From positions 1-53,453 of the forward strand of contig NZ_JASAOI010000087.1 in the NCBI RefSeq assembly GCF_029953285.1: a stretch of DNA of 53,453 nucleotides, given 5' to 3'. The number at the start of each line of letters is the position of its first letter. Within the stretch, counting starts at the first letter, position 1. The notes below the pieces were generated by a model that saw nothing but the letters and a program-made list of their open reading frames with translations, did no database searches and had not been told where the DNA came from. Origin of the DNA: Yinghuangia seranimata (GTDB lineage: Bacteria; Actinomycetota; Actinomycetes; Streptomycetales; Streptomycetaceae). A program made the translations under genes and the position numbers. Shown here one piece after another: positions 1 through 53,453 of the stretch.

Positions 1-5
1 CACCC

Positions 6-152
6 CGCGCCCCTCCCGCCAGGTGCGAGGTGGTTCAGCGCGGACGGCCCGCGGGTCAAGCCGCAACAGGACAAGGCCAACAGAACCAACGTTGCCAGGA
101 TCGGCTTGAGGCGCGGGCCGTCCGCGCGGAAAATCAAAAAGCGGGAGGGGCG
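6..152 (+). repeat. Diverged copy of a ~150-bp palindromic repeat (copy A)
   Basis: Imperfect long palindrome. The outer arms are C-rich at about 6-20 and the complementary G-rich block at 140-152. The inner arms at 38-62 and 103-127 pair over about 25 bp with only a few mismatches. The same core, with the same arm order, recurs near-identically at 38720-38875 (inverted) and 40291-40446. Short homology continues past the core (about 174-190). It lies downstream of nirD, so it could also end transcription. No gene is seen in 1-260. Confidence 0.7.
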
Positions 153-260
153 TCAGGCCACCACCGAAAACCAGGTCAGGAACGGTGCAGCCAAAAGGCC
201 AGGCAGCACGCAGCGTCATTGATGCGCACCACCCGACCCCCCCGCCCCCCGCCCCACCCA

Positions 261-674
261 TTAGGCGACTTCAGCGACCGCCGCCCGGAGACGCGTCTCG
301 AACACGGCCAGGGCGACCGGTTCATCGTCCGTGTCCAGACAGAGACCGGTGCGCAGGTCGAACGCCTGCTTGAACATCGGCGACGCCACAACAGGGATCC
401 CACCCCGCGTCCCGACGATGCCGCGGGAAATGACGTACGCCTCGCTGAACGGGTCGTAGTTGTCGACGGCATACACCGCCCCATCACGGTCGAGGAACAC
501 CGCGACCTGCCGACCCCCGACCAGCGCGGCGACGCCGCGGCCCGGGATCAGGTCGGTCACAGGGCACACGGTCGTCCAACCGTCCCCGTCGGAGACCTCG
601 ACATGGCCGCCACGAGCGCCAGGGCCGGGGGCCTGGCCGTGGGCGTGGGCCTGGGCGTGGATGTCAGCGGTCAC
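261..674 (-). CDS. nirD: Nitrite reductase (NADH) small subunit
   Basis: 137-aa Rieske-like [2Fe-2S]-fold subunit of the assimilatory siroheme nitrite reductase, which with NirB reduces nitrite to ammonium in the cytoplasm. The conserved pattern is clear: a region around GWTTVCPVTDLIPGRGVA, then VAVFLDRDGAVYAVDNYDPFS, and a C-terminal SPMFKQAFDLRTGLCLD segment. As in most NirD proteins the Rieske Cys/His ligands are not kept. The GTG start at 672-674 overlaps the nirB TGA (671-673), so translation is probably coupled. About 20 N-terminal residues are His/Ala/Gly-rich (repeated HA pairs) and look like a dispensable extension. It is the last gene of the nitrate operon. Confidence 0.93.
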   Translation of the reverse strand: MTADIHAQAHAHGQAPGPGARGGHVEVSDGDGWTTVCPVTDLIPGRGVAALVGGRQVAVFLDRDGAVYAVDNYDPFSEAYVISRGIVGTRGGIPVVASPMFKQAFDLRTGLCLDTDDEPVALAVFETRLRAAVAEVA

Positions 675-3292
675 GAGGTACGCACCTCCAGGGTCGGGCC
701 GGCGATGAGTCCGGCAGTGGGCAGCGTGGTCCCGTTCTCGCCGGGCTTGGCCGGCCGGATCTGGTCGCGCTCCGGGACGAAGGTGACGCTCGGGTCGGGC
801 GTCCCGGGCGCGTTGACGAAGGACACGAACCGCCGCAGCCGGTCGGGGTCGTCGAGCGTGGCGCGCCATTCGTCCTCGTAGGTCTCGACGTGCCGCTGCA
901 TGAGCTCGTCGAGGTCGTCGCAGATGCCGAGGGAGTCGTCCATGACGACCGCGCGCAGGTGGTCGAGGCCGCCCTCCATCCGCTCGACCCACGGCGCGGT
1001 GCGCTCCAGGCGGTCGGCGGTGCGGATGTAGAACATGAGGAACCGGTCGATGGTGCGCAGCAGCGTCTCGCGGTCGAGGTCCGCGGCGAGCAGGTCGGCG
1101 TGCCGGGGCGTCATGCCGCCGTTGCCGCCGACGTACAGGTTCCAGCCGTTGGACGTGGCGATGACGCCGAAGTCCTTGCTCTGCGCCTCGGCGCATTCGC
1201 GCGCGCACCCGGACACGGCCGACTTCAGCTTGTGCGGCGAGCGCAACCCCCGGTACCGCAGCTCCAGTTCGATCGCGAGCCCGACGGAGTCCTGCACCCC
1301 GTAGCGGCACCACGTCTCGCCCACACAGGACTTCACGGTGCGCAGTGCCTTGCCGTACGCGTGCCCGGACTCGAACCCGGCGTCGACGAGCCGCTTCCAG
1401 ATCAGCGGCAGCTGGTCGACGGAAGCCCCGAACATGTCGATCCGCTGCCCGCCGGTGATCTTGGTGTAGAGCCCGAAGTCGCGGGCGATCTCGCCGATCA
1501 CGATCAGCCCCTCGGGGGTGATCTCGCCGCCGGGGATGCGCGGCACGACCGAATACGAGCCGTTGCGCTGCAGGTTGGCCAGGAAGTGGTCGTTGGTGTC
1601 CTGGAGGGACGCCTGCTCGCCGTCGAGGATGTGCCCGTTGGACAGCGACGCGAGGATGGACGCGACGGCCGGCTTGCAGATGTCGCAGCCCTGCCCGGTG
1701 CCGTGCTCGTCGATCAGCCGCGCGAAGCTGGTGATGCCGCGCACCTGCACGATCTCGAACAGCTCGGCCCGAGTGTGCTCGAAGTGCTCGCACAGCCCCT
1801 TGGAGACCTCGGCGCCGTTGGCGACGAGCTCGTCGTTGACGATCGTCGTGAGCATCTTGACGCACGAGCCGCAGCCGGTGCCGGCGCGCGTGCACTTCTT
1901 GACGGCAGGTACGTCCGCGCAGCCGGTGTCGGTGACGGCGGCGCGGATGGCGCCCTTGGTGACGTTGTGGCACGAGCACACGACGGCGGCGTCCGGCAGC
2001 GCGGAGGCGCCGATCGCGACGGGGCCGCCCGCGCCTTCGGGCAGCACGAGCTGCTCGGGGGCGGCGGGCAGGTCGGCGCCCGCCAGGCAGATCGGGCGCA
2101 GCAGGTCGTACTGGGCCGCGTCGCCGACGAGCACACCCCCGAGCAGCTTGCCTTCGGGGCTGATCACGAGCTTCTTGTAGACCCCGGCCCTGCTGTTGGC
2201 GTAGAGCACTTCGAGGCAGCCCTCGGCGGTGCCGTGCGCGTCGCCGAAGCTGGCCACGTCGACGCCGAGCAGCTTGAGCTTGGTGGAGGTGTCGGCTCCG
2301 GTGAACGAGCCGCTGCCGCCGGTGAGTTCGTGGGCGACGGTTTCGGCCATCTGGTAGCCGGGGGCGACCAGGCCGTAGACGCGGCCGTCGGTGGCCATCG
2401 CGCACTCGCCGATCGCCCAGATGCTCGGGTCGGACGTCAGGCAGGTGGCGTCGACGGCGATGCCGCCGCGCTCGCCGACGGTCAGGCCGCAGTCGCGGGC
2501 CAGCTGGTCGCGCGGGCGGACGCCGGCCGAGAAAATGACCAGGTCGACGTCGAGGGTCGCGCCGTTCGAGAGCGACATGGTCGCGGCGCGGCCGTCCTCG
2601 CCGACGCCGATCTCCTGCGTCCCGGCGCCGGTGTGCACCGTGACGCCGAGCTCCTCGATCTTGCGGCGCAGCGCGTCGCCGCCGCCCTCGTCGACCTGGA
2701 TCGCCATCAGGCGCGGCGCGAACTCGACGACGTGCGTGTCCAGTCCCATCGCCTTGAGCGCGCCCGCGGCCTCCAGGCCGAGCAGGCCGCCGCCGACGAC
2801 GGCGCCGACGCGCGAGCCCTTGGCCCACGCCTCGATCGCCTCCAGGTCCTCGATGGTGCGGTAGACGAAGCAGCCGTCCGCGTCGTGGCCGGGCACCGGC
2901 GGCACGAACGGGTAGGAGCCGGTGGCGAGTACGAGCGCGTCGTACGGGAAGACCTCGCCGCCGCGCGCGGTCACGGTGCGCGCCTCGCGGTCGACCGACT
3001 CCGCCGGCGCGCCGAGCCGCAGGACGACGCCGTGCTCCTCCATGAAGCCCTCGGGCACCATGGACAGGCCTTCGGCGGTCGTGCCGGAGAAGTACGAGGT
3101 CAGGTGCACGCGGTCGTAGGCGGCGCGCGGCTCCTCGCACAGGACGGTGACCTGCCACGCGTCGGATCCGTCGCGGTCGAAGAGCGCCTCCAGGAAGCGC
3201 TGGCCGACCATGCCGTGGCCGACCAGGACCAGGCGCTTGCGGCTGGTCGCGGGGCTGCCGGCGGGGATGCTGGTGGGGGAGGACTCGATCAC
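671..3292 (-). CDS. nirB: Nitrite reductase (NADH) large subunit
   Basis: 873-aa cytoplasmic siroheme nitrite reductase that reduces nitrite to ammonium with six electrons from NAD(P)H. Domains in order: FAD/NAD(P)H Rossmann oxidoreductase (about 20-400, with LVLVGHGMVGQ and VVGGGLLGLEAAG); a BFD-type [2Fe-2S] domain with Cys 439, 441, 474 and 477; a second BFD-like stretch (about 510-550); then the ferredoxin-like and siroheme/[4Fe-4S] domains with cluster Cys 656, 662, 696 and 700 (GETWCRYGVQDS, SGCARECAEA). Length is normal for NirB. The GTG start (3290-3292) overlaps the TGA of the upstream oxidoreductase. Regulation is probably from the nitrate reductase promoter, about 3.4 kb upstream. 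Confidence 0.96.
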   Translation of the reverse strand: MIESSPTSIPAGSPATSRKRLVLVGHGMVGQRFLEALFDRDGSDAWQVTVLCEEPRAAYDRVHLTSYFSGTTAEGLSMVPEGFMEEHGVVLRLGAPAESVDREARTVTARGGEVFPYDALVLATGSYPFVPPVPGHDADGCFVYRTIEDLEAIEAWAKGSRVGAVVGGGLLGLEAAGALKAMGLDTHVVEFAPRLMAIQVDEGGGDALRRKIEELGVTVHTGAGTQEIGVGEDGRAATMSLSNGATLDVDLVIFSAGVRPRDQLARDCGLTVGERGGIAVDATCLTSDPSIWAIGECAMATDGRVYGLVAPGYQMAETVAHELTGGSGSFTGADTSTKLKLLGVDVASFGDAHGTAEGCLEVLYANSRAGVYKKLVISPEGKLLGGVLVGDAAQYDLLRPICLAGADLPAAPEQLVLPEGAGGPVAIGASALPDAAVVCSCHNVTKGAIRAAVTDTGCADVPAVKKCTRAGTGCGSCVKMLTTIVNDELVANGAEVSKGLCEHFEHTRAELFEIVQVRGITSFARLIDEHGTGQGCDICKPAVASILASLSNGHILDGEQASLQDTNDHFLANLQRNGSYSVVPRIPGGEITPEGLIVIGEIARDFGLYTKITGGQRIDMFGASVDQLPLIWKRLVDAGFESGHAYGKALRTVKSCVGETWCRYGVQDSVGLAIELELRYRGLRSPHKLKSAVSGCARECAEAQSKDFGVIATSNGWNLYVGGNGGMTPRHADLLAADLDRETLLRTIDRFLMFYIRTADRLERTAPWVERMEGGLDHLRAVVMDDSLGICDDLDELMQRHVETYEDEWRATLDDPDRLRRFVSFVNAPGTPDPSVTFVPERDQIRPAKPGENGTTLPTAGLIAGPTLEVRTS

Positions 3293-4518
3293 TGGGGGGC
3301 TCCTTGCGTGATGAGCAGGTGCAGGGGGTCCTCGGGGACCGGTTCGTCCCGTTCATAGGCGTGGGTGAGGGCGCCGACGGTCGCCAGGTCGCCGACGAGG
3401 ATGCCGCCGACGAGCCGGTCGCCGCGCAGCACGAGCTTCTTGTAGGAACCGCGGGTGGGGTCCGCGAGCCGGATGACGTCGGCGGTGCCGGGCAGCGCGT
3501 CGACCTCGCCGAACGCGGCGATCTCCACGGGGCCCGCGGTCAGCCGGGCGAACACCCGTGAGCCGCGGTACGCCGCGTCGGCGCCGCTCAGGTGCGCGGC
3601 CAGCACGTCGGCCTGCTCCCACGCCGGCCCGGCCAGGCCGTGCACGAGGCCGGCGTGCTCGGTGCAGTCGCCGATCGCGTACACGTCCGGGGCGCTGGTG
3701 GCGAGCGTGTCGTCGACGACGATGCCGGTGCGTACGTCGAGCCCGGCCGCCCGGGCCAGCCCGACGCGCGGCCGTACGCCGCACGCCAGCACCACCAGGT
3801 CGGCGTCGAGCCGGTAGCCGTTCGCCAGCACCACGCCTTCGGCACGGTCGGTGCCGCCGACCGACTTGGCACGGTTCTCCGGGTACACCGCGACGCCGAG
3901 CCCGGCCAGCGCGCGATGAAGCGCCGCGCCGCCCTCCTCGTCGAGGTGACGCTCCATCAAGTACGGGGCCTGGTGCACGATCTCGACCGGCAGCCCGAGC
4001 GCGGCCAGCGCACGCGCCGCACTCACGCCGAGGATCCCGCCGCCGACCACCACCGCGCGCGTCGCGCCCGGCACCGCCTCGGCGAGCCGCGCGCAGTCCT
4101 CAAGGGTGCGGAACGCGTGGACGCCCTGCTTGAGTTCGCCGCCCTCGCCGGTGTTCGACGTGCAGTGCAGGTTGCGGATCGGCGGCAGCACCGGGTTCGA
4201 CCCCGTCGCCATCACCAGCGTGTCGTACGCCGCGAACGACCCGTCGGCCAGCTCCAGCGTGTGCGCCGCCGTGTCGACGGCGGTCACCTCGACACCGGTG
4301 CGCACGTGCACCCCCGGGTGCTCCGGCGCCGGCAGCCCGATGGCGTCCGCCTGGTAGCGGCCGGTCAGCACGTCCGCGAGCAGCGCCCGGTTGTACGGCG
4401 CGTGCGGCTCGTCGCCGAACAGCGTGACGGCGGCGCCCGGGTCGCGGGCCAGCAACTGCGCGGTGAACCGCGCCGCCGCCATCCCCGCGCCCACCACCGC
4501 GATCTGACGATGCCTCAT
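3289..4518 (-). CDS. FAD/NAD(P)-dependent oxidoreductase, probable electron donor subunit for nitrate reductase
   Basis: 409-aa pyridine-nucleotide-disulfide-type reductase. It has an N-terminal FAD motif (IAVVGAGMAAARF), an ATGSNP motif near 110, a second NAD(P) motif (AVVVGGGILGVSAARAL, about 160-175) and the C-terminal FAD motif (DVYAIGDCTEH). It resembles the FAD half of NirB but lacks the BFD and siroheme domains. It sits between the nitrate reductase catalytic gene and nirB, overlapping both by 4 nt (ATG start over the upstream TGA). By analogy with NasB-type proteins it probably passes NAD(P)H electrons to the nitrate reductase. A possible upstream extension to 4584 is in frame, but the ATGA overlap favours 4518. 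Confidence 0.88.
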   Translation of the reverse strand: MRHRQIAVVGAGMAAARFTAQLLARDPGAAVTLFGDEPHAPYNRALLADVLTGRYQADAIGLPAPEHPGVHVRTGVEVTAVDTAAHTLELADGSFAAYDTLVMATGSNPVLPPIRNLHCTSNTGEGGELKQGVHAFRTLEDCARLAEAVPGATRAVVVGGGILGVSAARALAALGLPVEIVHQAPYLMERHLDEEGGAALHRALAGLGVAVYPENRAKSVGGTDRAEGVVLANGYRLDADLVVLACGVRPRVGLARAAGLDVRTGIVVDDTLATSAPDVYAIGDCTEHAGLVHGLAGPAWEQADVLAAHLSGADAAYRGSRVFARLTAGPVEIAAFGEVDALPGTADVIRLADPTRGSYKKLVLRGDRLVGGILVGDLATVGALTHAYERDEPVPEDPLHLLITQGAPQ

Positions 4519-6674
4519 GACCGGCCCCCGGTACCGTTCGCCGCCAGGTCGGCGGCCCCGGCGCGCTCCACGCGCACCGCGCACACCTTGAACTCCGGCA
4601 TCTTCGACGTCGGGTCGAGCGCCGGGTTGGTCAACGAGTTCGCCCGGCCCGCGCCGCCCCAGTGGAACGGCATGAACACGGTGTCCCGCCGGATCGCCGT
4701 GCTGACCTTCGCCGGAGCGACCGCCCGGCCGCGCCGGCTGGTCACCGCGAGCAGCTCGCCGTCCGCGACACCCAGCCGGTCCGCCAGCTGAGGGTGCAGC
4801 TCGACGAACGGGCCCGGCTCCGCCGCGTTCAGCTCCGCCACCCGGCGGGTCTGCGCGCCCGACTGGTACTGCGCCAGCACCCGGCCCGTGGTCAGGTACA
4901 GCGGGTAGTCCGCGTCCGGCTCCTCGGCGGCCGGGCGGTGCGACACGTCCACAAACCGGGCGCGGCCGTCCGGCGTCGCGAACCGGTCAAGGAACAGCCG
5001 CGGCGTCCCCGGGTGCGCCTCGTCCGGGCACGGCCAGAACACGCCGTCCTCGCGCCGGATCCGGTCGTACGTGATGCCCGCGTAGTCCGCCTGACCACCC
5101 GAACTCGCCGCCCGCAGCTCGTCGAACACCGTCTCCGCGTCCGTCGGGAACCCGAACGTGACCCCCATGCGCGACGCCAACTCGTGCAGCGTGAACAGGT
5201 CGCTGCGCACCCCGCGCGGCGGCGTCAGCGCCGCCTGCCGCAGGATGACCCGCCCCTCCAGGTTCGTCGTCGTGCCGGTCTCCTCGGCCCACTGCGCGCT
5301 CGGCAGCACCACGTCCGCCAGCTCCGCGGTCTCCGACAGCACCACGTCGCTGACCACGAGGAAGTCCAGCGACCGCAGCCGGTCGGTGACGTGCGCCGCA
5401 CGCGGCGCCGACACCACCGGGTTCGAGCCCATCACCAGCAGCGCCCTGACCTCGGAGCCGAGCACGTCGAGCAGCTCGTACGCGCTGCGCCCCGGACCCG
5501 GCAGCGAGTCCGGGTCCACGCCCCACACCGCGGCGACGTGCGCGCGGTCCGCGGGGTCCGTGATCGACCGGTAGCCCGGCAGCTGGTCCGCCTTCTGACC
5601 GTGCTCGCGGCCGCCCTGCCCGTTGCCCTGCCCCGTCAGACAGCCGTACCCCGACAGCGGGCGGCCCGCCTTGCCGGTCGCCAGGCACAGGTTGATCCAC
5701 GCGCCGACCGTGTCGGTGCCCTTGCTCTGCTGCTCGGGCCCGCGCGCCGTCAGCACCATGCCGGTCGCGGCACCCGCGAACAGCTCCACCGCGCGCCGCA
5801 TCTCCGGCACCGGCACACCCGTGATCCGCTCCACGCGCTCCGGCCAGTGCGCCATCGCCGCCGCACGCGCCGCCGCGAAACCGGTGGTGCGCTCCGCCAC
5901 GAAGTCCTCGTCGACGTGCCCGTCGGCGATCACCAGGTGCAGCAGGCCGAGCGCGAGCGCCAGGTCGGTGCCCGGCAGCGGCTGCAGGTGCAGCGTCGCC
6001 TGCTCCGCGGTGCGGGTGCGGCGCGGGTCCACGACGACCAGCGAGCCGCCGTTCTCCTTGAGCTCCGTCAGATACCGCAGCGCGGGCGGCATCGTGTCGG
6101 CCAGGTTGCTGCCGACCACGATCGCGCACCCGGTCCGCGCCACGTCCTCCAGCGGGAACGGCAGCCCGCGGTCGACGCCGAACGCCTTGCGGTGCGCCGC
6201 CGCCGCCGACGACATGCAGAAACGGCCGTTGTAGTCGATGTTCGACGTGCCCAGCACCACACGCGCGAACTTGCCCAGCAGGTACGCCTTCTCGTTGGTC
6301 AGGCCGCCGCCGCCGAAGATCCCGGCCGCGTCCCTCCCGTACGTGCTCTGCACCGTGGCGAAACCCCGCGCCACCCGGTCGAGGGCCTCACTCCACTCCG
6401 CCTCGCGCAGGACCCCGTCCGTGCGTACCAGCGGCGCGGTGAGCCGCACCCCGGTCCGGAGCACCTCGGGAGCGGTACGGCCCTTGCCGCACAACGCCCC
6501 GCGGTTCACCGGGAACGACGCGCGCTCCACGACCTCCACGCCCGCGGCGTCCCCGGCACCCGGCCCGGAAACCCGCAGCGCCATGCCGCACTGCAGCGCG
6601 CAGTACGGGCAGTGCGTCTCGGTGGCGGCGGCGGTGCCGGTCGCGGGGCCGGCCGCCTCTGCGGCGTGTTTCAT
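4515..6674 (-). CDS. nasA: Assimilatory nitrate reductase catalytic subunit (molybdopterin, NarB/NasA type)
   Basis: 719-aa cytoplasmic molybdenum enzyme reducing nitrate to nitrite. An N-terminal [4Fe-4S] site uses Cys 22, 25, 29 and 62 (HCPYCALQCGM, then GALCGKGR). Molybdopterin oxidoreductase domains follow (for example FAGAATGMVLTARGPEQQ and GYGCLTGQGNGQGGREHGQK), then a molydopterin-dinucleotide-binding C-terminus (LYLTTGRVLAQYQSGAQTRR onward, about 590-700). It ends without the extra BFD-like [2Fe-2S] domain found in some NasA proteins, so it depends on a partner for electrons. It is first in a leftward operon with the FAD oxidoreductase, nirB and nirD and divergent from the HemD-like gene. 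Confidence 0.95.
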   Translation of the reverse strand: MKHAAEAAGPATGTAAATETHCPYCALQCGMALRVSGPGAGDAAGVEVVERASFPVNRGALCGKGRTAPEVLRTGVRLTAPLVRTDGVLREAEWSEALDRVARGFATVQSTYGRDAAGIFGGGGLTNEKAYLLGKFARVVLGTSNIDYNGRFCMSSAAAAHRKAFGVDRGLPFPLEDVARTGCAIVVGSNLADTMPPALRYLTELKENGGSLVVVDPRRTRTAEQATLHLQPLPGTDLALALGLLHLVIADGHVDEDFVAERTTGFAAARAAAMAHWPERVERITGVPVPEMRRAVELFAGAATGMVLTARGPEQQSKGTDTVGAWINLCLATGKAGRPLSGYGCLTGQGNGQGGREHGQKADQLPGYRSITDPADRAHVAAVWGVDPDSLPGPGRSAYELLDVLGSEVRALLVMGSNPVVSAPRAAHVTDRLRSLDFLVVSDVVLSETAELADVVLPSAQWAEETGTTTNLEGRVILRQAALTPPRGVRSDLFTLHELASRMGVTFGFPTDAETVFDELRAASSGGQADYAGITYDRIRREDGVFWPCPDEAHPGTPRLFLDRFATPDGRARFVDVSHRPAAEEPDADYPLYLTTGRVLAQYQSGAQTRRVAELNAAEPGPFVELHPQLADRLGVADGELLAVTSRRGRAVAPAKVSTAIRRDTVFMPFHWGGAGRANSLTNPALDPTSKMPEFKVCAVRVERAGAADLAANGTGGRS

Positions 6675-6805
6675 GCCAGTGAGCGTGTCCGCACGCCGTT
6701 ACACCGCAGGGTCACCGGTGTTGCGGGAGAGGTACGGCTGTCTCACACCTGTAATGCGCGGCAGTGAGAGCACCGACACTCGCGAAGCGCCTGGTGGGGC
6801 CACCC

Positions 6806-6843
6806 CTAACCGCCACGTGACCGCTGCGCAACAGGGCGGAAAC
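6806..6843. promoter_or_regulatory. GlnR-like box between the nitrate operon and the hemD-like gene
   Basis: Four pentamers sit at exact 6-nt spacing: CTAAC (6806-6810), GTGAC (6817-6821), GCAAC (6828-6832) and GAAAC (6839-6843). This matches the published actinobacterial GlnR arrangement gTnAC-n6-GaAAC-n6-gTnAC-n6-GaAAC in spacing and most bases. It lies in the 191-bp divergent promoter region, just upstream of the HemD-like start and about 130 bp from the nitrate reductase start. Inference: nitrogen-limitation control by GlnR. Confidence 0.55.
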
Positions 6844-6865
6844 ACATCTCCGACAGCCTCACGGC

Positions 6866-7993
6866 ATGGGTACAGCCACGCAACCGGCCGAGCCGCTGAT
6901 CGGATTCACGATCGGTGTCACCGCCGCACGCCGCCGCGACGAGCTGGTCGCACTGCTGCAGCGCAGAGGCGCGAAGGTGGTCGAGGCCCCGACCATGCGC
7001 ATCGTCCCCCTCGGCGACGACACCGTCCTGCGGCGCGCCACCGAGGCCTGCCTGGCCGGGCGCCTCGACTACGTCGTCGCGACCACCGGCGTCGGCTGGC
7101 GCGGCTGGATGAGCGCCGCCGAAGGCTGGGGGTACGGCACCGAACTCGTCGAGGCCTGCCGCGACGCCGTCATCGTCAGCCGCGGCCCCAAAGCCACCGG
7201 CGCGGTCCGCGCCGCCGGCCTCCGCGAGGTCTACTCGCCCGGCTCCGAAGCCAACGACGAACTCCTCTACTGGCTCCTCGCCCGCGACCTGCGCGGCCGC
7301 CGCATCGCGCTCCAGGAACACGGCGCACCGCTCGAGGACTTCACCGCCGCCCTGCGCGAACGCGGCGCCGACGTCATCACGGTCCCCGTCTACCGCTGGG
7401 GCCCGCCCGAGGACCCCGCCGCCGTACGAAAACTCGTCGAGGCCAGCGTCCGCCGCGAGGTCCACGCGCTCACCTTCACCAGCTCGCCCGCGATAGAGGC
7501 CTTCCTCGAGAGCGCCGACGAGCTCGGCCGCCGCACCGAGCTCCTCGACGCGCTGCGCCGCGACGTCCTGCCCGTCTGCATCGGGCCGGTGTGTGCACGG
7601 CCCCTCCAGGACCAGGGCATCGACACCGTGTGGCCCGAACGCGGCCGGCTCGGCTCGCTCGTCCGCACCATCAGCGAGGAGCTGCCGTCGCGCGCCCGCC
7701 GCGAACTCGACACCGGCAAGGACCGGCTCGTCCTCCAGGGCAACGCCGTCCTCGTCGACGGCCGCACCATCTGGCTGCCCCCGGTCCCCGGGGCGGTGCT
7801 CCGCGCGCTCGCCGAGAAACCCGGCTGGGTGCTCAGCCGCGCCGAACTGCTGAAGAAGGTGTGGACGGGCGCGCGCGCCGACGAACACGCCGTCGAAGCG
7901 GCCGTCGCCCGGCTCCGCACCGCGCTCGGCCCGCACTCGGGGCTCGTGCGCACCGTCACCAAGCGCGGCTACCGGCTGGCGGTGGACCCGTGA
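6866..7993 (+). CDS. Uroporphyrinogen-III synthase-like protein fused to a winged-helix DNA-binding domain
   Basis: 375-aa fusion. Residues about 10-265 have the HemD fold (IGVTAARRRDELVALLQRRG, then LTFTSSPAIEAFLE). Residues about 275-375 form an OmpR-type winged helix (PGWVLSRAELLKKVW, DEHAVEAAVARLRTAL, TVTKRGYRLAV). Actinobacteria often keep this fusion beside nitrate and nitrite reductase genes, where it may sense tetrapyrroles and control the operon rather than serve as the main haem-pathway HemD. It is divergent from the nitrate operon and overlaps the downstream chelatase by 4 nt. Whether it keeps synthase activity cannot be told from the sequence. Confidence 0.85.
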   Translation: MGTATQPAEPLIGFTIGVTAARRRDELVALLQRRGAKVVEAPTMRIVPLGDDTVLRRATEACLAGRLDYVVATTGVGWRGWMSAAEGWGYGTELVEACRDAVIVSRGPKATGAVRAAGLREVYSPGSEANDELLYWLLARDLRGRRIALQEHGAPLEDFTAALRERGADVITVPVYRWGPPEDPAAVRKLVEASVRREVHALTFTSSPAIEAFLESADELGRRTELLDALRRDVLPVCIGPVCARPLQDQGIDTVWPERGRLGSLVRTISEELPSRARRELDTGKDRLVLQGNAVLVDGRTIWLPPVPGAVLRALAEKPGWVLSRAELLKKVWTGARADEHAVEAAVARLRTALGPHSGLVRTVTKRGYRLAVDP

Positions 7994-8934
7994 CCGGGGG
8001 CACGGGGACGGCCGCGGGGGACACGGTGAACAGGGGGGTCATGGCGAGTACGGGCGGCCCGGCGGGTACCGGCGTCACGGCGACGACGGGCACGAGGGCA
8101 GGCACAGCGGCCACCGCGGCCACCGGGGGCACCGGGGGCACCGCGGCCGCCGCGTGGACCGGCGCGGGCCGCGCCGACGTGCCGCTGCTGGCCGTCGCGC
8201 ACGGCACCCGCGACCCGGAAGGCCGCGCCGCGACCCGCGCGCTGCTCGACCTCATACGCGCCGAACGCCCCGGGCTCACCGTCGAACTCGGCTACGTGGA
8301 CGTCGCCGAGCCGCTGCTCACCGATACGCTCGCCACGCTCTCCGGACCGGTCGTCGTCGTGCCGATGCTGCTCGGCACCGGCTACCACGTCCGCACCGAC
8401 ATCCCGGCCGCGCTCGCCGCCGCGCCGCAGGTCGACGCCCGCGTCGCCGGCGCGCTCGGGCCCGACCCGCGGCTGGCCGACGTGCTGCTGGAACGGCTCG
8501 CGGAAGCGCCCGGCCGTCCCCACCAAGATCCACAGCCTGTGGACGACGGTGGAGAACCCGCGCCGGTTGTCCACAGCACCGGCTTCGACGCCATCGTCCT
8601 CGCCGCCGCGGGATCCACCGACCCCGAGGCGAACGCCGACGCCGCCCGCATGGCCGCCCTCCTCGGCGACCTCACCGGCCGCCCCGTCGTCGCGTCCTAC
8701 CTGTGCGCGAGCAGCCCCACCCCCGCCGAAGCCGTCGCCGCGCTGCACGCCGACGGCGTCCACAACATCGCCGTGTCCGGCTACCTGATGGGCCCCGGCT
8801 ACTTCGCCCGCAAAGCCGCCCGCTCCGGCGCAACGGTCACCGCGGCCCCCCTCGGCGCCCACCGCGCGATCGCGAGACTGGTCCTCGACCGGTACGACGC
8901 GGCCCTGAACACCGGCGGAGACGACACGGCCTGA
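7990..8934 (+). CDS. Sirohydrochlorin chelatase, CbiX/SirB type
   Basis: 314-aa double-domain class II chelatase, expected to insert iron into sirohydrochlorin to make the siroheme needed by NirB. The catalytic segment LLAVAHGTRDPEGRAATRAL is present, followed by VVVVPMLLGTGYHVRTDIP; the second half has IVLAAAGSTDPEAN and VSGYLMGPGYFARKA. The GTG at 7990 overlaps the upstream TGA. The first ~55 residues are a Thr/Gly/Ala-rich low-complexity tract, so the real start may be the ATG at 8041 or later. A linker near residues 175-195 joins the two halves; its DNA (8527-8575) contains DnaA-box-like words. Confidence 0.88.
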   Translation: MTGGTGTAAGDTVNRGVMASTGGPAGTGVTATTGTRAGTAATAATGGTGGTAAAAWTGAGRADVPLLAVAHGTRDPEGRAATRALLDLIRAERPGLTVELGYVDVAEPLLTDTLATLSGPVVVVPMLLGTGYHVRTDIPAALAAAPQVDARVAGALGPDPRLADVLLERLAEAPGRPHQDPQPVDDGGEPAPVVHSTGFDAIVLAAAGSTDPEANADAARMAALLGDLTGRPVVASYLCASSPTPAEAVAALHADGVHNIAVSGYLMGPGYFARKAARSGATVTAAPLGAHRAIARLVLDRYDAALNTGGDDTA

Positions 8935-9123
8935 GCACACTCCGCCCGCGACTCCACCGAGCAGCGCGCCACGTCTTGGCCTCCTCCGCCGACGCGGCAC
9001 CGCGATGTTCGTCCCGGGCGGCGCAACTGGCCTGACAGTCCCCGCCGTTCCCCTTGACGGGCCCGGTGGCTACATTCGTCTGACCGCACCGGGGCGTTGG
9101 GCCCCGCAGGTAGGGGGACTCTT

Positions 9124-10011
9124 TTGGCACGCCGCCGGGGCCGGGCGACCATGCCCGCCATCGCCGCACTGTTAACCACCGGCACACTCGTCGCGGCCTG
9201 CACGGCCACCGACGTCGCCGGCCCCGCGCACAAGGCCGGCCTCAGCGCCACACGCGACCCCACCCCGACGTGGACCTCGACCCGCGTCCCCGCCGACCCG
9301 TCGCACACCCCGCGCCCGACCGCCGCCGCGTCCTCCGGCCCTGCCTTCACCGTGCCGACCGTCCGGCCGACCGCCACCGGCGGCAGGCCCTCGCCCGAGG
9401 CCGACCGTTACGCCGAGGCCATGCTCACCGCACTGCGCGCCGCGCCCGGCGGCGAACACGTCCTGGGCGTCACCTACTGGCCGCAACCCCCGGGCTACGC
9501 CTACGCCGTCGTCACCGACCACCCCGGCGCCGACCAGTCCGACCGCTCCCAAGCCGCCCTCGTCGGCACGACCGCGATGCGGGTGCTGTCACGCCGAGTC
9601 CAGCTGTGGATGCGCGACACCCCGCCGCCCGGCCCGCTCCCGTCCGTCAGCGTCACCGGCCCCACCGGCATCGTCGCCCTCAGGATCGCCGGAGCCGAGA
9701 CCGATCCGGCCGAACAGGACGAGTCCACGCGGTACGCCGCCGACCTGCTCGCCTACCTGAAGACCACCCCGCAGGCCCCCCACATCACCGCCGCGGCCGT
9801 CCTCCCCATGCCGGACGACCCCGCCACCCCGGGCCAGACCCACAAGGCCGTCGTCCGCACCGACTACCCCGCCGGCCCCCTCCCCACCGCCGAAGCCGCC
9901 GCCCTCAAATCCGCAGTCGCCGACTGGCTCGCCGACCACCGCACCCCCCGCGGCATCCGAGCGTTCGAAATCCTCAACCTCGACCTCGGCCTGATCGTCG
10001 ACGCCTGGTGA
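9124..10011 (+). CDS. Putative lipoprotein, paralogue of the next gene
   Basis: 295 aa from a TTG start (9124-9126) chosen because a strong Shine-Dalgarno TAGGGGGA lies 5-6 nt upstream; ATG at 9151 is the alternative. The N-terminus has basic residues, a hydrophobic segment and the lipobox LVAAC. A Thr/Pro-rich linker follows, then two repeats of a module with the pattern ADRYAEAMLTALRAAPGGEHV. The same module recurs in the next gene, so the two are tandem duplicates. No enzymatic motif is seen; probably an exported, membrane-anchored protein of unknown function. Confidence 0.75.
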   Translation: MARRRGRATMPAIAALLTTGTLVAACTATDVAGPAHKAGLSATRDPTPTWTSTRVPADPSHTPRPTAAASSGPAFTVPTVRPTATGGRPSPEADRYAEAMLTALRAAPGGEHVLGVTYWPQPPGYAYAVVTDHPGADQSDRSQAALVGTTAMRVLSRRVQLWMRDTPPPGPLPSVSVTGPTGIVALRIAGAETDPAEQDESTRYAADLLAYLKTTPQAPHITAAAVLPMPDDPATPGQTHKAVVRTDYPAGPLPTAEAAALKSAVADWLADHRTPRGIRAFEILNLDLGLIVDAW

Positions 10012-10037
10012 CCCCGCCCCGACCGGAAGGACTCCCC

Positions 10038-10817
10038 ATGGCAGTCACCCGCCGGGCCGCGGCGCTCATCACCGCCGCCGTACTGGCCGCAGGACTCACC
10101 GCCTGCGACGGCGACGGCGGCGGGAAGACCCACGACGGCCAGCCGACCGCCCCCGCGAACGACCGCTCCAAGCGCCTCAGCGACCTGCTCACATTCCTGA
10201 AAGGCGGCTCCGACGGGGCGCACGTCAGCTCCCTCGAACTGCGCGAGGACAAGAAGTGGTACCGCGTGTTCGTCGGCACCGACCTGCCGGTCGTCCCCGA
10301 CGGCGACACCTCGGACACCGGGCGCGCGACCGACGCCACGGCCGACCGCATCGCGCGCCGCGCCCAGTTCTGGATCTGGGACCACCGCAGCGGCGGCGTC
10401 GAGATCGACGGCGTGATCGTCAACGCCGCCGGCTACTCCGACCTCGACGGGAAAGGCACATTGGCGCTGCGCCCGGGCCCCGGCAAAGGCCCCGACCGCG
10501 AGGAGGCCGACCGCTACGCCGCCGCGCTGCTCGCCTACCTCCGGGGCACACCCGCGGGCGCGCACGTCACCAAGGTGTACTCCGAGGCGTCCGGCAAGCT
10601 GTCCGAGCTGACCCTGCTGACCGACCTGCCCGCCGACCCCGGCGGCGGCCTGGTGGCGCCCGACGGGGCCACCGCGCTGGAGGCACCGCTCAAGGAGTGG
10701 GCGAAGCAGCATCCCGAGCACAAGTTCCTGCAGCTGTTCGTCCTCGACCGGGACTACGGCGTCGCGCACGTGCTGGTCTCGTCCGTGGACATGCCGGAGG
10801 CGTACGAACCGATGTGA
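10038..10817 (+). CDS. Putative lipoprotein, paralogue of the preceding gene
   Basis: 259 aa with signal peptide and lipobox LTAC near residue 20, preceded by GGAAGGA at 10025-10031. It holds two copies of the same module as its neighbour, for example ADRYAAALLAYLRGTPAGAH, each followed by a beta-rich stretch and a Trp-containing helix. It starts 26 nt after its paralogue, so the two are probably co-transcribed. Function unknown. Confidence 0.75.
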   Translation: MAVTRRAAALITAAVLAAGLTACDGDGGGKTHDGQPTAPANDRSKRLSDLLTFLKGGSDGAHVSSLELREDKKWYRVFVGTDLPVVPDGDTSDTGRATDATADRIARRAQFWIWDHRSGGVEIDGVIVNAAGYSDLDGKGTLALRPGPGKGPDREEADRYAAALLAYLRGTPAGAHVTKVYSEASGKLSELTLLTDLPADPGGGLVAPDGATALEAPLKEWAKQHPEHKFLQLFVLDRDYGVAHVLVSSVDMPEAYEPM

Positions 10818-10966
10818 CCAACCCGTGTGGTGTCCTTCGCGGCGACTGAGGCATGATCCTTGACTGTCACGGTCGGTTCGTTCGTGATCGATTCGAACGG
10901 GTTCGCGATTACGTTCGCACGACAATCCGGTGAACCGGCGGCGGGAACAGGGAGGGAAGCGCCACC

Positions 10967-11413
10967 ATGGCACGCATGCGCCAGAACACCGTCCCGTGGT
11001 GGCGATGGCGGGCCCAGGTCCGTTCCGCGCTGCACATGTTCGGGGACCCCGCGTTCCAGCAGGAGTGCTGGCTCGGCGGGCGGCCCGAGTACGGCACCGT
11101 GACCGATGCCGTGTACCGGCTCGTCGGCGACACGTGGCTCGACCGCTGGTCGGCCGCGACCTACATCGGCCGGATCTTCGTGGACGGCGACGAGGCCGAC
11201 GCCGTCGACCAGGCCGTCCTCGCGGTGCTCGGGGTCCTGCACGAGGTCGGCGAGGACGCCCCCGCCGCCGCGTACCTCGACCACCCCGGCTGGCCGCACG
11301 TCCTCCAGACCGCGCGCGCCGCGCACGAGCGGCTCTCCGCCGCCGACGAGGACGACGCCGCCCGCCGCCCCGACACCCTCGACGTGCTCCGTATCAGGAC
11401 CGGCGGGCGCTGA
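10967..11413 (+). CDS. SCO4402-like conserved protein of unknown function
   Basis: 148-aa soluble protein with many Trp and acidic residues (for example DTWLDRWSAATYIGRIFVDG) and no signal peptide. AGGGAGG lies about 10 nt upstream of the ATG. In Streptomyces coelicolor SCO4402 lies beside purU (SCO4403), and the same neighbour is seen here, which supports the call. The function of that family is not known to me. Confidence 0.7.
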   Translation: MARMRQNTVPWWRWRAQVRSALHMFGDPAFQQECWLGGRPEYGTVTDAVYRLVGDTWLDRWSAATYIGRIFVDGDEADAVDQAVLAVLGVLHEVGEDAPAAAYLDHPGWPHVLQTARAAHERLSAADEDDAARRPDTLDVLRIRTGGR

Positions 11414-11495
11414 CCACCCGGCGCGACGTGCGATCCTGTAGGACTACGCGCCCACGTGATCCGCACGTGGGCCGCACCCCGAGGAAGGCGCCGGC

Positions 11496-12422
11496 ATGTC
11501 CGACCAGCCCCTGCAGTCCGTACCGCTGACGGTCGACGGTGGAGCGGTCGGCGGCGGAGCCGGAGCCGGCGCGGCCGAGCAGTACGTGCTGACGCTCAGC
11601 TGCCCCGACAAGCGCGGCATCGTCCACGCCGTCGCCAGCTTCCTCATGATGACCGGCTGCAACATCGTCGACAGCCAGCAGTTCGGCGACCGCGACACCG
11701 GCCTGTTCTTCATGCGCGTGCACTTCACCGCCGAGGAGAACGTCACCCTCGACGCGCTGCGCGCCGGGTTCGCCGCCGTCGGCGCGTCCTTCCACATGGA
11801 CTGGCAGATGCACGACGCGGACGCCCGCATGCGCGTGATCGTCATGGTCAGCAAGTTCGGGCACTGCCTCAACGACCTGCTGTTCCGCGCCAGCATCGGC
11901 GCGCTGCCGATCGACATCGCCGCCGTCGTGTCCAACCACCGGGACTTCGAGGAACTGGTCGGCTCGTACGGCATCCCGTTCGAGCACATCCCGGTCACCC
12001 GCGACACCAAGCCGGAGGCCGAGGCCAAGCTGCTCGAGCTCGTGCGCGAGCTCGACGTCGAACTGGTCGTGCTGGCCCGCTACATGCAGGTGCTCTCCAA
12101 CGACCTGTGCAAGGAGCTGGAGGGGCGGGCGATCAACATCCACCACTCCTTCCTGCCGAGCTTCAAGGGCGCCAAGCCGTACCACCAGGCACACGCGCGC
12201 GGCGTCAAGCTGATCGGCGCGACCGCGCACTACGTGACCGCCGACCTCGACGAGGGGCCGATCATCGAGCAGGAGGTCGAGCGCGTCGACCACGCGGTCA
12301 CCCCCGAACAGCTCGTCGCCGTCGGCCGCGACGTCGAGTGCCAGGCGCTCTCGCGCGCCGTGAAGTGGCACAGCGAGCACCGCGTGCTCCGCAACGGCAG
12401 CCGCACGGTCGTCTTCGCCTGA
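11496..12422 (+). CDS. purU: Formyltetrahydrofolate deformylase
   Basis: 308-aa cytoplasmic enzyme hydrolysing 10-formyl-THF to THF and formate, balancing one-carbon pools. An N-terminal ACT domain (about 30-105, starting VLTLSCPDKRGIVHAVASFL) precedes a formyltransferase fold with the catalytic pattern INIHHSFLPSFKGAKPYHQA (Asn 214, His 216) and ADLDEGPIIEQE (Asp 252). The first ~25 residues are a Gly/Ala-rich extension. AGGAAGG lies 7-8 nt upstream of the ATG. Confidence 0.95.
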   Translation: MSDQPLQSVPLTVDGGAVGGGAGAGAAEQYVLTLSCPDKRGIVHAVASFLMMTGCNIVDSQQFGDRDTGLFFMRVHFTAEENVTLDALRAGFAAVGASFHMDWQMHDADARMRVIVMVSKFGHCLNDLLFRASIGALPIDIAAVVSNHRDFEELVGSYGIPFEHIPVTRDTKPEAEAKLLELVRELDVELVVLARYMQVLSNDLCKELEGRAINIHHSFLPSFKGAKPYHQAHARGVKLIGATAHYVTADLDEGPIIEQEVERVDHAVTPEQLVAVGRDVECQALSRAVKWHSEHRVLRNGSRTVVFA

Positions 12423-12449
12423 CGCCTGAAACCCGACGCCCGGCAGGTC

Positions 12450-12478
12450 CGCGGCGGCCCTAGTGCCGGGCCGCCGCG
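12450..12478. terminator. Hairpin terminator between convergent purU and the GIDE-domain gene
   Basis: Perfect 11-bp stem (12450-12460 with 12468-12478) and a 7-nt loop between converging genes; the stop of the leftward gene lies at the stem-loop boundary. There is no T-run, as is common in actinobacteria. Confidence 0.65.
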
Positions 12479-13227
12479 ACCAGGGCCACGACGCCGAACA
12501 GGCCCGACAGCGCGCCGAGGGCCCAGCCCGCCCGGGCCCGCAGGCACGTCCGGGCGACATCCTCCGGCGAACGCCGCGACACCACCATCGCCGGGCCGCC
12601 CAACACCGCCACCCCGTCGCTCCGCCGCACCACCCGTCCCGTGAGGAACACCCGCTCGCCCGGCACCAGGAGTGTCTCGGTGCGGTCGTACCGGGTCGCC
12701 CGCCGCACCCGCCGGGCCGCGCCGGCCGCGAAGTCCACCGCCACCACGCCGCCGACCCCGCCGAACCGCGGCGTCCCGGCGCCGCCGATGCTGTCCCGCA
12801 CCGACACCGGCAGCCGGTCGGCGCGCAGCCCGTCCGGATCGACCAGCACCGTGCCGGTGTCGTCGCGCAGCACGAACGTCCGCCGCGACGCCTTCGTCTC
12901 GGCCCGGCTCCGACCACGCCGCGCCGGGCGCAACTCCCCGACGTGCAAAGGCCCGTCGCCGTCGAAGTCCCGCACCGACAGCCGGTCGGCCTCGGCCCAG
13001 GACTCGACGACGGTGCTCGTGAACCACACACAGGAACGTCCCGACACCGGCGCGTACACCAGCCCGCCGGGCAGCGGCTCGACCACGCCGGCGACCGTGG
13101 CCCTGCCGCGGTGCGCGGCCGCGTCCTCGCAGGTCAACCGGGGGGTGCGGGTGGCCCATGGGGCGAACCGCGCGGCCGCGAAACCGACCACGGCGACAAC
13201 CAACGCGATGACCCCGAGTGTGACCAT
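12460..13227 (-). CDS. Membrane protein with GIDE (E3 ubiquitin ligase-like) domain
   Basis: 255 aa. An N-terminal membrane helix (about 1-20, VTLGVIALVVAVVGFAAARF) and a C-terminal one (about 230-252) enclose a soluble domain with the GIDE pattern: RGRATVAGVVEP, SGRSCVWFTSTVVESW, TFVLRDDTGTVLVDPDGL and a late GERVFLTGRVV. GIDE is known from mitochondrial MUL1; bacterial homologues lack the RING finger, and none is seen here, so ligase activity is not implied. The ATG at 13225-13227 was chosen because the helix begins there; the longer in-frame extension has no protein-like character. Confidence 0.75.
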   Translation of the reverse strand: MVTLGVIALVVAVVGFAAARFAPWATRTPRLTCEDAAAHRGRATVAGVVEPLPGGLVYAPVSGRSCVWFTSTVVESWAEADRLSVRDFDGDGPLHVGELRPARRGRSRAETKASRRTFVLRDDTGTVLVDPDGLRADRLPVSVRDSIGGAGTPRFGGVGGVVAVDFAAGAARRVRRATRYDRTETLLVPGERVFLTGRVVRRSDGVAVLGGPAMVVSRRSPEDVARTCLRARAGWALGALSGLFGVVALVAAARH

Positions 13228-13687
13228 GTGCCCCCAACATACGCGCGACCTGCGGAAAGTGTCACGGCGATCTTCACGCGTACGTGTAGCCCGAAAACCG
13301 TTTGCGGGCACGGCAGACCGCGTGGCTTCATGGAGCACGTCAACCACTGACGCGCGGCTCCGGAACACGTCCGTAGCAGCCGCGCCCCAAGGAGAGGAGC
13401 GGTCCGGTGCGGTTCCGCGAGTCCGGCCGACGCCCTGCCACCAGGGTGCAATCGGCCCGCCGCCGGTAACCCCGAACCCTCTTCTCCAGGGCGGCCGCTC
13501 TTCCACAGCGCGCCGCCCGAGGGGCCGCCCCGGCAGCGCCGGGTGCACGGTCCGGCGCCACGCCGGGACGGCCCCTCACCAGGGGTTGACCCCTACCCAG
13601 GCTTCGGGCGGTCACGGCCCACAGCGCTTCGCCGCGCACGTGACGCAGACTTGAACCGTATGAACCACACAGGAGTGTGAAGACCTC
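13228..13687. other. 460-bp gap without a convincing gene
   Basis: No open frame with protein-like composition. The 14-bp word AGGGGTTGACCCCT (13577-13590) is a near-perfect palindrome about 100 bp upstream of rtcB and could be an operator. The sequence just before rtcB (13650-13687) has lower GC and a weak AGGAGTGTGA site, fitting an rtcB promoter and leader. Confidence 0.4.
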
Positions 13688-14884
13688 ATGACGTACACCG
13701 AGATCGACGGCGCGCGCGACGTACCGATCCGCATGTGGACCGACCCGGCGACCGTCGAGGGCCAGGCCATGCAGCAGCTCCGCAACATCACGACGCTGCC
13801 GTGGCTGAAGGGCCTCGCGGTCATGCCGGACGTCCACTTCGGCAAGGGCGCGACGGTCGGCTCCGTCATCGCGATGAAGGACGCGGTCTGCCCGGCGGCG
13901 GTCGGCGTGGACATCGGCTGCGGGATGAGCGCGGTCAAGACGTCCCTGACGGTGAACGACCTGCCCGACGACCTGTCGAAGCTCCGCTCGAAGATCGAGC
14001 AGGCGATCCCGGTGGGCATGGGCCTGCACAGCGAGGCGGTCGACCCGTCGAAGGTCTACGGGCTGTCGTCCGCCGGCTGGGACGACTTCTGGGACCGCTT
14101 CGACGACGTCGCCGATTCGGTCAAATTCCGTCGCGAGCGTGCCACAAAGCAGATGGGAACGCTCGGCGGGGGCAACCACATGATCGAGTTGTGTCTTGCA
14201 ACTGATGGTTCCGTGTGGCTGATGCTGCACTCGGGTTCGCGCAACATCGGCAAGGAACTCGCCGAGCACCACATGGGCGTCGCACGGGCGTTGTCGCATA
14301 ACCAGGGCCTGGTCGACCGGGACTTGGCGGTGTTCCTCGCGAACACGCCGGAGATGGCGGACTACCGCTCGGACCTGTACTGGGCGCAGGAGTATGCGGC
14401 GCGCAACCGCGCAATCATGATGGCGCTGTTCCAGCAGGTCGTGCGCACCGAGTTCCGCAAGGCCAAGGTGACGTTCGGCGAGATGATCAACTGCCATCAC
14501 AACTACGTCTCGGAGGAGACGTACGACGGCATGGATCTGCTGGTCACCCGCAAGGGCGCGATCCGCGCGGGCAAGGGCGACATGGGAATCATCCCGGGCT
14601 CGATGGGGACGCGGTCCTACATCGTGCGCGGACTGGGCAACACGGCCGCGTTCAACTCGGCGTCGCACGGCGCGGGCCGCAAGATGAGCCGCAACGCGGC
14701 GAAGAAGCGGTTCACAGTGGCGGACCTGGCCGAGCAGACCAAGGGCGTAGAGTGCCGCAAGGACGCCGGCGTCGTGGACGAAATCCCCGGCGCCTACAAG
14801 GACATCGACAAGGTCATGGCCCAGCAGGCCGACCTGGTCGAGGTCGTGGCACAGATCAAGCAGGTCATCTGCATCAAGGGCTAG
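13688..14884 (+). CDS. rtcB: RNA-splicing ligase RtcB
   Basis: 398-aa GTP/Mn-dependent ligase joining 2',3'-cyclic phosphate (or 3'-phosphate) and 5'-OH RNA ends. Visible active-site elements: PDVHFGKGATVGSV, VDIGCGM (Asp 75, Cys 78), GGGNHMIE (Asn 163, His 164), LHSGSRNIGK (His 181), INCHHNYV (His 270/271) and the guanylylated His 327 in NSASHGAGRKMSR. The frame is intact. It is single, without rtcA or an rtcR-type regulator. The DNA for residues about 145-176 (14120-14215), which includes the GGGNH site, uses AT-richer codons than its surroundings. A homing endonuclease gene lies just downstream. Confidence 0.95.
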   Translation: MTYTEIDGARDVPIRMWTDPATVEGQAMQQLRNITTLPWLKGLAVMPDVHFGKGATVGSVIAMKDAVCPAAVGVDIGCGMSAVKTSLTVNDLPDDLSKLRSKIEQAIPVGMGLHSEAVDPSKVYGLSSAGWDDFWDRFDDVADSVKFRRERATKQMGTLGGGNHMIELCLATDGSVWLMLHSGSRNIGKELAEHHMGVARALSHNQGLVDRDLAVFLANTPEMADYRSDLYWAQEYAARNRAIMMALFQQVVRTEFRKAKVTFGEMINCHHNYVSEETYDGMDLLVTRKGAIRAGKGDMGIIPGSMGTRSYIVRGLGNTAAFNSASHGAGRKMSRNAAKKRFTVADLAEQTKGVECRKDAGVVDEIPGAYKDIDKVMAQQADLVEVVAQIKQVICIKG

Positions 14885-14995
14885 CGGCATGAAGGCGGGG
14901 GGCGGGCGTGGGCGGGGCCCCCCGTGTTGGTTTGGTATTTCGGGGTTTGGAACCCCCACAGACCCAGCAGGACAGCGGCACCACGGGCTAGCGGC
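14878..14995. repeat. 11-bp direct repeat spanning the rtcB stop codon
   Basis: GGGCTAGCGGC occurs at 14878-14888 (including the rtcB TAG) and again at 14985-14995, 107 bp apart. The segment between holds a 6-bp hairpin around 14942-14956. It lies between rtcB and the endonuclease gene and might mark an insertion or partial duplication. Confidence 0.5.
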
Positions 14996-15000
14996 TGCAC

Positions 15001-15032
15001 GGCGGGCGACGGCATTGCCGTCGCCCGCCTTT
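15001..15032. terminator. Strong rho-independent-type terminator after rtcB
   Basis: Arms of 14 nt (15001-15014 and 15016-15029) are perfectly complementary, followed by TTTG on the plus strand. It lies between rtcB and the convergent endonuclease gene and could serve both. Confidence 0.85.
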
Positions 15033-15041
15033 GTCGTATTG

Positions 15042-15683
15042 CTAGACGTCGTTTCGAACCCACGACTGAACAGCCCGAGCCTTCGCCGCTTTCCTGTTCA
15101 GCGCCAGCGCATTAGTCGGATAGAGGTTCCTTGCGATGCTCACAGCGTGCTCGTTGATGTAGATGACGTTATAGACGTTGTCGCGTCGATTCCTGCTGGG
15201 GCGACGAACAGAGCTGCCGAGCAGCTGGCAATGTGAGACGAAGTAGTCGGCGATCGCCTCGCTCGACGTCGTGAGGCTGATGAAGGGTTGACATTGCCCG
15301 GTGAAGCCGACTGACCCGTCAGCGTCCACCAGACCCCGCAGGTAGTCGCGTGGACGATGCGCGACGGCAGGGGGAACGATCGTCCCCGACTTGCGGCCGT
15401 ATGGCAGGCCCAGGGCATTTACCTTCGTCCGCCCTTCAAGCGAACACATGGTCCACACCGCGCTTGTAGCGCCTTCTTTGAAGTTCGTATTGCGGGTGCG
15501 TTCCCTGATGCTGCTGAAGTACGGGCAGAGCTCCTGGAATTGTTCCAGGATGTGCTTGTCGCCGACGGTGAGCTCGACCGACAGTCGGCCCTTGCGCCCA
15601 GGCCCGCGGTGTAGGTGCCCGTCCGCCTGCAGGAAGCCGAACATGTAGGAGTACTCGGGGCGTTGGAGATCCATGAATTCCAT
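15042..15683 (-). CDS. Free-standing LAGLIDADG homing endonuclease
   Basis: 213-aa predicted site-specific double-strand DNA nuclease. Two LAGLIDADG motifs are seen: MFGFLQADGHL (about residue 14-24) and YLRGLVDADGSVGF (about 125-138), each with the catalytic Asp, so it can act as a monomer. No intein splice junctions surround it and it is not inside another gene. GC is visibly lower than in its neighbours, pointing to transfer. The start is uncertain: ATG 15683 is used because the reading frame further up (a TTG at 15755) has no domain. Hairpins lie on both sides (15001-15032 and 15768-15836). Confidence 0.85.
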   Translation of the reverse strand: MEFMDLQRPEYSYMFGFLQADGHLHRGPGRKGRLSVELTVGDKHILEQFQELCPYFSSIRERTRNTNFKEGATSAVWTMCSLEGRTKVNALGLPYGRKSGTIVPPAVAHRPRDYLRGLVDADGSVGFTGQCQPFISLTTSSEAIADYFVSHCQLLGSSVRRPSRNRRDNVYNVIYINEHAVSIARNLYPTNALALNRKAAKARAVQSWVRNDV

Positions 15684-15767
15684 GGATCGACCATCCGTCT
15701 GCGAACTGGTGTTCGGCAGGCGAATGCCGGTTCGTTCACCTGTTCGGCCGAGCAAATAGAGGGGGTG

Positions 15768-15836
15768 CCGGACGGCGACGGGGTTGACGGCGGGTGCTCC
15801 CGTTACCCGCCGCCGGGGAAGGCCGTCGCCGTCCGG
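15768..15836. terminator. Nested hairpin downstream of the P450 gene
   Basis: Outer arms 15768-15781 and 15823-15836 are perfectly complementary (14 bp), enclosing a second GC-rich stem (about 15785-15813). It follows the stop of the leftward P450 gene and separates it from the endonuclease gene. The shared GGCGACGG core links it in sequence to the hairpin at 15001. Confidence 0.75.
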
Positions 15837-15857
15837 GGATTGTGGGGTCGGTGACCG

Positions 15858-17045
15858 TTAGAAGGTGACCGGCATTTCGGCTAGGTCGCGGATGAACGAG
15901 CTGGGGTGGTAGCGGAGTTCGGTTCCTTCGGCCAGGTTCAGGTCGGGGAGGCGCTTCAGGATCTCTTCGAAGGCGACGCGGATTTCGAGGCGGGCCAGGG
16001 AGGAACCCAGGCAGAAGTGCGGGCCGTTGCCGAAGGCGATGTGGTTGTTCGGGGTGCGGAAGGCGTTGAAGGTCTCGGGGTCGGCGAAGACCTCGGGGTC
16101 GCGGTTGGCGGCGCCGTACAGGAGCATGACGGTCTCGCCGGCCGGGATGGTGACGCCGGAGATCTCCACGTCGCGGGTGGTCTTGCGGGCCATGTTGACG
16201 ACGGGGGAGACCCAGCGCAGGCATTCCTCGACGGCGGTCGGGATGAGCGAGGGGTCCTCGCGGAGCCGGGCCATCTGGTCGGGGTGGGCGATGAGTTGGG
16301 CCAGACCGCCGGAGATCACGTTGCGGGTGGTCTCGTTGCCGCCGACGAGGAGCAGCAGGGACTCCCCGATCAGCTCGCTGAAGTCGAGCTTCTCGCCGTC
16401 GATCTCGGCGTGTACGAGGATGCCGATGAGGTCCTCGGTGCCGGGGTTGGCGCGGCGGTTCTCGATGACCTTGGTGGTGTACTCGACGTACTCGGTGAAG
16501 GCCTCGCCGGCCTTGTAGCTGAGTTCGCCGCCGTCGGAAAGCATGACCATCACGTCGGCCCAGTGCTGGAGCTGGTCGAGGTGGTCGTGCTCGACGCCGA
16601 GCAGCTCGCCGATCAGGGTCATCGGCAGCGGGGCGGCGAACTGCCGTACCAGGTCGGCGCGTCGCTCGGGCTGGGCGAGCATGCGGGCGATGAGCGTGGT
16701 GACGATCTCGCGAACGTGCTCTTCCATGGCGTTGATCTGCCGGGGCGTGAAGCCCTTGGAGACGAGCTTGCGGCGCCGGTAGTGCTGCGGGTCGTCCGAG
16801 TCGATCATGGACGGCTGCGGGCCGACCTTGGGCCGGGAGCCGGCCGCCGAGGAGAAGATCTCCGGGTTGCGTTCGGCGAAGGAGACGTCGGCGTGCCGGG
16901 TCAGGCCCCAGACGCCGGCTTCCTCGCTGTAGTACACGGGGGCGTTCTCGCGCAGCCACGCGTAGTCGGCGTACGGGTCGCCCGCGTACCAGTCGCGGTC
17001 GAGGAGATTTATGCGGCGCTCGGGCGCCGCGGTCGGCTCGGTCAT
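15858..17045 (-). CDS. Cytochrome P450
   Basis: 395-aa soluble bacterial P450. Motifs: I-helix LLLVGGNETTRN (about 231-242), where the usual A/G-G-x-D/E-T appears as GGNET; K-helix EECLR (Glu 274, Arg 277); haem loop FGNGPHFCLGSSLAR with Cys 345. It needs ferredoxin and reductase partners, none of which is encoded nearby. With the racemase, acyl-CoA synthetase and KstR-like regulator next door it probably hydroxylates a hydrophobic branched or sterol-like substrate, as CYP125/CYP142-type enzymes do in steroid degraders; the exact substrate cannot be read. The start is the ATG at 17043-17045; the longer frame overlaps the regulator gene and was not used. Confidence 0.92.
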   Translation of the reverse strand: MTEPTAAPERRINLLDRDWYAGDPYADYAWLRENAPVYYSEEAGVWGLTRHADVSFAERNPEIFSSAAGSRPKVGPQPSMIDSDDPQHYRRRKLVSKGFTPRQINAMEEHVREIVTTLIARMLAQPERRADLVRQFAAPLPMTLIGELLGVEHDHLDQLQHWADVMVMLSDGGELSYKAGEAFTEYVEYTTKVIENRRANPGTEDLIGILVHAEIDGEKLDFSELIGESLLLLVGGNETTRNVISGGLAQLIAHPDQMARLREDPSLIPTAVEECLRWVSPVVNMARKTTRDVEISGVTIPAGETVMLLYGAANRDPEVFADPETFNAFRTPNNHIAFGNGPHFCLGSSLARLEIRVAFEEILKRLPDLNLAEGTELRYHPSSFIRDLAEMPVTF

Positions 17046-17125
17046 GTGTCGGACCTCCGTGGGCGGATCCTGCGGTGTCACGTGTCGAGTGGGCCGGAGG
17101 CCTGGACGGGGGCCCCGGTCGGGCG

Positions 17126-17725
17126 CTAGAGCACCAGCCGTACGGCCGTGCGCATGAGTTCCTGCACTTCCTCGGTGCTGCGGCCGCGGTGGGAGAGGCT
17201 GAGCAGGCCGGACAGCAGGACGTGTCCGAGGACGGTCTGCAGGTCGCGGAAGTGCGCGCGGGCGGCCTCGTCCTCGGGGGCGCCGAGGGCGGTGTCGGTG
17301 ATGATCGTGATGGTGTACGCGAAGGTCTGGTGGGACGCTTCGGCGGACGGGTCGGGGGAGGTGGCGGCCTGGAGGATCGCCTCGGTGAGCAGCCGGTTCT
17401 CGGCGCTGACCTCGACGAGTCGGCACAGCATGCCGGCGAGTCGCCCGGCGGGGTCCGCGGGCAGCTCGCTCGCCGTCAGTTCGTCGATGACCTGGCCGAT
17501 CCACAGCGCGGAGACCTCGCTGAGCAGGTGGTCCTTCGACGTGAAGTAGCGGTAGACGGTGGCCCGCGCCACACCGGCGCGGTCCGCGACGTCGTGCATG
17601 GTCACGGACGTGTAGCCGCCCTCCGCGGCCAGGTCGAGGGCTGCCTTGACCAGGCGTTCGCGCCGCGCCTGCTGGTCGCGGGTGAGGGCGCGGGTGAGGG
17701 TGATGGTGGTGTTCGGCGGAGCCAT
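17126..17725 (-). CDS. TetR-family regulator, KstR-like
   Basis: 199 aa. The N-terminal helix-turn-helix runs RRERLVKAALDLAAEGGY, then DVADRAGVARATVYRYFTSKDHLL (about 22-65). The C-terminus (LLSGLLSLSHRGRSTEEVQ, then TAVRLVL) resembles the end of mycobacterial KstR, the repressor of cholesterol catabolism. It sits between the P450 and the divergent racemase gene, above a pair of palindromes (17749-17779), and so most likely represses both directions until an acyl-CoA inducer binds. Confidence 0.88.
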   Translation of the reverse strand: MAPPNTTITLTRALTRDQQARRERLVKAALDLAAEGGYTSVTMHDVADRAGVARATVYRYFTSKDHLLSEVSALWIGQVIDELTASELPADPAGRLAGMLCRLVEVSAENRLLTEAILQAATSPDPSAEASHQTFAYTITIITDTALGAPEDEAARAHFRDLQTVLGHVLLSGLLSLSHRGRSTEEVQELMRTAVRLVL

Positions 17726-17748
17726 GGGTGTGATCTTGCCTCCGGATG

Positions 17749-17779
17749 AGACTGAAGTCTAGTCTGACGTCTCGTCAGA
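17749..17779. promoter_or_regulatory. Double palindromic operator in the regulator/racemase divergent promoter
   Basis: AGACT-GA-AGTCT (17749-17760) is a perfect palindrome, followed two bases later by TCTGAC-N5-GTCAGA (17763-17779), also perfect. They lie about 25-55 bp before the TetR start and 108 bp before the racemase start. Placement is typical of a TetR autoregulatory operator. Confidence 0.65.
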
Positions 17780-17886
17780 TCGACCGCACCTGTCTCATGA
17801 ACCCGCTCCACCCGCGTATCCGCCCGCGTTCCGCCCGGGATCCACCCGAGCACAGACCGCGTTACGAAGCCAGGCCAGGAGGCACA

Positions 17887-19041
17887 GTGGGACCGCTGGA
17901 AGGCATCCGCGTCGTCGAGTTCGTGGGGTTGGGCCCGGGCCCGTTCTGCGGCATGCTGCTCGCCGACCTCGGCGCCGACGTGCTGCGCCTGGACCGCGCC
18001 GACACCGCCCGCAAGGGCTTCCCGGGCCCGTCGCGCAACCCCATGAACCGCGGCAAGCGCTCCGCGTCCGTCGACCTCAAGACGCCGGAGGGGGTGGCCG
18101 CCGCCCTCGACCTGGTGGCCCGCGCGGACGCGGTGATCGAGCCGTTCCGCCCCGGCGTCATGGAGCGCCTCGGCCTCGGCCCCGACGTGTGCCTGGAGCG
18201 CAATCCGAAGCTGGTCTACGGCCGGCTCACCGGATGGGGCCAGGAGGGCCCGCTGGCCAAGGCCGCGGGGCACGACATCGACTACATCGCGCTGGCCGGC
18301 ATGCTCGAGCCGATCGGCCGCGCCGGGCAGCCGCCGAGCATTCCGCTGAACCTGGTCGGCGACTTCGGCGGCGGTGGGCTGCTGCTGGCGTACGGCCTGG
18401 TGTCCGCGCTGCTGTCGGCGGCCCGCACCGGCCGCGGCCAGGTCGTCGACGCCGCCATGATCGACGGCGCCGCGACGCTCGGCGCGACCTGGTTCACGAT
18501 GGCCGCGAACGGCGGCCTCGGCCCGCGCGGCACGAACCTGCTCGACGGCGGCGCGCCGTTCTACGACGTGTACGAGACGTCCGACGCCAAGTTCGTCGCG
18601 GTCGGCTCGATCGAGCCGCACTTCTGGGCCGAACTCCTCGCCCGACTCGGCCTGTCCGAGGACCCGGCGTTCGAGAAGCAGTACGACCGCGGCGCGTGGC
18701 CGGCCATGAAGGCGCGCCTCGCCGAGGTGTTCGCGACCCGCACGCGCGACGCGTGGTGCGAGCTCCTGGAGGGCACCGACTCCTGCTTCGCGCCCGTGCT
18801 CGCGCCGGACGAGGCCCCGGCGCACGCGCACCACGTCGCGCGCGGCACGTTCCACGACGTCGACGGCCTGCCCGAGCCGGCCCCCGCGCCGCGTTTCAGC
18901 GGCACCCCGGCGGCGACGCCGGCGCGTCCCGTCAACCCGGGCCCGGCGGCCGACGGCGGCGACACCGACGCCGCGCTCGAGGCGTGGGGTGTGCCCGCCG
19001 ACGAGATCGCCCGGCTGCGCGCGGCCGGCGCCGTCGTCTGA
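17887..19041 (+). CDS. Alpha-methylacyl-CoA racemase-like (CaiB/BaiF family III) enzyme
   Basis: 384 aa. The racemase signature is strong: IEPFRPGVMERLGLGPDVCL, YGRLTGWGQEGPLA, AGHDIDYIALAGML (His 129) and LNLVGDFGGGG (Asp 159), the His and Asp matching the acid/base pair of the mycobacterial racemase. Expected role: epimerising 2-methylacyl-CoA thioesters so that branched chains (for example the steroid side chain) can enter beta-oxidation. The GTG start is placed by AGGAGG 4-5 nt upstream. The last ~40 residues are Ala/Pro-rich. A tandem repeat follows before the next gene. Confidence 0.9.
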   Translation: MGPLEGIRVVEFVGLGPGPFCGMLLADLGADVLRLDRADTARKGFPGPSRNPMNRGKRSASVDLKTPEGVAAALDLVARADAVIEPFRPGVMERLGLGPDVCLERNPKLVYGRLTGWGQEGPLAKAAGHDIDYIALAGMLEPIGRAGQPPSIPLNLVGDFGGGGLLLAYGLVSALLSAARTGRGQVVDAAMIDGAATLGATWFTMAANGGLGPRGTNLLDGGAPFYDVYETSDAKFVAVGSIEPHFWAELLARLGLSEDPAFEKQYDRGAWPAMKARLAEVFATRTRDAWCELLEGTDSCFAPVLAPDEAPAHAHHVARGTFHDVDGLPEPAPAPRFSGTPAATPARPVNPGPAADGGDTDAALEAWGVPADEIARLRAAGAVV

Positions 19042-19141
19042 GACCGCGGAAGACCGCGAGGGACCGCGGAAACCGCGACGACCGCGACGACCGCGAGAGA
19101 CCGCGAGAGACCGCGAGAGACCGCGGAAGACCACGGAGACT
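19041..19141. repeat. Tandem GAGACCGCGA-type repeat
   Basis: About 100 bp made of variants of an 8-10-nt unit (GACCGCGGAA, GACCGCGAC, GAGACCGCGA repeated four times in a row near 19092-19131). It fills the gap between the racemase stop and the ribosome-binding site of the nitroreductase gene. Copy number is probably variable. Confidence 0.85.
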
Positions 19142-19171
19142 GCGAAGACACAGCCCCACCCCAGGAGAACC

Positions 19172-19864
19172 ATGGACATCCACGAAGCGCTCTACACGAC
19201 CCGCGCGATGCGCCGGGTCAAGCCCGACCCCGTGCCGTACGAGGTCCAGGCGCGCATCCTCGACGCCGCGGTGCGGGCGCCCAGCGGCGGCAACTCGCAG
19301 ACCTGGCGCTTCCTGCTCGTCGACGACGCGGACGTGAAGGCGCAGATAGGCCCGCTGTACCGCGAGGCGATGGCGGAGATCTGGAAGACGATCTACGCGT
19401 CGAAGGTCGCCGCCGCGGCCGCCGACCCGGACGCCGAGGAGTCGAAGCAGTTCCTGCGCGTGCAGCGCTCCTCGCAGTGGCTCGCCGACAACTTCGAGCA
19501 GGTGCCGCTGTTCCTGTTCGGCTTCTCGCAGTTCGACAACACCGGCGGCTCGATCTTCCCGGCCGTGTGGAGCGCCCAGCTGGCGGCCCGCGCGGAGGGC
19601 GTCGGCTCGGCGCTGACCGCCGTGCTCGGCATCGCGCACCGCGACGAGCTCAACCGCGTCCTCGGCGTGCCCGCCGAGGAGGGCTGGCGGATGGCGTGCT
19701 GCGTGTCGTTCGGCTACCCGACCGGCCGGTGGGGTGTCGCCCCGCGCACCTCGGCCCACGAGGTCGCGTACCGCAACGGCTGGGGCACCCCGGTCGGCTT
19801 CGAGATCCCCGCCCCGCTGTGGCCCGCCACCGCCCCGTCCGACACCGAGGGAGACACCAAGTGA
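19172..19864 (+). CDS. Nitroreductase-family FMN oxidoreductase
   Basis: 230 aa. The N-terminal pattern DIHEALYTTRAMRRVKPDPV and RAPSGGNSQTWRFLLV is the FMN-binding signature, and a late GYPTGRWG stretch fits the C-terminal FMN loop. Flavin-dependent reduction in the cytoplasm is expected; in this island it could act on an enone or acyl-CoA intermediate, but that is inference. AGGAG lies 4 nt upstream of the ATG. It overlaps the SDR gene by 4 nt. Confidence 0.87.
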   Translation: MDIHEALYTTRAMRRVKPDPVPYEVQARILDAAVRAPSGGNSQTWRFLLVDDADVKAQIGPLYREAMAEIWKTIYASKVAAAAADPDAEESKQFLRVQRSSQWLADNFEQVPLFLFGFSQFDNTGGSIFPAVWSAQLAARAEGVGSALTAVLGIAHRDELNRVLGVPAEEGWRMACCVSFGYPTGRWGVAPRTSAHEVAYRNGWGTPVGFEIPAPLWPATAPSDTEGDTK

Positions 19865-20709
19865 CCACGAAGCTTCCGCTGGAAGGCGCCGCCGCGTTCG
19901 TCTCGGGCGGCGGCAGCGGCATCGGCCTGGGCTGCGCGGTGCGGTTCGCCGCCGACGGCGCGCACGTGACGATCGCCGGCCGCAGCGAGGACCGCCTCAA
20001 GGGCGCCGTCGAGGAGATCCGCAAGGCCGCCGCGCCCGGCGTGCAGGTCGGGTACGCGGTCGCGGACGTGACCGACGAGGCGCAGACTAAGGCGGCCGTG
20101 GACCAGGCGGCGTCGCTGGGCCCGCTGAAGGCCGTGGTCGCGTCGGCCGGCGGCAACTCGACGATGGGCCCGGTCACGCAGCTGGACACGCAGAAGTGGC
20201 GGGAGACCGTCGAGCTGAACGTCACCGGCACGATGCTGGTGCTGAAGCACAGCGCGCGCCACATGGTCCGCGGCGGAGGCGGCTCGTTCGTGGCGATCTC
20301 GTCGGTGGCGTCGTCCAACACGCACCGCTGGTTCGGCGCGTACGGCGTGTCGAAGGCCGGTATCGACCACCTGGTGCAGCTGGCGGCGGACGAGCTGGGC
20401 GCGAGCGGCGTGCGGGTCAACAGCATCCGCCCGGGCCTGGTGCGCACCGACATGGTGCAGATGATCACCGACGGCGGGCCGCTGCTGGAGGACTACCTGC
20501 AGTGCACGCCGCTGGGCCGGTTCGGCGAGACCGAGGACATCTCGGCGCTCGCGGCGTTCCTGGTGGGCCCGGAGTCGACGTGGCTGACCGGCCAGGTCAT
20601 CAACGTGGACGGCGGCCACCACCTGCGCCGCGGACCGGACTTCAGCAGTGTGCTGGAGCCGCTGTTCGGCGCGGACGGGCTGCGCGGCGTGGTCGCCGAG
20701 GACGCGTGA
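19861..20709 (+). CDS. Short-chain dehydrogenase/reductase
   Basis: 282-aa classical SDR. Cofactor motif VSGGGSGIG (14-22), with the first Thr of TGxxxGIG replaced by Ser; VASAGGN (about 94-99) in place of NNAG; catalytic Ser 147/148, Tyr 161 and Lys 165. The C-terminal WLTGQVINVDGGH pattern is normal. It probably oxidises a hydroxyacyl-CoA or secondary alcohol in the pathway. GTG start overlaps the preceding TGA. Confidence 0.9.
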   Translation: MTTKLPLEGAAAFVSGGGSGIGLGCAVRFAADGAHVTIAGRSEDRLKGAVEEIRKAAAPGVQVGYAVADVTDEAQTKAAVDQAASLGPLKAVVASAGGNSTMGPVTQLDTQKWRETVELNVTGTMLVLKHSARHMVRGGGGSFVAISSVASSNTHRWFGAYGVSKAGIDHLVQLAADELGASGVRVNSIRPGLVRTDMVQMITDGGPLLEDYLQCTPLGRFGETEDISALAAFLVGPESTWLTGQVINVDGGHHLRRGPDFSSVLEPLFGADGLRGVVAEDA

Positions 20710-20711
20710 CG

Positions 20712-22334
20712 ATGGCCGCGCGCACCTTCAACCTGGCCGACCTGTTCGAGGTCGTCGTGGACGCGTGCCCGGACCGGCTCGCGCTGGTCGCGGGCGACGT
20801 CCGCCTGACCTACCGGGAACTGGACGCCCGTGCCAACAAGTTCGCGCACGCGTTCATCGCGTGCGGCATCGGACCCGGCGACCACGTGGGCGTCTACGCC
20901 CGCAACCGGTCCGAGTGGCTGGAGGCGATGATCGGCGCGTTCAAGGCGCGCGCGGTCCCCGTCAACATCAACTACCGCTATGTCGCGGACGAGTTGCGGT
21001 ACGTCCTCGACAACGCCGACATCAAGGCGCTGGTGGTGGAGGCCGACCTGCTCGACACCGTGGACGCGGTCGACCCCGTCCCGGGCGTCCTGAAGACGCT
21101 GTTCGTGCTGCCGACCGACGGCGACGGCACGGTGTCCGAGGGGTTCGCGGACGTCGTCGACCTCGAAGGCATGCGCCTGGTCGACGCGGCCTCCGAGGAA
21201 CGGGACTTCGGCCCGCGCTCGGACACCGACCAGTACATCGTCTACACCGGCGGCACGACCGGGTTCCCCAAGGGCGTCCAGTGGTACGCCAAGGACGTCT
21301 TCGTCAGCGCGTTCGGCGGCGGGAACTTCGGCGGCGCGCCGATCTCGGACCCGGAGGAGCTGGCCGCCAAGGCGGACAAGCCGCCGCTGGTGCAGATGCT
21401 GACCACGCCGCTGATGCACGGCAACGGCCAGTGGGTCACGTGGATCACGCTGCTCAGCGCCGGAACCGCCGTGCTGTGGACGGGGCAGCGCTGGGACCCC
21501 GAGGCGATCCTGCGGGCCGTCGAGCGCGAGGGCGCCGCGACGCTGATGCTCGTCGGCGACGCGATGGCGCGGCCGCTCGCGGACGAGCTGGCGCGCGGCG
21601 GCCACGACGCGTCCAGCCTCAAGGTGATCGGCTCGGGCGGCGCGCTGCTGTCGCCCGCCGTCAAGGAGCAGCTGAAGTCGCTGGTCCCGGGCCTGTACAT
21701 CTCCGACGGCTTCGGCGCGTCCGAGTTCGGCGCGGGCAGCGCGCAGAACGCGGACGGCCGGTTTCCGCTGAAGCCGAACACCGCGGTGCTCGGCGACGAC
21801 CTGCGGCCGGTGAAGCCGGGGGAGACCGGGCGCATGGCGCGCACCGGGCACATACCGCTCGGCTACTACAAGGACGCCGAGAAGACCGCCGCGACGTTCC
21901 CGGTCGACCCGGACGGCGTGCGCTGGGTGGTGCCTGGTGACTTCGCCCGCCTGGAGGAGGACGGTACGGTCACCCTCCTCGGCCGCGGTTCGGTGTGCAT
22001 CAACACCGGTGGCGAGAAGGTGTATCCGGAGGAGGTCGAGGGCGTCCTCAAGGCGCATCCGGCGGTGTACGACGTCGTGGTCGTCGGCGTGCCGGACGCG
22101 CGCTTCGGCGAACGCGTCGCCGCGGTGGCCTCGGTGCGCGACGGGCACACCGTCACGCTCGCCGAACTCGCCGCGCATAGCCGCGCGTCCATCGCCGGGT
22201 ACAAGGTCCCCCGGGACTTGGTCCTGGTGGACGCGGTGCCGCGGTCGCCGGCCGGGAAGCCGGACTACCAGTGGGCCAAGCGGGTTGCGGTGGAGGCGAT
22301 GACAGGACCCGTCAACTCCGGTTCCGCTCCGTAG
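20712..22334 (+). CDS. Acyl-CoA synthetase (FadD-type, AMP-forming)
   Basis: 540-aa adenylating enzyme activating a carboxylic acid to its CoA thioester. P-loop motif YTGGTTGFPKG (178-188), the A5-like ISDGFGASEFG, the GDFARLEEDGTVTLLGR core (A7/A8 region) and the C-terminal catalytic Lys in SPAGKPDYQW. Segments such as TTPLMHGNGQWVTWITLLSA resemble actinobacterial FadD19-like steroid side-chain ligases. The ATG at 20712 has GAGGA 9 nt upstream; a GTG at 20706 overlapping the SDR stop is also possible. It ends the rightward operon. Confidence 0.92.
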   Translation: MAARTFNLADLFEVVVDACPDRLALVAGDVRLTYRELDARANKFAHAFIACGIGPGDHVGVYARNRSEWLEAMIGAFKARAVPVNINYRYVADELRYVLDNADIKALVVEADLLDTVDAVDPVPGVLKTLFVLPTDGDGTVSEGFADVVDLEGMRLVDAASEERDFGPRSDTDQYIVYTGGTTGFPKGVQWYAKDVFVSAFGGGNFGGAPISDPEELAAKADKPPLVQMLTTPLMHGNGQWVTWITLLSAGTAVLWTGQRWDPEAILRAVEREGAATLMLVGDAMARPLADELARGGHDASSLKVIGSGGALLSPAVKEQLKSLVPGLYISDGFGASEFGAGSAQNADGRFPLKPNTAVLGDDLRPVKPGETGRMARTGHIPLGYYKDAEKTAATFPVDPDGVRWVVPGDFARLEEDGTVTLLGRGSVCINTGGEKVYPEEVEGVLKAHPAVYDVVVVGVPDARFGERVAAVASVRDGHTVTLAELAAHSRASIAGYKVPRDLVLVDAVPRSPAGKPDYQWAKRVAVEAMTGPVNSGSAP

Positions 22335-22455
22335 GGTTGCCGTTCACCCGGGTGGGTTAACATCAGCGCGGTCCGCGGGAACGCTCCGGCTGGTTGGCGC
22401 GTTCTCAGGCCGTCAGCCGATCGTCGCGTCCTGCGGCGCCCACCTAGGGGGACTC

Positions 22456-23283
22456 GTGACCGAGCAGCAGCCGCAGACGGACCCGCTGGAGCAGTGGACG
22501 CCGAGCGGTATCGACGTGAGCGTGCCCAGCATCGCCCGTGTCTACGACGCGGTGCTGGGCGGCAAGGACAACTTCGCGTCGGACCGCGCGGCCGCCGCCG
22601 AGCTGCTCGCGGCGGTGCCCGACGCGCAGCGGACGGCGCTGATCAACCGTCAGGTCCTGTCGCGCGGCGTGCGGTTCATGGCCGAGCAGGGCATCGACCA
22701 GTTCATCGACCTGGGCTCGGGCCTGCCGTCCGCGGAGAACACCCACCAGGTCGCGCAGCGCCACAACCCGGACGCGGCGGTCGTGTACGTCGACATCGAC
22801 CCGATCGTGCTGGCGCACGGCCGCGCGATCCTGGCGGACAGCCCGCGCACGCGCGTGGTGACCGCCGACGCGACCGAGCCCGAGCGGGTGCTCGCGCTCC
22901 CCGAGGTGCGCGAACTCATCGACTTCGACCGGCCGGTGGGCCTGCTGATGGTCGCGATCGTGCACCACCTGGAGGACGCGCAGGACCCGGCGGGCATCGT
23001 CAAGACGTACCTGGACGCGCTGCCGTCGGGCAGCTACCTGTTCCTGACGCACTTCTTCGCCAACGGCTCCCGCGAGGCCGAGGACATCGAGCGCGTGCTG
23101 CACGGTGCGCACAACACCGGCCGGTTCCGCAGCCGCGAGGAGATCGAGGGCTTCTTCGCGGGCCTGGACGTCGTCGAGCCGGGGATCGGCTACCTGCCGC
23201 TGTGGCGCCCGGAGGGCCCGGTCGAGGACCCGCTGCCGATGTCGCAGCAGCTGCTGCTCGGCGGTATCGGCAAGAAGCCCTGA
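22456..23283 (+). CDS. SAM-dependent methyltransferase, DUF574 family
   Basis: 275 aa. The family hallmark SIARVYDAVLGGKDNFASDR is present, followed by FIDLGSGLPSAENTHQVAQR (SAM motif I) and YVDIDPIVLAHGRAIL (motif II). Such proteins are numerous in actinomycetes and their substrates are mostly unknown. The GTG start follows TAGGGGGA at 22445-22452. The 11-bp leader TAGGGGGACTC is identical to that of the lipoprotein at 9124. Confidence 0.9.
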   Translation: MTEQQPQTDPLEQWTPSGIDVSVPSIARVYDAVLGGKDNFASDRAAAAELLAAVPDAQRTALINRQVLSRGVRFMAEQGIDQFIDLGSGLPSAENTHQVAQRHNPDAAVVYVDIDPIVLAHGRAILADSPRTRVVTADATEPERVLALPEVRELIDFDRPVGLLMVAIVHHLEDAQDPAGIVKTYLDALPSGSYLFLTHFFANGSREAEDIERVLHGAHNTGRFRSREEIEGFFAGLDVVEPGIGYLPLWRPEGPVEDPLPMSQQLLLGGIGKKP

Positions 23284-23292
23284 CGGCTGAGC

Positions 23293-23339
23293 ACCGGTTC
23301 CCCGTATGCGGCGGCGCCGGCACGGGGAACGGAACCGGT
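23293..23339. terminator. Hairpin between convergent DUF574 and LtrA genes
   Basis: ACCGGTTCCCCGT (23293-23305) pairs with 23322-23339, with a 5-nt bulge on the right arm. It spans the end of the LtrA gene and probably ends transcription from both sides. Confidence 0.65.
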
Positions 23340-24484
23340 CACCCCGCGGTGTCCGGGTCCGGGTAGCGCTGCGTCTCCAGGACGCCGGCGACGGTCAGTA
23401 CCGCCACGATGGCCGCGGTCTCGGCGAGCGCGGACGCGAACATGCCCAGCGGGATGGTCGCGGCCAGCGACAGCACGGCGCCGACGCGGTAGGAGTTCGG
23501 GCCGATGCCGAACGTCCAGCGGGTGACGACGTTGGCGGCCAGGAACAGCCCGAGCCCGCCCGCGAGCGTGACGGCCTGCGCCGCGTCCAGCCGGTCGGCG
23601 GGGTGCGCCACCGCGCTCTTGACCCCGGCGGCGAACAGCAGGATGCCCAGCAGCAGCGCGTAGTGCCCGTAGCCGTACACGGTCAGGCCGCGCATGTTGC
23701 GGGCACGCAGAGGGAGTTCGTCCATGATGGCGACGGCCCGCGCCTCCTCGTCGTCGCCGAAGTACGCCCACCACAGGGCGAAGCACAGCGCGAGCGTGAG
23801 GACCGCGGTCGCGATGAGCTTGAGGTCGAGGTCGAGGCCCTGCGCGCCTGCGCCGATCGCGATGACGGACTCGCCGAGCGCGATGATGACCACCAGGCCG
23901 TGGCGTTCCACGAAGTGCCGTGCGGAGAGCGGGAATGCCAGCGCGTTGGTGACGTGCGGGGTGACGATCTGCACGAGTGCGGCGCCCGCCCACAGGGTGA
24001 GTTGCAGGCCGCCGTGGAGGTAGGCGCCGACCACCACGAGCGCGGCGGTGGCCAGGTTGACCGGCGCGTTGCGCAGGATGGACGCGCGGCCGGCGCCGGA
24101 CGCCTGGAACAGGGTGGTGTGCACGAGGGTGACGACCAGGTAGCCCCAGCCGAACGCGGACGCGCTGTCGTGGTCGTCGAACGCGTGCGGGATGGCCAGC
24201 GAGACGACCAGGAACCCCGACATGCCGACCATCAGCAGGCACCGGCGCAGCGGCGTCGTCGGCGGGACCGCGTTGGTGAGCCATACGTAGCCGCTGTACA
24301 TCCACCAGATGACCGCGAGCATGATCACGACGCGGGTGATCCCGGTCAGGTTCAGGTCGTGGGCGATCGCGGCGGACAGCTGCGTGATGGTGAAGACGAA
24401 GACGAGGTCGAAGAACAGCTCGAGCGTGGAGACGCGTTCCGAGGACTGCACGGCGTGCGCCGTACCGGACTTGGAGAGGGCCAC
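23339..24484 (-). CDS. Low-temperature requirement protein A (LtrA)-family membrane protein
   Basis: 381-aa polytopic membrane protein with about ten hydrophobic helices. The family start VSTLELFFDLVFVFTITQLS is clear, as is HGLVVIIALGESVIAIG in the middle. Function is poorly known. The GTG at 24484 is chosen because the family begins close to it; an ATG at 24541 would add 19 residues. Neither has a good ribosome-binding site. Confidence 0.87.
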   Translation of the reverse strand: MALSKSGTAHAVQSSERVSTLELFFDLVFVFTITQLSAAIAHDLNLTGITRVVIMLAVIWWMYSGYVWLTNAVPPTTPLRRCLLMVGMSGFLVVSLAIPHAFDDHDSASAFGWGYLVVTLVHTTLFQASGAGRASILRNAPVNLATAALVVVGAYLHGGLQLTLWAGAALVQIVTPHVTNALAFPLSARHFVERHGLVVIIALGESVIAIGAGAQGLDLDLKLIATAVLTLALCFALWWAYFGDDEEARAVAIMDELPLRARNMRGLTVYGYGHYALLLGILLFAAGVKSAVAHPADRLDAAQAVTLAGGLGLFLAANVVTRWTFGIGPNSYRVGAVLSLAATIPLGMFASALAETAAIVAVLTVAGVLETQRYPDPDTAG

Positions 24485-24599
24485 GGCGTCATTATCGGGG
24501 CGGAAACGGGCTGCCGTGCGCGGACGGGACGGTCCGCGCACGGCGGTCTGGCGGCGTGCGCGCGCCGGGAGTGCGCGCGCCCGCGGCGCGTACCCCCGG

Positions 24600-25529
24600 T
24601 CAGCCCGCCACCGCGTGCGACACGAACCCGTCGGGGCCGACGGGGAGATCGCCCGCGATCGTGATGCGCTGCATGGAGCGGTGCATGCCGGCCGGCACGT
24701 CGGTGGGGACCAGGTGCGCGGTGGAGCGGTTGTCCCAGAAGGCGATGCTGCCGGGCTGCCAGCGGAAGCGCACGGTGAACTCGGCGTCCTGCAGGTGCTC
24801 GTAGAGCAGCGCGAGGAGGTGCCGGCCCTCGTTGCGGGTCAGTTCGAGGATGTGGCTGGTGAAGTTCGGGTTGACGAACAGGATCTTCTCGCCGGTCTCC
24901 GGGTGCACGCGCACGACCGGGTGGACGGAGCGTATGCCGTCGCCGAGGAACACCTTGGCCAGCTGGCCGGGCAGTTCGCCGCGCTTCATGGGCAGCGTGT
25001 TGTGGTGCACCGCGTGCAGGCCGTCGATGACGGCCTTGATCGGGTCGGACAGCCGGTCGTAGGCGACGGCGAGGTTCGTCCACTGGGTGTCGCCGCCGTA
25101 GGGCGGGACGACGACGCCGCGCAGGATGGAGCCCATCGGCGGGTTCGGGATGAACGTGACGTCGGTGTGCCAGCGGCTCTCGACGGTGCCTCCGCCGCCC
25201 ATGCCCCCTCCTCCGCCCATCTGCTGGTTGTCCAGCAGCAGGATCTCGGGGTAGTCGGGGAACTGCGACGGCAGCGTCGGGTGCGCCTTGGTCGGCTCGC
25301 CGAACGCCTTGGCGAACGCCAGGTGTTGGGCCTGCGTGATGTCCTGGTCGCGGAAGAACACCACCTTCCACTGGAGCAGCGTCGCGCGGATCTCCGCGAC
25401 GAGCTCGGGGGTGAGCGGCTGGGACAGGTCGACGCCGAGGATCTCGGCGCCGATGTGCCCGGCCATGGGGCGGATGTCGAGGCCGGTGCTCGCCTCGGTG
25501 TTCACGGGCGTGGCGGCGGGTGCGGTCAC
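24600..25529 (-). CDS. TauD/TfdA-family Fe(II)/2-oxoglutarate dioxygenase
   Basis: 309 aa. Iron ligands His 121 and Asp 123 in WHTDVTF and His 272 in DNRSTAHLV; the 2-oxoglutarate Arg is 284 or 288 near the C-terminus. The family couples 2-oxoglutarate decarboxylation to hydroxylation of substrates such as taurine, alkyl sulfates or phenoxy acids; the substrate here is unknown. Oddity: a tract of five Gly, Met and four Gly (105-114) sits right before the HxD motif. The GTG start overlaps the stop of the upstream TetR gene, so the pair is an operon. Confidence 0.92.
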   Translation of the reverse strand: MTAPAATPVNTEASTGLDIRPMAGHIGAEILGVDLSQPLTPELVAEIRATLLQWKVVFFRDQDITQAQHLAFAKAFGEPTKAHPTLPSQFPDYPEILLLDNQQMGGGGGMGGGGTVESRWHTDVTFIPNPPMGSILRGVVVPPYGGDTQWTNLAVAYDRLSDPIKAVIDGLHAVHHNTLPMKRGELPGQLAKVFLGDGIRSVHPVVRVHPETGEKILFVNPNFTSHILELTRNEGRHLLALLYEHLQDAEFTVRFRWQPGSIAFWDNRSTAHLVPTDVPAGMHRSMQRITIAGDLPVGPDGFVSHAVAG

Positions 25530-26221
25530 GGGGTCCTCCGGAATCGGTGCAGGGCGGCCTCGGTGTCGGGCGACACGGGTGCGGCCGCGAGGGCGACGGC
25601 GGTGTCGACGAGGTCGGAGAGGAACACCGGGCGCGGCGTCAGCGTCGCGGCCCGGCCGTACTGGATGAGCGTTTCGCGGTTGGCGAGGGCGTGGCCGAGG
25701 TAGCCGGACAGCAGGCCCCAGCGGTCCCGGCGCAGCGGCTGCGGCAGGTGGGCGAGCAGGTCCTCGATGCGGCGGCGCACGAGGTAGACGCCGCGCGTCC
25801 ACTCCTCGCGGGACAGGTCGGCGACGGCGGTGCCCTCGAGCAGGCCCGCGTTGACGCAGAACCGCAGGTACCAGCTGGGCGCGTCGGGTTCGCCGAGCGT
25901 CTCCGCGAGCGGATAGAGGAACGCTTCGACCAGGCCCCGCAGTTCGTGGCCGCGGCTGGCGTGGTCGAGGGCGTCGAGGTGGTCGAGGCGGCGCGCGTTG
26001 ATCGGTTCCATCCGGTACCGGAACACGGCGTCGACGAGCGCCTCTTTGGAGCCGAAGTGGTAGCGCGCGGCGGCGGTGTTGCGCTGCCCGGCCTGGGTGC
26101 CGATCTCGCGCAGCGATACGCCGTTGACGCCGCGTTCGGCGAACAGCCGCTCCGCGACCTCGATCATGCCGAGCCGTGCGGCCGCGCCGCGGCCGCTCCC
26201 GCCTGCCGTGTCCACGCTCAT
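25526..26221 (-). CDS. TetR-family transcriptional regulator
   Basis: 231 aa. The N-terminal HTH reads MIEVAERLFAERGVNGVSLR, then NTAAARYHFGSKEALVDAVF (about 18-60); a C-terminal ligand domain follows. It is translationally coupled to the dioxygenase gene, and probably controls it from its own promoter. The 50 bp upstream is AT-rich and holds GTTA-A-TAAC (26244-26252), a small palindrome that could be the operator. Confidence 0.88.
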   Translation of the reverse strand: MSVDTAGGSGRGAAARLGMIEVAERLFAERGVNGVSLREIGTQAGQRNTAAARYHFGSKEALVDAVFRYRMEPINARRLDHLDALDHASRGHELRGLVEAFLYPLAETLGEPDAPSWYLRFCVNAGLLEGTAVADLSREEWTRGVYLVRRRIEDLLAHLPQPLRRDRWGLLSGYLGHALANRETLIQYGRAATLTPRPVFLSDLVDTAVALAAAPVSPDTEAALHRFRRTP

Positions 26222-26297
26222 GGCGGCACGTTAAAGCGCGCGGGTTAATAACTCAAGTGGGTTAGACGGTGAATGTGGGCGGCGGCGCCGGAAACGC

Positions 26298-26333
26298 GTC
26301 GAGGGCGCCCCCGGGCTCGGGGGCGCCCTCGAC
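26298..26333. terminator. Perfect 15-bp hairpin terminator
   Basis: Arms 26298-26312 and 26319-26333 are perfectly complementary with a 6-nt loop. It lies just past the stop of the leftward gene at 26354 and before the TetR promoter. Confidence 0.85.
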
Positions 26334-26353
26334 GGCGCTGTGTTACGGGCGGG

Positions 26354-26794
26354 TCAGGAGTGCATCAGGCAGTACAACTGGTCGCCCGCCCGGTGCAGTT
26401 CGTGCGCGAACGCGGTCCAGTCGTGCAGCATCCGGTACAGCAGGTAGGCGTCACGCGGGATGCGCCGGTCCGGCACCGTGGACCAGATGAACGCCGCGGC
26501 GCCCAGCTCCTCGTCGGTCGCGTTGCGCAGCACTTCAAGCAGTATCGGCGGCAGCTGCATGACGGCGTGCGCCGGGTGCAGCACCACGAGTTCGAGCGGC
26601 GGCGTGGACTCGCGCGGCGTGTCGCCGAGCAGCGACAGCACCATGGCGCTGACGGTCTCCGGCTTCACGTTGCTGATGTACGAGTTGCTCGGCCGCTCGC
26701 GCAGTTCGCCGAGGTCGAGCGGGTCGATGAGGGGAGGCACCCGGGCGGCGGACGCACGGTCGGGCGCACCGAAGTACTCGTACGTCACTCCCAC
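26354..26794 (-). CDS. Conserved hypothetical protein
   Basis: 146-aa soluble protein beginning GVTYEYFGAPDRASAARV. Start chosen at GTG 26792-26794 because a perfect AGGAGG (26801-26806, read on the minus strand) lies 6 nt upstream; the longer open frame has no such support. The second half is helical with several Trp and Tyr. No signal peptide, membrane helix or known motif. A 14-bp palindrome lies about 60 bp upstream. Confidence 0.75.
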   Translation of the reverse strand: MGVTYEYFGAPDRASAARVPPLIDPLDLGELRERPSNSYISNVKPETVSAMVLSLLGDTPRESTPPLELVVLHPAHAVMQLPPILLEVLRNATDEELGAAAFIWSTVPDRRIPRDAYLLYRMLHDWTAFAHELHRAGDQLYCLMHS

Positions 26795-26856
26795 CGGCCG
26801 CCTCCTTTCGTGCTTCCGCCGTGCCTTGCCGCCGTGCTTGTTGATCGTCCCAGGAA

Positions 26857-26870
26857 CCCTGTGCACAGGG
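26857..26870. promoter_or_regulatory. Perfect 14-bp palindrome, possible operator
   Basis: CCCTGTGCACAGGG is a perfect palindrome 62 bp upstream of the GTG at 26794, between two leftward genes. Placement suits an operator or promoter element; the binding protein is unknown. Confidence 0.4.
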
Positions 26871-26936
26871 CACGAAGCTTAGGTAACAGGTGTGCACCAC
26901 TCGAAGGTGCCGGGAACCGGCTGTCCTGAGGAGGCG

Positions 26937-27986
26937 TCAGGAACCCCCTGATGCGATCGGCAAGTCGGCCAGGTCGCCCTGGACTTGCGCGTTCCGGAAC
27001 ACCCCGGCCTTGCGTCCCGCCGCCGGGGTCGCGGTCACGCGGATCGCGTTGCCGGTCTTCTCGACCTTGACGTCCGAGAGCAGTTGCCTCCACGGGGCTC
27101 CGGACCGCGTCGACTGCTTCGCGAAGAAGTCCTTGACCGCCGCGACGGGGTCCTGTCCGGCGGCGATGCCCTGCAGCGGGACACACAGCACCTCGGTGGC
27201 GGGCTTGCCCTTGCCGCCGCGCACCCCCGCCGCGGTGAACACCGGGTGGGCGCCGCCCCTGCCCCCGGCGTCGTCCGACGGGGCGTGCAGGGACGCGGCC
27301 AGCACATCGCCGAGGCATGCCGCGGACTCCTTGAAGGCGTCGACGTCGGCGAGCGTCCTGCCGTCGGCATGCGCGAGGCCGTCGACCACCGCGGCCGACG
27401 GGCCGTGCACGATCCGCCCGCTCCCGACCTCGGCGACGTTGAACTGCGTGACCGCGGCCGGCAGCGGCGCCTTCTGAAGGCCCATCTCGTGGTCCGGCGC
27501 GGTCCGCCACACCGAGGCACCGCTCGGCGTCTTGTCCTGCTTGGCGTTCAGGCCCTTGAGCTTGCCCTCCACCGCGGCCGCGTCGAACGAGCCCTCCAGG
27601 ACGCCGCCGTTGTCCGGCGGCTCGCCCGCGGACCACGCCCGGTCGGCCTTGGCCAGGTCGATGCCGTACGCCTCGGGGACCATCTGGTACACACTGGCCA
27701 GATCGCCCAGGCCCGCGTCCGTCAGCGGGCCGTACGGGCCCTGGAGGACGCCGCCGTTGGCGTCGCGGACGGCTTTGAGGTCGCCGTACTCGAAGGAGAC
27801 CCGGTTGCCCGGCAGGTCGGCGGTCTTTCCGAGGGCGTCCTCGAGGCCGCTCGACGACGAGCCGCCGTCGTCCGACGAGCAGCCGGCCGTCAGCGCCGCC
27901 GTGACAGCGACCGCGACGGCCAACACCGCCGCGCGCGCCGGGCCTCTGCCAATTCGAGGAGCACCCCGAAACAAGCCCGACCGCAT
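26937..27986 (-). CDS. Putative lipoprotein of unknown function
   Basis: 349 aa from ATG 27984-27986. Basic residues, a long Ala/Val hydrophobic segment and the lipobox LTAGC are followed by a Ser/Gly/Asp linker, so it is probably a membrane-anchored extracellular protein. No recognised domain follows. Internal features include YGDLKAVRDANGG and two conserved Cys (in SAACLGD and EVLCVP) that could pair. An in-frame ATG at 28049 would add 21 residues. It lies just upstream of, and divergent from, hemL. Confidence 0.72.
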   Translation of the reverse strand: MRSGLFRGAPRIGRGPARAAVLAVAVAVTAALTAGCSSDDGGSSSSGLEDALGKTADLPGNRVSFEYGDLKAVRDANGGVLQGPYGPLTDAGLGDLASVYQMVPEAYGIDLAKADRAWSAGEPPDNGGVLEGSFDAAAVEGKLKGLNAKQDKTPSGASVWRTAPDHEMGLQKAPLPAAVTQFNVAEVGSGRIVHGPSAAVVDGLAHADGRTLADVDAFKESAACLGDVLAASLHAPSDDAGGRGGAHPVFTAAGVRGGKGKPATEVLCVPLQGIAAGQDPVAAVKDFFAKQSTRSGAPWRQLLSDVKVEKTGNAIRVTATPAAGRKAGVFRNAQVQGDLADLPIASGGS

Positions 27987-28294
27987 CCCTGCCGCCACGC
28001 GCACCCGCCCCTGCTCGAAACCGCGCCGCCCTGTCGCACCCCCCGTCATGCCGCGGCGAGTGGGACTCCCGAGACGGCAGATGACGGATCGTCTGATAAT
28101 ACCGACCTGTTCCGGCTGACCGGTCCCGCCCGGCGGGTCCATTTTCCCGACTTTCGGCCGTACCTCGGTCGGCACGCGTCCCGCACGCACCCCGGCACGC
28201 CCCTGGGCGGCCCGTCGGCACCCCGGGACGCGCCGCCGCCCGGCCCCGCCGCCGGGTGGCCGGGCCCCCGTCCCCGCAGTGAGACGATGGCTTC

Positions 28295-29632
28295 GTGAGC
28301 CCTGTCAACGAGATCCCGTCCTACCCCTCCGATGCCCCCGCGTCGCAGGCCCTGTTCGACCGGGCCCGCGCCGTCACCCCCGGCGGCGTCAACTCGCCGG
28401 TGCGCGCCTTCCGCGCGGTCGGCGGGACGCCGCGCTTCATGGTGTCCGGGCGCGGCCCCTACCTGACCGACGCCGACGGCCGCGAGTACGTCGACCTGGT
28501 GTGCTCGTGGGGCCCGATGATCCTCGGCCACGCGCACCCGCAGGTCGTGGACGCGGTGAGCGCCGCCGTCGCCCGCGGCACGTCGTTCGGCACGCCCGGC
28601 GGCGGCGAGGTCGAGCTCGCCGAGGAGATCGTCGCCCGCGTCGCCCCCGTCGAGCAGGTCCGCCTGGTGACCTCCGGCACCGAGGCGACGATGTCGGCGA
28701 TCCGGCTCGCGCGCGGCTTCACCGGCCGCAGCAAGGTCGTCAAGTTCGCCGGCTGCTACCACGGCCACGTCGACGCGCTGCTCGCCGCGGCCGGCTCGGG
28801 GCTCGTGACGTTCGCGCTGCCGGACACCCCCGGCGTGACCGGCGCGCAGGCCGCCGACACGCTCGTGCTGCCGTACAACGACCTGGAGGCGGTGCGCGCG
28901 GCCTTCGCGACGCACGGCGACGACATCGCGTGCGTCATCACCGAGGCGGCGCCCGGCAACATGGGCGTCGTCACCCCCGCGCCCGGCTTCAACGCGGGGC
29001 TCGCCGAGCTGTGCCGCGCGCACGGCGCGCTGTTCGTCTCGGACGAGGTGATGACCGGCTTCCGCGTCTCGAAGGCGGGCTGGTTCGGCGTCGAGGGCGT
29101 CACCCCCGACCTGCTGACCTTCGGCAAGGTGATGGGCGGCGGCTTCCCGGCCGCGGCGTTCGGCGGCCGCGCGGACGTCATGGCGCACCTCGCTCCGGCG
29201 GGCCCGGTGTACCAGGCGGGCACGCTGTCGGGGAACCCGGTCGCGACGGCCGCGGGCGTCACCACGCTGCGGCTGTGCGACGACGCGGTGTACGCGCACC
29301 TGGACCGTGCGTCGCTGACGCTGCGCACGGCGGTGTCGGAGGCGTTCGCCAAGGAGGGCGTCGCGCACACCGTCTCGGCGGCGGGCAACATGTTCTCGGT
29401 GTTCTTCACCGACCGCCCGGTGACGAACTACGACGAGGCGCGGACGCAGGAGTCGTTCCGCTTCTCGGCCTTCTTCCACGCGATGCTCGACGCCGGCGTG
29501 TACCTGCCGCCGAGCGCCTTCGAGGCGTGGTTCCTGTCCGCCGCGCACGACGACGCGGCGCTCGACCGTATCCTCGACGCGCTGCCGCGGGCCGCCCGCG
29601 CCGCGGCCGAGGCTTCCCCGGAGGGCAACTGA
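28295..29632 (+). CDS. hemL: Glutamate-1-semialdehyde 2,1-aminomutase
   Basis: 445-aa class III aminotransferase-fold PLP enzyme making 5-aminolevulinate in the C5 pathway of tetrapyrrole synthesis. The PLP Lys is 278 in [18 protein letters not shown], with [28 protein letters not shown] and [10 protein letters not shown] all typical. No ribosome-binding site is seen before the GTG, but a GACGAT -10-like word (28284-28289) ends 5 nt upstream, so the message may be leaderless. The phosphatase follows 2 nt later. Confidence 0.95.
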
Positions 29633-29634
29633 GC

Positions 29635-30303
29635 ATGGCCGAGCGTTCCGACCGCGACGTGACCGTCGTCCACCTGATGCGGCACGGCGAGGTGCACAAC
29701 CCCGAGGGCGTGCTGTACGGCCGGCTGCCCGACTACCACCTGTCCGAGCTCGGCGTGAAGATGGCCGAGCGGGTCGCCGACCACCTGGCGTCGCGGGACG
29801 TCACGCACGTCGTGGCGTCGTCCCTGGACCGCGCCCAGGAGACCGCGACGCCGATCGCGGCCCGGCACGGGCTCGAGGTCGCGACCGACGACCGGCTGAT
29901 CGAGGCGGCGAACATCTTCGAGGGCAAGACCTTCGGGGTGGGCGACGGCTCGCTGCGCAAGCCGGAGTACTGGAAGTACCTGAAGAACCCGTTCAAGCCG
30001 TCGTGGGGCGAGCCGTACATCGAGCAGGTCGTGCGCGTCATGGGCGCGCTCGGCCGGGCGCGCGACCTGGCGCGCGGGCACGAGGCGGTGTGCGTGAGCC
30101 ACCAGCTGCCGATCTGGGTGACGCGGTCGTTCGTGGAGCGGCGGCGGCTGTGGCACGACCCGCGCAAGCGGCAGTGCTCGCTGGCGTCGCTGACGACGTT
30201 CACGTACGAGGGCGACAAGATCGTCTCGGTCGGCTACACCGAGCCGGCGCGCGACCTGCTGCCGGCCAAACTGCTCAAGCAGGCCAAGCAGTTCGGCGCC
30301 TAA
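29635..30303 (+). CDS. Histidine phosphatase (phosphoglycerate mutase-like)
   Basis: 222 aa. Catalytic RHG motif in HLMRHGEVHNPEG near the N-terminus; the second His is in CVSHQLPIW. Members act on small phosphorylated molecules; the substrate here is unknown, but the gene lies between hemL and the cytochrome c maturation genes in Streptomyces as well. It starts 2 nt after the hemL stop. Confidence 0.88.
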   Translation: MAERSDRDVTVVHLMRHGEVHNPEGVLYGRLPDYHLSELGVKMAERVADHLASRDVTHVVASSLDRAQETATPIAARHGLEVATDDRLIEAANIFEGKTFGVGDGSLRKPEYWKYLKNPFKPSWGEPYIEQVVRVMGALGRARDLARGHEAVCVSHQLPIWVTRSFVERRRLWHDPRKRQCSLASLTTFTYEGDKIVSVGYTEPARDLLPAKLLKQAKQFGA

Positions 30304-30322
30304 AGCCGACAATACGGACATT

Positions 30323-30368
30323 GCGGGTGGTGTTTCGGGGCGGGCGACCGTCCGGAAACGCCACCCGC
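30323..30368. terminator. Hairpin terminator between the phosphatase and resA
   Basis: A stem of about 15 bp with one mismatch joins 30323-30337 and 30354-30368, in the 121-bp gap. It separates the hemL unit from the cytochrome c maturation operon. Confidence 0.7.
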
Positions 30369-30424
30369 GTTCGTTTCCGCGGACCCCGTGCGAAGGCGCG
30401 CAAACCGCATGCGAAACTTTTCAC

Positions 30425-31015
30425 ATGTTCTCGAAGCGCCCCCTCCGCCGCGCCGCGGCACTCGCGGCCGTCGCAGTGATCGCCCTCGTCGGCTGCACCA
30501 GCGGCAACGGCGGAGGCAAGTCGGTGGGCGGCGACCAGCAGGGCTACGTCCAGGGCGACGGCATCAAGCTCATCTCCGCCGGCGACCGCAAGTCCGCCCC
30601 GAACGTCGAGGGCAGGACCGTCGACGGCCAGGACATCTCGCTCGAGCAGTTCAAGGGCAAGGTCGTCGTGCTCAACGTGTGGGGCTCCTGGTGCGGCCCC
30701 TGCCGCAGCGAGGCGCCCAACCTGCAGAAGGTGTACGACACCACCAAGGACGCCGGCGTCGCCTTCCTCGGCATCAACACCCGCGACACCTCGCCGGACG
30801 CCGCCCGGATGTTCGAGCAGCGCCAGCAGATCACCTACCCGAGCGTGTACGACCCCGAGGGCAAGCAGATCCTCAAGTTCCCCGGGAACCTCAACCCGGC
30901 GGCCATCCCCAGCACCCTCGTCATCGACAAGGACGGCCGGATCGCCGCGCGGGCGCTGCGCGGCATCACGGAAGAGGAGCTGCGCTCGATGGTCGACTAC
31001 GCGATGAAGGGCTGA
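30425..31015 (+). CDS. resA: Extracytoplasmic thiol-disulfide reductase, ResA/TlpA type
   Basis: 196-aa thioredoxin-fold lipoprotein. Signal peptide with lipobox LVGC (Cys 24); redox motif WGSWCGPC with Cys 90 and 93; the cis-Pro appears in NPAAIPSTLVIDKDG. It reduces the haem-binding CxxCH cysteines of apocytochrome c outside the membrane, using electrons from CcdA. First gene of a tight four-gene unit. Confidence 0.93.
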   Translation: MFSKRPLRRAAALAAVAVIALVGCTSGNGGGKSVGGDQQGYVQGDGIKLISAGDRKSAPNVEGRTVDGQDISLEQFKGKVVVLNVWGSWCGPCRSEAPNLQKVYDTTKDAGVAFLGINTRDTSPDAARMFEQRQQITYPSVYDPEGKQILKFPGNLNPAAIPSTLVIDKDGRIAARALRGITEEELRSMVDYAMKG

Positions 31016-31019
31016 GCGC

Positions 31020-31772
31020 GTGCTGCTCGCCGCCGACGCCACCGCGACGGTCACCAGCGGTTCCCTGCTGCTGGCCATACCGATCGCGCTGTTCGCCGGG
31101 CTCGTGTCGTTCTTCTCCCCGTGCGTGCTGCCGCTGGTGCCCGGCTACCTGTCGTACGTCACCGGCGTCGCCGGCGCCGACCTGAAGGACGCGCGGCGCG
31201 GCCGCCTGCTGCTCGGCGTGCTGCTGTTCATGCTCGGCTTCACCGCGGTGTTCGTGTCGATGGGCGCCGCGTTCGGCTACTTCGGCAGCAGCCTGCTGCG
31301 GCACCAGGCGCTCATCACGCGCGTGCTCGGCGCGGTCACGATCGTGCTGGGGCTGTCGTTCATAGGCGTCATCCCGGGCATGCAGCGCGAGTTCCGCATC
31401 CACACGCGCCCCACCCTCGGCCTGGCCGGCGCGCCCGTGCTGGGTGTGGTGTTCGGGCTCGGCTGGACGCCGTGCATCGGGCCCACGCTCGGCGCCGTCC
31501 TCGGCCTGTCCATCGACCAGGCGAGCGCCAACCGCGGCGCGGTGCTGACGGTGGCGTACTGTCTGGGGCTGGGCGTGCCGTTCATCCTCGCGGCCCTCGC
31601 CTTCCGCAAAGCGCTCGGCGCGTTCGCCTGGGTCAAGCGGCACTACGTCTGGGTGATGCGCCTCGGCGGCGGACTGCTGGTCGCCCTGGGCCTGCTCATG
31701 GTCACAGGCGTCTGGGACCACCTCGTCCGCCACATGCAGACCTGGGTCAGCGGATACACGATCGGAATCTGA
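31020..31772 (+). CDS. ccdA: Cytochrome c biogenesis transmembrane protein CcdA
   Basis: 250-aa, six-helix membrane protein that moves reducing power from cytoplasmic thioredoxin to ResA. The two reactive cysteines are in SFFSPCVLPLVPGYLSYVTG and GLGWTPCIGPTLGAVLGL. It starts with GTG 4 nt after the resA stop. Confidence 0.95.
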   Translation: MLLAADATATVTSGSLLLAIPIALFAGLVSFFSPCVLPLVPGYLSYVTGVAGADLKDARRGRLLLGVLLFMLGFTAVFVSMGAAFGYFGSSLLRHQALITRVLGAVTIVLGLSFIGVIPGMQREFRIHTRPTLGLAGAPVLGVVFGLGWTPCIGPTLGAVLGLSIDQASANRGAVLTVAYCLGLGVPFILAALAFRKALGAFAWVKRHYVWVMRLGGGLLVALGLLMVTGVWDHLVRHMQTWVSGYTIGI

Positions 31773-31775
31773 CGC

Positions 31776-33449
31776 GTGAGTATCGACACGAGCGAGCAGG
31801 GGACCGCCGCCGCCGGAATGTCCACGGCGCCGCAGCCCGAATCCGGCGACCCGCTGCAGCAGCCCAGACTCGGCCTGCGCGGCTGGCTGCGCTGGACGTG
31901 GCGGCAGCTGACCTCGATGCGCGTCGCGCTGCTCCTGCTCCTGCTGCTGTCGGTCGCGGCCATCCCCGGCTCGCTGATCCCGCAGCGCGGCGGATCCAAC
32001 CCGCTCAAGGTCGACGGGTACTTCCGGCAGCACCCCGGGCGCGCCGAGTGGATGGACAAGCTCCAGCTGTTCGACGTCTATTCGTCCTGGTGGTTCTCCG
32101 CCACCTACCTGCTGCTGTTCATCTCCCTCGTCGGCTGCATCGTGCCGCGCACCTGGGCGCACGCCAAGGCGCTGCGCACCCGCCCGCCGGCCGCGCCGCG
32201 CCGCATGGACCGGCTCCCGGTCTACGCGACGTGGGAGACCGACGCCGACCCCGAGACCGTCCTCGCCGCCGCGCGCGGGCAGCTCAAGAAGCGCCGCTTC
32301 CGGCTCACCCCGACCGACGACCAGGTCGCGGGCGAGAAGGGCTACGCGCGCGAGACCGGGAACCTCGTGTTCCACACCGCGCTCATCGGCGTGCTCGTCG
32401 CCGTCCTGATGGGCTCGCTCCTCAAGGGCTCCGGGTCGACGCTGCTGGTGGAGAAGTCCGGCGGCGGCTTCGCGAACGTCCTGGCGCAGTACGACGACTT
32501 CAACTCCGGGCCGTGGTTCGACACCACCGACATGGAGAAGTTCGGCTTCAAGGTCGACTCCATCACCCAGCGCTTCGAACGCCTCGGCACACAGCGCGGC
32601 GCCGCCCGCGACTACAAGGCCGAGGTCACGTACTGGCAGGGCGCGAACGGCACCGACAAGCACGGCACCATCAAGGTCAACGAGCCGCTGGAGATAGGCG
32701 GCACGAAGGTCTACCTGACCAACACCGGCTACGCGCCGGTCGTGACCGTCAAGGACGCCCGGGGCAAGGTGGCGTTCAAGGGCCCGGTGGTGTTCATCCA
32801 GCAGGACACCAACCGCACCGGCACCGGCGTCATCAAGGTGCCGGACGTCAGCCCCGGCCTCGAACAGCTCGGCTTCAGCGGGATCTTCACCCCGTCCACG
32901 GCCATCACCCCGGGCCGCGGTCCGCACTCGACGTTCCCGTCGCTGGACTTCCCCGCGCTGTTCCTCACCGCGTACGTCGGCGACCTCGGCGTCGACTCGG
33001 GCATCCCGCAGTCGATCTACAAGCTCAAGACCGACAAGATGCGGCAGCTGACCGAGAACGGCAAGCCGTGGGCGGCCAGCATGCTGCCCGGCGAGACACT
33101 CGCGCTGCCCGACAACCAGGGCAGCATCACGTTCGACGGCGTCTCGCAGTGGGGCCAGTTCCAGGTCAGCAAGGAGCCCGGCAAGGGGCTCGCGCTGTAC
33201 AGCGTGATCGCGGCCATCGCCGGCCTCGTGCTGTCGCTGTTCGTACGCCGCCGCCGCATGTGGGTGCGCGCGGTGCAGGGGGCCGACGGGCGTACCGTCG
33301 TGGAGGTCGCCGGACTCAGCCGCACCGAAGGCGGCGGTCTGGCACAGGAGGTGCAGGCACTCGCGGACGATCTGCGGGCCTCGGCACCTGTCGCATCGTC
33401 GGGCGGCACCGGCAAGGGCGCTGACCTGAACAAGAGGGACGAGGACTAG
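31776..33449 (+). CDS. resB: Cytochrome c biogenesis protein ResB (CcsB/Ccs1 subunit)
   Basis: 557-aa membrane protein of the system II haem lyase. Hydrophobic helices near 50-70 (SMRVALLLLLLLSVAAIPGS), 110-125, 200-220 and a C-terminal one near 470-490 flank a large extracytoplasmic domain. It acts with the CcsA-type partner encoded next to attach haem to apocytochromes. Starts 3 nt after ccdA. Confidence 0.94.
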   Translation: MSIDTSEQGTAAAGMSTAPQPESGDPLQQPRLGLRGWLRWTWRQLTSMRVALLLLLLLSVAAIPGSLIPQRGGSNPLKVDGYFRQHPGRAEWMDKLQLFDVYSSWWFSATYLLLFISLVGCIVPRTWAHAKALRTRPPAAPRRMDRLPVYATWETDADPETVLAAARGQLKKRRFRLTPTDDQVAGEKGYARETGNLVFHTALIGVLVAVLMGSLLKGSGSTLLVEKSGGGFANVLAQYDDFNSGPWFDTTDMEKFGFKVDSITQRFERLGTQRGAARDYKAEVTYWQGANGTDKHGTIKVNEPLEIGGTKVYLTNTGYAPVVTVKDARGKVAFKGPVVFIQQDTNRTGTGVIKVPDVSPGLEQLGFSGIFTPSTAITPGRGPHSTFPSLDFPALFLTAYVGDLGVDSGIPQSIYKLKTDKMRQLTENGKPWAASMLPGETLALPDNQGSITFDGVSQWGQFQVSKEPGKGLALYSVIAAIAGLVLSLFVRRRRMWVRAVQGADGRTVVEVAGLSRTEGGGLAQEVQALADDLRASAPVASSGGTGKGADLNKRDED

Positions 33450-33451
33450 GC

Positions 33452-34624
33452 GTGCTCCTGAGTGCCGAGACGGTCGACGCCGTCAACGAGAACCTGGCGC
33501 ATCTCAGCAACTGGTGCATGTACTCGGCGATCGCCGTGTACGTGCTGGCCTTCTTCGCGTACTGCGCGGAGTGGGTGTTCGGCGGGCGCAGCCGCGTCGC
33601 GCAGCAGTCGGCCGCGCTCGTCGCCGAGCCGGCCGCCGAGGCCGGGGCACCCGCCGCGGTGGCGCCCGCCGCGACGATCGCGGCCGCGTTCGGCGGTGTC
33701 GCCGTCGCGACCCGCCCCGTCGCCACCGAGACGCGCACCGGAGGCGGCGACGCGGACGGCGTCGACGCAGGCCGCCCCGTCGTGGTGGTCCGCGGCGGCG
33801 GCCACGACGCGGACGCCGCCGACGACCGCGGCGACGTCACCAACGGCGACGAACGCTCCGACCGCTTCGGCCGCATCGCCGTCGGCCTGACCGTCGTCGG
33901 CTTCCTGCTCCACGCCGGGACGCTGTTCGCCCGCGGCTTCGCGGTCAAGCGCGCGCCGTGGGGCAACATGTACGAGTTCTCCACCTCGGTCGCCCTCATG
34001 GCCGTCGCGGCGTTCCTCGTCCTGATGACCCGCCGCCCGGTGCGCTGGCTCGGCCTGTTCATCCTGCTGCCGGTCATCACGACCCTCGGCGTCGCGGTCA
34101 CCGTGCTCTACACCGACACGCAGCAGCTGGTCCCGGCGCTCCACTCGTACTGGCTGTGGATCCACGTCTCGACCGCCATCGTCTCCTTCGGCGCCTTCCA
34201 CATCGGCGCCCTCGCCTCGGTGCTGTTCCTCGTCAAGGAGCGCTACGAGCAGCGCATGGCCTCCGAGGACAAGCCCGCCCGCCGGTGGGACACGATGATG
34301 GAACGCCTGCCGGCCTCGGTCTCCCTCGACAAGACCGCCTACCGCGTCAACGCCCTGATCTTCCCCCTGTGGACCTTCGCCGTCGTCGCCGGCGCCATCT
34401 GGGCCGAGGTCGCCTGGGGCCGCTACTGGGGCTGGGACCCCAAGGAGACCTGGTCCTTCATCACCTGGGTCGTCTACGCCGGCTACCTCCACGCCCGCGC
34501 CACCGGCGGCTGGAAGGGCCGCAACGCGGCCTACCTGTCGCTGGCCGCCTTCGGGTGCTTCCTCTTCAACTACTACGGCGTGAACATCTTCGTGAACGGC
34601 CTGCACTCCTACAGCGGAGTCTGA
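33452..34624 (+). CDS. ccsB: Cytochrome c biogenesis protein ResC/CcsA (c-type haem synthase)
   Basis: 390-aa polytopic membrane protein. The WWD haem-handling motif is seen as WGRYWGWDPKETWSFITW, with conserved His residues in flanking helices (LHAGTLFARG, SFGAFHIGALAS). An unusually long Ala/Asp/Gly-rich linker (about 48-135) follows the first helix. GTG start 2 nt after resB, with GAGGA upstream. Confidence 0.94.
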   Translation: MLLSAETVDAVNENLAHLSNWCMYSAIAVYVLAFFAYCAEWVFGGRSRVAQQSAALVAEPAAEAGAPAAVAPAATIAAAFGGVAVATRPVATETRTGGGDADGVDAGRPVVVVRGGGHDADAADDRGDVTNGDERSDRFGRIAVGLTVVGFLLHAGTLFARGFAVKRAPWGNMYEFSTSVALMAVAAFLVLMTRRPVRWLGLFILLPVITTLGVAVTVLYTDTQQLVPALHSYWLWIHVSTAIVSFGAFHIGALASVLFLVKERYEQRMASEDKPARRWDTMMERLPASVSLDKTAYRVNALIFPLWTFAVVAGAIWAEVAWGRYWGWDPKETWSFITWVVYAGYLHARATGGWKGRNAAYLSLAAFGCFLFNYYGVNIFVNGLHSYSGV

Positions 34625-34644
34625 CCGCCACGCCCTTCCCAACG

Positions 34645-34673
34645 AGGGCCGGACGCACCCCGCGTCCGGCCCT
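34645..34673. terminator. Hairpin terminator after the cytochrome c maturation operon
   Basis: Perfect 12-bp stem (34645-34656 with 34662-34673) and 5-nt loop, 20 nt past the ccsB stop. Confidence 0.8.
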
Positions 34674-34715
34674 CCGGCATGATCGCCTTCGTCCCGATCC
34701 GAAGGTGAGTGGTGC

Positions 34716-35510
34716 ATGGCCAAGTTCAGCGCGATCGTCTGCCTACCGCCGGAAGCCGGCGCGGATGTGGAGGCGGCAGTGGCTGCCGCGCTGGCCCCGT
34801 TCAAGATATGCGAGGGGCCGGAAGAGACGTGGATGTGGGACGAGTGGTGGATCCGTGACGGCACGGCCGGCTTCCCGGTGATCCCAGGCCACGACGACGA
34901 CCCCCGGCTCGTGCACCGCAAGACACTCTGGGACGGCAGTCCGGCGGCCCCGCCCGTGCCCGGCTGGTGTGGCGGCGCTCCGCACGAACTGATTGACTTC
35001 GCGACCCCGTTGGCGGAGGCAGAGCGTCGCGCCGAAGCGGCGTGGCGTGTCCTCTCCGAGCTGGGTGCCGCCCACCCGCCGGCGGCGTCCTGGGGCGAGC
35101 TCCGCGCCCGCAGCCTCGCAGACCCGGACGGGTACCCGTATCCGCAGATGAACGCGGACTACCAGGCGCAGCCGTTCGTCCACGCACTCGCCGAACTGCA
35201 AGGCCACGAGCATGTGCCGTTCAGCCAGACCGCCGACCCCTTCGTCTGGCTCGACGACCCGGTCCTCCTCCTCACCGGAGGCTGGCCCGCGTACCGGCGC
35301 AAGGCCACCGCCGGCATCATCAGCGCGGAGGCCCTGCTCACCCTGGACGGCCGATGGCTCGATGAGGACGGCGCCTTCGGCTACGCCACCGTGCAGGCGT
35401 GCCCCGAGCCCGGCCTGAACTGGCGCGATCTGTACCGGATGGAGGCGACGGACTACCTCCTGAGCCTGCCGGGCGACACCCTGCTGATCCGTCTCGGCTG
35501 CCACTGCTGA
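34716..35510 (+). CDS. Hypothetical protein
   Basis: 264-aa soluble protein with many Trp and acidic residues (for example EETWMWDEWWIRDGTAGF) and a Cys-containing end (IRLGCHC). No signal peptide or known domain is visible. ATG is preceded by GAAGGTGA about 8 nt upstream. The DNA is less GC-rich in codon third positions than the cytochrome genes before it, and it opens the accessory region. Function unknown. Confidence 0.72.
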   Translation: MAKFSAIVCLPPEAGADVEAAVAAALAPFKICEGPEETWMWDEWWIRDGTAGFPVIPGHDDDPRLVHRKTLWDGSPAAPPVPGWCGGAPHELIDFATPLAEAERRAEAAWRVLSELGAAHPPAASWGELRARSLADPDGYPYPQMNADYQAQPFVHALAELQGHEHVPFSQTADPFVWLDDPVLLLTGGWPAYRRKATAGIISAEALLTLDGRWLDEDGAFGYATVQACPEPGLNWRDLYRMEATDYLLSLPGDTLLIRLGCHC

Positions 35511-35620
35511 CAGCCGACCGGCTTGTCGCGGCCTCGGAGGCCGCGCCAAGACCCCGTGTGGCACATCAGATTGGGCTCGTGCTGATGTCGAGGCCTGACT
35601 GCGCGGATCCTGAACGTGTG

Positions 35621-35649
35621 GCGCGGCGCCGCCTACGGCGGCGCCGCGC
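35621..35649. repeat. Perfect 13-bp hairpin
   Basis: Arms 35621-35633 and 35637-35649 are perfectly complementary with a 3-nt TAC loop. No T-run follows on either side. It is 110 bp past the nearest stop codon. Confidence 0.8.
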
Positions 35650-35825
35650 TCAAACCCCGCCTGGTGCTCCGCACTTCGGAGCGCACCGAGGGCAATCGCA
35701 GGGGACACGCACTATCTGAACCGCCGTTGTGCGCGCCTGCGAGCTGCAGGTGCGCATACCCGACCCCGGACCTCGCCGACAGCCGACGACGCACCACCGC
35801 GTACGGCATGGACTGAGCGAAAGCG

Positions 35826-35862
35826 CATTGCGTCGCCGCCCGGAGCGGGCGGCAACGCAATG
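35826..35862. repeat. 17-bp hairpin with one mismatch
   Basis: Arms 35826-35842 and 35846-35862 (8 bp, one C/A mismatch, 8 bp) with a GAG loop. Confidence 0.8.
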
Positions 35863-35942
35863 TCGGGGACGTGGCCATCAACCTTGCGCGCGACGCGCCG
35901 ACCCGGGCGGAGCCTGCGATCACTGGCGCTTTCGGGCCGGTT

Positions 35943-35971
35943 GCGCGGCGCGGCCGTGGGCCGCGCCGCGC
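35943..35971. repeat. Perfect 13-bp hairpin
   Basis: Arms 35943-35955 and 35959-35971 are perfectly complementary with a 3-nt GTG loop. The dimensions (13-3-13) equal those of the hairpin at 35621, and the base content is similar. Confidence 0.8.
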
Positions 35972-36143
35972 TGGATCTCGCGCGGATTGTCGACGCTCGG
36001 GGCTTTCCGTCGTTATGCATCACGGTTATCCGCTCCACCGCCAGCGGCAGCATGACCCGTTCCTTGGGACGCCACCTTCCTCGTCGGCATCGCTACGCCG
36101 CACATCCATCTGCCGTGCTTAAAGGCCCGTGCTGTCGATGACC

Positions 36144-37199
36144 TCAGTGCTCCCAACTCGGGCCGGCCGGTGAGCCGAACCAGACGCATTGGCGGGCGCG
36201 GGCGCCGTTCGGGCGCACGGTCAGGCCGAAGCCCGACGACTCCGGGCGGCCGTGGTCGTACCACCAGCGGACGGCGTCGGCGTACTCCTGGACGAGAGCC
36301 TCGTCCCCGGCCGCGTTGGTCTCGACGCCGGCTCCGAAGCCGACGGACGCGTACCGGCCGTCGCGCTCCAGCGACAGCACCCGCTCACCGACGGCCGGGT
36401 CGTCGCCGCTGGTGCGATGTGTGACGCCGGGCAGGAGCAGGCCGATGACGAACTCGCCGAACCCGCCCAGCGGTCCGTCGAGTCGCGCCCAGTCGGGGCC
36501 GAGGGAGACAGGCTTGGTCTCGCCGCCGTCCGGCCATTCGTCCCACGCTCGCGACCGCTGAGACCGCATCACCATGAACGAGGCGACCTCACCGAACCGC
36601 CCCACAGCCTCGCCGTCGCGTACACGCAGGCTGACGACGCGCTCGGTGCTGAACGCGGGTCCCCAAGGCATCACGATCTTGCCGTCGAGACACTGTTCCA
36701 GCCAAGCCGAGGGCATGTGGCGGATCGCGCAGGTGACGTGGACGCGGTCGTACGGTCCGCTGGACGGCCGTCCGTCGAAGCCGTCCGCGCAGACGACGTC
36801 GACGTTCGGAACGCCGGTCGCGTCGAGGTTCCGGCGCGCCGACTCGGCGACGTCCGGGTCGACCTCCACCGTCACGACAGAACCCGTCGGGCCGACTCGG
36901 TCCGCCAGGAGCGCGGCGGTGTAGCCGGTGCCGGCGCCGATCTCCAGGACACGGTGTCCCGGGTGCACATCGCAGGCGTCGAGCATGGCCTTCACGACTG
37001 TGGGCATAGAGGCCGACGACGACGGGACGGCACCGGCCATCTGCGTTGTCACGGCCTCGTCCGACCGGGCCGCAGCCTGCCACGCCTCCAAGTCCCCCGC
37101 TCGCGTGATCCACTCGCCGTCGACGAACAACCTGCCGGGGAGGAACGGCGTGCGGTCCCTCCCCAGCAGACGTACGGACGCGTTGTCCGGCTCGGTCAC
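36144..37199 (-). CDS. PIMT-like (protein-L-isoaspartate O-methyltransferase-type) peptide methyltransferase
   Basis: 351 aa. SAM motif I VLEIGAGTGYTAALLA (84-99) and VVTVEVDPDV (108-117); the PIMT-like SSSASMPTVVKAMLD element (60-74) precedes motif I, and YDRVHVTCAIRHMP (150-163) matches the PIMT YDxIxVTA...IP region. An acidic C-terminal half (about 185-351) has no counterpart in housekeeping PIMT (about 210 aa); long versions of this kind modify RiPP precursors. The GTG start (37197-37199) overlaps the TGA of a 43-aa peptide gene. Inference: it methylates an Asp of that peptide, leading to aspartimide. It also resembles the methyltransferases of FxLD and ATP-grasp (graspetide) systems, but no dehydratase or ATP-grasp gene is present. 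Confidence 0.85.
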   Translation of the reverse strand: MTEPDNASVRLLGRDRTPFLPGRLFVDGEWITRAGDLEAWQAAARSDEAVTTQMAGAVPSSSASMPTVVKAMLDACDVHPGHRVLEIGAGTGYTAALLADRVGPTGSVVTVEVDPDVAESARRNLDATGVPNVDVVCADGFDGRPSSGPYDRVHVTCAIRHMPSAWLEQCLDGKIVMPWGPAFSTERVVSLRVRDGEAVGRFGEVASFMVMRSQRSRAWDEWPDGGETKPVSLGPDWARLDGPLGGFGEFVIGLLLPGVTHRTSGDDPAVGERVLSLERDGRYASVGFGAGVETNAAGDEALVQEYADAVRWWYDHGRPESSGFGLTVRPNGARARQCVWFGSPAGPSWEH

Positions 37200-37327
37200 T
37201 TGCCGTCCTTCTTGTCGCCCTTGGGCTTGCGGTGGTCGCCAGTGTTGCCACCGCCGATGGTGTTGGACTGGCCGTCGTTGGAATTGCCCTGCGTCGGCTG
37301 GTCGTTCGGCTTACCTCTGGTCCCCAT
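37196..37327 (-). CDS. 43-aa hydrophilic peptide, candidate RiPP precursor
   Basis: A short gene with ATG at 37325-37327 and AGGGAGAG 3-4 nt upstream; its TGA overlaps the methyltransferase GTG. The peptide is rich in Asn, Gly, Asp and Gln, has no hydrophobic core, no Cys, Ser-rich or FxLD leader, and ends in a Lys-rich tail (HRKPKGDKKDGK). Asp residues are 9, 18, 31, 38 and 41; Asp 18 and Asp 41 are each followed by Gly, the sequence most prone to aspartimide. A basic precursor next to an acidic PIMT-like enzyme fits the imiditide class. Coding is supported by the ribosome-binding site, overlap and position, not by homology. Confidence 0.65.
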   Translation of the reverse strand: MGTRGKPNDQPTQGNSNDGQSNTIGGGNTGDHRKPKGDKKDGK

Positions 37328-37514
37328 GACTCTCCCTTTTGCATCTCAGGCATCGGCAGAGCGGCCACCCGGAAAGCGAGACGGGCGTGGACAACGGATC
37401 GCGTGGGCGGATCACCCAAAGCCGTTCGCTGGACTCCTGACTTGCCGTGCCAGGTACATACGTCCGGATCGTCATACGACTCGCGCGTCGCCCTCGTACC
37501 TCGTCGTCCGCCAT
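37311..37514 (-). CDS. 67-aa small protein with a CxCxxC motif, upstream of the peptide gene
   Basis: ATG at 37512-37514 has an excellent GGGAGG site exactly 6 nt upstream (37521-37526). The product is basic, starts MADDEVRGRRASRM and ends WPLCRCLRCKRESHGDQR, with Cys 53, 55 and 58. Its stop overlaps the peptide gene start by 17 nt, so the three genes form one tight leftward unit. No family is recognised; it might be a leader, regulator, metal-binding partner or second peptide. Confidence 0.55.
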   Translation of the reverse strand: MADDEVRGRRASRMTIRTYVPGTASQESSERLWVIRPRDPLSTPVSLSGWPLCRCLRCKRESHGDQR

Positions 37515-37616
37515 TCTCCACCTCCCGAGTGACCGTTCCGCTACAGAGCGAACACCTCTCGACGTACGGTGGGAACGGCTGGAAATCCACCAGGCGGAAG
37601 CGGGGGACAGGCGATA

Positions 37617-38447
37617 ATGGTTGCTCCCAACGAACTCGACCCGTTCGCGTCGCTGTGGCACACGTTCGGCCACTACCTGCGGGAACGCCGCAACGACCTG
37701 GGATGGTCACAGGACGATCTGGGCACCAAGGTCCACGCAACCGGCACCACTGTTGGGTACTGGGAGGCCGCGAAACGGACACCTGACCCGAAGGTGGTCC
37801 CCATGCTGGACGAAGTGCTCCAGGCGCGAGGCATGTTGGTGATCCTCGACCACCACGCACGCGAGGCGCTCGCCAAGGTCACACCGAAGTGGTTCGAGGG
37901 ATTCAAGGCGGCCGAGGCGACGGCGACCCGGGAGCGCGAGTACTCACCACAGTCCATCCCGGGCCTGCTCCAGTGCGAGGCGTACGCGCGTTGCCAGTTC
38001 CAGCAGATGCGGGTACCGGACGAGGTGGTCGAGACATGGACGCGCGACCGCATGAAGCGGCAGGAGGTGCTGACTCGGACCGTAATGCCGCTCGACTACT
38101 GGGCCATCATCGACGAGGGCGCTTTCGGCCGCCTGATGGCACACCCTGACTTCGCCTCCTCGCAGCTCGCCCACATCGCCGGACTCTGCGAACTCCCCAA
38201 CGTCACGGTCGAGATCCTGCCGACATCTGCCGGACTCCACGCGTGTATGGACGGCGCCGTGCTCCTCCTGGACCTTGCCGACAGGGGAACATGTGCGTGG
38301 TTGGAGCCCATGGGCGGAGGACATCTGATCGCGGAACGGGCCCGGGTCGATCGTCTGGAACGCCGCTACGATCTGCTGCGTACGGAAACGTTGTCAGTTT
38401 CCGCGTCAATGAAGGTGATTCGCGAACTCTTGGAGAGCACTTCATGA
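37617..38447 (+). CDS. XRE-family regulator with DUF5753 C-terminal domain
   Basis: 276 aa. N-terminal HTH (about 15-70: FGHYLRERRNDLGWSQDDLG, then TTVGYWEAAKRTPD); the C-terminal two-thirds is the actinomycete DUF5753 sensor-like domain (EREYSPQSIPGLLQCEAYAR, then LPTSAGLHACMDGAVLLLDL). It is paired with DUF397 by an ATGA overlap, the standard arrangement in Streptomyces (BldB/WhiJ-type systems). It is divergent from the methyltransferase unit, sharing a ~100-bp promoter region, and may regulate it. Start ATG 37617 follows GGGGGA. Confidence 0.9.
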   Translation: MVAPNELDPFASLWHTFGHYLRERRNDLGWSQDDLGTKVHATGTTVGYWEAAKRTPDPKVVPMLDEVLQARGMLVILDHHAREALAKVTPKWFEGFKAAEATATREREYSPQSIPGLLQCEAYARCQFQQMRVPDEVVETWTRDRMKRQEVLTRTVMPLDYWAIIDEGAFGRLMAHPDFASSQLAHIAGLCELPNVTVEILPTSAGLHACMDGAVLLLDLADRGTCAWLEPMGGGHLIAERARVDRLERRYDLLRTETLSVSASMKVIRELLESTS

Positions 38448-38635
38448 CGAAGCACGACTGCGTTCCCCGATGGAAGAAGTCGAGCTACAGCGGCAACCAG
38501 GGCGGAGCCTGTCTCGAAACCGCAGCGTTGACACCGGCGGTAGGCGTCCGTGACTCGAAGGACCTGAACGTCGGACAGCTGATCATCGCCGCGTCCTCCT
38601 GGGCGTCGCTGACGGAGTCGATCAAGTCGCTCTGA
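38444..38635 (+). CDS. DUF397 protein
   Basis: 63 aa with the family pattern WKKSSYSGNQGGACLETA, then VGVRDSKD. DUF397 proteins accompany XRE-DUF5753 regulators in actinomycetes and are thought to modulate them or act as toxin partners. ATG overlaps the regulator stop. The left 290-bp inverted repeat starts 10 nt past its stop codon. Confidence 0.92.
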   Translation: MTKHDCVPRWKKSSYSGNQGGACLETAALTPAVGVRDSKDLNVGQLIIAASSWASLTESIKSL

Positions 38636-38645
38636 CCTGTGCCGA

Positions 38646-38935
38646 GGTTGGGCCGTTGCGCTGCGGCGTGGACTGCGCCTGTCTGCACCGTCCCTGACCT
38701 GCAACGCTGTTGGCGGCCTCCCGCCCCTCCCGCTTTTGGATTTTCGCGCGGCCGTCCCGCGCGTCAAGCCGCGGTGACCCTGACCCGACTCAGGTGGCCT
38801 GTCCCGGGGCGAAGGAGGCGGCTTGACCCGCGGGCCGTCCGCGCTAAAGACCTCGCACCTAGCGGGAGGGGCGGGGAGTGTGGCGCCGCTCCCTCGTTTC
38901 ACGCCGCTCGCCTGCGGCCCCAGCGCGGTCGCCGC
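38646..38935 (-). repeat. 290-bp inverted repeat, left copy (copy B)
   Basis: Matches the reverse complement of 40231-40520 over the full 290 bp with about ten mismatches by eye (roughly 97% identity). The central 156 bp (38720-38875) is itself an imperfect palindrome: outer C-rich/G-rich arms of 15 bp and inner arms of about 28 nt. The repeat ends 4 bp before the stop codon of the nuclease-like gene. Confidence 0.92.
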
Positions 38936-38939
38936 ACGA

Positions 38940-39920
38940 TCATGCCGAGCGGGGTTCGCCAGTCTCGCCGTCGGTGATCCGTACCTCCACGCCGGGCGGT
39001 TTCCCGAGCCCGGCTGCTGTGCGCTGCCTGATCACCTCGGCCAGGTCGGCGATGAATCGTGCCGGGTCGAGCCGCAGCTCAAGGGGCGTCACCGCCACCA
39101 CGATGACACCTGCCGCCGTCATCGTTAACCGCCGTCGCTCCGTCCGTGCCAAATCCTCCGGCGAGGAGTGGTAGGCCCAGGAGTTGACCTCAAGTGCCAC
39201 CCCGAGCTCGACCCAGTAGCCGTCTGGGCAGGCGAGGAACCTTCCGTCGGGGAGGTAGAGCCGCGCGTTCCACACCGCCTTCGGCAGCCCGGCGCCTTCG
39301 ACCACCTTCCGCGCTTCGGCCTCGGCCACCGACCGCGTCCCGGTCCGCAGTTCTTCCAGCGCGAGATTCAGCAGACGATCCTCGCGCCGGGGCGCCGCCG
39401 CCAGTTCCTCCTCAAGCTCGCCGACCGTCACCCGCCGGTTCTGGACCACCTGTGCGACGAGCGCCAGCACATCCCGCTCCCGCTCCACATGCCGACAGGT
39501 ATCCACCACCGCCCGCGCCAGCCGCACCACCCTCACCCCGCCGATCACCTTGCTTCGCGTCGCGCGTGTAGTCCGTACGAGCCGGATCCACGGAGGCAGT
39601 GCCCGCCGCCGCGTTCCGTGTGCGGTCACGACGAGGATGAACGGCAGCGCGGGCACGCGGGTAAGCCCGTACCGTTCCAGCCCGTCCCGCCCCGACAGCA
39701 AGGAGCCTTTGCCGCAGTAGAGCAGTGCCGCTCGAATGTGCTGATCCCGCGTAGGGGCGAGACCCGATGTAAGCGCAATGCCAGGCAGGATGACTGTCCA
39801 GCGTCCGCCGGAACTGCACCGTCTGGTGAAAGCTCGGTCACCCACGCCGCATTGCCGGGCCTGTGCCCGGGTGATCAGACCGCGCTGGCTGCGGATGAGG
39901 GCGTCAAGCTCAGTCGCCAT
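38940..39920 (-). CDS. AbiEi-like/DUF559-type protein with Vsr-like nuclease domain
   Basis: 326 aa. N-terminal winged-helix of the AbiEi antitoxin type (IRSQRGLITRAQARQCGVGD, then RWTVILPGIAL); a middle AbiEi-like region; C-terminal Vsr/DUF559 endonuclease-like domain (about 220-285) with LPDGRFLACPDGYWVELG, LEVNSWAYHSS (Glu 244, His 251), DLARTERRRL and GVIVVAVTP. Actinobacteria carry many such proteins, suspected in defence or DNA transactions; activity is unproven. It is the only gene between two 290-bp inverted repeats. No AbiEii-type toxin follows. The upstream region holds a DnaA-box word and a 63-bp palindrome. Confidence 0.8.
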   Translation of the reverse strand: MATELDALIRSQRGLITRAQARQCGVGDRAFTRRCSSGGRWTVILPGIALTSGLAPTRDQHIRAALLYCGKGSLLSGRDGLERYGLTRVPALPFILVVTAHGTRRRALPPWIRLVRTTRATRSKVIGGVRVVRLARAVVDTCRHVERERDVLALVAQVVQNRRVTVGELEEELAAAPRREDRLLNLALEELRTGTRSVAEAEARKVVEGAGLPKAVWNARLYLPDGRFLACPDGYWVELGVALEVNSWAYHSSPEDLARTERRRLTMTAAGVIVVAVTPLELRLDPARFIADLAEVIRQRTAAGLGKPPGVEVRITDGETGEPRSA

Positions 39921-40017
39921 GCTTGTGATGATCCATCACGGTTGCGGCCGTCGGCGACACTGGCAGCTCGGGGTGTGGACAACTACTCGAGCGACTCGAA
40001 ACACCCATGGGCAGCCG

Positions 40018-40080
40018 TCCCCGTGACTTTGGGAACCAAATGGACGCTCAGCGTCCATTTGGTTCCCAAAGTCACGGGGA
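40018..40080. repeat. Perfect 63-bp palindrome (31-1-31)
   Basis: Arms 40018-40048 and 40050-40080 are complementary at every position, with a single central C at 40049. It lies 98 bp upstream of the nuclease-like gene, inside the inverted-repeat element. An AT-richer stretch follows at about 40096-40137, and a perfect DnaA-box word TGTGGACAA lies at 39974-39982. No gene covers it convincingly. Confidence 0.93.
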
Positions 40081-40230
40081 GCCCGATGAGAATGCCCGAT
40101 TAGGGGAATTTGTTACGATTTGGGGATGTATTCTCGGCTCCGCACCGAGGCGCAGAGGCACAGCTGCGCGACCACGCCGGGACGAAGGGCGGGCGCTCGG
40201 ACCACGGGCACATGAGCCGCACCGCTGTTC

Positions 40231-40520
40231 GCGGCGACCGCGCTGGGGCCGCAGGCGAGCGGCGCGGGGCGAGGGAGCGGCGCCACACTCCCCGCCCCTC
40301 CCGCTAGGTGCGAGGTCTTTAGCGCGGACGGCCCGCGGGTCAAGCCGCCTCCTTCGCCCCGGGACAGGCCATCTGAACCGGGTCAGGGTCACCGCGGCTT
40401 GACGCGCGGGACGGCCGCGCGAAAATCAAAAAGCGGGAGGGGCGGGAGGCCGCCAACAGCGTTGCAGGTCAGGGACGGTGCAGACAGGCGCAGTCCCCGC
40501 CGCAGCGCAACGGCCCAACC
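40231..40520 (+). repeat. 290-bp inverted repeat, right copy (copy C)
   Basis: Inverted partner of 38646-38935, same length. Its palindromic 156-bp core is 40291-40446. The core recurs, diverged, at 6-152, so this is a dispersed repeat family and not only a local duplication. No coding potential is evident. Confidence 0.92.
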
Positions 40521-40555
40521 CCCGTGCGAGCCACGGCAGTCCACGCCCCGTGGGC

Positions 40556-40611
40556 GGATTGCGGTGTGGTGCCTCACCTCGAGGAGAGGCGTGGGCGCCA
40601 CACCGCAATCC
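40556..40611. terminator. Hairpin terminator for the amidohydrolase gene
   Basis: Perfect 14-bp arms 40556-40569 and 40598-40611, extendable by five inner pairs with G-T wobbles. It lies 38 nt past the stop of the leftward amidohydrolase gene. Confidence 0.75.
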
Positions 40612-40648
40612 GTTCGGGCCGTCCGGCCGCCGTCCGGGCCGGAGGGCG

Positions 40649-42433
<1,785 letters not shown>

Positions 42434-42462
42434 GTGCAAGCCCCTTCCCGCGCCCGGGATCT

Positions 42463-42531
42463 GAGCACGCATCAGATCCGTGCTCGCTGCGGTGAAGGTA
42501 CGACTGCGCACTGTGCGAGTCAATATTCGCA
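42463..42531. promoter_or_regulatory. Inverted repeats in the amidohydrolase/IclR divergent promoter
   Basis: GAGCACG-N9-CGTGCTC (42463-42485, perfect), GCACTGTGC (42508-42516, palindrome) and TGCGA-N8-TCGCA (42514-42531) lie in the 126-bp gap between the two start codons. The AT-rich CAATATT near 42521 may be promoter. Likely IclR operators. Confidence 0.5.
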
Positions 42532-42559
42532 CTATGCAAAAAGATCGGGAAGCGGTACC

Positions 42560-43594
42560 GTGCCGGGCGTGGCCCGACCCTCACCGCAGACCGAACGCCT
42601 CGTCGCGCTTGTCGACGCCATCGCCGCGCGCCCCGAGGACGGCCTCACGCTGTCCGAGATCGCGCGCCACCTCGCGGTCACCCCGGCCACCTGCCACCCC
42701 ATGCTGGTCAGCCTCTCCGAGCTGGGCTGGCTCGTCCGCCACCCCGTCCGCCGCACGTACCGCCTCGGCCCCGCGCTCGTCACCGTCGGCCGCGCCGCCG
42801 CGCGCGGGCTCAGCGTCGTTGACCTCGCCCTCCCCGGCATGCAGCGGCTGCGCGACGACCTCGGCCTGACCTGCATCGCGCTCGCCCCCGGCGAGACGCA
42901 CGTGACCGTCGCCGAGGTCGTCCGCGGGCCCTCGGGGCACGGCCCGCACGTCCGCGTCGGCGACCAGATCCCGATCGCGCCGCCGCTCGGCGTCGGCTAC
43001 GTGAGCTGGGCCGACGAGCAGACGCTGCGCCGCTGGCTCGACGGCGTCACGAGCGACCCGGCCAAACGCGCCCGGCACGAGGAGGCCGTACGCCGCTCGC
43101 GCGCCCGCGGCTACGCCGTCGAGCAGGTCACCCGCGTCGAGACCGAGCTCGGCCGCACCCTCGCGCAGCTCGACGAGCACCTGGGCGACCACTTCGGCGA
43201 CCAGTTCGGCGACTTCACGCGGCACAGCGTGCAGGGCGACGGGCACGGGAGGGCGCAGGGGAGCGCGCAGGGCAACCCGCAGTACGGCACCGCGCAGGCC
43301 GACCCGTACCCCGACCCCGGCCGCGCCCCCGCCGCCGTCCGCCTGCGCACCCTCCTGGAGGAGATCGCCGGCGAACTCGGCGACACCGACCACGACGTCG
43401 TCCTCGACGTCGACCCCGACCGCGAGTACCGGCTCGGCCGCATCGGCGCGGGCGTCGTCGACGCCGACGGCGACGTCGCCCTCGTGCTCGCGCTGCACGG
43501 CTTCGCGCCGCGCACCCCGGGCGACCGCGTCGCCGACGTGGGGCGCCGCCTCGCCGCCGTCGCCGCCGAGGTGTCCGCACGCCTGCGGACCTGA
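42560..43594 (+). CDS. IclR-family transcriptional regulator
   Basis: 344 aa. N-terminal winged helix (about 8-65: ERLVALVDAIAARPEDGLTL, LSEIARHLAVTPATCHPMLV, RRTYRLGP) and an effector domain with PIAPPLGVGYVSWAD. A Gln/Gly/His-rich insert (about 213-255: DHFGDQFGDF and onward) interrupts the effector domain and is not typical. GTG 42560 is preceded by GGGA; a second GTG at 42569 is possible. Probably controls the divergent amidohydrolase. Confidence 0.87.
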   Translation: MPGVARPSPQTERLVALVDAIAARPEDGLTLSEIARHLAVTPATCHPMLVSLSELGWLVRHPVRRTYRLGPALVTVGRAAARGLSVVDLALPGMQRLRDDLGLTCIALAPGETHVTVAEVVRGPSGHGPHVRVGDQIPIAPPLGVGYVSWADEQTLRRWLDGVTSDPAKRARHEEAVRRSRARGYAVEQVTRVETELGRTLAQLDEHLGDHFGDQFGDFTRHSVQGDGHGRAQGSAQGNPQYGTAQADPYPDPGRAPAAVRLRTLLEEIAGELGDTDHDVVLDVDPDREYRLGRIGAGVVDADGDVALVLALHGFAPRTPGDRVADVGRRLAAVAAEVSARLRT

Positions 43595-43694
43595 CCCGGG
43601 CAAACCCAGGGGCCGTGAGCCCCCGTCACATGTGGCGCAGATCACAGGCGTTGGTCTGACAACCTCATCAACCCCCGCCCACGTACTACTGGTC

Positions 43695-44342
43695 GTGCGG
43701 CACTGGAGAAGAACACGGCGCGCCCAACTCGACGAGGACTTCCGTGAATGGGCGCTCGCCCGGCAGGCGCATCTGCGCCGGTCGGCCTATCTGCTGTGCC
43801 GCGACTGGCACTTGGCGGAGGATCTCACCCAGACCACGCTCGCCAAGATGTACGCCGCCTGGAACCGCGTCCGCGAGGGCGACGGCCGCGAGGCGTACGC
43901 CCGCCGCGTGCTGTACCGGACGTTCGTCGACGAGACCCGCCGCGGGTACCGTCGCGAACACACCGGCGTCGACCTGCCGGACCCCGGCGTCCCGGCCGAC
44001 GACCCGGCGCTGCGCATGGCACTGCTCGACGCCGTCGCGCACCTGCCGCCGCGCTGCCGCGCGGTGATCCTGCTGCGCTTCTGGGAGGACCAGAGCGTCG
44101 AGGACACCGCGGCCGCGCTCGGCTGCACCACCGGCACCGTCAAGAGCCAGACGTCACGCGGCCTCGCGGCGTTGAGACAGCGGCTGCGGGACGACGGCGG
44201 CTACGCCGGCTACGACGGCGGGACCGGCGGCGCAGGCATGGGTGGCGCCGGTATGGGAGGCGGCGCCACCCGTGTCGCGGGGGCACCCCCGCGACCGGCC
44301 AGGACCACGGATCTGCGACTGAGGACGGAGTGCGGAAGGTGA
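43695..44342 (+). CDS. SigE-family ECF-like RNA polymerase sigma factor
   Basis: 215 aa. Region 2: LRRSAYLLCRDWHLAEDLTQ, then TTLAKMYAAWNRV; region 4: LPPRCRAVILLRFWEDQSVE, then DTAAALGCTTGTVKSQTSRG. The C-terminal ~45 residues are Gly-rich repeats (GGAGMGG) and a basic tail, absent from usual SigE-family members (about 170 aa). The GTG start at 43695 is chosen because region 2 begins soon after; an upstream ATG at 43632 is possible. Overlaps the next gene by 4 nt. Confidence 0.88.
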   Translation: MRHWRRTRRAQLDEDFREWALARQAHLRRSAYLLCRDWHLAEDLTQTTLAKMYAAWNRVREGDGREAYARRVLYRTFVDETRRGYRREHTGVDLPDPGVPADDPALRMALLDAVAHLPPRCRAVILLRFWEDQSVEDTAAALGCTTGTVKSQTSRGLAALRQRLRDDGGYAGYDGGTGGAGMGGAGMGGGATRVAGAPPRPARTTDLRLRTECGR

Positions 44343-45454
44343 ACAGCCGAGAGCCGAGGCGCGAGGACGGGACGGCCGACGACGGCCTCGGGCCCGCGCT
44401 CGCCGAGGCCGTGGACCGCCTCCGCTTCGCCGAGCCCGCGATGCCCGACCTGCTCGGGCCCGCCATGGCGGAAGGCGTCCGTATCCGGCACCGCCGGCGC
44501 ACCACCATCCTGTTCGCGCTGACCGTCGCCGTGGTCGTGCTGACCACGAGCGTCGTCGGCGCGCTCGCCTATCTCGGCGGCGGCCAGGAGGCCGGACCCG
44601 CGGCGGGCGGCTCGCCCGCCTCGCAGCGCCCCTGGCCGAGCGGCAGCGCCGACCCCAAGCGGGATCTGATGATCAAGCAGTTCGCGGAGGCGATCGACAA
44701 AGCGCTGCCCAAGGCGCAGCTGGGCGTCGACAGCGAGTCGGTCACCGTGGCCTCGCGGCCCGACGGCCGCACCGTCTATCTGACCCTGCGGGACCGGCAG
44801 GGCCGGGCCGTCCCGATCGCGCTGTCCACGGGGCACGCGACCTCTGAGGTGAGGACCGCGGATCCCGGTGTGAACTGCGAGGTGCCGGCCAAGGTCGACC
44901 AGACCCCGCCGCTCGCCTACACGGCTCCGGGGGTCGGATGCCGCACCGCCGAAGGCGTGCCGGCGAGCAAGGAGCGCCGGGTCTGGGACGTCTTCGTCAA
45001 GCCGGTCGCGCCGGGGGAGCTCCCGATCGGCGCCGTCCGCATCGGCACGGACAGGCAGATCGTCCGTGCGTGGACGTACGACGCCTCGGCGGCCGGTGCC
45101 TCGGCGGCCGAAGCCTCGGCCGCGCCTGATCGGCTCCGCCTCACCGTCAACGTCCTTGCGACACTGGTCGACAACGCGCCGCTCGCAGCCTTCGTCCGCG
45201 GCATGGTCCCGGACGCCGGCACGACCTCGGACGGTCTGGTGACGCCCCGCGTGCCCTACGCCGGGACGCCCGGGCTCGACGGGGCCGGCAAGTACACGCC
45301 GCCCCTGGGCGCGGCGACGGCCACCGCGGACCTGTCGAGCCCGCCGGCCACCGGGAAGTCCACCGCGGGGTCCACTGCCGGGTCCACCGCGACCTCCGGC
45401 GGCCGTGGGGGGCCGTCCGCGACAGGCAGCCGAGCCGCCAGCCACACGCCGTAG
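44339..45454 (+). CDS. Membrane protein, probable anti-sigma or sensor partner
   Basis: 371 aa. A cytoplasmic N-terminus of about 60 residues, one membrane helix (about 61-83, TILFALTVAVVVLTTSVVGA), then an extracellular domain and a Ser/Thr/Gly-rich tail (about 325-371). No zinc anti-sigma HxxxCxxC is seen, so the anti-sigma role rests on coupling to the sigma gene (GTGA overlap) and topology. Confidence 0.75.
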   Translation: MNSREPRREDGTADDGLGPALAEAVDRLRFAEPAMPDLLGPAMAEGVRIRHRRRTTILFALTVAVVVLTTSVVGALAYLGGGQEAGPAAGGSPASQRPWPSGSADPKRDLMIKQFAEAIDKALPKAQLGVDSESVTVASRPDGRTVYLTLRDRQGRAVPIALSTGHATSEVRTADPGVNCEVPAKVDQTPPLAYTAPGVGCRTAEGVPASKERRVWDVFVKPVAPGELPIGAVRIGTDRQIVRAWTYDASAAGASAAEASAAPDRLRLTVNVLATLVDNAPLAAFVRGMVPDAGTTSDGLVTPRVPYAGTPGLDGAGKYTPPLGAATATADLSSPPATGKSTAGSTAGSTATSGGRGGPSATGSRAASHTP

Positions 45455-45582
45455 CCGGCGGCGCGCCCGTAACCACCCGGCGAGCCCCCACCCGCGGGCA
45501 CGCCCGTACCCACCCGCACCACACCGGCGCGCACCACACCGCGCCCCGGCGCACCACCCCCATGCCATCGACAGCAAGGTTG

Positions 45583-46590
45583 ATGATGATTCGTCAGGTT
45601 TTGCCCGCCCGTGCAGTCGTCGCCTTCGCGGGCCTGCTCCTCGTCGTGGGATGCAGCTCCGACGGCGGCAAGGACGCCAAGGGCACCGCGCCGGGCGCGG
45701 CGGTGAGCGGAGGCGGCTCCGGCTCCGGGGGCGACCAGGGCTCCGCGAAAGGCGGTTCCGGAGGCGGCCCGCTGACCGCGCCGGCCGACGCCAACGACGA
45801 GCAGAAGAAGCAGTACGTCGAGACCAATGCGCTCGCCGACTGCATGAAGAAGGCCGGGTTCAACTACGTTCCGTATGTCCAGGTGACGCCGATCCAGGAC
45901 CGCGACGACAACGACCGCGACTACACGGCGGCCCGCAAGATCCGCGAGAAGTACGGCTTCGGCGCGTTCTCGTCCGACGTCTACCCTGACGACCCGAACG
46001 CCCCAGGCGTGCAGTCCCCGGCCATCTCGCACGACCCCAACGACGCGACGTTCCGGGCCCTCCCGCAGGACCGCAAGGACGCCTGGAACACCGCGCTGTA
46101 CGGCAGCGCCGACGGGGCGAAGATGAAGCAGTCCGTCGTCGACGGCAAGGGCTGCTACGGCGAGGCGCGCACGAAGGCGTACGGCGACAAGGCGAAGATC
46201 GAGGCCGACAGCAAGACCAAGGACGAACAGGGCCGGATCAACCGGCAGAACCTCAACGGCGACGCCGAACTCGTGCGCTTCGCACAGGCGTACGCCACAT
46301 GCATGCGCGGCAAGGGTTACCCCCTCCGCACAACGGCCGTGATTGAGATCCGCACCGCCGCGCGGTTCGAATGGTTCGAGAAGGCCGGGACCATGCGTCC
46401 CCGTCCCGCCCCCGGCGACCCCAAGCCGACCAGCCCGGCCGGTCTGCCCCACATGGACCCCGCCGCCGCGCGCGGCATGCTCGCCCAGGAGATCCAGGCC
46501 GCGCTCGCCGACCTCGACTGCGGCAAGGACTTCCGCGCCGCGTACTACCCCAAGGCCGACAAGGCGCCGGGCGCCGAAGGCGCCGGCTGA
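45583..46590 (+). CDS. Putative lipoprotein
   Basis: 335 aa with signal peptide and lipobox LVVGC, a Gly/Ser linker, then a largely helical acidic domain. Paired Cys appear in LADCMKKAGF, GKGCYGEA, YATCMRGKGY and DLDCGKDF; the CMKKxG/CMRxKGY style recurs in actinomycete lipoproteins beside MacAB exporters. Start codon uncertain (45562, 45583 or 45586); AAGG lies just upstream of 45583. Confidence 0.8.
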   Translation: MMIRQVLPARAVVAFAGLLLVVGCSSDGGKDAKGTAPGAAVSGGGSGSGGDQGSAKGGSGGGPLTAPADANDEQKKQYVETNALADCMKKAGFNYVPYVQVTPIQDRDDNDRDYTAARKIREKYGFGAFSSDVYPDDPNAPGVQSPAISHDPNDATFRALPQDRKDAWNTALYGSADGAKMKQSVVDGKGCYGEARTKAYGDKAKIEADSKTKDEQGRINRQNLNGDAELVRFAQAYATCMRGKGYPLRTTAVIEIRTAARFEWFEKAGTMRPRPAPGDPKPTSPAGLPHMDPAAARGMLAQEIQAALADLDCGKDFRAAYYPKADKAPGAEGAG

Positions 46591-46636
46591 TGCGCCCGGC
46601 GGAACGCACGACGGAGGCCATGGCGGAAGGAGCGGG

Positions 46637-48259
46637 GTGAACAAGGCCAGGCGAACGTTCGGCGCCGTCCTGGGTGTCGTGCTGCTGGCGGGAGCCGGCG
46701 GCTGGTACGCGGGACAGCAGGTGCAGTCCCCGGCCGAGGCCGCCGCCTCGCACAAGGCGCCCCCGGCGTCCCTCGTGACGGTGCCGGTCGAGTCGCGTGT
46801 GGTGGCGAGCACCGTCGTGGCGCACGGCACGGTGAGCTACGAGTCGCCGGTGCCGGTGACGCTGTCGGGCTCGGTCGGCACCACGGGTGACGCACGCGGC
46901 GGCGACGGGGGCGGCGGCGTGCAGAAGGTGACGCGCGCGCCCACCGCGGGCGCGTCGCTCGACGAAGGCGCCGTGTTCATGGAGGTGTCCGGGCGCCCGG
47001 TGTTCGTGCTGCGCGGCGTCGTGCCGATGTACCGCGCGCTCGGCCCGGGCACCAAGGGCGCCGACGTGAAGCAGCTCAACGAGGCGCTCAAGCGGATCGG
47101 GTTCGACCCCGGGACGGCCGGCGACACGTTCACCGCCGGCTCCGGGACGGCGCTGAAGAACTGGTACAAGGCCCGCGGCTACGACGCGAAGGCGCCAGGG
47201 ACGACGGAGCAGCGACGCATGCTCGAGCTCGAACAGGCCGTGCAGAACGGCGAACAGGCGCTCACGGCGGCGAAGAACGCGCTGACGCAGCGGCAGTCCG
47301 GCGGATCCGGGGGCGGTGGCAGCGCCGGCTCGGCCACGGGCGGCGGGGACACCGCGGGGTCCACCGCCGGATCCGGCGGCGGCACGACCGGCGGCACCAC
47401 CGGCGGTACGACCGGCGGCACCGGGCGTCCCGGCACCGGCACTTCGGGCGGAACCTCCGGCGGCGCGGGCGGCACCGACCTCGCCTCCCTGCGCACCGCC
47501 GTGACCAACGCCGAGAAGTCGCTGGACATCGCCCGCCGCGACCTCGCGGACTACCGGGCGGCGTACGGCATTTCGCTCCCGGTCGGGGAACTGGTGTTCC
47601 TGTCGGCCCTGCCGGTGCGTATCGACCAGGTCAGCGCGAAGCCGGGCGACACCCCGTCCGGCTCGGTCGCGACGGTGACCGGCACCGGCGTGCGCGTCCA
47701 GGCCACCGTGCCGGGCGTCGACGCCGAACTGCTGCGCGTCGGGCTCTCCGTGACCCTGGAGGCCGACGACGGGAAGCGGTTCCCCGCCCACATCGAGGCC
47801 ATCGGGGCCGCCGCCGAGCAGCAGGCCGCCGGCGGCGGCGACACCCGCGGCGGTGCGGGCGGCAGCGCGGGCGGCACGCCCGGCGCCCCGTCGCCCAACT
47901 CGTCGCCGGGCACCGGCGGCGGGGCCGGGCCGCAGCAGAACGGCGGCGCGTCCGCCGGAATGCCGGTCCCGGTGCGGATCGTCCCGGACGACGCGGCGGC
48001 GCTCACCGCCCTCGCGGGCCGCTCCATGAAGATCACCGCCGAGGTCGGCTCGACCGGCGGGCCGGTGCTCGCCGTTCCCGTCGCCGCCGTCTACACCGGT
48101 GCCGACGCGCAGGCGCGTGTGAAGGTGCAGCGCGGCGACGGCACCGTCGTGCAACTGCCCGTGACGCTGGGGCTGTCCGCCGGCGGATTCGTCGCGATCA
48201 CCCCGCAGCCCGGGCAGCCGCTCGTGGCCGGTGACCGGGTCGTGGTGGGGGAGAAGTGA
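46637..48259 (+). CDS. Periplasmic adaptor-like protein with peptidoglycan-binding domain (MacA-like)
   Basis: 540 aa. Signal anchor at 5-25 (FGAVLGVVLLAGAGGWYAGQ); an early barrel-like stretch (about 48-110); a peptidoglycan-binding-type segment (GPGTKGADVKQLNEALKRIG, about 135-175); coiled-coil halves (ELEQAVQNGEQALTAAKNAL and LRTAVTNAEKSLDIARRDL) separated by a Gly/Thr/Ser-rich loop with GGTTGGTTGGT repeats; and a C-terminal barrel. Adaptor of an ABC exporter. GTG start placed by GGAAGGAG 4 nt upstream. Confidence 0.85.
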   Translation: MNKARRTFGAVLGVVLLAGAGGWYAGQQVQSPAEAAASHKAPPASLVTVPVESRVVASTVVAHGTVSYESPVPVTLSGSVGTTGDARGGDGGGGVQKVTRAPTAGASLDEGAVFMEVSGRPVFVLRGVVPMYRALGPGTKGADVKQLNEALKRIGFDPGTAGDTFTAGSGTALKNWYKARGYDAKAPGTTEQRRMLELEQAVQNGEQALTAAKNALTQRQSGGSGGGGSAGSATGGGDTAGSTAGSGGGTTGGTTGGTTGGTGRPGTGTSGGTSGGAGGTDLASLRTAVTNAEKSLDIARRDLADYRAAYGISLPVGELVFLSALPVRIDQVSAKPGDTPSGSVATVTGTGVRVQATVPGVDAELLRVGLSVTLEADDGKRFPAHIEAIGAAAEQQAAGGGDTRGGAGGSAGGTPGAPSPNSSPGTGGGAGPQQNGGASAGMPVPVRIVPDDAAALTALAGRSMKITAEVGSTGGPVLAVPVAAVYTGADAQARVKVQRGDGTVVQLPVTLGLSAGGFVAITPQPGQPLVAGDRVVVGEK

Positions 48260-49011
48260 CGGCGCTCATCGAATTCACCGACGTGGGACGGATGTTCGAG
48301 GCGGACCCGCCGGTGCACGCGCTGCGCGGCGTCACGCTGCGGATCGACCGCGGCGAGTACGTCGCCGTCACCGGGCCGAGCGGATCCGGCAAGTCGACGC
48401 TGCTCGGACTGCTCGGCCTGCTGGACCGGCCCACTTCCGGCACGTACCGCTTCGCGGGCGCCGAGACCACGACGCTGGCCGAACGGGACCGCGCCGCGCT
48501 GCGCGCCGGGTCGTTCGGGTTCGTGTTCCAGGCGTTCCACCTGCTGCCGTACCGCAGCACCGAGGAGAACGTGATGCTGGCCGAGGTGTACCGGCCGAAG
48601 GGCCGGCCGGCCCCGCCCCGCCGGGGACGGCGCGAGCGCGCGCTCGCCGCGCTGGAACGCGTCGGGCTCGGCCACCGCGCCGGGTTCCGGCCCGACCGGC
48701 TGTCCGGCGGCGAACGGCAGCGCGTGGCCATCGCGAGGGCGCTGCTCGGCGACCCCGACCTGCTGCTGTGCGACGAGCCGACCGGCAACCTCGACGGCGA
48801 GAACACCCAGGTGGTGCTGGACGTCCTGGAGGAACTCAACGGCCAGGGGCTGACCCTGCTGGTGATCACCCACGACGAGGCGGTCGCGGAACGGGCCGGA
48901 CGCCGGATCCGGATCGCCGACGGCCGGGTGGTCGCAGGCGGGCCGGAGCCTGTGGACAACCCGTCCCCTGTGGATCACCAATTCGCCGGAGACCGCCCGC
49001 AATGGCCATGA
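48256..49011 (+). CDS. ABC transporter ATP-binding protein (MacB/LolD-type)
   Basis: 251 aa. Walker A GPSGSGKST (about 41-49), Q-loop VFQAFHLLPYRSTEENV, signature LSGGERQR, Walker B LLLCDEPTGNLDG and switch ITHDEA. Powers the permease encoded next. The tail (EPVDNPSPVDHQF) lies past the conserved domain; its DNA carries two DnaA-box-like words at 48951-48977. GTG start overlaps the adaptor stop. Confidence 0.95.
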   Translation: MTALIEFTDVGRMFEADPPVHALRGVTLRIDRGEYVAVTGPSGSGKSTLLGLLGLLDRPTSGTYRFAGAETTTLAERDRAALRAGSFGFVFQAFHLLPYRSTEENVMLAEVYRPKGRPAPPRRGRRERALAALERVGLGHRAGFRPDRLSGGERQRVAIARALLGDPDLLLCDEPTGNLDGENTQVVLDVLEELNGQGLTLLVITHDEAVAERAGRRIRIADGRVVAGGPEPVDNPSPVDHQFAGDRPQWP

Positions 49012-50279
49012 TTGAAAAGGGGGTCCCCCCCAGCCGTTTTGGCCGAGCCGTGGCCCGGCGTTCGGGCACCGGCACCCGGATCTCCCGTTCCGACCTCGTC
49101 GACGAGTCGCTCTCCGCCGTCCTCGCGCGCCCCATGCGGGCCGCGCTCACCGCGCTCGGCACCGTCCTCGGGATCGCCACCCTCGTCGTCACCATCGGCA
49201 TCGCGGCGACCGCAGGCAACCGCATCGTCGGACGGTTCGACGAACTCACCGCCACCGCCGTCTCCATCACCCCCGAGACCACCCGCGCGTCACCCGACGA
49301 CCCTCCGCTCATCGGCTGGGACGCCCCCGAGCGCATCACCCGCCTCAACGGCGCCGTCGCCGCCGTCGCGCTCGCCGAGAGCCAGCCCGGGCAGACGCCG
49401 CCGGTCCAGGCCAACGACATCAAGGACCCCTCCGCCGTCACCGCCCGCACCCTCGGCGTCGTCGCGGCGACCGTCGACCTGCCCGCGACCGTGCACGGCC
49501 GCGTCGTCGCGGGCCGCTTCTACGACGCCGGCAACGTGGCCCGCCGCGACCGGGTCGCGGTGCTCGGCGAGGAGGCGGCACGGCTGCTGGGCGTCACCCG
49601 GCTCGAGGACGGCCCGGCGGTGTTCATCGGCGGCGAACCGTTCACCGTCGTCGGCGTCATCGGCGACCTCAAGCGCGAACAGGCGCTCGCCGCCTCGGTG
49701 ATCGTCCCGCCGACCGCGGCCGCCGACCGGCTCGGCATGCGCCAGGTCACCCGCGTCGTCGTCGACACCCGCCTCGGCGCCGCACAACTGATCGCCCGTC
49801 AGGCGCCGACCGCGCTCGCCCCCGGTCACACCGACGGGCTGCGCGTCCTCGCCCCGCCCAACCTGGAGCGGGCGCGCGGCGCGGTGGAGGACGACGTCAA
49901 CGGCATGTTCCTCGTCCTCGGCCTGCTCTGCCTGGTGGTCGGCGCGGTCGGCATCGCGAACGTGACCCTGGTCGGCGTCATGCAGCGGATCGGCGAGATC
50001 GGCCTGCGCCGGGCGCTCGGCGCGTCCCGCCGGCACATCGCGGCGCAGTTCCTCGTCGAGTCCGCCGTCCTCGGCCTGCTCGGCGGCGTCGTCGGGGCGA
50101 CGGCCGGCATGGTCACCGTGGTCGGGGTGTGCGTCGCCAAGGACTGGACGCCCGTCCTCGACCTGGGCCTGGTGTTCGCCGCGCCGCTCGCCGGCGTCGC
50201 GGTCGGCCTCCTCGCCGGGGCCTACCCGGCCTGGCGCGCCGCCCGCCTCGAACCGCTCGAAGCCCTGCGCGCCACCTGA
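49008..50279 (+). CDS. ABC transporter permease (MacB/FtsX-type)
   Basis: 423 aa. One N-terminal helix (about 40-60, ALTALGTVLGIATLVVTIGI), an extracytoplasmic MacB-PCD-like domain (about 70-285), then three helices in the FtsX core (about 295-405) with VGVMQRIGEIGLRRALGASR and AYPAWRAARLEPLEALRAT. ATG 49008 overlaps the ATPase stop (ATGA); an in-frame ATG at 49002 is equally possible. Probably exports a lipid, peptide or toxic compound; the substrate is unknown. Confidence 0.92.
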   Translation: MIEKGVPPSRFGRAVARRSGTGTRISRSDLVDESLSAVLARPMRAALTALGTVLGIATLVVTIGIAATAGNRIVGRFDELTATAVSITPETTRASPDDPPLIGWDAPERITRLNGAVAAVALAESQPGQTPPVQANDIKDPSAVTARTLGVVAATVDLPATVHGRVVAGRFYDAGNVARRDRVAVLGEEAARLLGVTRLEDGPAVFIGGEPFTVVGVIGDLKREQALAASVIVPPTAAADRLGMRQVTRVVVDTRLGAAQLIARQAPTALAPGHTDGLRVLAPPNLERARGAVEDDVNGMFLVLGLLCLVVGAVGIANVTLVGVMQRIGEIGLRRALGASRRHIAAQFLVESAVLGLLGGVVGATAGMVTVVGVCVAKDWTPVLDLGLVFAAPLAGVAVGLLAGAYPAWRAARLEPLEALRAT

Positions 50280-50318
50280 ACGCCCGCGGAAACCACGAGG
50301 GGTGGGGGGCCCCCGCGG

Positions 50319-50339
50319 CCCCCCCCCCCCCCCCCCCCC
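50319..50339. repeat. Homopolymer of 21 C
   Basis: A run of 21 cytosines sits 40 bp past the permease stop and inside the 3' part of the leftward small membrane protein frame. It is either a phase-variable tract or an assembly artefact. Confidence 0.9.
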
Positions 50340-50726
50340 GCCCCGCCCCGGGCACTCCATCGGCCGCCCCGCCGCGGCCGGCGCCGCGCCGCGCCCCAGG
50401 TCGTTCTCGCGCCGCTTGAGGTCGTCCTCCCAGCGCTTGAGCATGTCCTCGTGCTCGCGGTTGCTCTTGCTCAGCGACGCCAGGAACTCCGGGTCGTCGT
50501 CCGGCGCCATGTAACGACGGCTGCCGCCGCGTTCCGCGACCGTCTCGCGCTCCGGGCGGCCCGCGACGAACCACGCGATGGCGCCGATGAGCGGGAACAG
50601 CAGGATGATGAAGACCCACGCCAGCTTCGGCAGGTTCCGCGCCCGATGTTCGTCCGTCGTCAGGCAGTCGATGAACGCGTACAGGTCGATCGCGAAAATC
50701 AACAGGAACGGCGCGACGCGCAACAT
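50340..50726 (-). CDS. Small membrane protein with PLDc_N-like (cardiolipin synthase N-terminal) domain; 3' end uncertain
   Basis: Two membrane helices (about 1-20, APFLLIFAIDLYAFIDCL, and 35-55, KLAWVFIILLFPLIGAIAWF) match the short PLDc_N proteins common in Streptomyces. A charged coiled region follows (about 80-112). From residue ~129 the frame enters the 21-C tract and then runs on antisense to the permease gene as far as 49290, which is not credible protein. An indel in the homopolymer would shift the end (to about 50222 in one alternative frame). Only the part upstream of the tract is annotated here. Confidence 0.7.
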
Positions 50727-50787
50727 GGACAGAACTCCCTGGACTATGAGACGACCGCAGCCAGCCTAACGGTCGCCAGGCAGACGG

Positions 50788-52416
50788 TCACAGACCCTGG
50801 ACTTTGGACGACGCCGACAGTTCGTAGACCAGCGTGATCTCGCGCCGCTCCCCGGGGGCGAGCGTCACGTCGTAGCGGACGACGCCCTCGCCGTCGACCT
50901 CGTCCGGGCGCGGGGTGCAGGACTCGGTCTTCACCGCGACCTCGACGGCCGAGACCTCCGAGACCGGCACCCGTTCCCGCACGACGACCGGCACGGGCGC
51001 GCCGGTGCCGGCCAGGTGCGACACGAACAGGCGGACGGTGCGGGACGTCGTCGTGCGGCCCGTGACCGCCTTCGTCGAACGCTCTTCCGACGTGTGCCGC
51101 ACCACCCGGAAGGTGTCCTCGCTCCCGAACGGGAGCCGCACCTCCTCGCCCTGCCCGCTGAACTTCAGCCGCCCGCGCCCCACGAAACCGCTGGCCCGTA
51201 CCAGGTCCACCGGCCCCGCCAGCAACACGTGCCCCGCCTCGTTCGGGAAGTACGCCACCCGGGTCACCAGCGGCGACAGCTCCGGCGTCGCGGCGTGCTC
51301 GGTGCGCGCCGCCGCCGTGAACGACGTCAGGTGCACGCGGTGCGGCCGCCCGTCCGAGGGCACCGTCACCGGCGTCGGCGCCGCCAGCACCCGCACCTCG
51401 CCGCCGTCGTCGACGCCCGGCAGCTCCGCCGCCCCGCCCGCACCGCCGCCGCCCGCGACCGCGCCGACCGTGCTGATCTCCTCCTCGCGCAGGTCCACCT
51501 CGACCGTGCGCTTCTCCTCGCCGGTCCTGTCGCGCAGCGCCAGCACGTCGTCCACCAGCGCCGGCGGCTTGGCCGCGAGCGTCGGACGGGCCGTCGACAG
51601 CGACAGCCGCACCCCCGACCAGTCCTCGCCGGTGCGCTGCCACACCACCGCGTCCGAGTCCAGCCGCAGCGAGGCGCCGTCCGCCGCCAGCGTCGCCCGG
51701 TACGCCGGACGCCACAGCGCGCACGGCACCAAGTGCACGACCCGCAGCTCCACCGCGCCCGCGCGCTCCGCCTCGACGACGACCTCGACCCACGCCGCGA
51801 CCTCGTCCGGCGGCTCCTCGGTCGCGGCCAGCGCGCCGCGGGCCTCCGCGAGCCGGACGTTCACCCGGTCCCGCTCGTTCGCGATGCGGTGCAGTTCCTC
51901 GTGCCGGTCCTCCTCCGCGGCGTCGACGGCGTCCAGGCGGCCCGCCCAGTCGACCGTCTCGAACCGCATCGTCGGCGTGCCCTCGACACCCGCGAACTCG
52001 CCGAGCGCGCGGTGCAGTTCCTCGCGTGCCTGACGCACCACCGCGTAGCCGGTCGCGGCGGTCTGACGGCGCCGGTCCAGATCGCGCAGCGCCTCCTCCA
52101 GCTCGTGCACCAGCGCGCGCAGCTTGGACGCGTCCGGGCCCGGGCCGTGGGGGAGCGGCACTTCGGCGGCGCGCACGATCCGCGCGTCCACCACCGTGAC
52201 CGCACCCGAGGAACCGCCGTCCGGCGCGGTCGCCTCCGCGCGCAGCGAACGGTCCACCGCGAGCGCCGTCACCGGACCCACCCGCAACCGCTGGACGCCG
52301 GCCACGAGTTCGACCGTGCCGGAGCGCTCCACCTGCGCGCGGTCCTCCAGGCACGTCACCGCGGTGATCGGCAGCGCCAGCGGTGCGGCCGCCGCACCGT
52401 TCCGCGTCGTGTCCAT
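50788..52416 (-). CDS. DUF4139/mucoidy inhibitor A-like protein
   Basis: 542 aa. N-terminal DUF4140-like part (ITAVTCLEDRAQVERSGTVE, about 16-110), a coiled coil (about 105-215), then the DUF4139 beta-rich domain (CALWRPAYRATLAADGASLR; TGEDWSGVRLSLSTARPTLA; LVYELSASS at the end). No enzymatic motif. ATG 52414-52416 has GGGGGTGA upstream; a GTG at 52482 overlapping the preceding gene's stop would add 22 residues. Paralogous to the gene before it. Confidence 0.83.
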   Translation of the reverse strand: MDTTRNGAAAAPLALPITAVTCLEDRAQVERSGTVELVAGVQRLRVGPVTALAVDRSLRAEATAPDGGSSGAVTVVDARIVRAAEVPLPHGPGPDASKLRALVHELEEALRDLDRRRQTAATGYAVVRQAREELHRALGEFAGVEGTPTMRFETVDWAGRLDAVDAAEEDRHEELHRIANERDRVNVRLAEARGALAATEEPPDEVAAWVEVVVEAERAGAVELRVVHLVPCALWRPAYRATLAADGASLRLDSDAVVWQRTGEDWSGVRLSLSTARPTLAAKPPALVDDVLALRDRTGEEKRTVEVDLREEEISTVGAVAGGGGAGGAAELPGVDDGGEVRVLAAPTPVTVPSDGRPHRVHLTSFTAAARTEHAATPELSPLVTRVAYFPNEAGHVLLAGPVDLVRASGFVGRGRLKFSGQGEEVRLPFGSEDTFRVVRHTSEERSTKAVTGRTTTSRTVRLFVSHLAGTGAPVPVVVRERVPVSEVSAVEVAVKTESCTPRPDEVDGEGVVRYDVTLAPGERREITLVYELSASSKVQGL

Positions 52417-52478
52417 CGCGTCACCCCCGCCGTTGACAGGGCCGTGGTCCCGGCCCGCTCCCGCATCCACGCCCATGC

Positions 52479-53453
52479 TCACGACCGCCGGTTCCCGCCG
52501 ACGACGGCCTTGCCGGTCGGGATGCGGATCTCGAACCGGCCCGCCAGCGAACGCGTCCCGCCCGCGGGCACCTTGAGCCGCCACAGCCGGCCGCCGCGCA
52601 CGTAACGCCCGTCGCGCAGCTCGGTGTCCTTCTCCCACGCCGGCTCGGACGCGTGCTCCTCGACCTTGACGTCCTTGTCGTCGCTCACCGGCACCCGCTC
52701 CAGCACCTCGAGCGTGATCTCGTGCCCCAGGTGGTTCGCGACGTCGACCTCGATCCGGTGGTCGAGCACCGTCGTGCCGCCGCGCAGTCCCGCCGTCGAC
52801 TCGTGCATGTGCGTACGACGCGCGACCTGCACGCTCTCCACCACGCCGACGCCGACCCGCTGCCGCTCGCCCGGCGCCAGCGTCGGCAGCGGCACCGTCA
52901 TCAGGAACTCGCCGCCCACGCTCACGTCCGCCGGGCCCGCGAGCAGCGCGTGCGGCGAGGCGTTCGCCACGTGCACCGTGCCGTAGACCGCCTCGTCGAC
53001 GGCCGGGACGCACACGAACTCCGGTGTCAGGCCCACCTCGACGGTGCACACCGGAACGGTGTGCCAGCCGCCGTCGGCCTCCACGTCGGCCCGTGCCGCG
53101 ACGTCGAAGCGGTAGTCGTACGAGCCCGCGGACTCACGCACCGGGGCGCCGTGCACCGGAAGTCCCAGGCCCGCCACGGCCTCCGCGCGCCGCCGGAACT
53201 CCACCGCGACCGCGTTCCACGCCGCCGCCGGACGCAACCGGCCGCGCACCGCCGTGCCTTCGTCGGCACCCGCGAGCACGAGGCCGCCGTAGTCGAGCAG
53301 TTCGGCGTCCGGCGAGATGGGCGCAGGCTCGGCTTCGGGCGGACCGCCCGGTGCCAGACGCGCCATCTCGTCGGACATCTCGGCCGCGGCGTAACCGCCC
53401 GCGCCCGAGGGGCCCCTGCGCGCCCGAGCGCGCGGCGGCGACGCAGGCCGAGC
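52479..53453 (-). CDS. DUF4139-like protein, cut by the window edge
   Basis: The frame is open to the end of the window, so the true start may lie beyond 53453. An internal ATG at 53378 would give 299 aa, but what is seen is mainly the C-terminal DUF4139-type beta domain (SYDYRFDVAARADVEADGGW, TPEFVCVPAVDEAVYGTVHV, NHLGHEITLEVLERVPVSDD), so an N-terminal half is probably missing. It comes before the other DUF4139 gene and is possibly coupled to it. Confidence 0.75.
   Translation of the reverse strand, partial: ARPASPPRARARRGPSGAGGYAAAEMSDEMARLAPGGPPEAEPAPISPDAELLDYGGLVLAGADEGTAVRGRLRPAAAWNAVAVEFRRRAEAVAGLGLPVHGAPVRESAGSYDYRFDVAARADVEADGGWHTVPVCTVEVGLTPEFVCVPAVDEAVYGTVHVANASPHALLAGPADVSVGGEFLMTVPLPTLAPGERQRVGVGVVESVQVARRTHMHESTAGLRGGTTVLDHRIEVDVANHLGHEITLEVLERVPVSDDKDVKVEEHASEPAWEKDTELRDGRYVRGGRLWRLKVPAGGTRSLAGRFEIRIPTGKAVVGGNRRS

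What the first reader, a model, noticed from the sequence alone, without database searches (positions are those of the whole stretch)
36144..37514. Candidate imiditide-type RiPP locus: 43-aa peptide coupled to a PIMT-like methyltransferase
Seen: a 43-aa Asn/Gly/Asp/Lys-rich peptide with its own ribosome-binding site whose stop codon overlaps the start of a long, acidic PIMT-like methyltransferase. Two Asp-Gly pairs (Asp 18 and Asp 41) are natural aspartimide sites. There is no LanB, ATP-grasp, YcaO, lanthipeptide or lasso gene nearby. Known: standalone PIMT-like enzymes make aspartimide in an otherwise unmodified peptide in the imiditide class (NmaA/NmaM of Nonomuraea, from memory). Inference: this is a member or relative of that class, with a precursor too short for routine gene calling.
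Basis: partly seen in the sequence, partly recalled or inferred. Interest (0 to 1): 0.85.

Follow-up and report, generated by a model that had tools for sequence, protein, structure and literature searches.

The report
Aspartimide peptide operon in Yinghuangia
A soil bacterium carries a tiny, easily overlooked peptide gene overlapping the gene of an enzyme that probably turns one aspartate of the peptide into a reactive ring; this is a new member of a peptide class described in 2023, with unusual regulation and unusual close relatives.

Summary
A 43-aa frame (37327-37196, minus strand) ends in a GTGA overlap with a 351-aa PIMT-like methyltransferase (37199-36144). Four loci in three other genomes have a homologous peptide with the same overlap. 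The peptide is constrained at amino-acid level; Asp9 and Asp18 are invariant in 5 of 5, Asp41 is not. The enzyme has the C-terminal domain and WxxxGxP motif of RiPP-associated PIMTs, and no other RiPP enzyme was seen among 12 proteins scanned around it. The imiditide (type I pamtide) reading is supported by sequence; the chemistry is untested. The review read counts 1,414 type I pamtides, so this is a new member of a known kind. Two additions matter more: (1) its nearest enzyme relatives outside its own precursor family serve four-cysteine, zinc-hairpin (type II) precursors, and one clade for all type II enzymes is rejected; (2) the operon is divergent to an XRE/DUF5753-DUF397 regulator pair across a conserved element, with an unnamed 67-aa protein as first gene; DUF5753 genes lie within 3 kb of 15 of 33 related methyltransferases in three genomes (0.79 expected).

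The parts
37196..37327 (-). precursor peptide gene, 43 aa
   Evidence: four homologues, dN<dS in 10 of 10 pairs, Asp9 and Asp18 invariant
36144..37199 (-). peptide L-aspartyl O-methyltransferase (PIMT/PAMT family), 351 aa, GTG start overlapping the peptide stop (GTGA)
   Evidence: Pfam PCMT; NCBIfam TIGR04188 below its cut-off; best fold match 1dl5
37332..37337 (-). AGGGAG ribosome-binding site of the peptide
   Evidence: sequence
37311..37514 (-). 67-aa small protein (SRMTIRxY...RPRDP...CxCxRC), first gene of the presumed operon; its end overlaps the peptide start by 17 nt
   Evidence: Homologues between XRE gene and methyltransferase in L051, L052, L053, and beside two XRE genes of the same genome; no Pfam family
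37529..37555 (.). conserved operator-like element GTRAC-N6-GYYAC-NN-AGMGAACAC between the divergent genes
   Evidence: Alignment A3 (5 of 6 rows keep it); pattern made from these loci found at 5 sites in 3 whole genomes, all between an XRE gene and this small protein, reversed-pattern control 0
37617..38447 (+). XRE-type regulator with DUF5753 (likely ATG 37617; searches used a reference starting one codon earlier)
   Evidence: Pfam DUF5753 144.6 bits, cut-off 23.4
38444..38635 (+). DUF397 small protein, ATGA overlap with the XRE gene
   Evidence: Pfam DUF397 59.5 bits, cut-off 24

Best explanation
This is a type I pamtide (imiditide) operon. Shown: a conserved precursor peptide gene overlapping the gene of a RiPP-type PIMT homologue, beside a divergent XRE/DUF397 pair with a conserved intergenic element. 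Inferred: the methyltransferase binds the basic part (HRKPK) of the linear peptide through its acidic C-terminal domain, methylates the side chain of Asp18, and the ester closes onto the Asp18-Gly19 backbone to an aspartimide (-18 Da), which persists or opens, mainly to isoaspartate. The XRE regulator, modulated by DUF397, probably binds the intergenic element and switches the small-protein/peptide/methyltransferase operon.
For: Homologous peptide before the methyltransferase in four loci of three other genomes; GTGA overlap in 5 of 5 and dN<dS in 10 of 10 pairs. Asp18 invariant in 5 of 5. In 21 other type I-like precursors, picked by hand, the last Asp before the terminal basic cluster stands 7-12 residues ahead of it, 10 residues in 13 of 21. 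WxxxGxP at W313-P319, kept in at least 90% of 10 aligned enzymes at its fixed positions. Best fold match 1dl5, the structure that Lee et al. place in the RiPP-associated clade. Enzyme nested among enzymes with type I precursors. 15 of 33 related methyltransferases in three genomes within 3 kb of a DUF5753 gene against 0.79 expected.
Against: No biochemistry. Proline is low for the class (3 of 43). Asp9 is as invariant as Asp18. The spacing from Asp18 to the basic cluster is 14, outside the 7-12 of the other precursors. The charge idea is not uniform: net charge of the five peptides is +3, -1, +3, +1, 0, and the C-terminal part of one close enzyme (L043) is +1. No protease or exporter is recognised among the neighbours scanned, so the end product is unknown.
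Confidence: 0.88

Rival explanations
1. The modified residue is Asp9 (or both), not Asp18.
For: Asn8-Asp9 is invariant in 5 of 5, and the Asp18 spacing to the basic cluster is unusual.
Against: The review says that the first 20 residues of NmaA can be removed with modification retained, and other type I precursors carry an Asp, mostly Asp-Gly, shortly before the basic cluster.
Confidence: 0.12
2. The peptide only couples translation, and the methyltransferase acts on another protein (general isoaspartate repair, or the adjacent regulator).
For: The peptide gene overlaps the enzyme gene; PCMT-family enzymes ring in 14 of 14 control genomes, mostly as repair enzymes by common knowledge.
Against: The strongest PCMT match of the genome is another gene, on C22 (144.8 bits against 105.8). 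Conserved residues and dN<dS in the peptide; RiPP-type C-terminal domain.
Confidence: 0.05
3. The locus is a toxin-antitoxin-like unit (XRE/DUF397) with a hitch-hiking peptide.
For: XRE/DUF397 pairs were proposed as type II TA systems (abstract of PMC10364602; passages of PMC7159879).
Against: The same abstract reports that none of fourteen pairs behaved as a TA system and that they act as regulators.
Confidence: 0.05

Closest known systems
Type I pamtides / imiditides (NmaA-NmaM of Nonomuraea maritima; SpaA-SpaM of Streptomyces sparsogenes)
   Same: Short, often unannotated precursor plus PIMT homologue with C-terminal domain and WxxxGxP, no other RiPP enzyme, basic C-terminal part, conserved Asp
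   Different: Own precursor family (TIGGGxTGxxRKxK), low proline, Asp to basic cluster 14 residues; extra small gene and divergent XRE/DUF397. NmaA and SpaA sequences were not seen, so no direct comparison was made.
Type II pamtides / cysimiditides
   Same: The enzymes before which four-cysteine precursors stand in Yinghuangia (L042 second gene, L045, L046, L051) are its nearest relatives outside its precursor family, 49-53% identical
   Different: The window peptide has no cysteine
Graspetide methyltransferases (TIGR04188)
   Same: Best NCBIfam match; graspetide groups 11 and 13 may co-occur with DUF397/DUF5753 (PMC13097080, passage)
   Different: 195.4 bits against a cut-off of 380; no ATP-grasp gene among the neighbours scanned
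XRE-DUF397 regulator pairs of Streptomyces
   Same: Domain make-up and gene order (abstract of PMC10364602)
   Different: Divergent to a pamtide operon, with a conserved intergenic element and a third small protein

Membership tests
Type I pamtide / imiditide | Two-gene cluster: precursor plus PIMT homologue, no primary enzyme of another RiPP class | tested here: met
   (12 proteins of 30.4-43.6 kb scanned)
Type I pamtide / imiditide | PIMT with extra C-terminal domain and WxxxGxP | tested here: met
   W313-P319; 1dl5 top fold match
Type I pamtide / imiditide | ~45-aa precursor rich in Gly, Pro, Asp (and Lys) | tested here: inconclusive
   43 aa; Gly 10, Lys 6, Asp 5, but Pro only 3 (7%; class mean 16.8% by Lee et al.)
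Type I pamtide / imiditide | Highly conserved Asp near conserved Gly/Pro, and conserved basic residues at the C-terminal end | tested here: met
   Asp18, R33, K34, K36 invariant in 5 of 5; residue 19 is Gly in 4 of 5
Type I pamtide / imiditide | Enzyme groups with enzymes of type I precursors | tested here: met
   but enzymes with type II precursors share its clade of eight
Type I pamtide / imiditide | Asp converted to aspartimide / isoAsp in the otherwise unmodified peptide | not testable with these tools
   needs mass spectrometry
Type II pamtide / cysimiditide | Two CxxCxGxG motifs around a conserved Asp | tested here: not met
   no Cys in the 43 aa
Graspetide (graspimiditide) | ATP-grasp ligase in the cluster | tested here: not met
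   TIGR04188 below cut-off
FxLD / class I lanthipeptide methyltransferase | Lan genes beside it; TIGR04364 over cut-off | tested here: not met
   151.9 bits against 320; no Lan gene among the proteins scanned

The most novel reading that the evidence does not exclude
Pamtides of this genus are cassettes: one methyltransferase lineage changed between linear and zinc-hairpin precursors, and precursor/enzyme pairs were plugged into, and out of, a standing XRE-DUF397-small-protein control module with its own operator, so the peptide works as the output (or signal) of that regulator.
Probability: 0.35. Interest if true: 0.65.

Novelty: new member of a known kind. Interest (0 to 1): 0.45.

Why it matters
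What aspartimide peptides do is open; the review read here asks for work on their bioactivity. A pamtide operon tied to a known kind of regulator across a defined intergenic element gives a handle on when it is made. The window enzyme and the hairpin-type enzymes of its clade (49-53% identical, other substrate type) are close natural material for finding what sets substrate choice.

Tried and rejected
Neighbour-gene clustering put first two large clusters that overlap the methyltransferase on the other strand or lie beside it, and was not used. The 67-aa small protein is not read as a pamtide gene proper: it was found at only 4 methyltransferase loci, and also beside two XRE genes of the own genome; at C98 no methyltransferase follows (no match), at C56 the contig ends about 560 bases downstream, so this cannot be told. 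The PADLOC match to mad2 covers about 97 residues of the SAM-binding region and is not read as defence. Domain swap as the cause of the type I/type II grouping was tested with separate N- and C-part trees: both keep the joint clade of eight (92/93 and 100/99), but neither alone resolves the two halves within it (the N part puts two of the four type I enzymes with the type II ones at 83/78; the C part leaves it open). Three positions separate the two sets of four enzymes (60, 61, 240); at 60-61 the type I outgroup carries the type II letters, so they do not mark substrate type.

Limits. The 3 kb was chosen after seeing the loci; 80 of 81 DUF5753 matches were entered (one short fragment dropped) with all 33 TIGR04188 matches at E <= 1e-20, which include other kinds of PIMT-like enzymes; neighbouring methyltransferases share regulators, so the probability printed there is not for independent events. 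One search used 99 rows of 128 methyltransferase frames (12 loci dropped by hand, others by E over 1e-60 or under 220 aa); three short type II rows left out there were put back, where they fill at most 12% of the C-part columns. Precursor labels were set by eye; 29 of the 99 rows were labelled as having none. Of the two AU tests the first group (type II) was defined by its precursors, the second (five TIGGG-type rows) after seeing the tree. The pattern was made from loci that it finds. The 21 precursors were picked by hand, out of 60 rows labelled other type I, largely for having a basic tail, so their spacing is no unbiased sample; the automatic rule picked Asp22 and Asp26 in two of the five family members where alignment A2 gives the Asp18 column.

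For the last reason the novel case went from 0.40 to 0.35.

Full report
What is there. On the minus strand a 43-aa frame (37327-37196) with an AGGGAG site ends in a GTGA overlap with a 351-aa methyltransferase (37199-36144). Upstream on the same strand a 67-aa frame (37514-37311) runs 17 nt into the peptide gene. On the other strand, divergent, lie an XRE/DUF5753 gene (37617-38447) and a DUF397 gene (38444-38635). To the left are genes of the cytochrome c biogenesis kind (thioredoxin-like, DsbD-type, ResB, Cytochrom_C_asm) and a 264-aa frame without Pfam match; to the right an AbiEi-like gene, an amidohydrolase and an IclR-type regulator. The genome (9.8 Mb, 113 contigs) is inferred to be of the genus Yinghuangia: one of two same-genus genomes has a contig of 284,399 bases with the match ending at base 230,772, and so has the Yinghuangia soli KLBMP 8922 record.

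The peptide is real. Homologous peptides stand before the methyltransferase homologues of L042 (75% identical enzyme), L043 (60%), L044 (60%) and L039 (48%), four loci in three other genomes. Sixteen columns are invariant in 5 of 5: M1 G2 N8 D9 G14 D18 S21 T23 G25 G26 G27 T29 G30 R33 K34 K36. All five stop in a GTGA that gives the enzyme's GTG; dN is below dS in 10 of 10 pairs, from 0.20/1.10 to 0.41/0.55. The window against its nearest relative gives 0.29/0.46, so constraint there is moderate.

Which aspartate. Asp9 and Asp18 are invariant; Asp31 and Asp38 are not kept, and Asp41 has an aligned Asp only in the nearest relative. In 21 other type I-like precursors picked by hand, the last Asp before the terminal basic cluster stands 7-12 residues ahead of it, 10 in 13 of 21; Asp18-Gly19 ahead of HRKPK is the like place here, though 14 residues ahead. 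Asp18 is preferred; Asp9 is kept as a rival.

The enzyme. PCMT domain at 61-189 and a C-terminal domain ending in WYDHGRP, the WxxxGxP motif that the 2026 review gives for RiPP-associated PIMTs (PMC13001092; abstract, the sections Imiditides and RiPP-Modifying PIMT Homologues, and passages read). The AlphaFold model (mean pLDDT 85.4) has 1dl5, the T. maritima enzyme, as best PDB match (356 alignment columns, 22% identity, TM 0.52 by query; the rmsd of 10 suggests that the two domains are set differently). In the sequence search of the PDB the 23 matches at E <= 1e-5 bear PIMT or other methyltransferase names, none named as a RiPP enzyme.

Tree. In a 99-row tree and a 41-row tree with bootstraps the window enzyme, three relatives with the TIGGG-type peptide and four Yinghuangia enzymes whose precursors carry two CxxCxGxG motifs with Asp-Gly between them form one clade of eight (100/99). 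Within it the two sets of four are sisters (97/93 and 96/85); the part trees keep the clade of eight but not this split. Enzymes with linear precursors (L039 and L047, then L048/L052 and L012/L013) branch below. The other type II enzymes found (L086, L096, two of L149) lie in a distant clade; one clade for all eight type II enzymes is in 0 of 200 bootstrap trees and is rejected. So hairpin precursors became paired with this enzyme family at least twice, or precursor genes moved between enzymes; one such event happened beside the window's lineage. L039 has the TIGGG peptide outside the joint clade, which makes a linear precursor the likelier older state there (inference). I saw no statement of this in the parts read of PMC10787088 (abstract, section 2.3, the start of 2.4, 2.5 and passages) and PMC13001092; searches for imiditide, pamtide and cysimiditide list 4, 2 and 4 papers, not all opened, and the imiditide paper of 2023 is not held, so priority is not claimed.

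Spread. Enzymes at E <= 1e-60 occur in 4 of 394 genomes of the family sample, three of them of this genus with the window's own, and at 1e-55 in 1 of 394 of the class sample, the own genome. One same-genus genome has ten matches at 1e-40.

Regulation. In the three genomes of the genus 15 of 33 TIGR04188 matches lie within 3 kb of a DUF5753 gene; 0.79 expected from uniform placement (limits in Tried and rejected). For graspetides such co-occurrence is in print (PMC13097080 and PMC8939145, passages); the words regulator and XRE were not found in the main text of PMC10787088, nor regulator, transcription and DUF397 in that of PMC13001092. The intergenic element GTRAC-N6-GYYAC-NN-AGMGAACAC is found 5 times in the three genomes, each time between an XRE gene and the small protein, one of them with 2 mismatches; 0 for the reversed pattern; none in the genome with ten enzymes. 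Three of the five sites have a pamtide enzyme downstream (the window's type I, and in Y. soli one type I and one type II), C98 has none, and at C56 the contig ends too soon to tell. A sixth copy of the module (Y. soli C12, L053) has the small protein and an enzyme but a diverged element. The nearest relative of the window pair (L042) lacks this arrangement: its XRE/DUF397 genes lie downstream. Module and pamtide genes therefore seem to combine freely (inference).

Verdict. The class has been known since 2023 and counted at 1,414 type I members (review), so this is a new member; the closeness to type II enzymes and the regulator module with its conserved element give it moderate interest.

Noticed in passing
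window 37514-37311 (-): 67-aa protein family SRMTIRxY...RDP...CxCxRC beside XRE/DUF397 pairs, no Pfam family; six copies at E <= 2e-4 in two genomes (one match runs over a TGA)
   Followed up: partly
window 38646-38935 and 40231-40520: 290-nt inverted repeat, 97% complementary, with an AbiEi-like gene between the arms
   Followed up: no
L042 (G001:C1:4876500-4887000): A type I and a type II pamtide gene pair about 3.4 kb apart, with an XRE and two DUF397 genes between them
   Followed up: partly
L055 (G000:C1:93500-104500): Second PAMT-like gene of the window's genome (41% identical); no precursor found before it
   Followed up: no
L050 (G001:C1:4115000-4128000), second methyltransferase: A TAA stop inside the profile match: possibly a decayed copy
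   Followed up: no
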